In this document: positions 1 to 32,815 of the stretch, in pieces
Numbering within the stretch: the first letter of the stretch is position 1
Layout: the number at the start of each line of letters is the position of its first letter
Source of the DNA: a virus
Direction: 5' to 3' (one strand)
IMG/VR virus record: IMGVR_UViG_3300021959_000203
Location: 1 to 32,815 of that record
DNA: 32,815 nucleotides
The notes under the pieces: model-generated
The model's input: the letters and a program-made list of their open reading frames with translations, nothing else
What the model was told of the DNA's origin: nothing
Database searches by the model: none
Position numbers and translations under genes: made by a program

Positions 1-2
1 CA

Positions 3-338
3 GTCCCTGTAGGAGTAGGCGGAACAGGTCAAACAGCTACAAATAAATTCTTAAATAGTGATATTGGTATTGCTATGGATGGAACTAATGTAACTATAAC
101 CAAAGCGGGAGATACTAACTCAGCTGTTGCTATTCCATCCACACTCAAAAATTCAAGTGTAACATTATCAGCTTCAGGTGTACTATCGGGAGGAGGAAGT
201 TCAGCACAGATAAATGTAGGAAGCATAGCAAACTCACCATTTGATACATCAGGAAATGTAGACACAGGGGAAACAATAACAGTTGGTTCCAAATTTACAA
301 TAGATAGAAATAACGAAAGGATATTAATAGAAGACTAA
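3..338 (+). CDS. Tail fibre-like protein, C-terminal part (5' end outside window)
   Basis: The frame is open from the first bases of the window, so the ATG at 75 is probably internal and the gene starts upstream. The visible 111 residues include a GVGGTGQTA stretch, a motif common in phage tail fibre proteins where trimeric shaft segments meet, followed by Ser/Thr/Gly-rich sequence with a beta-like pattern and a short charged end (DRNNERILIED). The stop overlaps the next ATG by one base (TAATG), which suggests translational coupling to the following tail gene. The role as a virion appendage is inferred from the motif and the neighbours; the adhesion target cannot be seen. Confidence 0.6.
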   Translation, partial: VPVGVGGTGQTATNKFLNSDIGIAMDGTNVTITKAGDTNSAVAIPSTLKNSSVTLSASGVLSGGGSSAQINVGSIANSPFDTSGNVDTGETITVGSKFTIDRNNERILIED

Positions 339-1639
339 TGGGAAACAATACAATATTAGGTAAATTAAGAACTCAACATACTGTTACTGCAAAAGGAAAT
401 AGTAATGGCACTAGTGCATATTTAAATGTAACTAACCCAGAAAGTATACTTGTCGGTAGCAGTATGAGTATAGATGGAGTAAACCAAGTAAATCATACAG
501 GCCACTATGGTGGTGGAGTTTATGGACTATACTATACAGTTAGAGGTAAACATGACACAAGTTCAGGGACTAGTTATGATGTAAGATTAAATTACACAAT
601 TGCAAATAGTTTTTTAGCAGTAGGAGATACTGTATATTTTGATTACGATACTTATGGCTTAAAAATAGCAAAGAAAAATGCTGATGTTACAACTGCAGGG
701 CCAAAAGATACTATATTTGATAGTAGAATAAGAAGAAGAGGTGTAGTATATGGAACAGGTTTTCAATCTTCTTTAGGTTCATCAGGAATTGATTTCAAAG
801 GCAGCAAAGATACTTTAGGGTATATTCCTTTAGTTGTTTCTTCAGAAGCAAACGAAGGTGACTTTGAATATGACGGAGACGGTGATGAGGAAGATGCTTT
901 TTACACAAGTCTGAGAAATTCACTAGAATTTACTGAAACACATATTTATCCTGCAGAGGAAGGTGACAATAGTTATGATGGAGATATACATCCCACAGTC
1001 AGAACAAGAACAACAGGTAATGCTGTTACAGATTTAAGTTTTAAAGTATTAAGAATACCCTGTGCATATGGATATATGACAGATACTTATTTTGCAAATC
1101 CTCAAACTACAACAGATACAAGCAGAGGATTAGTTGGGGGCGGAAGAGAAATAAAAGACAAGAAAAGAGTACTGCAAGGCAAGCTAACAAATTCAACAGC
1201 AGGATATAGTAGTAAAGGTGGATTATTTGTATCTAGAGCAGGTACAGATATTGATAGTTGTGGACTAGATGATATTTTGTTAACTGTAGATGATGGAAAA
1301 GGAGCTACAGGGTATAGAGGAGAGGAGCAAAAATTTGCACTCAACTATGATGCAGTTATAGCAGGTACAGCACTTCCTTCTACAAGTATAACAACAAGTG
1401 TTAATACTTCTACTACTCAAACTTTTACATTAAGTATGTTTAATCCATATACATTCAGCCCTATTGCTTTTTCAGGAATAACAACAAGTGCAGCTTCTAG
1501 TTCAGAAGTAACAACTAGTGTAAGTAATCTAGCAGGACTTACTTCCAATATTACGTATACACTAAGTGCAAGTTCAGGAAGTTTTGATTTATTTGCTTCC
1601 GCAGAAAAACAGAACTTTACAACATTGAGTTTATTTTAA
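338..1639 (+). CDS. Putative tail/appendage protein, 433 aa, unrecognised family
   Basis: I do not recognise a family. The protein begins MGNNTILGK, and the next gene product begins MGRVVLGK, so the two may share an N-terminal attachment segment. The middle carries an acidic patch (DGDGDEED near residue 185) and only two cysteines. The last 90 residues are very rich in Ser and Thr with alternating hydrophobics (TSITTSVNTSTTQTF), which looks like a beta-rich stalk. There is no signal peptide or membrane segment. It is coupled by a TAATG overlap to the fibre fragment before it and lies one base before the next gene. A structural role is inferred from position and composition only. Confidence 0.55.
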   Translation: MGNNTILGKLRTQHTVTAKGNSNGTSAYLNVTNPESILVGSSMSIDGVNQVNHTGHYGGGVYGLYYTVRGKHDTSSGTSYDVRLNYTIANSFLAVGDTVYFDYDTYGLKIAKKNADVTTAGPKDTIFDSRIRRRGVVYGTGFQSSLGSSGIDFKGSKDTLGYIPLVVSSEANEGDFEYDGDGDEEDAFYTSLRNSLEFTETHIYPAEEGDNSYDGDIHPTVRTRTTGNAVTDLSFKVLRIPCAYGYMTDTYFANPQTTTDTSRGLVGGGREIKDKKRVLQGKLTNSTAGYSSKGGLFVSRAGTDIDSCGLDDILLTVDDGKGATGYRGEEQKFALNYDAVIAGTALPSTSITTSVNTSTTQTFTLSMFNPYTFSPIAFSGITTSAASSSEVTTSVSNLAGLTSNITYTLSASSGSFDLFASAEKQNFTTLSLF

Positions 1640-1640
1640 G

Positions 1641-2570
1641 ATGGGAAGAGTAGTATTAGGAAAAAGGTCACAACCAACAACTGTTAGTGATGGAACAACA
1701 ACTGTAAATGTCACACGAGTAGAGTATGATTACATAGATGCAGGTGGATTCTATATAGTAAAAGCTATATTAAGTTTACAATCAACAGCAAGTTTTAGTG
1801 GAAATGTAACTGTAACTATGCCAGATGGAACTACTTATGTAGAAGATGATTATACATATCAAGCAACTGGTAACTATCAACCTTACTACGGTAGTAGTGC
1901 TCAACCTCCGGGAGGAGTAAATGGGCCTATGATTAGGTTAAATGACTATGGACAAACGCAGTTTAATAGTACCCCTATAGTAATAGGAAGTCCTACTTTA
2001 TCTCGGGGAACTTTTGTTTCAGGTATAAATACAGGAAGTGGTGCGGGAACTAATGCAAGTCCTTACGCTTCAGCAAATGTAGTAGCAACGAATGCTCAAG
2101 GTCAATTAGAAGCTACTTCTTTTGATGGAGGAGCACACATAGGGGGAGGTTTACAATCTTACTCTTGGCATCAAGGCACTTTAAGTATAACAGGAGGAAG
2201 TGCTACTACAGATGTAGCTACTACTATAAATCACGAATGGGGTACTAATTCTGGAGCAGCTACAGCAGCAAGACCTGCTTATGCATTACGTTGGTCCCAT
2301 TCTACAGATATAACTAGCGGAGTCGCTACTAGATGTTTTCCACCTATGGAAGTTTATAGCGATGGAGAAATATATGAAGAAGAGGAAGGCGAAGAAGAGT
2401 TAATAGCAGAATGGAATGATGGATTTCATATATATGGAGAGCATATAGACAAAGACAATATAAAAGTAGAACTTGAAGCTTACGATATAGACGGAGGTAG
2501 AGCAACTACAATATATTGGGCATTAATAATATTTTTTGAAGAAGATTATACAGGAGGAAAAAGTATATGA
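1641..2570 (+). CDS. Putative tail/appendage protein, 309 aa, unrecognised family
   Basis: No family was recognised. The N-terminus (MGRVVLGKRSQ) resembles that of the upstream protein. Residues 10-75 alternate like a beta-sandwich, the middle is Gly/Ser/Ala/Thr-rich, and near residue 240 there is a strongly acidic run (YEEEEGEEEL). The end is hydrophobic and aromatic (TIYWALIIFFEEDY), possibly a packed beta-strand at an interface rather than a membrane helix. The ATG follows the previous stop after one base, and the gene's own end overlaps the next ATG by four bases (ATGA), so it is probably translated with its neighbours. A virion role is inferred from context. Confidence 0.55.
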   Translation: MGRVVLGKRSQPTTVSDGTTTVNVTRVEYDYIDAGGFYIVKAILSLQSTASFSGNVTVTMPDGTTYVEDDYTYQATGNYQPYYGSSAQPPGGVNGPMIRLNDYGQTQFNSTPIVIGSPTLSRGTFVSGINTGSGAGTNASPYASANVVATNAQGQLEATSFDGGAHIGGGLQSYSWHQGTLSITGGSATTDVATTINHEWGTNSGAATAARPAYALRWSHSTDITSGVATRCFPPMEVYSDGEIYEEEEGEEELIAEWNDGFHIYGEHIDKDNIKVELEAYDIDGGRATTIYWALIIFFEEDYTGGKSI

Positions 2571-2983
2571 TATGGAACATATTTTATCAATCAGATAAAC
2601 AAATAGCGTGGACTTCGACAGGAGGAGTAAACGAGGATATAATAGCAGGAGAACTTGAGAGAGGCTTTAGTCATATAGCTGTAGAACAAGACGACCATAT
2701 AGACGCAAGTACTAATATGGTAAATTCTACAGAAGATGGTATAGTAGCAAAGAGTACATTTGACCCTACATTTAACACTACCACTCCTGCATTAGAAGGA
2801 ACTGTAAGCATTACAGGATTAGTTGTAGGAACAAAAGTATACATAGATAATGTACTAAAAGCAACTATGACTGATACTACATTAAATTTAACTTTTAACG
2901 ACCCAGGCACTTTTATGTTAAAATTACAAAAGTTTGATTATCTAGACTATACTAAAAAGATAACAACAGCGAGACAATCATGA
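2567..2983 (+). CDS. Small structural protein with C-terminal beta-sandwich-like domain, 138 aa
   Basis: The first 65 residues (MIWNIFYQSDKQIAWTSTGG) are aromatic and polar. The second half, from about residue 78, reads like a small immunoglobulin-like or PEGA-like beta domain: a GTVSITGL strand, VYIDNVLKATMTD, and a PGTFMLKL-then-tyrosine ending. Such domains are common in phage baseplate and fibre-linked proteins, and this one probably acts as a connector. It is joined by ATGA overlaps at both ends (with the 309-residue gene before it and the 62-residue gene after it). The exact family was not identified, so the structural role is inferred. Confidence 0.5.
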   Translation: MIWNIFYQSDKQIAWTSTGGVNEDIIAGELERGFSHIAVEQDDHIDASTNMVNSTEDGIVAKSTFDPTFNTTTPALEGTVSITGLVVGTKVYIDNVLKATMTDTTLNLTFNDPGTFMLKLQKFDYLDYTKKITTARQS

Positions 2984-3168
2984 CAGATATAACAATTACA
3001 ACAACAGAAAACTCTACTGATAAAAGAGCAAAGTATTATTCTATGCTTAATGAACAACTAGATAAATTATATCACGATATTGATTCTGGAAAGTTTGGTG
3101 ATACAGCAAAAACTGGACAATTTTATTTAGCTAGGAAAGCAGTTAAAGACAAATTCCCGAACTCGTAG
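2980..3168 (+). CDS. Short conserved phage protein, 62 aa
   Basis: This small polar protein has a Thr-rich start and a charged helical remainder (residues 15-45, LNEQLDKLYHDIDSGKFG), ending in a KAVKDKFPNS motif. Short proteins with a helical core and a similar VKDK-P ending occur among the tail genes of marine tailed phages. Their role is unknown to me; a small virion or assembly protein is plausible. It is the last gene before the promoter at 3198, so it closes the first tail gene cluster. It starts inside an ATGA overlap with the preceding gene. No transmembrane segment or enzyme motif is visible. Confidence 0.55.
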   Translation: MTDITITTTENSTDKRAKYYSMLNEQLDKLYHDIDSGKFGDTAKTGQFYLARKAVKDKFPNS

Positions 3169-3196
3169 GTCAAGCATATACCCCTCAAAAATAGTT

Positions 3197-3213
3197 CTTG
3201 ACACCACCTCAAG
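3197..3213. promoter_or_regulatory. Small inverted repeat over the -35, possible operator
   Basis: CTTGA (3197-3201) and TCAAG (3209-3213) form a perfect five-base inverted repeat with a seven-base centre, covering the -35 element and the upstream half of the spacer. A repressor bound here could block polymerase. The arms are short and partly dictated by the TTGACA consensus, so chance is a real alternative. The promoter at 26833 has a different arrangement (CTTG-ACA-CAAG) at the same place. Confidence 0.25.
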
Positions 3214-3226
3214 TTTTTGATATAAT
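3198..3226 (+). promoter_or_regulatory. Consensus sigma-70 promoter with extended -10
   Basis: The -35 is TTGACA (3198-3203), the spacer is exactly 17 bases, and the -10 is TATAAT (3221-3226) preceded by TGA, giving an extended TGnTATAAT. Transcription should start near 3233, leaving a leader of only about 14 bases that holds the ribosome site TAGGAG (3235-3240) before the ATG at 3247. It is the only + strand promoter of this quality seen in an intergenic space and should drive the downstream fibre genes. The block AAAATAGTTCTTGACAC also occurs in the promoter at 26833-26861. Confidence 0.9.
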
Positions 3227-3246
3227 TTAGCATATAGGAGTACAAT

Positions 3247-3588
3247 ATGGCAGCAGGAAAATATGATATAGTTATTGACCAGGGAGCGGATTTCGCCCTT
3301 GAAATTGCACTTGCAGAAGATGGAAGTCCAATAGTTTTAACTAGCAATCACGTAGCAACAGCACAGTTGCGACCTACCCCCACATCAAGCACTCTTACAG
3401 CAACATTTACATGTACTATTACTAGCGGATCCCAAGGCAAATTAAATATGGCTATGGGGCATGCCGTTACAAGTAACGTAGCTGCAGGTAAATACTATTA
3501 TGATTTAGAATTGCAAAATACATCAGCAGATAGTATTACAAGAATAATCGAGGGGGTAGCAAGAGTTACTCCAAATGTAACAAGATAA
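3247..3588 (+). CDS. Conserved phage structural protein, 113 aa
   Basis: The pattern is characteristic of a conserved small structural protein of marine tailed phages: KYDIVIDQGADFALEI at the start, a central series of Thr-rich strands, then GKYYYDLELQN and a final RIIEGVARVTPNVTR. It is predicted to be all-beta and probably belongs to the baseplate or fibre attachment region, as it commonly precedes fibre genes. This is the first gene after the consensus promoter, with a TAGGAG ribosome site six bases before the ATG. Its stop overlaps the next ATG by one base (TAATG). Family membership is from pattern memory, and the precise position in the virion is unknown. Confidence 0.7.
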   Translation: MAAGKYDIVIDQGADFALEIALAEDGSPIVLTSNHVATAQLRPTPTSSTLTATFTCTITSGSQGKLNMAMGHAVTSNVAAGKYYYDLELQNTSADSITRIIEGVARVTPNVTR

Positions 3589-3968
3589 TGGCAACAACAG
3601 TAACTATAACTCCTAAAACTAGCGCTATAACTGCCACCTCTAATACTACCACCCTTACTATTTCTTCAGCAGTAGCCGCAGCACTCAGTGATGCGTCGGG
3701 GATAACTCTTTCCTCACCGTCAGGTACTCTTGTAGGCACAAACAATGTCGAAGATGCACTAAATTTTTTAGCAGACCAATTTCATGTTGCTACAACGGCT
3801 CCATCAGCAGACCTTGCAAACTTAGCTGAAGGAGATTTATTTTATGACACTGATGATAATCAGTTAAAGATCTACCGAGAAATAACAAGTGGAAACTTTG
3901 AATTTGTCCCTATAATGATAGGTAACAATTCAGCGGACTCAGACACGGTAGACGCAGGGAGCTTTTAA
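3588..3968 (+). CDS. Tail fibre-associated protein, 126 aa
   Basis: The first 50 residues are Thr/Ser-rich with a beta pattern. They are followed by GTNNVEDALNFLADQF and then EGDLFYDTDDNQLKIYRE. Both are recurrent segments of phage fibre proteins: a VEDAL-L-D helix and a 'G-L-YDTD-N-L-I' strand pair like those in N-terminal fibre domains. The protein probably joins a fibre to the tail or forms a short fibre itself. It starts in a TAATG overlap with the upstream structural gene, and 20 bases separate it from the next fibre gene, which has a weak TAGGAAA ribosome site. No enzymatic motif is visible. Confidence 0.6.
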   Translation: MATTVTITPKTSAITATSNTTTLTISSAVAAALSDASGITLSSPSGTLVGTNNVEDALNFLADQFHVATTAPSADLANLAEGDLFYDTDDNQLKIYREITSGNFEFVPIMIGNNSADSDTVDAGSF

Positions 3969-3988
3969 TAGCTCGATAGGAAATAATC

Positions 3989-5614
3989 ATGGCACAAACC
4001 ATTAAAATCAAAAGAAGTAGCTCCTCCGCTGCTCCTACCTCATTAGGTGCTGGTGAATTAGCATATTCTTCTAATTCGCAAAAGCTATTTGTAGGCTCAC
4101 CGGCAGTCGGTAACGCAGTAACAACAATCGGAGGAGATTTGTATGTTGCAATGCTTGACCATTCAGCAGGTACTTTAACAGCTAGTTCAGCTATATTAGT
4201 AGGCTCAGACAGTAAGATTGATCAGTTAAAAACTGGTTCTACTGTAATCACAGGTGCTAATAATACTATTGCTACTACCTCAGCTACTTTTGAATTAAAA
4301 ACAGTAACAAGCGGAAACTTAACAATAAATTCTGCGGCAGATTTAATTCTAAAACATGGCGGTACTCTAAATCTAGCAACTCAAGCCAACTCAATAACAA
4401 TTTTAGATGATAACGCAGCAGCGTTAGATATCAATGAAGGCGGAACATCTTACATTAAATTAGTAACTACTAACGGTGGTGAAAAGATACAATTTGGTAA
4501 AAATGTAGATTTAAATGGTACTTTAGATGTATCAGGTTCTGCTACTGTTAACTCTTTAAGTTCTAATACTTCAATAGCCGCAACAGGTAATCTAACAGTT
4601 AATACTAACAAGTTCTCTGTAGTAGGTGGAACTGGTAATACAATTATAGCAGGAACACTCAACGGTCAAGGCAATGTAGACTTTGATTCCAATTTAAACG
4701 TAGATGGAAACACAACTTTAAATGGAAACGTTACTTTAGGTAACGCAGGTGGAGACACTATAACAGTTACGGGTACTTCAACATTTACAGAATCAGCAGA
4801 CTTTGATGGAGGCTTAACAATAGCTGGGTCACAGACTGTAGACGCAGGTGGAAACAAAATCCTAAACGTAGGAACTCCTGTAAGCACAACAGATGCAGCA
4901 AATAAAGGATATGTAGATGCAGTAAAACAAGCACTAGATATTAAAGATTCAGTAAGAGCAACAACAACAGCTAATTTAGCAGCAGCTTACAACAACGGTA
5001 CAAACGGTGTAGGAGCTACTTTAACAGGAGACTCTAATGGAGCAATAGCTGTAGATGGCGTATCACCTACAACTGGCGATAGAATACTTGTTAAAAATCA
5101 GACTGCAACAGCACAAAATGGTATTTATACAGTAACTACAGTAGGTAGTGGATCAGCAGTTTTTGTACTAACAAGAGCAACAGATAACGATTCATCAGCA
5201 CGTATGACAGGTGGTTGTTTTACTTTCATCGAAGAAGGGTCAGTAAATGCAGATGCAGGATTTGTACTATCAAACGTAACAGGTTCAGCAACACTAGGTA
5301 CAACTGGTTTAGGATTTACACAGTTCTCAGGAGCTGGTAGTGTTACTGCAGGAGACGGTCTTGGAAAATCAGGAAACACACTATCCGTAAATGTTGATGA
5401 TACTACAATTGAAATAGCTTCAGATACTTTAAGATTAAAAGGAGTAAGCGCATTACCAGAAGGAGTACTATTATATGGTGCTAATACAGGTGGTTCATTC
5501 GCTTCTTTATCAATAGGAACATACGACTCAACAAATGCAGTAGGACAAATTCTACAAGTTGGGGCAAACGGAACAATAGCGTGGTCTAATAGCATAGACG
5601 GGGGCACATTCTAA
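3989..5614 (+). CDS. Tail fibre protein, 541 aa
   Basis: The N-terminal 40 residues (IKIKRSSSS, GAGELAYS, KLFVG) match the small domain that opens the phage major tropism determinant and many marine fibre proteins. Residues 60-300 are Gly/Asn/Thr-rich shaft-like repeats (NGTLDVSGSATVNS, NLNVDGNTTLNGN) typical of trimeric beta-fibres. From about residue 300 there is DAANKGYVDAVKQALDIKDS, then TGDRILVKNQ and NGIYTVT, a well-known fibre domain, and the end (GQILQVGANGTIAWS) is also fibre-like. The role is most likely receptor recognition or shaft formation. It lies in the run from the promoter at 3198. The receptor cannot be told from sequence. Confidence 0.85.
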   Translation: MAQTIKIKRSSSSAAPTSLGAGELAYSSNSQKLFVGSPAVGNAVTTIGGDLYVAMLDHSAGTLTASSAILVGSDSKIDQLKTGSTVITGANNTIATTSATFELKTVTSGNLTINSAADLILKHGGTLNLATQANSITILDDNAAALDINEGGTSYIKLVTTNGGEKIQFGKNVDLNGTLDVSGSATVNSLSSNTSIAATGNLTVNTNKFSVVGGTGNTIIAGTLNGQGNVDFDSNLNVDGNTTLNGNVTLGNAGGDTITVTGTSTFTESADFDGGLTIAGSQTVDAGGNKILNVGTPVSTTDAANKGYVDAVKQALDIKDSVRATTTANLAAAYNNGTNGVGATLTGDSNGAIAVDGVSPTTGDRILVKNQTATAQNGIYTVTTVGSGSAVFVLTRATDNDSSARMTGGCFTFIEEGSVNADAGFVLSNVTGSATLGTTGLGFTQFSGAGSVTAGDGLGKSGNTLSVNVDDTTIEIASDTLRLKGVSALPEGVLLYGANTGGSFASLSIGTYDSTNAVGQILQVGANGTIAWSNSIDGGTF

Positions 5615-5616
5615 GA

Positions 5617-5826
5617 ATGGCTCAAGTTATTAAACCAAAAAGGTCAGAGACAACAAACTCAGTGCCACAGACAAATGATTTACAAACTCATGAAATCGCT
5701 ATGAATGTGGCTGACCAAAGAATTTATACAAAGAAAGCAGATGGCACAGTAGTAATACTAGCCAGTCATGTAGAAGGAGCGTTAACAGCAGACGACCTCG
5801 TAGCTTTCTCAATAGCATTAGGATAA
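5617..5826 (+). CDS. Short fibre N-terminal-domain protein, 69 aa
   Basis: The sequence MAQVIKPKRSETT, HEIAMNVADQRIYTKKADG, VVILA is a stand-alone copy of the same N-terminal domain that opens the preceding 541-residue fibre. It has the strand pair that in larger fibres reads 'GEIAVNTADKKIY'. The remaining 20 residues are a short polar helix. It may be a connector, or the separated anchor of a fibre whose distal part is encoded elsewhere. It begins two bases after the preceding stop and ends four bases before the next gene. It is not obviously a broken gene, because the following proteins have their own starts. Confidence 0.6.
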   Translation: MAQVIKPKRSETTNSVPQTNDLQTHEIAMNVADQRIYTKKADGTVVILASHVEGALTADDLVAFSIALG

Positions 5827-5830
5827 TATT

Positions 5831-6163
5831 ATGGCATCAGCATTTAAAACAGAAACAGCAGTAGATATAGGCACAGGATTAACCTCTGTGTATACCTGTC
5901 CAAATAGCACAACAACAACACTTATAGGATTATATATTTGCAATGTTGCAGGAGCAGACATTACAGCAACTGTTCAATTGTTTAATGCAAGTGCCAATCA
6001 TCACGCCTCAATAGTAAATGGAGTAGAAATACCTGCGGGTTCAACACTAGCTCCAATAGGTGGTGATGCAAAAGTCGTTTTAGAAGCAGGTGACATTATA
6101 AAGTGTCTATCAAACACGACAAGTTCAATAGACATAGTTCTATCGTATTTGGAGCAAACATAA
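5831..6163 (+). CDS. Small beta-sandwich virion protein, 110 aa
   Basis: An all-beta pattern runs through the protein: SVYTCPNSTTTTLIGLYICN, ADITATVQLFNAS, an IPAGSTLAPIGGDAKVVLEAGDIIKC segment and IDIVLSYLE. This type of small protein, with a 'nontrivial leader, IPAGSTL, LEAGD-I' layout, is widespread among marine phage tail genes and probably forms a jelly-roll-like appendage domain. No catalytic residues are evident. It sits between two fibre genes with spacings of four bases and one base, inside the transcript from the promoter at 3198. Confidence 0.6.
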   Translation: MASAFKTETAVDIGTGLTSVYTCPNSTTTTLIGLYICNVAGADITATVQLFNASANHHASIVNGVEIPAGSTLAPIGGDAKVVLEAGDIIKCLSNTTSSIDIVLSYLEQT

Positions 6164-6164
6164 A

Positions 6165-9100
6165 ATGCCGTTAATAGGTAAATTTTTAGTACAACAAGAC
6201 TCAATAGGTAATAATAGTGTAGTTGCAAGTAAGATTGCTGCAAATGCTATTACAGCATCTGAGTTAGCTTTAAATTCTGTAACATCTGCAGAATTAGCAA
6301 CAAACTCTGTTGGAGCTGCAGAACTACAGTCAACTGCTGTAACTTCAGTAGCAGATAACTCTGTAACAGCTTCAGGCTTAGCTGCAAACTCAGTAGATAG
6401 TTCAGAAATTGTAACAGGTAGCATAGACACTATACATTTAGGAACAGGACAAGTTACAACAGCGAAGATAGCTGGAAATGCAATAACCTCAAATGAGATA
6501 GCACAAAATTCAATCGATTCAAGCGAAATTGCCACTGGTAGTATCGACACAATTCACATTTCGGCAAATGCAGTTACAACTGCAAAAATTGCTGGCAACA
6601 ACGTTACTGCTCATCATATTGCTGATGGGAGTATCACTAGCACTCAACTTGGAGCAAACAGTGTCGACAGCGCAGAATTAATTACTGGCTCGATCGATAC
6701 GATACATCTAGGAGGTTTACAGGTTACTACTGCAAAGATCGCTGCAGGAGCTGTCACAACTGCTAAACTCGGAGATAATTCTGTCACTTCAGCAAAAATA
6801 GTCAATGGAACAATCGCGACAGCAGACATTGCAGACCTTGCTATAACAAGTGGTAAGATAGCTGCAAACACAATTTTAACAGCAAACATTGCTGACAACA
6901 ATATAAACGGAACAAAAATAGCTACGGACAGTATAGTTGCAAGACATATAGCAGCTAACTCAGTAGATAGTGCAGAATTAGTCACTGGTAGTATAGATAC
7001 TATACACTTAGCAGATGACGCAGTTACTGGTGCTAAAATAGCAGGATTAACAGTTACTGGCCCAAACATTGCAAATAACGCAATAAATGCTAACAAGATT
7101 GGTACAGATGTTATCGATGCATCACACATAGCAGCTGGTGTAGTAGGTTCTTCAGAACTTGCCGCAAATTCAGTAGATTCATCAGAATTAGTAACTGGTA
7201 GTATAGATACTATACATATTGGAGCATTACAAGTAACAACAGCTAAAATAGCTGATAACAATGTTACTTCAGGAAAAATAGTAAGCGATGCTATTGTAGC
7301 AAGACATATTGCAGCTAATGCAATTAATAGTGTTGACTTTATTACAGACGGTTTAATTAACACTGCACAATTAGCAGGTAATTCAGTAGCAACTGCAAAA
7401 ATACAAGACAACGCAATAGATGCAACAAAAATAGCAGCGAATAGTGTAAGTGCAAGTGAATTAAAATCAGATGCACTAGGCGGACAAACCTTCTCAGGTA
7501 ACGTTGTGTTATCTGGAAACTTAACTGTATCAGGAACAACAACTACAGTATCTTCTACAACAATCAATGTAGCAGACCCACTTCTTGCACTAGCGACAAC
7601 AAATAGTTCAGCAGATACAGTTGACATAGGTTTTTATGGATTGTATGATGTAGGCGGAACAGATAAGTATACAGGTTTATTCAGAGATGCTGGAGATTCA
7701 GGTAAATGGAAAATATTTAAAGATTTACAGACTGTACCAACCACAGTAGTAAACACAGAAGGCACAGGCTATGCAACAGGAACACTTGTAGCAAACGTAG
7801 AAGGAAATGTTACAGGTAACTTAACAGGAACAGCAAGTGCAATAGCAAACAATACTGTAAATGCAAGTAAGATTGTAGCAGGAAGTATAACAACAGCTGA
7901 GATAGCAGCGAACACAATCTTAACAGCAAACATTGCAGATAACAATATAAATGGCACTAAGATTATAACTAATGCAATTGTAGGTAGACACATAACTGCA
8001 AATGCAGTAAATACTAGTGAGATAGCAACAGGAGCTGTAGCAGCCTTACAAATAGCAGGTGATGCAGTAGATGGAACAAAAATTGCAGATGATTCTATAG
8101 ATTCAGAACATTATGCAGATGGCAGTATTGATACAGCACATATTGGAAACGGACAAGTAACAGAAGGCAAATTAGCAGCAAACTCTGTAAACTCATCAAA
8201 AATAGTAAATGGCTCTATTGTAAACGCAGATTTAGCGAATAACTCTATAAGTGCTACTAAAATAGCAACTGGAGCAGTAGGTTCGTCAGAACTAGCTGCA
8301 AACTCAGTAGATTCAAGTGAATTAGTATCAGGTAGTATTGATGGAATACATTTAGCTGTAAACTCTGTTTCCTCTAGTAAAATAGCTGGTAATGCTGTCG
8401 GAACAAGCGAAATAGCACTTAACTCGGTCACAGCTGGCATAATTCAAAACGGTATTGTAGGAACAGATGAACTAGCTGATAACTGTGTAACAGCAGCTAA
8501 AATAGCAGATGGCTCTATTACTAGCACACAAATAGGCACTAATCAAGTAACTTCAAGCGAACTAGCAGGCAACTCTGTAGATAGTGCGGAGATAGTAAGC
8601 AGTAGTGTAGATACTATTCATATCACTAACTTAAATGTAACAAATGCTAAAATAGCAAACAATGCAATAACAAGTTCTAAAATAGCCGCTAACAATGTAG
8701 GTTCAAGTGAAATAGCAGCAAACGCTGTTGGATCAAGTGAGATTGCAAATAATTCTGTAACAACAACACAATTATCAAGTGCAGCACTTGGTGGTAAAAC
8801 AATGACAGGAAGTATTACATTTGGAGGAGATTTAGGGTTTGGTGGAAGCACATCTAATAAAGTAAATGTAGCAGGTAGCATAGGTATTCAAGACACTAAT
8901 CCACCACAAAAACTTCATATAGACGAAGTAGCTGGTATGGATGTAGGTTCAGGAACTTCTTCAGCAACAGCACAATTTACACTAGACACTTTTGCAGCAG
9001 CTACATTTAGAACTGCTAAGTACTTAGTACAAGTACATAATACAACAGACACAGATTTTCAAGCAATAGAAATTTTATTATTCCATGATGGCTCAGATGT

Positions 9101-9251
9101 TTACTTAACACAGTACGCATCTATATTTGAAAATGGAGCACAGGCAGCATTTGATGCAGACTTAGTATCAGGTAATATAAGGTTAAGAGTAACGCCAGCA
9201 AGTACAGATAGTATGGCATTTAAATTTATAAGGACAACAATAGAGGTATAA
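6165..9251 (+). CDS. Large decapeptide-repeat tail fibre/appendage protein, 1028 aa
   Basis: After about 16 residues the protein becomes decapeptide repeats of form [N/G/D]-x-[V/I]-x-x-x-x-[I/L]-x-x. One block of about 42 units (residues 17-435) and a second of exactly 31 units (residues 563-872) surround a non-repeat domain at about 440-560 with GFYGLYDVGG and GLFRDAGDSGKWKIF, a domain found in marine phage fibres. The last 150 residues (from about 880) are a globular beta domain ending LRVTPASTDSMAFKFIRTT, also typical of cyanophage-type structural proteins. The repeats suggest an elongated beta-solenoid or beta-stack. One base separates it from the previous gene and one from the next. The role in adsorption is inferred. 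Confidence 0.85.
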   Translation: MPLIGKFLVQQDSIGNNSVVASKIAANAITASELALNSVTSAELATNSVGAAELQSTAVTSVADNSVTASGLAANSVDSSEIVTGSIDTIHLGTGQVTTAKIAGNAITSNEIAQNSIDSSEIATGSIDTIHISANAVTTAKIAGNNVTAHHIADGSITSTQLGANSVDSAELITGSIDTIHLGGLQVTTAKIAAGAVTTAKLGDNSVTSAKIVNGTIATADIADLAITSGKIAANTILTANIADNNINGTKIATDSIVARHIAANSVDSAELVTGSIDTIHLADDAVTGAKIAGLTVTGPNIANNAINANKIGTDVIDASHIAAGVVGSSELAANSVDSSELVTGSIDTIHIGALQVTTAKIADNNVTSGKIVSDAIVARHIAANAINSVDFITDGLINTAQLAGNSVATAKIQDNAIDATKIAANSVSASELKSDALGGQTFSGNVVLSGNLTVSGTTTTVSSTTINVADPLLALATTNSSADTVDIGFYGLYDVGGTDKYTGLFRDAGDSGKWKIFKDLQTVPTTVVNTEGTGYATGTLVANVEGNVTGNLTGTASAIANNTVNASKIVAGSITTAEIAANTILTANIADNNINGTKIITNAIVGRHITANAVNTSEIATGAVAALQIAGDAVDGTKIADDSIDSEHYADGSIDTAHIGNGQVTEGKLAANSVNSSKIVNGSIVNADLANNSISATKIATGAVGSSELAANSVDSSELVSGSIDGIHLAVNSVSSSKIAGNAVGTSEIALNSVTAGIIQNGIVGTDELADNCVTAAKIADGSITSTQIGTNQVTSSELAGNSVDSAEIVSSSVDTIHITNLNVTNAKIANNAITSSKIAANNVGSSEIAANAVGSSEIANNSVTTTQLSSAALGGKTMTGSITFGGDLGFGGSTSNKVNVAGSIGIQDTNPPQKLHIDEVAGMDVGSGTSSATAQFTLDTFAAATFRTAKYLVQVHNTTDTDFQAIEILLFHDGSDVYLTQYASIFENGAQAAFDADLVSGNIRLRVTPASTDSMAFKFIRTTIEV
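6213..7469 (+). repeat. Decapeptide-coding repeat array, block 1 (about 42 units)
   Basis: A roughly 30-base period encodes units such as NSVDSAELVT, GSIDTIHLAD, DAVTGAKIAG. One or two units near 6330-6360 are irregular. Five copies of a larger 90-base, three-decapeptide module (NSVDS-E--TGSIDTIH---) occur in this block. DNA identity between copies is modest although the protein pattern is strict. Confidence 0.85.
7851..8780 (+). repeat. Decapeptide-coding repeat array, block 2 (31 units, no indels)
   Basis: The array is 930 bases, exactly 31 consecutive ten-codon units from NTVNASKIVA to NSVTTTQLSS with no insertion or deletion. Three further copies of the 30-residue module seen in block 1 occur here, in more diverged form. 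The segment from about 7909 to 7970 repeats the block 1 segment near 6859-6920 almost exactly at protein level. Confidence 0.85.
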
Positions 9252-9252
9252 C

Positions 9253-9474
9253 ATGGGACAAAAATTAGACTTTAATATCGAAGACGCAGGGTTAAAAATT
9301 GATGGTAGTGATGTAATTGATGCCAGTAGAAACTTTGAGGGAGCAGTAGCGACAAATAAGATTGGTTCAGGAATCATAGCAAAAGCTAGATTGCCTTTTA
9401 CAATAACAACAACAGCACCAACAAATACTACTGGAACGAGTGACGGTCATGTATGGTTTGTTTATTCGAGTTAA
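9253..9474 (+). CDS. Short virion-associated protein, 73 aa
   Basis: The sequence runs MGQKLDFNIEDAGLKIDGSDVIDASRNF, EGAVATNKIGSGIIAKARLPFTITTTAPT and then SDGHVWFVYSS. The last piece resembles the 'GDVWFVY' strand that ends many fibre N-terminal domains, and 'KIGSGIIAKARLP' echoes one decapeptide unit of the large protein just before it. It is probably a small connector or chaperone-like partner of the flanking long fibres. It begins one base after the 1028-residue gene's stop and ends three bases before the 1525-residue gene. The family was not named. Confidence 0.55.
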   Translation: MGQKLDFNIEDAGLKIDGSDVIDASRNFEGAVATNKIGSGIIAKARLPFTITTTAPTNTTGTSDGHVWFVYSS

Positions 9475-9477
9475 GAT

Positions 9478-12400
9478 ATGGCAATATATGTTAATGACAG
9501 TGGTACACTACGTCAGATATCCTTCCTTGCAGTCAATGATGGCGGAACAATACGAAGGGTCAATGAAGTATATGTAAATGATAACAGTAACTTAGCTGGC
9601 CCATTCTCTGCGGTTCATGAAACTGCTAGAAACACAGCAACTGTTAGAACTACAAACACAAATGACATTGTTACAACATTCAATACAACTACAGCTTTTG
9701 ATACAGACGTAGCTACAGTATCGGGATATAATACAAGCAGAGTAACAGAGTTCAATACATCTAGAAGTACTGAAACTAATTTAGTAACTACATTTGCAAC
9801 TACTACCGTTTTTGCTACAACAGTAAATACAACTACTGATTTTACTACTACCACTGCTTTCAATACAACCACAACGTTTAACACAACAATTACTACTGTT
9901 ACAGATTTTACAACTACAACGCAGTTTAATACAACAACAACGTTTAATACAAACACAACTACAACTACTGATTTTACTACTACCACTGCGTTTAATACAA
10001 CCACAACATTTAACACAACAATTGCAACCACTACAGTATTTAGTACTGTTACTGCTTTTAATACTACTACAACGTATAATACTACACAGGGTACAACTAC
10101 AGCATTTAATACAACTACTACTTTTACCACAACTACAACATTTGATACTAATACTAGTACAACTACAGCGTTTAATACGACTACTACTTTTACCACAACA
10201 ACAACATTTAATACAAGTAAAAGCACAACTACAGCATTTAATACAACTACTACTTTTGAAACTACAACAGTATTTGAGACTAGCTTAAGTACAACTACAG
10301 CGTATAATACAACTACTACCTTTAGTACAACGACAACGTTTAATACAACACTTACGACTACAACTGATTTTACTACTACTACAACATTTGAGACTAATTT
10401 AACTACAACAACTGCGTATGAAACTACTACTACTTTTACAACATTCTTTGATACAGTAATCTCTACAAGTAGACTTAGTGAGTTTACTAACAATACAGCT
10501 TTTGCTACAACAAGAACAACAACATTTGGTACTGTTACTGCTTATGCAGATAACACTTCATTTGCTACAACAAGAACAACAACATTCGGTACTGTCACTG
10601 CTTATGCAGACAATACCTCATTTGCCACAACGAGAACAACAACATTTGGTACTGTTACTGCTTATGCAGACAACACATCATTTGCTACTACAAGAGATAC
10701 AACGTATGATACTGTATCTACTTTCGTAGTAAGTACAAGTTATACAACTACTCAAAATACTAATACGAGTAGAAACACTGCATTGGCAGCTGTAAATACT
10801 AATTATACTACTACTCAAAATACTAATACAAGTAGGAATACTGCGCTGGCCGTTGTAAATACTTCATATGATACTACTCAAAGTACTAATACTGTAAGAA
10901 ACACTGCGTTAGCTGCTGTAAATACTTCATATAATACTACTCAAAGTACAAATACTTCTAGAAACACTGCATTGGCCGCTGTAAATACTACATATGATAC
11001 TACTCAAAGTACAAATACGAGTAGAAACACTGCGTTAGCTGCTGTAAATACATCATATACTACTACTCAAAGTACAAATACGAGTAGAAACACTGCATTG
11101 GCAGCTGTAAATACTAATACTATAAGAAGCACAAATACTTCTAGAAGTACTGGCTTCACGAATAGTACATCTTACAATACAGCTTTTGCTACTAATACGT
11201 CAAGAAGTACAGGGTTTACAAATAGTACATCTTACAATACAGCTTTTGCTACTAATACATCAAGAAGTACAGGGTTTACAAATAGTACATCTTACAATAC
11301 AGCTTTCGCTACTAATACATCAAGAACATCAACGTTTACAAACAGCACAACAAGAAATACATCGTTTGGAACGAATACATCATACGCAACAGCATTTGCA
11401 ACTAATACAGCAAGAGCTACAGGTTTTACTGCAAACACAACTAGAAACACTAATACAGCTAGAGGCACAAATACTTCTAGAAGTACTGGCTTTACAAATA
11501 ACACCTCTAGAATAACAACCTTTTCAGCTAATACGGGCTTTACGAACAATACCACAAGAGGTACAAATACATCAAGAAGTACAGGATTTACAAATAATAC
11601 TAACACTGCAAGAACAACAGCGTATACAGATAATACAGGATTTACAAATAACACCGCTAGAAATACAAATACTGCGAGAAATACTAATACTGTAAGAGCA
11701 AGTGGTTCATTTGCCTCTACATCTTTTTTAACAAATACTGCAAGAACAACAACAACTGCTTTTACCTACACTTACTTTACTTATAGTGGTGGTTATGTAC
11801 AGGTAATTGCGGAGTCTACTGATTACGCAGTAAGTAATACTGATACAGCATTCCAGAACAATACTTCTAGAAACACAAACACAAGTTGGAATACTGGTTT
11901 TACAAACAGTACAGGATTTACAAATAGTACATCATTTGCTACTAATACAGCTAGAGGTACAAATACGTCAAGAAGTACAGGATTTACTAATAGCACAAAT
12001 ACTGCAAGAACAACAGCATACACAGATAATACATCATTTGCTACTAACACAGCTAGAGGTACAAATACTTCTAGAAGTACATCATTTGCTACTAACACAG
12101 CAAGAACAACAGAATACACAGATAATACAGGCTTTACTAATGCAACTTCATTTGGAACTAATACATCAAGAAGTACATCATTTACAAATAATACAACAAG
12201 AGTAACAGAAGATTTAGCAGGTACAACAAGAAGTACAGCTTATAATACTGCTACAAGTAGACTAACTGCGTACACAGATAATACTTCTCAAGCTACAACA
12301 AGAAATACAAACACTGCTAGAACAACAGCATACACAGATAATACCTCTCAAGCTACAACAAGAAATACAAATACTGCGAGAGTATCAACATACACAGATA

Positions 12401-14055
12401 ATACTTCTCAAGCTACAACAAGAAATACTAACACAGCAAGAGTAACAGCATATGTAGATAACACAGGTTTTACAAACTCAACAAATACAAGTAGATTAAC
12501 TGCTTATGTAGATAATACATCATTTGCTACAACAAGAAGTACCAATACGAGTATAACAACAACCTTCGCAGCTAATACATCATTTGCTACAAGTAGAAGT
12601 ACCAACACAAGTATAACAACAACCTTTGCAGCTAATACATCATTTGCAACAACAAGAAGTACCAATACGAGTATAAGCACAGGATTTACAAATAATACAT
12701 CATTTGCTACAACAAGAAGTACCAATACGAGTATAACAACATCTTATGTAGATGCCACAGCGTTTACTACAAGTAGAAGTACCAACACGAGTATAACAAC
12801 ATCTTATGTAGATGCTACAGCATTTACCACTACACGAAATACTAATACAAGTAGAGGAACAGGTACAACTCAATCAACTAGTTATACTACTACACAGAGT
12901 ACTAATACAAGTAGAACAAGTAATACTTCACAATCAACTAGTTATACTACTACACAAAGTACTAATACAAGTAGAACAAGTAATACTTCACAGTCAACTA
13001 GTTATACTACTACACAGAGTACTAATACAAGTAGAACAAGTAATACTGCACAGTCAACCAGTTATACTACGTCACAAACTACTAATACTAGCAGAACTAC
13101 TACGTTTGAAACAGCATATCAAACTTCTAGGTTATCCTCAAGAAGTACAGGTACAAGCAGAGCTACAACTACAATATTTAACACAGCTAGAGGAACTGTT
13201 ACAGACAGAGGTACAACCACAACATTTAATACTACTAGACTATCAGATACAACTAGAACAACTGGAACAAGCAGAGCAACAGACACAACATTTAATACTT
13301 CCAGAGTATCAGATACAACAAGAGCAACAGAAACTAGTAGAGCTACAAGTACAGTATTTAATACAACAAGAGCAACAGATACAACAAGAGCAACTATTAC
13401 AAGTAGAGCAACTACAACAACATACGCTACTACTCAAGGAACTCTTACAACTAGAAGCACAGGTACAAGTAAAAGTACTACAACTACGTTCAATACTAAT
13501 ACTACGACAGGTACAAGTAAAAATACACTTACTTCAAAAAGTACAATATCTACATTCAATACTTCTAGATTATCAGAAACAACTAGGGGTACAGTTACAG
13601 TCAGAGATACAGTCTCTACATTTGAGACGTCTAGAGCATCCCTCACAAGTAGAGGAACCGTTACTTCACAGAATACAGTATCTACCTTTAATACATCAAG
13701 AGCTTCGTTAACAAGTAGAGGTACAGAAACTAGTAGAAGTACTACATCTACATTCAATACTTCAAGGACTACAGACACGACTAGAACTACTGTATTTGCA
13801 ACTTCAACAGTATTTAATACAACTAGAACTACTGTATTTGCAACAGGTAGAACTACTACCACTACGATTGAAACAAGTAGACTATCAGATACAACAAGAA
13901 CAACGACACCTACAACTACAACTACTTTTGATACTTCAACTGTAGTATTTGAAAGAATTACTGCATCAGCAGCTGGAACAATCTTCGACACCGAAGTATC
14001 TAGTGCAGATGCGTTTAGCGCGTCCTACTGGGATGGTAATCAGTGGACAGAATAA
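9478..14055 (+). CDS. Giant Thr/Asn/Ser-rich repeat protein, probable tail fibre or surface filament, 1525 aa
   Basis: The N-terminal 38 residues contain three VND repeats (YVNDSGTLR, VNDGGTIRR, YVNDNSN) seen at the start of marine phage structural proteins. From about residue 45 to 1490 the protein is a near-continuous repeat of Thr, Asn, Ser, Ala, Arg and aromatics, with almost no Cys, Pro or His. Bulky residues (F, Y, R, Q, I) are spaced 4 or 6 apart with Thr/Ser between. The repeat length is 22 at the start (about 115-330), 20 or 21 in the middle and 22 at the end (about 1220-1485). A non-repeat island (YTYFTYSGGYVQV) falls at the midpoint (residues 762-788). It ends SYWDGNQWTE, probably a small cap. 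NT[ST] and NST sequons are dense. A virion filament is inferred from context. Confidence 0.75.
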   Translation: MAIYVNDSGTLRQISFLAVNDGGTIRRVNEVYVNDNSNLAGPFSAVHETARNTATVRTTNTNDIVTTFNTTTAFDTDVATVSGYNTSRVTEFNTSRSTETNLVTTFATTTVFATTVNTTTDFTTTTAFNTTTTFNTTITTVTDFTTTTQFNTTTTFNTNTTTTTDFTTTTAFNTTTTFNTTIATTTVFSTVTAFNTTTTYNTTQGTTTAFNTTTTFTTTTTFDTNTSTTTAFNTTTTFTTTTTFNTSKSTTTAFNTTTTFETTTVFETSLSTTTAYNTTTTFSTTTTFNTTLTTTTDFTTTTTFETNLTTTTAYETTTTFTTFFDTVISTSRLSEFTNNTAFATTRTTTFGTVTAYADNTSFATTRTTTFGTVTAYADNTSFATTRTTTFGTVTAYADNTSFATTRDTTYDTVSTFVVSTSYTTTQNTNTSRNTALAAVNTNYTTTQNTNTSRNTALAVVNTSYDTTQSTNTVRNTALAAVNTSYNTTQSTNTSRNTALAAVNTTYDTTQSTNTSRNTALAAVNTSYTTTQSTNTSRNTALAAVNTNTIRSTNTSRSTGFTNSTSYNTAFATNTSRSTGFTNSTSYNTAFATNTSRSTGFTNSTSYNTAFATNTSRTSTFTNSTTRNTSFGTNTSYATAFATNTARATGFTANTTRNTNTARGTNTSRSTGFTNNTSRITTFSANTGFTNNTTRGTNTSRSTGFTNNTNTARTTAYTDNTGFTNNTARNTNTARNTNTVRASGSFASTSFLTNTARTTTTAFTYTYFTYSGGYVQVIAESTDYAVSNTDTAFQNNTSRNTNTSWNTGFTNSTGFTNSTSFATNTARGTNTSRSTGFTNSTNTARTTAYTDNTSFATNTARGTNTSRSTSFATNTARTTEYTDNTGFTNATSFGTNTSRSTSFTNNTTRVTEDLAGTTRSTAYNTATSRLTAYTDNTSQATTRNTNTARTTAYTDNTSQATTRNTNTARVSTYTDNTSQATTRNTNTARVTAYVDNTGFTNSTNTSRLTAYVDNTSFATTRSTNTSITTTFAANTSFATSRSTNTSITTTFAANTSFATTRSTNTSISTGFTNNTSFATTRSTNTSITTSYVDATAFTTSRSTNTSITTSYVDATAFTTTRNTNTSRGTGTTQSTSYTTTQSTNTSRTSNTSQSTSYTTTQSTNTSRTSNTSQSTSYTTTQSTNTSRTSNTAQSTSYTTSQTTNTSRTTTFETAYQTSRLSSRSTGTSRATTTIFNTARGTVTDRGTTTTFNTTRLSDTTRTTGTSRATDTTFNTSRVSDTTRATETSRATSTVFNTTRATDTTRATITSRATTTTYATTQGTLTTRSTGTSKSTTTTFNTNTTTGTSKNTLTSKSTISTFNTSRLSETTRGTVTVRDTVSTFETSRASLTSRGTVTSQNTVSTFNTSRASLTSRGTETSRSTTSTFNTSRTTDTTRTTVFATSTVFNTTRTTVFATGRTTTTTIETSRLSDTTRTTTPTTTTTFDTSTVVFERITASAAGTIFDTEVSSADAFSASYWDGNQWTE
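10501..10680 (+). repeat. Tandem 60-bp repeat, 3 copies
   Basis: Three nearly identical 60-base units encode FATTRTTTFGTVTAYADNTS, and a partial fourth follows. The few differences are mostly synonymous, which indicates recent duplication or gene conversion within the 1525-residue gene. Confidence 0.9.
10741..11118 (+). repeat. Tandem 63-bp repeat, 6 copies
   Basis: Six units of 63 bases (21 codons) start with Tyr and contain TTQ-TNTS-RNTALA-VNT. This is the only array in the gene with an odd residue period, equal to three heptads, and the only one with Leu and Val at regular positions. Copies differ at scattered, mostly third-base sites. Confidence 0.9.
11161..11340 (+). repeat. Tandem 60-bp repeat, 3 copies
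   Basis: Units at 11161, 11221 and 11281 encode NSTSYNTAFATNTSRSTGFT. The first two differ by a single base; the third differs at a few bases at its 3' end. This is the youngest-looking duplication in the window. Confidence 0.9.
12241..12480 (+). repeat. Tandem 60-bp repeat, about 4 copies
   Basis: Units of 60 bases encode NTART-AYTDNTSQATTR variants. The first and last copies are partly degenerate and the middle two are close to identical. Confidence 0.85.
12541..12840 (+). repeat. Tandem 60-bp repeat, 5 copies
   Basis: Five 60-base units start at 12541, 12601, 12661, 12721 and 12781. All contain STNTSI followed by a variable six-residue segment (TTTFAA, STGFTN, TTSYVD) and then FATTR or FTTSR. 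A constant core with a cassette-like variable part is visible. Confidence 0.9.
12841..13080 (+). repeat. Tandem 60-bp repeat, 4 copies
   Basis: Four 60-base units encode QSTSYTTTQSTNTSRTSNTS with few differences. Together with the preceding five units this makes 540 bases of uninterrupted 60-base periodicity. Confidence 0.9.
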
Positions 14056-14076
14056 TAACTAACCAAAGGAAAAACA

Positions 14077-14244
14077 ATGAAATTACAAGATAAGGATATT
14101 ACTCCTAGATTTGTTAATGATAAATTAGAAAGCTTAGGACAAGCTCTTTTTGACTCAATACATCAATTTGAAGAAAGATTAAAAGAACAAGAGGTACATA
14201 TAGTAGACCTTAAAAAACAAATTAGAGATTTAAAAAATGGGTAA
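14077..14244 (+). CDS. Small coiled-coil protein, 55 aa
   Basis: An ATG at 14077 follows a good ribosome site (AAAGGA at 14065-14070, six bases before) and opens a 55-codon frame beginning MKLQDKDITPRF. Residues 14-52 are strongly helical with heptad-like Leu/Ile spacing (LGQALFDSIHQFEERLKEQE, IVDLKKQIRDLK), so a dimeric or trimeric coiled coil is likely. The layout is SlyX-like in size and charge, but I do not claim homology. The stop lies inside the next gene (eight-base overlap at 14237), so the two are probably co-translated. It may be a fibre assembly helper or trimerisation peptide, by position only. Confidence 0.7.
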   Translation: MKLQDKDITPRFVNDKLESLGQALFDSIHQFEERLKEQEVHIVDLKKQIRDLKNG

Positions 14245-15115
14245 ATTAGTCCCTCTCTCTAATGTAGAGGAGTTAGGAGATTTTAGTACTCATATATACA
14301 AGTCAGGATCTTGCACTAGACCTAAAGAAGATTTAGATGAGTTATCTAGAATGAAGAAAGAATTAATACCCGAACAACGAGAAGGTATTAATTTTGATTA
14401 TGATTTGTGGTTTAACACTAACGAAACAAGAACTATTAGAAGTTGGTTATACACAGATTTTTTGGGTGCAGGTATATATCTAAGAGTAAATTCTGTACTC
14501 ATAAATGATAAATTGATGCGTGTAATTGCCGATTCAGATATAGAAATAGATACTGCTAGAATAGATAAGATTAAAAATAATTTAAGAAATAAGTATCATT
14601 TAAAATATACTGAAGAAGAATATGATAAAGTTGTATTTCCTCCAGGAACAAACTTACTAACTAAACAAACTTGTGTGCATTGGGGTAGAATAAAACAATG
14701 TATAGACGAAGGGTATGTAATAAAACCACATCCAATTACCACCGATTTAATGGTTGCTAAATTTAAAAGAAAGTTCGGAAAAGATAAAGTTTTAGATAAA
14801 AGAAGTGGAGGCATGGAATTACTTATGAAGTGTTCTAATGTAGCAACAATGCCTAATAGTGAAATGGGACTTATCGCACTCTTACTTAAGAAAAACTTAA
14901 GAATGATAAGCTACTCAAAAAAAGAAAGAGAAAAAAGTTTATTAACATATGAAAGTATTTATCATGCTTGTGGAAGTACAAATGGGTACAAAGCAATCGA
15001 AAAAATATTCTCAGCAAGGAACTCAGGAATGATATTTTCATTCGATGAGGATGCACAACAAAGACTAGATTTATATATAAATAATTTTTGGGATTATAGG
15101 AAACATACAAAATGA
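14237..15115 (+). CDS. Putative polysaccharide/GT-B-like glycosyltransferase, 292 aa
   Basis: A KPHP motif at residues 163-166 follows a predicted helix, and about 40 residues later comes NVATMPNSEMGLIALLLKKN. This pair (HP motif, then a Ser-rich loop before a helix) is found in GT-B-fold capsule synthesis enzymes and polysialyltransferase-like proteins, where it binds the nucleotide-sugar. The N-terminal half (WLYTDFLGAGIYLRVNSVLIN) is not recognised. No signal peptide or membrane helix is seen. The gene overlaps the 55-residue gene by eight bases and the next gene by four (ATGA), and starts a group of glycan-type genes at the end of the virion operon. It could instead be a non-catalytic GT-B-like protein. 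Confidence 0.45.
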   Translation: MGKLVPLSNVEELGDFSTHIYKSGSCTRPKEDLDELSRMKKELIPEQREGINFDYDLWFNTNETRTIRSWLYTDFLGAGIYLRVNSVLINDKLMRVIADSDIEIDTARIDKIKNNLRNKYHLKYTEEEYDKVVFPPGTNLLTKQTCVHWGRIKQCIDEGYVIKPHPITTDLMVAKFKRKFGKDKVLDKRSGGMELLMKCSNVATMPNSEMGLIALLLKKNLRMISYSKKEREKSLLTYESIYHACGSTNGYKAIEKIFSARNSGMIFSFDEDAQQRLDLYINNFWDYRKHTK

Positions 15116-16032
15116 TTGAATTAGTACATACATGGAAGCCAGAGTGGAGTTATTTTACTATCGCTTCTTTAATTGATAAAGACGAAGAATATCGTCTACA
15201 TCTCTATGTGGAGGAAGAACACTATGCCGACTTACCAATTAATTGGATATTTGACAATATTCCAAATGTAAGGATATATGAAGCATATTGGAAAAAAGAT
15301 TATGCATCTAGAGCTATTCAACATCTTAGATTACATTGGAAAGATAAAGGGCTACACAAAAGAATACTTTATGCAGGTGGCAATAGAATATTTTTAAAGA
15401 GTGGATGGACAGATGAAATACCAAACGAATCTTTTTTCCAAACAAAACTATCTCACTTATCTAGAAAGAAAGTATTTGTTGGACACAAGCAATTTGCATC
15501 TTATTATGGAATACTAGATTTTGCTAAAGCAGACATGCCTGCAAACTGGGACACTGACTTTTTTATGTTGAATTACGACTTACTCAAAGATCTAAATGAT
15601 AATGAATTATTTTATTCTAGAGGATTCTATAATGACTATGATAGCAGAGTACTAGCTACAACAAATCAGTTTTTCTTTACAAAATTACACGAAAAAGAAC
15701 ATGGAGTACTTCCTAGATATATGAATGGTAAGAGTGACTTATTAATACAATGGGATGCACTACCGTCAAAAGAATATATAAACTATAATGTGATGTTAAG
15801 AAAATCATGGAGTATAGCACTACCGACAAAGGCACTATCAAATGGATATGCTAAAGTAAGTACAGGAACTCAACTATCAACTCCTTGGGAGTTATATGCT
15901 CAACTTATACCTAAAATTCCTGTTAACTTTAGGAATGCACGAGTATGTGAAAACTTATCATATAAAACAAATAGACAAAAACAAACTGCAAGAAAATTAA
16001 TAGAAGTTGGATATAGATTAGGAAAACTTTAA
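15112..16032 (+). CDS. Hypothetical protein in glycosyltransferase island, 306 aa
   Basis: No family is recognised with confidence. The opening MIELVHTWKPEWSYFTIASL followed by a charged, aromatic region resembles the start of GT-A-type enzymes. RILYAGGNRIFLKSGW (about residues 84-99) looks like the strand that in such enzymes carries the DxD motif, but no DxD is present here. Later segments (DTDFFMLNYDLLKDL) resemble GT8-like proteins weakly. It starts in an ATGA overlap with the HP-motif gene. Its stop lies 15 bases inside the opposed gene on the other strand, where the two transcription units meet. A glycan role is suggested only by neighbourhood. Confidence 0.4.
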   Translation: MIELVHTWKPEWSYFTIASLIDKDEEYRLHLYVEEEHYADLPINWIFDNIPNVRIYEAYWKKDYASRAIQHLRLHWKDKGLHKRILYAGGNRIFLKSGWTDEIPNESFFQTKLSHLSRKKVFVGHKQFASYYGILDFAKADMPANWDTDFFMLNYDLLKDLNDNELFYSRGFYNDYDSRVLATTNQFFFTKLHEKEHGVLPRYMNGKSDLLIQWDALPSKEYINYNVMLRKSWSIALPTKALSNGYAKVSTGTQLSTPWELYAQLIPKIPVNFRNARVCENLSYKTNRQKQTARKLIEVGYRLGKL

Positions 16033-16680
16033 CATTTCGTCATTTAGGTCGGAAAGAATTTTCCAATGTAGTTTACCTTTTTGTTCCCACTTTTTAACTA
16101 GTTTAGCTTCATTAGGATTGTGAGGACTTTTACTTGTTGAGTTTACTGGCATATGCCAACTTGATGGATAATCTCCTCCTGTTTTAATCGGTAACTTCTT
16201 AGCAAAGAAATCAAAACCAATCAAAGTTATACTCTTACATTTGCACTTCTGCAAGAAAAACAATATACCAAGAAAACCTGCACTCGGTCTACCACCACCA
16301 GGTGCTACTCCGTTCTTTGCTCCCACCAATTCAAATATTTTCATTAACTCCTCATCATTAAACATATCGTTATCATGTCCCCAAGGAGGCGGACCTCTAT
16401 GGTCTGGGTATTTGTCGAGGTGTATACGACAGCGATTAAACAGAGGATAAGCGTCTTCAAACGCAGGATGAAAGTTCATTCGTAACCAGCCCGTAACCCA
16501 TATGTCTGTACGTTTTCCTATATGTTGTTGCAATTTATCTTCAGGCACTCCTTTTCCAAATCGCACAACTGTATCAAAACTCTCTATGTATTCTCCCAAA
16601 TCATACTGTAGAATTTCGACTGAATTTCCCACAAGTACTATGTTTTTATTTTCTGTTAACTCTTGTAAAGTTCTACCCAT
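16018..16680 (-). CDS. GT29 sialyltransferase-like glycosyltransferase, about 220 aa
   Basis: Three features match the sialyltransferase-like GT29 layout: a VLVGNS strand with a following SFDTVVRFGKG (L-motif-like), a PSAGFLGILFFLQKCKCKSI segment then LIGFDFF (S-motif-like), and PHNPNEAKLVKKW with an H-x3-E pattern (motif VS-like). A longer frame begins at 16719, but the ATG at 16680 has GGAG upstream and avoids a 64-base overlap with the preceding gene. Even so, 25 bases overlap. It is the last gene of the leftward operon, after two other glycosyltransferases. The true donor (sialic acid or another CMP-sugar) cannot be told, and remote homologues of unknown activity share this fold. Confidence 0.6.
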   Translation of the reverse strand: MGRTLQELTENKNIVLVGNSVEILQYDLGEYIESFDTVVRFGKGVPEDKLQQHIGKRTDIWVTGWLRMNFHPAFEDAYPLFNRCRIHLDKYPDHRGPPPWGHDNDMFNDEELMKIFELVGAKNGVAPGGGRPSAGFLGILFFLQKCKCKSITLIGFDFFAKKLPIKTGGDYPSSWHMPVNSTSKSPHNPNEAKLVKKWEQKGKLHWKILSDLNDEMLKFS

Positions 16681-17285
16681 TTTGCTGTCATCTCCGAACA
16701 TTCGTTTATATTTAACCAAGGCCCACCGTCTGTAAAGTGTAGTGCTTTTGGTTTCTTGAATTTGTAATAATTTACCATTGCATTATATTGCGCAGGAATT
16801 CCCCCTATACTATCTGCCCATCGTAACTCATGCAATGCACCCGCTGGGGCTTGGTTTATATAATCATAAGTAAGTTCTGTACACTTAGGATTATTAAAAA
16901 GCATAAGACTAGACCAGTACTTTCTAGGGTAACTATGATTTTTCTTGCCTTTCATTTTTTTACTTTGAACGAGAAAATTAGGATGTTTTACCACATGAAC
17001 TGTATGTTCATCGGAAAAATAATCCATAACTTCTTCAGGGTCACAGAGCCATAAGAAATCTCCATCACAGAATAAAGCTTCGCCTTCGTAGTCACAGAGC
17101 TGTGGTACTAGAAAACGAGTAAAGGCAAACTCTGTACTCTCGTTCTGAAAAGGACGAGTATATTCGGATATTTCCGATTTTTTGAGTGGTATGATTTCAT
17201 GACTAGAATTGTAACGAAGTATGCTTTTTTTGCATACATCAAACATTTCGGGGTATGCTGATTCATACCCAATAAAAATTTTCAT
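16656..17285 (-). CDS. GT8-like glycosyltransferase, 209 aa
   Basis: MKIFIGYESAY opens a GT-A-type fold. LFCDGDFLWL places a DGD (DxD, metal and nucleotide-sugar binding) at residues 74-76, followed by DPEEV. The later PKALHFTDGGPW fits the conserved HF--G-PW ending of GT8-like proteins, and FAFTRFLVPQL (residues 53-63) is the usual helix before the DxD strand. The length is near the minimal size for this fold. It starts within an ATGA overlap with the previous glycosyltransferase, so the two are probably made in equal amounts. Donor and acceptor are unknown. Confidence 0.75.
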   Translation of the reverse strand: MKIFIGYESAYPEMFDVCKKSILRYNSSHEIIPLKKSEISEYTRPFQNESTEFAFTRFLVPQLCDYEGEALFCDGDFLWLCDPEEVMDYFSDEHTVHVVKHPNFLVQSKKMKGKKNHSYPRKYWSSLMLFNNPKCTELTYDYINQAPAGALHELRWADSIGGIPAQYNAMVNYYKFKKPKALHFTDGGPWLNINECSEMTAKWVELYKS

Positions 17286-18601
17286 AGTATTATCCTTTTT
17301 TGGAAGTAGTGTTCCATTTTATGCTCCATAGGAGTCAGTAAGTATATATTTTTTAAATAAGGATTCTTCATAAATGCATAAGTTGCTCCGCTAGGTTTTA
17401 TGTCAAGTATTAACTTTCTTCCTAATTTAGTCATTTGATCTTCTAATAAATTTATTCTTTGTTTTAGTTCTTTTCTAGTATCATCGCACATCTTTATATT
17501 TTTGTATTCTTCACTAGATGGGTCGAGGTCTTCTATATTAAACTCTTGTGTGATATAGTAATCATTTACTTCTTCTGGAATTGCGACTTGTAGTTCGGGT
17601 AAATTTGGGTACTCACCTATTTTTCCGTTCTTTACATCTTCTGCTAGTAAATCCATAAATTTTTTCATCCAATCCATATTAGTCATACCGTTGGATTCTT
17701 CTGCTACTATACCTCCATGTATATTGTTATAGACATAGCTACAGGGAACTTCTTTTAATCTTACCACATTTAACAGACCTTTAAAGTGTGCTGTTTTTAG
17801 TTGTAGATATAGGCGTGTATCTTCTCCTATTCTCATCTCTTCATCAAATCTGTACTCAGCTGCTTTTCTAGAGTACCATACAGGTCTACAGTGGTTGTCT
17901 ACCATATGTTGATTAGTAACATGAGAAAAATACTTCTCATTATACTTTCTACATAGCTCGTGCATGTCATTTGAATACTTAGCGTATAAGTGGCATACCT
18001 TGTCTACACCGCCCATGCTTTTAACTTTTCTACCATAATCTTTTTGGTACTTAGCAGCAAGAGATACAAACTTATAGAAAAATTGTAAATCTTTTTTGTA
18101 ATTAGCAGGTCTGTCTTGGTTGTTCATTATTCGTGTAAAAAAACGCTGACCATACTTAGTAATTTGTTGAGACCATTGATGATATATTATTATACTATCT
18201 GGAGCTTTTTGATTTGCTAGGTTCTTATACAAATCAACCCCATAAGGGGTTAACATGTCGTCTCCGTCAATTTGTACCATATAGTCATCTTTGGAGTCTA
18301 AAAATACTTTAAGTAATTCGTTCTTGCCCTTTCCTGGAGTGTTGTTACATTCCGTTATATGACATTCTATTCCCTTACTTATACACCAGTTCTTTACTAC
18401 TTTATTGTAGCTAGAACTTAGTGTGTTTACTACTACTACTGCATCTTTGCATTGTATGTTTGACCACCTAGGATCAAAGTGAACTTTAAGACTTTTGAAG
18501 TTGCAATCAGTTTCAGCAACTCTATTATCCCAATCCGTATACCTGCCCGATGCAGTAGTTAATATGTAAAATCTAAACTTCTTCTTCACCGACTTCACCA
18601 C
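17282..18601 (-). CDS. Family 2-type (GT-A) glycosyltransferase, 439 aa
   Basis: The N-terminal domain opens with RFYILTTASGR and has the metal-binding DGDDMLTP at residues 112-119, the hallmark of GT2-like GT-A enzymes. RIGEDTRLYLQ (about residue 258) supplies the ED motif that usually holds the catalytic base. The C-terminal part from about residue 320 is charged and helical (a possible coiled coil, KELKQRINLLEDQMTKLGRK) and unrelated to a glycosyltransferase, perhaps for partner binding. It overlaps the preceding 71-residue gene by 29 bases. The acceptor may be a host or virion glycan; nothing in the sequence decides. Confidence 0.75.
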   Translation of the reverse strand: MVKSVKKKFRFYILTTASGRYTDWDNRVAETDCNFKSLKVHFDPRWSNIQCKDAVVVVNTLSSSYNKVVKNWCISKGIECHITECNNTPGKGKNELLKVFLDSKDDYMVQIDGDDMLTPYGVDLYKNLANQKAPDSIIIYHQWSQQITKYGQRFFTRIMNNQDRPANYKKDLQFFYKFVSLAAKYQKDYGRKVKSMGGVDKVCHLYAKYSNDMHELCRKYNEKYFSHVTNQHMVDNHCRPVWYSRKAAEYRFDEEMRIGEDTRLYLQLKTAHFKGLLNVVRLKEVPCSYVYNNIHGGIVAEESNGMTNMDWMKKFMDLLAEDVKNGKIGEYPNLPELQVAIPEEVNDYYITQEFNIEDLDPSSEEYKNIKMCDDTRKELKQRINLLEDQMTKLGRKLILDIKPSGATYAFMKNPYLKNIYLLTPMEHKMEHYFQKRIIL

Positions 18602-18788
18602 TTAATTGGTTTCCCAAATCATTAATGTAAGCCTGTCTAGCTGTTTGACAAATAGCTATAAGATGTTTACATCTTTCTATCTCTATATCTCCTTGTCCAA
18701 TGGAAGTAACAATAGCTTTCTGCTCGTCTGTTAACTCATTTATTGGATAGTCAATACCGTCAATGTTGATGGTTTGTTCTTTGCTCAT
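18573..18788 (-). CDS. Conserved phage protein, DUF6447-like, 71 aa
   Basis: The pattern INIDGIDYPINELTDEQK followed by a helix with IERCKHLIAICQTARQAYIN matches a small family common in T4-related and marine phages, which I associate with DUF6447. The function is unknown. It starts in an ATGA overlap with nrdB and its end runs 29 bases into the following glycosyltransferase, so it is translated as part of the same message. No metal-binding or catalytic motif is visible. The predicted fold is a beta-hairpin followed by a helical pair. Confidence 0.6.
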   Translation of the reverse strand: MSKEQTINIDGIDYPINELTDEQKAIVTSIGQGDIEIERCKHLIAICQTARQAYINDLGNQLSGEVGEEEV

Positions 18789-19747
18789 TTAAATATATCC
18801 TGCCAGTTTCCTTGTGTACTTGCCTTAGCATACTCGGTAGCACGGTTTTCAAAAAAGTTGGTATGCTCAACTGCGTTTACTTGTACATCAATCCAAGGTA
18901 AAGGATTAGCTGTACTGTGAAATATGTTTTTCATGCCTAAACCTAGTAATCTTCTATCCGCTATATAACGAATATACTCTTTTACTTCTTTGGCGGTTAA
19001 GTCAGGTATATCTGCTTTATCAAAGCAAATATCAATAAACTTATCCTCTAACTCTACTACTCTTTCAGCAGCACAATAGATTTCATATTTTAGTTTGTCT
19101 GTCCATATCTCTGGATGTTCAGAGATGAACTGTCTAAATAGTTTTGACACAGACTCGACATGTAATGTTTCATCACGAATACTCCATGTTACAATCTGTC
19201 CCATCCCTTTCATTAGATTATGTCTAGGATAGTTTAATAGTATAGCGAATGATGAGAATAACTGTACTCCTTCTGTAAACCCACTGTACACTGCCATAGT
19301 TTTGGCAATATTATGAGGGTCATTCATATTGAAGTCAGATAGGTACTCATGTTTCTCTACCATCTCTTGTATATCCATAAACTCTTTATATATACTATCG
19401 GATTTACCGAGCGTTTCTAATAAAGATGAATATGCATCTTGGTGCACTGCTTCCATAGCAGCAAATGATACTAACATCATTCTTACTTCTGGTGCTTTAA
19501 AAGTTGGTAAATAATGTTTAGCATATCCACAGCAAACATCTACGTCTGCTTGTGTAAAAAATCTAAATATGTTATCTACTAACTGTCTATTATCTTCTGT
19601 AAGATTTTGATTATAGTCTTTAATATCATCAGCCATACTTACTTCTTCAGGCATCCAATGCATTTGTTGTTGTTTTTTGTAGGCTTCAAATGCCCACCCG
19701 TAATCAAACGGTTTATAATATTCTCTTTCTTCTAGTAAGTTTGCCAT
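18785..19747 (-). CDS. nrdB: Class I ribonucleotide reductase small subunit
   Basis: The small subunit holds the metal-radical cofactor that starts the reduction of ribonucleotides to deoxyribonucleotides. The ligand set is visible: an Asp/Glu near FTQAD, EAVHQDAY with Glu99, His102 and the radical Tyr106 (the spacing expected for the Tyr122-type radical), SGFTEGVQLF and DETLHVESV. The C-terminus (STQGNWQDIFK) is the flexible tail that docks to NrdA. At 320 residues it is of normal length. Its ATG directly follows the nrdA stop with no gap. Keeping the radical tyrosine argues for a canonical rather than a Tyr-less enzyme. It supplies nucleotides during phage DNA synthesis. Confidence 0.95.
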   Translation of the reverse strand: MANLLEEREYYKPFDYGWAFEAYKKQQQMHWMPEEVSMADDIKDYNQNLTEDNRQLVDNIFRFFTQADVDVCCGYAKHYLPTFKAPEVRMMLVSFAAMEAVHQDAYSSLLETLGKSDSIYKEFMDIQEMVEKHEYLSDFNMNDPHNIAKTMAVYSGFTEGVQLFSSFAILLNYPRHNLMKGMGQIVTWSIRDETLHVESVSKLFRQFISEHPEIWTDKLKYEIYCAAERVVELEDKFIDICFDKADIPDLTAKEVKEYIRYIADRRLLGLGMKNIFHSTANPLPWIDVQVNAVEHTNFFENRATEYAKASTQGNWQDIFK

Positions 19748-21520
19748 TTATCCCTCGCAACTTAGACAATCTGATTGCTCAAAAATTATCTCTCTTTTGG
19801 CTTGATTAGATACATTATCAGCTCTACTGATAGCTTCACTTCTCAAGTAATATAATGTTTTTAAATTTTTTGCCCATGCTAACATATGAACGTTATGTAA
19901 CTCTCCTTTGTTAACATCAGGCGGGAAAAATAAATTTACACTTTGTGATTGACATATAAACTCTTGTCTTACAGAAGCATGTTCTATAATCCAAGATTGA
20001 TTAATTTCAACCGCAGTTTTAAATACATCTCTTTCCCAGTCATCTAGTATATCTAGATGTTGACAACTTCCTTTGTTAGCAATAATGCTAGACCAAACTT
20101 CGTCGTACATTGCAGGAGTAACTTTTTCTTTTATAATTTTGTCTAAGTATTTATTTTTTACTAAGTTACTTCCTGTTTTTGTTTTTTGAGTATAAGCATT
20201 GGCTCTAAACGGCTCAATACTTGGACTCGTGTTTCCACATATAATACTAGAACTTGCATTAGGAGCTATAGCTAATAGATGAGCATTTCTTACTGTGCAA
20301 GAATCATCATCTGGACAAGCTCCTCTCTCTGTTGCTAATTTTCTAGTGGTTTCATCTGCAAAAGTTTTTATGTAAGCAAACATTTCTAAATTAATACTGC
20401 CTGCCATAGCACTTTCAAATGGAACACCGTTCTGTTGTAAATACGCATGGAAACCCATAGCACCAAGCCCAATACTTCTCTCCCTGTAAGCACTGAACTT
20501 AGCTTTATCAAGCTGACTAGGTGCATTGTCAATAAAGTACGTTAATACATTATCTAACATTCTAACTAAGTCAGGTATGAATGAAGGATGATTTTTCCAC
20601 TCATCATAATACTCTAAATTTACACTAGAAAGACAACATACTGCTGTTCTCTCTTCGTCAGTAGCAAGAGTAATCTCACTACATAAATTAGAGTGATGAA
20701 CTTTTAATCCCTTTTTCTTTTGAAACTCAGGTAATCCATTTTGAACTGCATCTTCATACATTACATAAGGTTCTCCTGTTTCAATTCTATTCTGTAGTAT
20801 CTTTACCCATAAAGCTCTTGCTGAAACAGTTTTCTTTACTTCATTAGAGTGCGGGTCAACCAAATCCCAACTATCATCGAAATCAGGATACTTTGAAGCT
20901 GAGTGTATGAGCTCCATGAAAGCATCAGATATGACAATCCCGTGGTGAAGGTTAAGGCACTTACGGTTCGTGTCACCGCCAGTAGGTTTTCTAACATCTA
21001 AGAACTCCTCTATTTCGGGGTGGGAAATATGTAGATACCCTGCGTAACTACCCCGTCTAGTTACTCCTTGGCTAAACGCCAACATTTCTGCATCTACAAC
21101 CTTTACGAAAGGTATAACACCTGTGCTTTCAGAACCTTTAGAAGTCTTACTTCCCATAGATCTTACATCACTCCACGTGCCGCCTATACCTCCGCCAAAG
21201 GAACTCAAGAACGCATTTTCTACAAAATGGTCTGTTATTCCTTCTCTACTGTCATCTACATAATTCAAGAAACAACTTATAGGTAAGCCTCTACGAGTAC
21301 CTCCATTAGAAAGTACAGGAGTAGCGAACATAAACCATAAATTACTTACATAATCATATAACCTTTGTGCGTGGTCGTCATCATCTGCAAAAGCCATTGC
21401 AGCACGAGCAAAAGCTTCTTGAGGTGACGTCTCATCACCTACCATATATCTATCTTTTAGAGTTGCTAATGCAAACGTATCTAAAAGACTATCTTTACTA
21501 AAATCAATTTTTACTGACAT
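19748..21520 (-). CDS. nrdA: Class I ribonucleotide reductase large subunit
   Basis: This catalytic subunit reduces nucleoside diphosphates in the host cytoplasm. PISCFL (Cys83), NLCSEI with the radical Cys near residue 280 and Glu two later, VCCLSSVNL, and TLYYLRSEA carrying the two radical-transfer tyrosines match NrdA. The C-terminal CLSCEG offers the CxxC that is re-reduced by glutaredoxin or thioredoxin, and a phage glutaredoxin lies three genes upstream. At 590 residues it is shorter than E. coli NrdA (about 760), and the N-terminal ATP-cone is absent, so overall activity control by dATP is probably lost. The start overlaps the exonuclease gene by 17 bases. Confidence 0.96.
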   Translation of the reverse strand: MSVKIDFSKDSLLDTFALATLKDRYMVGDETSPQEAFARAAMAFADDDDHAQRLYDYVSNLWFMFATPVLSNGGTRRGLPISCFLNYVDDSREGITDHFVENAFLSSFGGGIGGTWSDVRSMGSKTSKGSESTGVIPFVKVVDAEMLAFSQGVTRRGSYAGYLHISHPEIEEFLDVRKPTGGDTNRKCLNLHHGIVISDAFMELIHSASKYPDFDDSWDLVDPHSNEVKKTVSARALWVKILQNRIETGEPYVMYEDAVQNGLPEFQKKKGLKVHHSNLCSEITLATDEERTAVCCLSSVNLEYYDEWKNHPSFIPDLVRMLDNVLTYFIDNAPSQLDKAKFSAYRERSIGLGAMGFHAYLQQNGVPFESAMAGSINLEMFAYIKTFADETTRKLATERGACPDDDSCTVRNAHLLAIAPNASSSIICGNTSPSIEPFRANAYTQKTKTGSNLVKNKYLDKIIKEKVTPAMYDEVWSSIIANKGSCQHLDILDDWERDVFKTAVEINQSWIIEHASVRQEFICQSQSVNLFFPPDVNKGELHNVHMLAWAKNLKTLYYLRSEAISRADNVSNQAKREIIFEQSDCLSCEG

Positions 21521-22355
21521 AATCTTCTACTAATCCTATAATTTCTTGTGCATGACCTAAGACTGCTCCGTCTAAGTCATAAGTTAAGTCCATGAGTTTA
21601 ATACCAACTTCTAACCCTTCACTTCCGAACTCATTTAAGTTCTGAATGAATTTGTATTTTCCTTCCATTGGCAAACTCGCCATAATATCAAAGATATCTC
21701 CATACTGTTGAATAATCTGTGTGGCTCTCTTAGGCCCGATTCCATCAACACCAGGAACGTTATCTCCTTTATCTCCAGTTAAGCACTTGTATGTTAAAAA
21801 GTACTCAGGGTCAAAGTCATAATGCTCGTCCCAGTTTAGGAGTGTTGTTTCTTTTCTAGTAACTGTAGAAAATCTACTTACGTTACCATCGACTAGTAAA
21901 TCCCAGTCTCTATCTGATGACACCATCCATATCTCATCGAGACCTAATTGCTCTCGATTCTGTGTGATAAGTGCGGCTATATCATCAGCCTCTACGCCTG
22001 AATACTTTAGTGTAAGATAACCCTTACGAGATAAAGTTTTAAGTGTAGTTGAAAACTCTGCTAAGAACATTTCAAATTCTTTTGCTTCAGCAGGAGTTTG
22101 TTCTGCATATCGTTCTTTACGATTTGCTTTGTACTCTGGATAGATTTCTTTACGATAATTACTACCGCCATCGCCTAAGACGACTATCTCTCCACAGTTA
22201 TAGGACTTTGCAAGGGACTGTACAGTACGAACATATTCATATTCGAAGTCTGTAGTGCCTTGGTGTTTCCATCGAAAAGCTAGATTGAGTCCATCAACAA
22301 TCAGTAAGTTCCCGTTCGGGGTCGCTTTTCCATGGTTCATAAATTGTATCGCCAT
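21504..22355 (-). CDS. 5'-3' exonuclease / flap endonuclease
   Basis: This is a FEN-type nuclease like the 5' nuclease domain of DNA polymerase I or T5 D15, which removes RNA primers and flaps. Visible are the N-terminal VDGLNLAFR (Asp21), KEIYPEYKANR (helical arch), GVEADDIAAL and SSDRDWDLLV (metal-binding acids), and GDKGDNVPGVDGIGPKRA, the helix-three-turn-helix DNA-binding loop. At 283 residues it is a complete stand-alone enzyme. The family A polymerase at the right edge would otherwise lack this activity, so the two probably work together. It overlaps the resolvase-like gene upstream by 62 bases. An alternative ATG at codon 6 cannot be excluded. Confidence 0.95.
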   Translation of the reverse strand: MAIQFMNHGKATPNGNLLIVDGLNLAFRWKHQGTTDFEYEYVRTVQSLAKSYNCGEIVVLGDGGSNYRKEIYPEYKANRKERYAEQTPAEAKEFEMFLAEFSTTLKTLSRKGYLTLKYSGVEADDIAALITQNREQLGLDEIWMVSSDRDWDLLVDGNVSRFSTVTRKETTLLNWDEHYDFDPEYFLTYKCLTGDKGDNVPGVDGIGPKRATQIIQQYGDIFDIMASLPMEGKYKFIQNLNEFGSEGLEVGIKLMDLTYDLDGAVLGHAQEIIGLVEDYVSKN

Positions 22356-22782
22356 TTGTAAATTCCAGGTTTTGTGTTTCTAAAAATTGTTCGGCAAAGG
22401 TAACATAGCACCCCAGCCAACTAATATACATATGTTTTTTGTAACATGGCTTTCTTGTCGTTGCCACGTACCATCGTGAGTGGTTTTCTTTAAATATAAG
22501 TAAAGGTTCTTGCTGCATTTGCTCGGCCTGTACTACTAGTTTTTCCCACCAACCCACGAAGGTATTACTTTTTTGAGTAAATATCTTGTGATTAAATGCC
22601 ATATCTCTATAGAATTTAACCTCAATTGTGAATAAATTATCTTTGTGTGGCACCATCAAGTCTCCCTTTATTTTACCACTACCCGATCCAGGAGTTTGTA
22701 CAAAAGACTCTCCTGTTATTCTGTGTAGCATATCTGCTACTTTAAGTTCTGCGTTATTTCCTTTTTGTCTGCTATTAACCAA
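22294..22782 (-). CDS. Holliday junction resolvase-like PD-(D/E)xK nuclease, 162 aa
   Basis: RQKGNNAELKVADMLHRITG, then TPGSGSGKIKGDLM and FTIEVKFYRD, fit the PD-(D/E)xK nuclease fold: Glu12, Asp41, Glu54 and Lys56, in the spacing of archaeal-type Hjc resolvases and phage relatives. Such an enzyme would cut branched recombination intermediates before packaging. The C-terminal third (residues 110-162), with two aromatic strands, is not assigned. It overlaps glutaredoxin by eight bases and the exonuclease by 62. A different structure-specific nuclease of the same fold is the main alternative. Confidence 0.65.
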   Translation of the reverse strand: MVNSRQKGNNAELKVADMLHRITGESFVQTPGSGSGKIKGDLMVPHKDNLFTIEVKFYRDMAFNHKIFTQKSNTFVGWWEKLVVQAEQMQQEPLLIFKENHSRWYVATTRKPCYKKHMYISWLGCYVTFAEQFLETQNLEFTNGDTIYEPWKSDPERELTDC

Positions 22783-23002
22783 TTAACTTCTCCAACTCTA
22801 CATAGCCACCGATATGTTTATCGTCTACTAGTATTTGTGGGAAGGTTCTTGCTTCGGGAAACTTTTCCCTAACGTCAGACGCAGAAAAATCTACGCCAAT
22901 CATTTTATATGACACCTCTGTTACTTCATCTACATGGTCAGCTAAAAACTTAGCCTTCTTGCAATAAGTACAATTTGGTATACTATAAATTTCTACTTTC
23001 AT
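22775..23002 (-). CDS. grx: Glutaredoxin
   Basis: This 75-residue thiol-disulphide oxidoreductase has a CTYC active site at residues 11-14, the cis-Pro segment TFPQILVDD and the GGYVEL glutathione-binding end. It probably regenerates the reduced C-terminal CxxC of the phage NrdA. It is the first gene after the consensus promoter at 23023-23051, with a GGAG ribosome site in the short leader. It overlaps the nuclease gene by eight bases. Its promoter-proximal place suggests early and abundant expression. Confidence 0.95.
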   Translation of the reverse strand: MKVEIYSIPNCTYCKKAKFLADHVDEVTEVSYKMIGVDFSASDVREKFPEARTFPQILVDDKHIGGYVELEKLIG

Positions 23003-23022
23003 TTTTTCTCCATAAGATATAT

Positions 23023-23051
23023 ATTATAACAGAAAATAAGTTTCATGTCAA
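23023..23051 (-). promoter_or_regulatory. Consensus sigma-70 promoter with extended -10
   Basis: On the minus strand TTGACA (23051-23046) is followed by 17 bases and TATAAT (23028-23023), with TG one base before the -10 (TGTTATAAT). Transcription should begin near 23016, before the ATG at 23002 and its GGAG site. It lies in the 66-base space between sbcC and glutaredoxin and would drive the nucleotide and glycosyltransferase operon. Confidence 0.9.
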
Positions 23052-23068
23052 GATATACTTTTGTGTTG

Positions 23069-24883
23069 CTATTCAAGATAACTAATATTATCCTCTTTTG
23101 TAATTTCTATTTTCTCTAGTAATGGGTGAGTCCAACCATGTGATACCATATAAGTATTTAGATTTTCTTCTTTTAATAATACTTCCACTACTTTTTCTTT
23201 TCCAACTTCATCTAAAGCTTGATTTACTTCGTCAAGGAAAAGAACATTGATTTGACTTCTACTAATTGAAGTCATTAACTTTCTAATTGATACTAATGTT
23301 GCAATATTTACTCTAGCTAACTCGCCGCTAGAAAGAGCAAGAATGTCAATAATATTGCCATTATCTGAGACTTCCACATTTAATTTATCGTTCTCCACTA
23401 CAAAATTGATGGCGAATCTGCCATCGCTAAACTCTGCTAGATATTCGTTTGTAAGAATTTCTAACTCTTTTACTAAAGACTCTATTTTGTATGCCAGGAG
23501 TCCGTTTGTTGAGAAAGCTTTTTTAAGTGTTTCAAGTATCGCCAATTTGCTTTCTGCACTCTCAAGTCTAGACTGAGACTCGCTAAGGTCTGTCTCAAAT
23601 TGGTCTGTTTGCTCTTGAATGATTCCAATTCTCGTATTATGTCTTTCTCTTCTAGTATTCTCATCTATGACCTCTTGAAGAGACGACCTAACAGTGGTAA
23701 TTTTTGCACGAAGTTCCGTAATCTGTTGCTCGACTTCTTCGCCATTAATTGCTTGTTCTGGGAGCGAATAGTCGATAGACCTGTAGAGGTCCTCCCACTG
23801 CTTGATATCTTTCCTTGCTTGTTTATTAATCTCATTCTCTTTCCCTATTCTATCTGTCTTGGCCTGCTGATCTATCAGCTTTTCCGTTATACTAATCAAT
23901 TTAGTACTGTGTTTGTCTAATTGACTTGTTACAAACTCTTTGTCTATCTGTTGACTACAGGTAGGACACTCAGCGTCTGTTTGTGTAGCTAGTTCTTTAT
24001 ATTTAGCTACCATACTTTCCTCATTTAGAGACTCTACTTTAAGTGTTTGTACTTGTCCTAACTCCTCTATATAAGGCTGTTCTTTTGGAAACCTTTGTAA
24101 GTTATTTTTTGCTTTGTCAAGGTCTATAGTTTTTAAGCGTTCTTTGAGATTTTCATTCAGATTTATTTTTTTATTCTTTTCCGAGATATTTTCAAAGTCT
24201 ACTTGTAAAGAACGTAAAGATTGTTCGTCTTCTTCTGACATTTTTGGTAGAATTTTCTTTTCAAGTATGGAACTATCTTCGAGAATATTATCTTTTAACC
24301 ATTTCTCAATTGTTGCAATTTTTGCATTCTCACTAGTAATTGTACTTGAAGCAACACGTACTGCCTCTTTAAATGTATCAAAGTACGCTACATAGTCATC
24401 TAACTTTAGCAAGTCAATTAAGAACTTTTTACGGTTCGTATCTGTTGCTGTTAAGAATTGTAATGAAGCGTTTGTGTTTTGGTACACTAATTGCGAAAAT
24501 GTCTTAAAATCAATACCCAGTATTTCCCCGAGTGTTTTGTAAGTGTTTGATGCTGTATGAGAACTTATATCCTCGCCATCTTTTGTTAACTTACATTTGA
24601 GGTTAGTACGCCTACTAACATCAATACTATATAAGCTATCGTCGACAGTAAAGTCGAGACTAATATCATAACCCTGGTTAACATATCTGTTTGCTATATC
24701 TGCCTTTTTAACATTCTTGCTGTTCTTGTTAAATAATACTTCTTCCAATATCAAAGGTATGGAAGATTTACCTACGCCGTTTGTTCCGACTAGTTGTGTA
24801 AGTGTATCTCTGGAAAGGTCTAACTCGTTGCCTTCGCCATATGAGAAACAATTATCCCACTTCAACTTCTGAAGAATAATCAT
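23069..24883 (-). CDS. sbcC: SbcC/Rad50-like ATPase (T4 gp46-type) subunit
   Basis: This is the ATPase of the recombination nuclease complex with SbcD. GTNGVGKSSI (Walker A, about residues 33-42), a long coiled coil with a CPTC zinc hook near residue 306, LSSGELARVNIA (ABC signature, about 515) and VLFLDEVNQALD (Walker B, about 548) are in the expected order. At 604 residues it is short against bacterial SbcC (about 1050) and similar to T4 gp46 (about 560), which means shorter coiled-coil arms. It overlaps sbcD by 32 bases. The role is probably end resection for phage recombination and degradation of host DNA. Confidence 0.93.
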   Translation of the reverse strand: MIILQKLKWDNCFSYGEGNELDLSRDTLTQLVGTNGVGKSSIPLILEEVLFNKNSKNVKKADIANRYVNQGYDISLDFTVDDSLYSIDVSRRTNLKCKLTKDGEDISSHTASNTYKTLGEILGIDFKTFSQLVYQNTNASLQFLTATDTNRKKFLIDLLKLDDYVAYFDTFKEAVRVASSTITSENAKIATIEKWLKDNILEDSSILEKKILPKMSEEDEQSLRSLQVDFENISEKNKKINLNENLKERLKTIDLDKAKNNLQRFPKEQPYIEELGQVQTLKVESLNEESMVAKYKELATQTDAECPTCSQQIDKEFVTSQLDKHSTKLISITEKLIDQQAKTDRIGKENEINKQARKDIKQWEDLYRSIDYSLPEQAINGEEVEQQITELRAKITTVRSSLQEVIDENTRRERHNTRIGIIQEQTDQFETDLSESQSRLESAESKLAILETLKKAFSTNGLLAYKIESLVKELEILTNEYLAEFSDGRFAINFVVENDKLNVEVSDNGNIIDILALSSGELARVNIATLVSIRKLMTSISRSQINVLFLDEVNQALDEVGKEKVVEVLLKEENLNTYMVSHGWTHPLLEKIEITKEDNISYLE

Positions 24884-25805
24884 TGAATACTCCTATAATG
24901 TTTTTTACTTTTTCATCGTCAAGAGACAATATCTCTTGCAAATACTTAATTAATTCGTCCGACATAGATAAGTCTCCACTCAAATCTAGTCGTGCATCAA
25001 CTTGTCTATTTACTACTTTCTTATCAAGAAGTTCTGAGTTTTTGACTTTGGCCAAATCCTGTACATCTCCTGTAACTTCGTAAATAGTGTGATGGAATTC
25101 TGTTTGTTGCATACCCGCTGGGTCTTCAATAGTCTTTCTTAGTAACTGGGGCAAGTTAAATTCATGCCATGTCCAGTCCCAATTGTCGTCTATAATTAGA
25201 TATCCAGTCTTAACTATATTTCTATGAAATGATGTAGTCATGGGGCTTCCAGGGTATACAATGTTTCGTTGAGTATTCTCGTGAGCATGTAAGTCTCCTG
25301 CAAAAACCGTCTTGAACTTATCAAATCTTTCTAGTTCTACTTCGGGCATAACATGTGGCGGTATTTCTCCACGCACATGGGTAAATAGATAATCTGCATC
25401 TATATTTTCTATACTATTTTTTCTGTGTAAATCTGCGTAAGGCAGTATACACCAGTCGTCTTTATAGTATGTTTCTGTAACCACACTTACTAGTGGGTTA
25501 AGTTGATTGGTTACTCTCTTTAAGTTATCAAAGAAAGTCTGATTCTTTCTAGTGGCTTCATGGTTGCCATCATAGATAATTGTCTCTACTGTTTGTCTTT
25601 TTACAAAGTCAAAGTACAGAGTAATCTCATCCATTGAGGGGACTCGGTCAAACAAGTCCCCGCCAATGATATGAAGAGTTACGTCATGATTATCTACAGC
25701 TTCCTGTACTTGTTGAAAGAATAACTCATAGCGAGAGCAAGCCCACGCTACAGGTACATTCTTCTGTCCAAGTTTAATATGCCAGTCTGCTGTATATAAA
25801 ATCAT
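24852..25805 (-). CDS. sbcD: SbcD/Mre11-like nuclease (T4 gp47-type) subunit
   Basis: A metallophosphoesterase nuclease that pairs with the SbcC-like ATPase. The metal-binding motifs are DWH (residues 7-9), GGDLFDR (48-54), GNHE (80-83), THVRGE (about 147) and GDLHAH (about 170). At 317 residues it matches T4 gp47 (about 340). The C-terminal part from about residue 210 would bind the ATPase coiled-coil base. It starts within an ATGA overlap with the single-strand-binding-like gene and runs 32 bases into sbcC, so the stoichiometry of the complex is probably coupled at translation. Confidence 0.93.
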   Translation of the reverse strand: MILYTADWHIKLGQKNVPVAWACSRYELFFQQVQEAVDNHDVTLHIIGGDLFDRVPSMDEITLYFDFVKRQTVETIIYDGNHEATRKNQTFFDNLKRVTNQLNPLVSVVTETYYKDDWCILPYADLHRKNSIENIDADYLFTHVRGEIPPHVMPEVELERFDKFKTVFAGDLHAHENTQRNIVYPGSPMTTSFHRNIVKTGYLIIDDNWDWTWHEFNLPQLLRKTIEDPAGMQQTEFHHTIYEVTGDVQDLAKVKNSELLDKKVVNRQVDARLDLSGDLSMSDELIKYLQEILSLDDEKVKNIIGVFNDYSSEVEVG

Positions 25806-26437
25806 GAAACGTCAAACTCGCTAGATATATCTTCTGATACTTCCCCGCCTTCTTGATTAGTGACTCTTCTAAGTAATTCTAACTGCGCATCTGCAGTAGG
25901 TCTTACAAGAATTTCATCCATAGACTTAAGTCCTGAAGTCAATTCTTTTTCCCAGTCTTCCAATTCTCTCGGCTTACATTTTAAAACTGCTAGTTGATAT
26001 TCTACGTTGAACACCTGTGGACCAGTTTTCTTTCTTTTGAAATGAATGTCATAACCAGTAACTGGATCGGTTGGGTCTCCCAACTCTTCCATAGCTACTA
26101 TAACTTGGTCGAATAACTTTCTTTTTAAATTAAGAACTTTTATAGATTTATCGGCGTAGTCGATGCACTGAACGGCATAACTCCATCCACATTTTAAATC
26201 AGGGTAAAAGTCTCGAACATGGTCATGTTCTACATTGTTAAAGGTTTCCGCATTTCTATCAAAAGATAGACACTCCATAGGAATGTTTTTACCGTTTTCC
26301 CCTTTAATCCAATACACATATCTAGGTAATAGGTCACCCACCAGTCTTACATGATGGTCTTCTTTACCTGCGTAGTTATATGTTTCTATTTTATTTTTTT
26401 GGGCAGAGCCCTTTGTTGTATTAAAGCCTATAGCCAT
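25802..26437 (-). CDS. Single-stranded DNA-binding protein-like, 211 aa
   Basis: The region VRLVGDLLPRYVYWIKGENG, then LNLKRKLFDQVIVAMEELGD, PTDPVTGYDIHFKRKKTGPQ and FNVEYQLAVLKCKPREL has the layout of gp32-like binding proteins of marine phages. The C-terminus is acidic (GGEVSEDISSEFDVS), as expected of SSB tails that recruit partners. The cysteines are few, so a zinc site like T4 gp32's is not evident. It lies between a 130-residue unknown (two-base gap) and sbcD (ATGA overlap), an appropriate place among replication genes. A different OB-fold DNA-binding protein is the main alternative. Confidence 0.65.
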   Translation of the reverse strand: MAIGFNTTKGSAQKNKIETYNYAGKEDHHVRLVGDLLPRYVYWIKGENGKNIPMECLSFDRNAETFNNVEHDHVRDFYPDLKCGWSYAVQCIDYADKSIKVLNLKRKLFDQVIVAMEELGDPTDPVTGYDIHFKRKKTGPQVFNVEYQLAVLKCKPRELEDWEKELTSGLKSMDEILVRPTADAQLELLRRVTNQEGGEVSEDISSEFDVS

Positions 26438-26439
26438 AA

Positions 26440-26832
26440 TTATTTCTCCATTGTCTCCTCAAACATAAAGGTAATCCGACCTTCCTTTATATCGAGCAGT
26501 CTGTTATTTTTTATAATTTCGTCTGATATCGGTGATAGCAGACATTCTAGTGTGGTGTCTTTAGTATTTACATAGTTGTGATAATTGCGAAAGGATGCGA
26601 CACCTGCATACTCTGCAACTTCTCTATCACTAAATGTACGTCCAACTTCGAGTAAATCTTTCGGATTTAGAAGATATGACTCTCCGCCGAAGCGATGCTG
26701 ATAAAACTCAAATGTTTTATCATAGTAATTTTTTGGTTGAATCTTATAAGTAATTATACGAAGTATTTGTATTATCTTACCAATATCTCCTTTGCTTACT
26801 TTTATTATCTTATTCCAATTAAATAGTAACAT
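26440..26832 (-). CDS. Hypothetical protein, 130 aa, start site uncertain
   Basis: No family is recognised. The N-terminal third is basic and rich in Ile and Lys; the rest is polar with some aromatics (FRNYHNYVNT) and an EE-rich end. The only in-frame start is the ATG at 26832, but this ATG lies directly after the -10 of the promoter at 26833-26861, so a message begun there would start near 26826 and miss it. The gene therefore needs either read-through from the glycosyltransferase upstream (25 bases away) or an unusual start such as the ATT or ATA codons after the AAAGGAG at about 26791. It ends two bases before the ssb-like gene. Confidence 0.55.
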   Translation of the reverse strand: MLLFNWNKIIKVSKGDIGKIIQILRIITYKIQPKNYYDKTFEFYQHRFGGESYLLNPKDLLEVGRTFSDREVAEYAGVASFRNYHNYVNTKDTTLECLLSPISDEIIKNNRLLDIKEGRITFMFEETMEK

Positions 26833-26861
26833 ATTATAACAAAAATTCCGACTTGTGTCAA
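26833..26861 (-). promoter_or_regulatory. Consensus sigma-70 promoter with extended -10
   Basis: On the minus strand TTGACA (26861-26856), 17 bases, then TATAAT (26838-26833) with TGT before the -10. The upstream 17 bases AAAATAGTTCTTGACAC are identical to those of the + strand promoter at 3198. The -35 includes the TGA stop of the upstream glycosyltransferase, and the -10 abuts the ATG at 26832. It should drive the ssb-sbcD-sbcC group. Confidence 0.9.
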
Positions 26862-27754
26862 GAACTATTTTCCTCTGGTCTATTATTACCTGATGTTTTA
26901 GTTCTTCTTAGCTCTTCTGCTGTTGTATGGTCTATACTAGCATGAACTCCTGCATTTGCCATTTCTATTAAATTTCCTTTATAGATATAACTTCCTGTAT
27001 GAGTTAAGTTTATAAATGGAAGAGTATAAATATTAATACCTAACGTTCTAGCATTAGCACAAAACATATAATCTTCACTTAGATATCTATTTTCCTCATT
27101 AATTACACAATCGAAGAAAGCAGTTATTTGCTCAGAGCTTATACCTTCTCTTATATGGTCAGGAGTGTACTTTCTGTCTGGCATTACTGCTTCCATTTCT
27201 TCAAACACACTTCTATGAATCATCATAAAACCTGTACCTGCTTCTTTAATTTGTACTGGTTCGTACACTGGAACTTCATCATTCTCATATATGCCAGGAA
27301 GAGGGTTAAATACCATATCTCCTGCTACCTGCTCTAAACCCGCTGGGTTGTTATCATATGCTCCTGACTTAGCGGCATGCAATACTTTCTCCCATGCTAT
27401 AGCTTTTTTAGGGTACATTGCTGTAAGTATTCTATATTTCTCAGGCTGTTCTACCATTAAATGAAACATATATAATAAATCCTGGTCTTCCCATGATATA
27501 TCACTATCAATAAATAATAAGTACTCAGAGTCTGACTTTAAAAAGTTTGCTACTGCATAGTTTCTAGCCCTTGTTATGAGACTTTCATTAAATAAATAAT
27601 ATAATTGTAACTGTAATCCGTGTTTTGCAGCAGTACCAATAGTCTGTGCTAAACTTCTTGTATACATGCCATGACACATTCCGCCATACATAGGAGTTGC
27701 CAAAAATATCTTTGACCTTCTCATTTTTTCTATGTTTAATTGTATTTCCTTCAT
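26858..27754 (-). CDS. GT-A glycosyltransferase of phage type, 298 aa
   Basis: SKIFLATPMYGGMCHGMYTR, NESLITRARNYAVANFLKS, then LLFIDSDISW (DSD at residues 83-85) are hallmarks of a GT-A-fold enzyme common in cyanophages and marine myoviruses. GTGFMMIHRSVFEEM and SEDYMFCANARTLG supply the usual middle and C-terminal elements. The substrate is unknown; candidates are phage DNA bases, virion proteins or host polysaccharide. The ATG lies in an ATGA overlap with the helicase gene upstream. An internal ATG at codon 11 is possible but has no ribosome site. Confidence 0.85.
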   Translation of the reverse strand: MKEIQLNIEKMRRSKIFLATPMYGGMCHGMYTRSLAQTIGTAAKHGLQLQLYYLFNESLITRARNYAVANFLKSDSEYLLFIDSDISWEDQDLLYMFHLMVEQPEKYRILTAMYPKKAIAWEKVLHAAKSGAYDNNPAGLEQVAGDMVFNPLPGIYENDEVPVYEPVQIKEAGTGFMMIHRSVFEEMEAVMPDRKYTPDHIREGISSEQITAFFDCVINEENRYLSEDYMFCANARTLGINIYTLPFINLTHTGSYIYKGNLIEMANAGVHASIDHTTAEELRRTKTSGNNRPEENSS

Positions 27755-29034
27755 AGTATTTTTACCTCGTAATCTTGTTTTAAATAGTAACCCATTCTAG
27801 CGTTTGCTTGACGAGTTGCTGTTTTGCCTTTTAAATGTATATCCACAATAATAGGCTGTGGTTTGCCTTCTACTTTTCGTATAACTCTACCTACTAACTG
27901 TGTGAGTAGAGGTTCATTGTTTACTGGTGTACCTAGTACTAAACAACTTAATTCATTTAGTGATATGCCTTCAGAGAAAATAGACTGTGTACCGAATAAT
28001 ATATTCTTTCCTTCTTGTTTTATTAATTGCATTGTATCTTCTCTTTCTTTGAAATCCATATCTCCTGTAATTGATACTGCATTATCCCCTACTAATCTAG
28101 CACATGCTTTTAGAAACATTACTCTATCAGAAACAACCAATACGTTATGTCCTAGAGCTGCATACTTAGAGGCTATCATTGCAACACTATGCACATACTC
28201 TTCTTTGTATGCTAAGTCATTGATTCTTTCTGCCCATGGTGTAAATGAACCATCTAGAAATCTAATATCTGATTTGACTATATGTATACAGGGAATAAGA
28301 TAATTTTCTTTAGGCGGTTTAAAAACATTATGTCCAAAGTAGTCTCTAAAAACTACATGCCTTCCATCTTTTCTCTCTAATGTTCCTGTCAACCCTACCT
28401 TATATCTAGAAGGCATTTCATCTATAATTCTAGTAAAAGTAGGACTACTAACATGATGCATTTCATCTAAAATCAGTGTTCCGAATTCTTGTTTTATGTC
28501 GTCCATTTTTCGGTATAAACTCTGAATATTCCCAATAACTATAGGAGCGTCAATATTAAAGTCTCCACTACCTATTCTGCCTGGTTTAATTCCAAAGCAT
28601 TTTTCTACTTCTTTTTCCCACTGATTACGTAAGTTAGTAGTATGAGTAACAACTAATGTTTTCTGACCAAGCTTCGCTGCGATAGCTAAACCTGTAAATG
28701 TCTTTCCCCAACTTACCCAAGCGTTAACTATTGCGTTGTCTTCAATCTCATCATAAACCCTCTTTTGGCTTGGTCGTAAATCAAACTTAAATTTTGCATG
28801 TTCTATAGGCGAGGTAACTCTCTTGTCGATTATTTCGTAATCATCTGGTATTAAATCTATTCTTCCCATAGGTATAGAAATCAAACCTTCTTTTATAAAA
28901 CGAATTGTTTTAAAAACTAAAGGAGGGTCAGAAGGTATACGTGGAGCAATAGTATAAGTCAACTCTTTTTCGATAGAATTATGTAACTCTTTAGTTACAC
29001 TCATATATATTCTGTTACTTAGAACTGCTTTCAT
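27751..29034 (-). CDS. SF2 DNA helicase (XPB/UvsW-like), 427 aa
   Basis: Superfamily 2 helicase motifs run in order: LRPSQ (86-90, Q-like), WVSWGKT (Walker A, 106-112), VVTHTTNLRNQWEKE, LILDEMHH (motif II, DEMH at 190-193), GLTGTLERKDG (motif III) and QLVGRVIRK (motif VI, 379-387). The overall build is like T4 UvsW and XPB-type helicases, which unwind branched DNA and drive recombination-dependent replication. A GAGGA ribosome site lies nine bases before the ATG. It overlaps the cytidylyltransferase gene by 20 bases and the glycosyltransferase by four. The Walker A (SWGKT) is slightly unusual but keeps GKT. Confidence 0.9.
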   Translation of the reverse strand: MKAVLSNRIYMSVTKELHNSIEKELTYTIAPRIPSDPPLVFKTIRFIKEGLISIPMGRIDLIPDDYEIIDKRVTSPIEHAKFKFDLRPSQKRVYDEIEDNAIVNAWVSWGKTFTGLAIAAKLGQKTLVVTHTTNLRNQWEKEVEKCFGIKPGRIGSGDFNIDAPIVIGNIQSLYRKMDDIKQEFGTLILDEMHHVSSPTFTRIIDEMPSRYKVGLTGTLERKDGRHVVFRDYFGHNVFKPPKENYLIPCIHIVKSDIRFLDGSFTPWAERINDLAYKEEYVHSVAMIASKYAALGHNVLVVSDRVMFLKACARLVGDNAVSITGDMDFKEREDTMQLIKQEGKNILFGTQSIFSEGISLNELSCLVLGTPVNNEPLLTQLVGRVIRKVEGKPQPIIVDIHLKGKTATRQANARMGYYLKQDYEVKIL

Positions 29035-29431
29035 TTATCTTGTTCCTCAAACTCGTACTAGAAAAAGAATGAGCTCTACTAGTGTAAAAAATCTCATGTA
29101 ATCCTTTTCCTGTAAAATGTTTGTCTGTCCAATCTTCTCCAACAAATCGAAGGTGTATTGGTGTTGCTTCTAGTAAATCTAAAAGACTTTGTTCTGTATC
29201 ATAGGGTATAATCTCGTCAATATACTTTACTGCTCTTAGCTGTATATATCTTTCAAACACTGATTGTACAGGTTGATTCTTCTCTTGTCTATCAATACTA
29301 GGGTCTGTTTGTAGCCCTACTATTAAATGAGTACAGTTATCCTTTGCTTCTTTGAGCATTACTATGTGTCCTGCATGTAGCAAGTCAAATGCTCCACAAG
29401 TAAACCCTATTGTTTTGTCCATTTTCGCCAT
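29015..29431 (-). CDS. Cytidylyltransferase-like nucleotidyltransferase (TagD/RfaE type), 138 aa
   Basis: GFTCGAFDLLHAGHIVMLKE holds the HAGH nucleotide-binding motif of the cytidylyltransferase fold, VFERYIQLRAVKYIDEI the central helix, and SSTSLRNK the closing motif of the class. Relatives make CDP-glycerol, CDP-ethanolamine or ADP-heptose, so an activated head group for a glycan or lipid is likely. The product cannot be named from sequence. It overlaps asparagine synthetase by 25 bases and the helicase by 20. Start alternatives at codon 4 change little. Confidence 0.85.
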   Translation of the reverse strand: MAKMDKTIGFTCGAFDLLHAGHIVMLKEAKDNCTHLIVGLQTDPSIDRQEKNQPVQSVFERYIQLRAVKYIDEIIPYDTEQSLLDLLEATPIHLRFVGEDWTDKHFTGKGLHEIFYTSRAHSFSSTSLRNKINESSSK

Positions 29432-30921
29432 ATTTTTTGATTGTGTATTTGATTCATCTTAGAGTTGTTATCCCAAGGACTAGACCATCCACATTTTTTC
29501 TTTCTATCTTGTATATGTTTAGGTATATAATCTTTCATTATTACTCTTAGTAAGTACTTATAAGTGCCTGTAACGTAGTCTTTATGTAGTTTCATTTTAG
29601 TTTTTCCCTCAAATTCATACACATATCTAGCAAATTCTTGAGTTAAAAATACAGGTCTACTTTCCATACCAAATAACCCGCAAGTCTGGTCAGCGGCTAA
29701 AACATTATTTTCACTTGTTATCATTAAGTCCATAAATAAAGTAGAATTGAATCCGTCTTTATCTCCTTTAAATATTTCTTTACGAACCCAAGACTGATTC
29801 TCACAAAAGCCTTTTATCCATTTAGCATTGTACCCTTTTGTAAATCTTTTGGAGTGATGTTGATACCCACTAAAAAACTCGTCTGCACTATCCCCTGTCA
29901 GTACAACTTTACACCCATCTTCAGATGCTGCTTTTGCAAGTGCATATCTAGGAGCTCTTCTATTATTATCATTCCATAGATAATTATTTTTCTCCATCCA
30001 TGCTCTGCCGTACTCATCTCTTTGTTTTCTAGTTAGAGTTACTACTTTGTAAGGAACATTCCACTCTTTACAAGTCTTTATTGCAAGAGCGGCTTCATTG
30101 GCAAATATGTCTTGTCTATACTCTACTCCTTCTTCCTCTGAATATGCACAAATGTATGCAGTTAAGTCTAACCCCATATCTTTAACTACACCCAAAGCAC
30201 AGGTACTGTCTAGTCCTCCACTTAAAAATATAGCTGTTTTTTGTTTATTTTTTGCTACTTTTTGTATTCCCTTTACAAGTTCATGTTTAAACTGTTCCTC
30301 TACAAAGGGATTATTTTTTACTCTATATCCTGACCATAAATTATCACCTCTTTTTAATACACATTTCTTTGTGTCATAATGATAAAGCTGCCCTGGTTCT
30401 ACTTTTCTTATACCCTTGAAAGGTGAGTCTGAACCTGACCAAATAGGATTAGATAAAAACTTTTTATTAAGTTCTTTAGGTTTCGCACCAACAAAACTAG
30501 CAAGACTTGTACTTACTGATATTCCTCCATTGTCGCTTTTTATCCATAAAGGTTTTGCCCCAAAATGGTCTCTAACAATGTCACATATGCCTGTCTTGTA
30601 GTCCATAAAACAAAAAGAACCATGCCAATTTCCGAACTCTATAAACTTGAAACCATACTTCTCGTAGCCTTCAGCTAGGAATTTAGTATCGTTGGGTATA
30701 TTAGAGTCATACATTTCTCCATTGAATACCATTATGTTGCCCTTCTTAGTTATATAAGGTTGTACCTCATTTTCTCCTGATATGTCTAATAGTACATGCG
30801 CAAAAGTTAAATCGTGCATATACCTTATAGTTTCACCACGAGCATCGGGACCTCTAAATCTCTGTGCGTCAATGTATTTATCAGCTAAATTGTTTTCAGT
30901 TGTTACAACAAAACCGCACAT
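29407..30921 (-). CDS. asnB: Glutamine-hydrolysing asparagine synthetase-like amidotransferase
   Basis: The ATG at 30921 was chosen instead of the longer frame from 30975 because it places Cys2 (MCGF) as the N-terminal nucleophile that must be exposed, has a GGAG ribosome site and forms a TAATG overlap with the gene upstream. The amidotransferase domain has RFRGPDARGE (21-30), VFNGEMYD and RDHFGAKPLW. The synthetase domain has the ATP loop FLSGGLDST (232-240) and LTGDSADEFFSGY (341-353). At 504 residues it is near normal length. It could make asparagine or amidate a sugar or other carboxyl compound, as AsnB-like enzymes in polysaccharide loci do; the neighbouring cytidylyltransferase favours the second use. 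Confidence 0.9.
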   Translation of the reverse strand: MCGFVVTTENNLADKYIDAQRFRGPDARGETIRYMHDLTFAHVLLDISGENEVQPYITKKGNIMVFNGEMYDSNIPNDTKFLAEGYEKYGFKFIEFGNWHGSFCFMDYKTGICDIVRDHFGAKPLWIKSDNGGISVSTSLASFVGAKPKELNKKFLSNPIWSGSDSPFKGIRKVEPGQLYHYDTKKCVLKRGDNLWSGYRVKNNPFVEEQFKHELVKGIQKVAKNKQKTAIFLSGGLDSTCALGVVKDMGLDLTAYICAYSEEEGVEYRQDIFANEAALAIKTCKEWNVPYKVVTLTRKQRDEYGRAWMEKNNYLWNDNNRRAPRYALAKAASEDGCKVVLTGDSADEFFSGYQHHSKRFTKGYNAKWIKGFCENQSWVRKEIFKGDKDGFNSTLFMDLMITSENNVLAADQTCGLFGMESRPVFLTQEFARYVYEFEGKTKMKLHKDYVTGTYKYLLRVIMKDYIPKHIQDRKKKCGWSSPWDNNSKMNQIHNQKIWRKWTKQ

Positions 30922-31172
30922 TAATACTTTCTCCAGTCTATAATTGTATCTTCTCTTATGTCTGCCCATTTGCAAAATTCAACATCAAACATAAGTATTC
31001 TACCACCTAGTTTGTCTCCGTCATTTAACGCACGTGCATCCATACCTCTAGTATTTTCAGGTACTAAAGTCATCTCTCTTTCTTTTGTTTCTCCTGTTCT
31101 TAGGTCTTCATACTGTACTAGTACTATTCCTTCTTCCAGTGCTTTTACCATTTTGTCTAAATCTTGCGCCAT
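30921..31172 (-). CDS. Small SH3-like protein (DUF2693-like), 83 aa
   Basis: The pattern VLVQYEDLRTGETKEREMTL, DKLGGRILMFDVEF and the ending TIIDWRKY is that of a small phage protein with an SH3-like barrel (strands then 'D---WR-'). I associate this with the DUF2693-type group seen in many tailed phages, with no known activity. An AAAGGA ribosome site lies ten bases before the ATG. It overlaps the 154-residue gene upstream by 16 bases and asnB by one (TAATG). A transcription or host takeover role has been proposed for similar small early proteins, but nothing here shows it. Confidence 0.6.
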   Translation of the reverse strand: MAQDLDKMVKALEEGIVLVQYEDLRTGETKEREMTLVPENTRGMDARALNDGDKLGGRILMFDVEFCKWADIREDTIIDWRKY

Positions 31173-31621
31173 GTATCTTTTTTCCTTTCTTCAGCAAACT
31201 CCCATATAGCATAAGGTAATCCTTTTTTGTATAGAATACCTGCCCATGTTTGTTCAACTCTTGGTGGTCTAGCAATAGCAAAAGGAAAAGGAACATCCTT
31301 AATCCATACTACTGTTGCCACGTCTTTTTTAATAATTTTTTTAATCTTGTGATACTTTAAAGGTGCTGTATCAAGCTTTTCATTATAGAAGTAACATCCG
31401 TTAGAATCTACAAAATGTTTTCCTCTGTGTTTTAACATTGCTACTTCATCATCACATTGGTACTTAAGAGGATATATACTCTTCATTGGAGTCTGTAATC
31501 TTCTTATACCTAGTGTTTCTCCTAGCATATTTCTATCATCAATAACTTGGTCGTTAAGCCACAATAGATTATCCTGTTCTTCAGGTTCTTCATGTATTAC
31601 ATAAACTGGATATTTAATCAT
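31157..31621 (-). CDS. Hypothetical protein, 154 aa
   Basis: No family is recognised. It is a soluble, charged protein with an aromatic core (GKHFVDSNGCYFYNEKLD, VVWIKDVPFPFAIARPPR), a possible small beta domain in residues 60-125 and a helical basic end (EFAEERKKDTWRK). No signal peptide or membrane helix is seen. It overlaps the SH3-like gene by 16 bases and the 162-residue gene upstream by eight, so it belongs to the same message as the polymerase. Position suggests a replication accessory or early host-interaction role, which is inference. Confidence 0.5.
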   Translation of the reverse strand: MIKYPVYVIHEEPEEQDNLLWLNDQVIDDRNMLGETLGIRRLQTPMKSIYPLKYQCDDEVAMLKHRGKHFVDSNGCYFYNEKLDTAPLKYHKIKKIIKKDVATVVWIKDVPFPFAIARPPRVEQTWAGILYKKGLPYAIWEFAEERKKDTWRKI

Positions 31622-32090
31622 TTTCAGTTCTTCTCTGCATCCATGTTTTTTCCCAAAACTTTGTTACTTGGTCATAGGAATTTTTTCCGTAAGCACAAAA
31701 AAATACCTGTTCAGGTTGTACAGTTCTAATTGATTTACCTAATTCTAGGTTTATTATATTGCCTTTATTCTCTCGTAAATCCCACTCTATGCAAGTCTTT
31801 GCACCTACTGGATAATAACGAGCGCCTGAGTATTCCCATCTCCATTCTATTCGTGAAGCTACTAATTCTCCTAGTCCCATTTGATGAGTAGTGCCTAGTG
31901 TTAATGTTTTTTCACCCCTTTTCTCTGCTATGATTTGTTGTACGTCTATTCCCAAAAATCCTCTTATACTAGAGTCTATATAGTCTACATAACTATAACC
32001 AACATTGACATTTGTATAGGGTGTTCTCTCATAAAAGTTACAAGATTTTTCTAGTATATAATCACAGTCTGGTTCAAAATTAATTTGCAT
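31614..32090 (-). CDS. Hypothetical protein, 158 aa
   Basis: No family is recognised. The ATG at 32090 is preferred over the TTG at 32102; the TTG has the better ribosome site (AGGA five bases away) and would add four residues, so the start remains open. The protein has a Tyr-rich beginning (residues 12-45) and a block RIEWRWEYSGARYYPVGAKT that looks like a beta-hairpin. LGKSIRTVQPEQVFF and WEKTWMQRRTEND are near the end. It overlaps the polymerase gene by 11 bases and the next gene by eight. No catalytic motif is evident. Confidence 0.5.
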   Translation of the reverse strand: MQINFEPDCDYILEKSCNFYERTPYTNVNVGYSYVDYIDSSIRGFLGIDVQQIIAEKRGEKTLTLGTTHQMGLGELVASRIEWRWEYSGARYYPVGAKTCIEWDLRENKGNIINLELGKSIRTVQPEQVFFCAYGKNSYDQVTKFWEKTWMQRRTEND

Positions 32091-32815
32091 ACAATTTCTC
32101 AAACTTTCCTAATGAATAGTCATCTGCAACATCAAAGTCACATCCAACTGGAGCGCCTGGGATTGATAATCCTCTATCTTTTTGTATAAACTCTTGAAGT
32201 TTTTCTGAGTAATGTTCTATCTCATCTTCAGGTACTTCTGCTAGTACGGAATCGTGAACAAGTGCAAATATTTTCGCTTTCATACCTGTCTTTTCTATAT
32301 ATCTTTGCATATCTATACCACCCATAAGGTTAATATCGGATGCAACTGATTGTACTAAGAAGTTAATTCCACTACGTACTTCATGTGAGGCGATTCCCTT
32401 ATCTTGTGAAAACACATCAGGTAATCTTCTCTTTCTGCCAAACCTACTATATACAAATCCATTCGCTTGAATAAATTGTTTTTGATTGTCTAACCATTCA
32501 CGAAGTTTAGGGAAAGCCTCAAAATAGTCTTTGATAGTATTCGCTGCGTCTTGCATACTGAAATACTCTCCACTATCTTTTGTTACTTGTTCACTAATCT
32601 TTTTCGGTCCTGCTCCGTACATGATACCAAAGGTAACAGCTTTTGCTTGTTGTCTTTGCGCACCAAAGTTTGTTGCTATGTCGTCAACGTCCCCTGGCAG
32701 TCTGAATACTTGTTTCGCAATCGTACTATGAAAATTACCGCCAGACTTAAATACATTCATAAGTCCGACATCATTTGCAAGTACAGCCGCACAGTATACT
32801 TCTGCTGTTGTTAAA
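32080..32815 (-). CDS. polA: Family A DNA polymerase, C-terminal part (5' end outside window)
   Basis: The frame is open to the window edge, so the ATG at 32760 is internal (LTTAEVYCAAVLANDVG precedes it). The visible 245 residues hold motif B, RQQAKAVTFGIMYG, with Phe at the position equal to Phe762 of E. coli Pol I, and motif C as VHDSVLAEVP, where Ser replaces the usual Glu of HDE. The Asp of motif A (D-x-S-x-x-E) lies upstream of the window. A GRKRRLPDVFSQD stretch precedes the palm. It would copy the phage genome with the separate 5'-3' exonuclease. The HDS form occurs in some marine phage polymerases. Confidence 0.93.
   Translation of the reverse strand, partial: LTTAEVYCAAVLANDVGLMNVFKSGGNFHSTIAKQVFRLPGDVDDIATNFGAQRQQAKAVTFGIMYGAGPKKISEQVTKDSGEYFSMQDAANTIKDYFEAFPKLREWLDNQKQFIQANGFVYSRFGRKRRLPDVFSQDKGIASHEVRSGINFLVQSVASDINLMGGIDMQRYIEKTGMKAKIFALVHDSVLAEVPEDEIEHYSEKLQEFIQKDRGLSIPGAPVGCDFDVADDYSLGKFEKLYAN

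Follow-up and report, generated by a model that had tools for sequence, protein, structure and literature searches.

Results and discussion

The window analysed here is a stretch of 32,815 nucleotides of viral DNA (IMG/VR record IMGVR_UViG_3300021959_000203) that encodes a giant Thr-rich protein. A preliminary description of the sequence reported that the bulky residues of this protein follow one another at distances of 4 or 6 positions, and this raises the question of what kind of structure such a spacing specifies. As judged from its sequence, the gene product is likely to be a lateral (side) tail fibre in a large long-tailed phage of the lambda type, with a chain that would run out to a hypervariable tip and back antiparallel to itself (for coordinates see Table 1).

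Table 1. Features of the fibre gene and its upstream neighbour (residue numbers refer to the window protein).
Feature	Positions	Strand	Basis
Whole gene; Thr-rich (37%) fibre protein, 1525 aa	9478..14055	+	Open frame; family of 60+ IMG/VR loci, gene order kept
N-cap, residues 1–44; three VNDxGxLR-like units, presumed virion attachment	9478..9609	+	78% mean pairwise identity, 20 members
N-arm (putative outgoing strand), residues 51–740	9628..11697	+	Antiparallel pairing with C-arm
N-arm basal zone, residues 66–320; 22-residue units F6F6F4x6	9673..10437	+	Local period 22; opposite the C-arm 22-residue zone
N-side joint, residues 321–338; 22/20 border, partner of C-side joint	10438..10491	+	Register i+j = 1542
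21-residue units opposite C-arm 20-residue units; extra Ala after 436, 457, 478, 499, 520	10729..11121	+	Duplex indel list
Tip region, residues 741–807, centre 774; presumed receptor-binding	11698..11898	+	Lowest trigram likelihood; 34% identity; rung pairing lost
C-arm (putative return strand), residues 808–1484	11899..13929	+	Duplex with N-arm
C-side joint, residues 1204–1222 (FETAYQTSRLSSR), strongly conserved	13087..13143	+	Invariant T1204, T1208, T1212, T1216, S1217, R1222
C-arm basal zone, residues 1223–1477; 22-residue units, R/R/R/F rungs	13144..13908	+	Local period 22; opposite 66–320
C-cap, residues 1486–1525; FERITAxxxGTIFDTEV...WDGxxW	13933..14052	+	72% mean pairwise identity
Tail-fibre-like gene (phrog_892), upstream, adjacent in every case	6165..9251	+	PHROG E=2e-104; synteny

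Spacing of the bulky residues

Residues 60–1490 of the window protein contain 264 Phe, Tyr, Arg, Gln, Ile or Trp residues, separated by 263 consecutive gaps. The gap is 6 in 127 cases and 4 in 89, with 47 of other sizes; gaps of 4 or 6 therefore make up 216/263 (82%), compared with 17% in shuffled cores (highest of 200 shuffles, 22%). The reported spacing is thus real and very strong, and the unit patterns given with it were also right, the 22-mers reading F6F6F4x6 and the 20-mers F4R4F6Y6 and R4F6Y4F6. All relatives that were examined have the 4/6 gaps, at frequencies of 46–90% versus 17% after shuffling.

The autocorrelation of the bulky residues, relative to expectation, was 1.94 at lag 4, 2.74 at lag 6, 3.04 at lag 10, 2.60 at lag 16, 2.12 at lag 20 and 2.06 at lag 22. 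Even lags were all favoured; odd lags up to 7 gave only 0.14–0.21 of expectation (lag 3, 0.16; lag 7, 0.14) and lag 11 gave 0.35. A single parity holds 239 of the 264 bulky residues. This check, proposed in the preliminary description, revealed no peak at 3, 3.5 or 7, and the signal at 3–4 and 7 that characterizes a heptad coiled coil was missing. The depletion at lag 7 together with the two-residue periodicity argues for an extended β conformation over a heptad coiled coil, and supports the suggestion that the bulky residues and alternate Thr share one face.

Two features go beyond what had been described. Units of 21 residues occupy approximately residues 418–548, each containing one extra residue that flips the parity every time, and residue 774 is the centre of a mirror symmetry in the spacing pattern. 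The local repeat lengths along the chain are 22, 20, 21, 20 and mixed, and this order recurs reversed in the second half; in relatives, too, repeat periods are equal from arm to arm when measured by distance from the base (for example, 22-26-20-18 in both arms of L045). The 4/6 spacing is the visible half of this larger mirror pattern.

Antiparallel pairing of the two arms

The N-arm was aligned with the reversed C-arm by scoring each position only as bulky or not bulky, and the residue types were inspected afterwards. In the window protein, 111 of 112 rungs placed an aromatic residue opposite Arg, Lys or Gln (hetero rungs), with one aromatic–aromatic and no polar–polar pair. Across 20 members, 1458 of 1489 rungs were hetero, the 31 homo rungs comprising 12 aromatic and 19 polar pairs. 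Nine held-out members, for which the tip was fixed at the midpoint and mostly a single indel was present, gave 693/695 hetero rungs with one aromatic and one polar pair, and the count for 33 members, which are related sequences, was 2502 hetero versus 20 homo. Parallel alignment as a control yielded 30–62% hetero rungs in the 20-member set and 39–66% in the held-out set. Swapping arms between proteins gave 63 ± 11%, and the same procedure applied to other fibre proteins gave 22–50%.

The aromatic residue is not confined to one arm. In the window protein the N-arm contributes the aromatic to 72 rungs and the C-arm to 39, and this balance is reversed in L056. Double flips, such as Y–R to R–Y, were seen five times and broken rungs three times. 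Pairing was weaker in L016 (87%), and L033, L040, L049 and L051 had fewer matched rungs or more aliphatic pairs. On the second face, Asn–Asn pairs were enriched 2.2-fold.

Register, bulges and paired indels

The register of the window duplex is nearly constant, with i+j equal to 1542 for residues 65–436 and 1548 for residues 550–740. Only single-residue shifts occur, and one register extends across hundreds of residues; five of these shifts are the extra residues of the 21-mers, and i+j rises by one at each of the five extra Ala. The parity breaks can thus be read as single-residue bulges. The conserved joint (321–338 opposite 1204–1222) marks where the basal zone of 22-residue units gives way to the distal zone. 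Because indels accumulate, a fixed register extended far from the tip underestimates pairing beyond approximately 55 residues, and near-tip bins alone were used for it.

Relatives mostly gain or lose units at mirror positions of both arms. Comparison of the window protein with L004 (90% identical) revealed a loss of 21 residues at 439 and of 20 at approximately 1091–1106 (mirror position 1094), and a second pair of 20 residues at 600 and 20 at 923 (mirror position 933). L029 and L039 differ by 10 residues at 379 and 10 at 629 (mirror position 632), and paired differences were also observed for L031/L136 (88 + 88), L136/L142 (20 + 20) and L054/L059 (12 + 12 and 10 + 10). Exceptions were L008/L009 (20 residues in one arm), L016/L017 (40 and 20, of opposite sense) and L101/L108 (20), all pairs that are 96–100% identical. 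Tandem units easily collapse in short-read assembly, and the unpaired indels may reflect such collapse, real polymorphism or slack. Contigs L005, L042, L050, L052, L053 and L062 stop within the fibre gene, which is expected if tandem repeats break short-read assembly; other arm lengths may suffer from the same effect.

A variable island at the centre

In members of very different length, Thr-poor stretches are found only near the middle of the chain, and the tip region of the window protein (residues 741–807) is not Thr-rich. To locate the island we used a leave-group-out trigram model that is blind to position and scored the least likely 35-residue window. Earlier detectors based on minimum T+S+N or low T placed the island at the centre in most members and misplaced a few, and the trigram likelihood was used instead. 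The least repeat-like window fell at 0.483–0.515 of the cap-to-cap distance in 23 of 24 full-length members, which have arms of 374–734 residues, with lengths differing twofold between lineages. As these members are related, a binomial probability for this count exaggerates its weight. The exception, L019, has a weak likelihood minimum elsewhere, and its homologous island is located near residue 637 of 1254.

Mean pairwise identity among 20 members was lowest in the tip (34%), compared with 54–65% in the arms and 78% and 72% in the N- and C-caps. The pairing code is gone within approximately 30 residues of the centre, and Glu (about 6-fold), Tyr (3-fold), Gly and Pro are over-represented among the central 41 residues. 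Tip types vary by lineage and include aromatic, Gly-rich and acidic forms. The acidic tips of L054, L059, L132, L033, L101 and L108 contain DPE/N-G-T or EEE runs that recall calcium-binding loops. A search of six records, possibly fragments, for a diversity-generating retroelement behind the tip variation found no reverse transcriptase.

The fibre family and its phages

A scan of viral contigs in IMG/VR identified 63 loci of the fibre family, and a second scan added more. Full-length members have 807–1547 residues with conserved N- and C-caps. The neighbourhood is fixed: LtfC-like and fibre-like genes are found upstream with the phrog_892 fibre gene adjoining, and two fast-evolving genes followed by ribonucleotide reductase are found downstream. 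The match of the LtfC-like gene was below the cut-off. On the 104-kb contig of a relative (G005), genes for terminase, portal, head, major tail and tape measure proteins are followed by L-, I/K- and J-like genes, a fibre gene and then the family gene, which thus closes a lambda-like tail module, as would be expected of a side fibre gene. These head and tail genes indicate that the family belongs to lambda-like long-tailed phages, which are uncultured and probably marine.

BLAST and HMM searches with the Thr-rich fibre gave no match in Pfam, PHROG, PDB or GenBank phages, in part because low-complexity filters mask its core. No relatives were found in the genome contigs searched, and arm sequences used to look for relatives with other caps recovered the same family alone. 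A further probe, phrog_16, was dropped as poor, having matches in all controls.

A proposed out-and-back fibre

The antiparallel register of the arms, their equal lengths, the central variable island and the mostly mirror-paired indels are demonstrated by the statistics of the sequences. We infer in addition a β-strand geometry, pairing partners within the same fibre, a trimeric assembly and receptor binding by the tip. In the proposed fibre, the chain would leave the virion at the conserved N-terminal cap and run outward as an extended β-strand of approximately 690 residues to the hypervariable tip (about 55–65 residues), where it would turn and where the receptor would be bound. The return strand, antiparallel and of equal length, would bring the conserved C-terminal cap back to the base. 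The strands would be kept in register by rungs at intervals of 4 or 6 residues, each consisting of a Phe or Tyr of one strand against an Arg, Lys or Gln (sometimes Ile or Leu) of its partner on the same face, with Thr–Thr pairs between the rungs and small Thr, Ser, Asn and Ala residues on the opposite face. Even spacing puts all rungs on one face, which would explain the 4/6 grammar, and the changing repeat length, reversed order and aromatic–R/K/Q pairing together argue for an out-and-back antiparallel ribbon rather than a solenoid or a one-way chain. By analogy with T4 gp37, three such hairpins may form a six-stranded trimeric needle, and an arm of 676 residues, at about 3.3 Å each, would give the extended fibre a length of approximately 220 nm.

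Among viral attachment fibres, an out-and-back chain with both ends at the base would be an unusual arrangement. A self-complementary polypeptide, with halves of 330–700 residues that recognize each other through a two-letter code and evolve by matched indels, probably represents a structural class not described before; we found no description of a mirror-paired fibre of this kind in the open-access literature, which omits most subscription papers. AlphaFold2 monomer prediction gave no confident model in support of the hairpin: for a tip-centred fragment of the window protein the mean pLDDT was 40, and DSSP gave nothing. For full-length L136 the mean pLDDT was 33, and the model contained strands and no helix of at least 4 residues; its hairpin of residues 398–404 and 418–424 about the centre at 411 is a faint hint.

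The main rival is an antiparallel homodimer, in which full-length chains would lie head to tail with residue i opposite residue 1542–1548 minus i and no turn, giving a filament about twice as long with an N-cap and a C-cap at each end. This arrangement predicts an identical pairing table and equal arms, but it leaves unexplained both the hypervariable, unpaired central island with its enrichment in Glu, Tyr, Gly and Pro and the presence of identical caps at both ends of a fibre on a phage tail, and the low-confidence L136 model would place a β-hairpin exactly at the centre. We therefore regard the homodimer as unlikely. Phage fibre shafts are mostly one-way, and Thr-rich β repeats are frequent among them. 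A one-way trimeric shaft (triple β-helix, β-spiral or solenoid), with the mirror order a by-product of repeat duplication, nevertheless gives no account of held-out rungs that are more than 99% hetero in antiparallel and near chance in parallel alignment, and predicts neither the mirror-paired indels nor the conserved C-cap; it is strongly disfavoured and seems quite improbable. Low-complexity filler without defined structure, patterned by DNA repeat slippage, would fit the abundant tandem DNA repeats, but slippage cannot give distant arms complementary residue classes, hetero rungs in divergent relatives or paired indels, leaving this explanation with very little probability. An α-helical coiled coil, heptad or hendecad, has next to none: coiled coils are frequent in fibres and 22 is 2 × 11, but lags 7 and 11 are depleted with all even lags favoured, Thr makes up 37–40% of the residues, the low-confidence models have no helix of at least 4 residues, and the preliminary description's own test refutes it.

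Comparison with known fibres

The distal needle of T4 gp37 (domains D10–D11, residues 811–1026) is trimeric with both termini at the knob, and consists of a stem (882–931 and 960–1009, 50 residues each) and a variable receptor-binding tip (932–959) at the turn (PMC9603124). At the sequence level, the fibre studied here resembles it in its proposed out-and-back chain with two equal arms and a tip at the turn, and in having a conserved stem and a diversified tip (34% identity versus 78% and 72% in the caps and 54–65% in the arms). Unlike in T4, the arms have approximately 330–700 residues rather than 50, making the window fibre about 14 times longer, the putative hairpin is almost the whole protein, and the phage group is different. 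The T4 stem is likewise rich in Ser, Thr and Gly but has many HxH motifs; the iron-binding His-x-His motifs were not found here, with one His in 1525 residues, and aromatic–R/K/Q rungs are present in their place. Because this motif is missing, no homology to the needle was detected in PDB, Pfam or PHROG, and the trimeric state is inferred, we do not class the protein as a T4 gp37-type needle.

Like the L-shaped side fibres of the lambda/T5 type, the protein is large and is encoded beside J, tail assembly, minor tail and tape measure genes with an LtfC-like gene (below the cut-off) nearby; unlike them, it matches no PHROG, Pfam or GenBank phage protein in sequence, and its C-terminus is a conserved cap where theirs is a variable receptor domain. 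The likeness to ice-binding β-solenoids or ordinary shafts drawn in the preliminary description was not supported. Thr at alternate, β-favouring positions is shared with TxT β-solenoids and triple β-spirals, but there is no constant coil length (periods 22, 20, 21, 20 and mixed) and no one-way repeat, since the order reverses in the second half and the halves pair antiparallel.

The usual rule is that the C-terminus of a fibre binds the receptor. The out-and-back chain would reverse this rule and explain the conserved termini and variable middle, and host-range regions in these uncultured phages could thus be located. Fibre architecture becomes readable from sequence, with register, bulges, joint and tip assignable without a structure. 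The pattern also raises the evolutionary question of how two repeat arrays far apart in the chain come to expand and contract in step, and its pairing code provides a natural scheme for the design of long β-ribbons.

Neighbouring and internal reading frames

Two long frames lie inside the Thr-rich gene, one Val-rich (9615–10493, minus strand) and one Gln/Leu-rich (12812–13711, plus strand, other frame); both arise from the repetition of Thr codons and are not genes. Near the middle of the phrog_892 protein (6165–9251, 1028 residues), a domain without repeats spans approximately residues 430–560. The protein gave 22% in the pairing procedure, hence no pairing code, although the alphabet used is not one suited to its symmetry. 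The two fast-evolving genes at 14237–16032 immediately follow the fibre gene in every case. Relatives of the first (phrog_26179) occur in Caulobacter, Stenotrophomonas and Vibrio phages, and its product, judged by eye, resembles a sugar-transfer enzyme; a role in fibre modification or assembly would be a guess. On the G005 contig, a similar gene start, MNLFYLD...KCAE.HVD, occurs near both ends (141–734 and 103426–104025).
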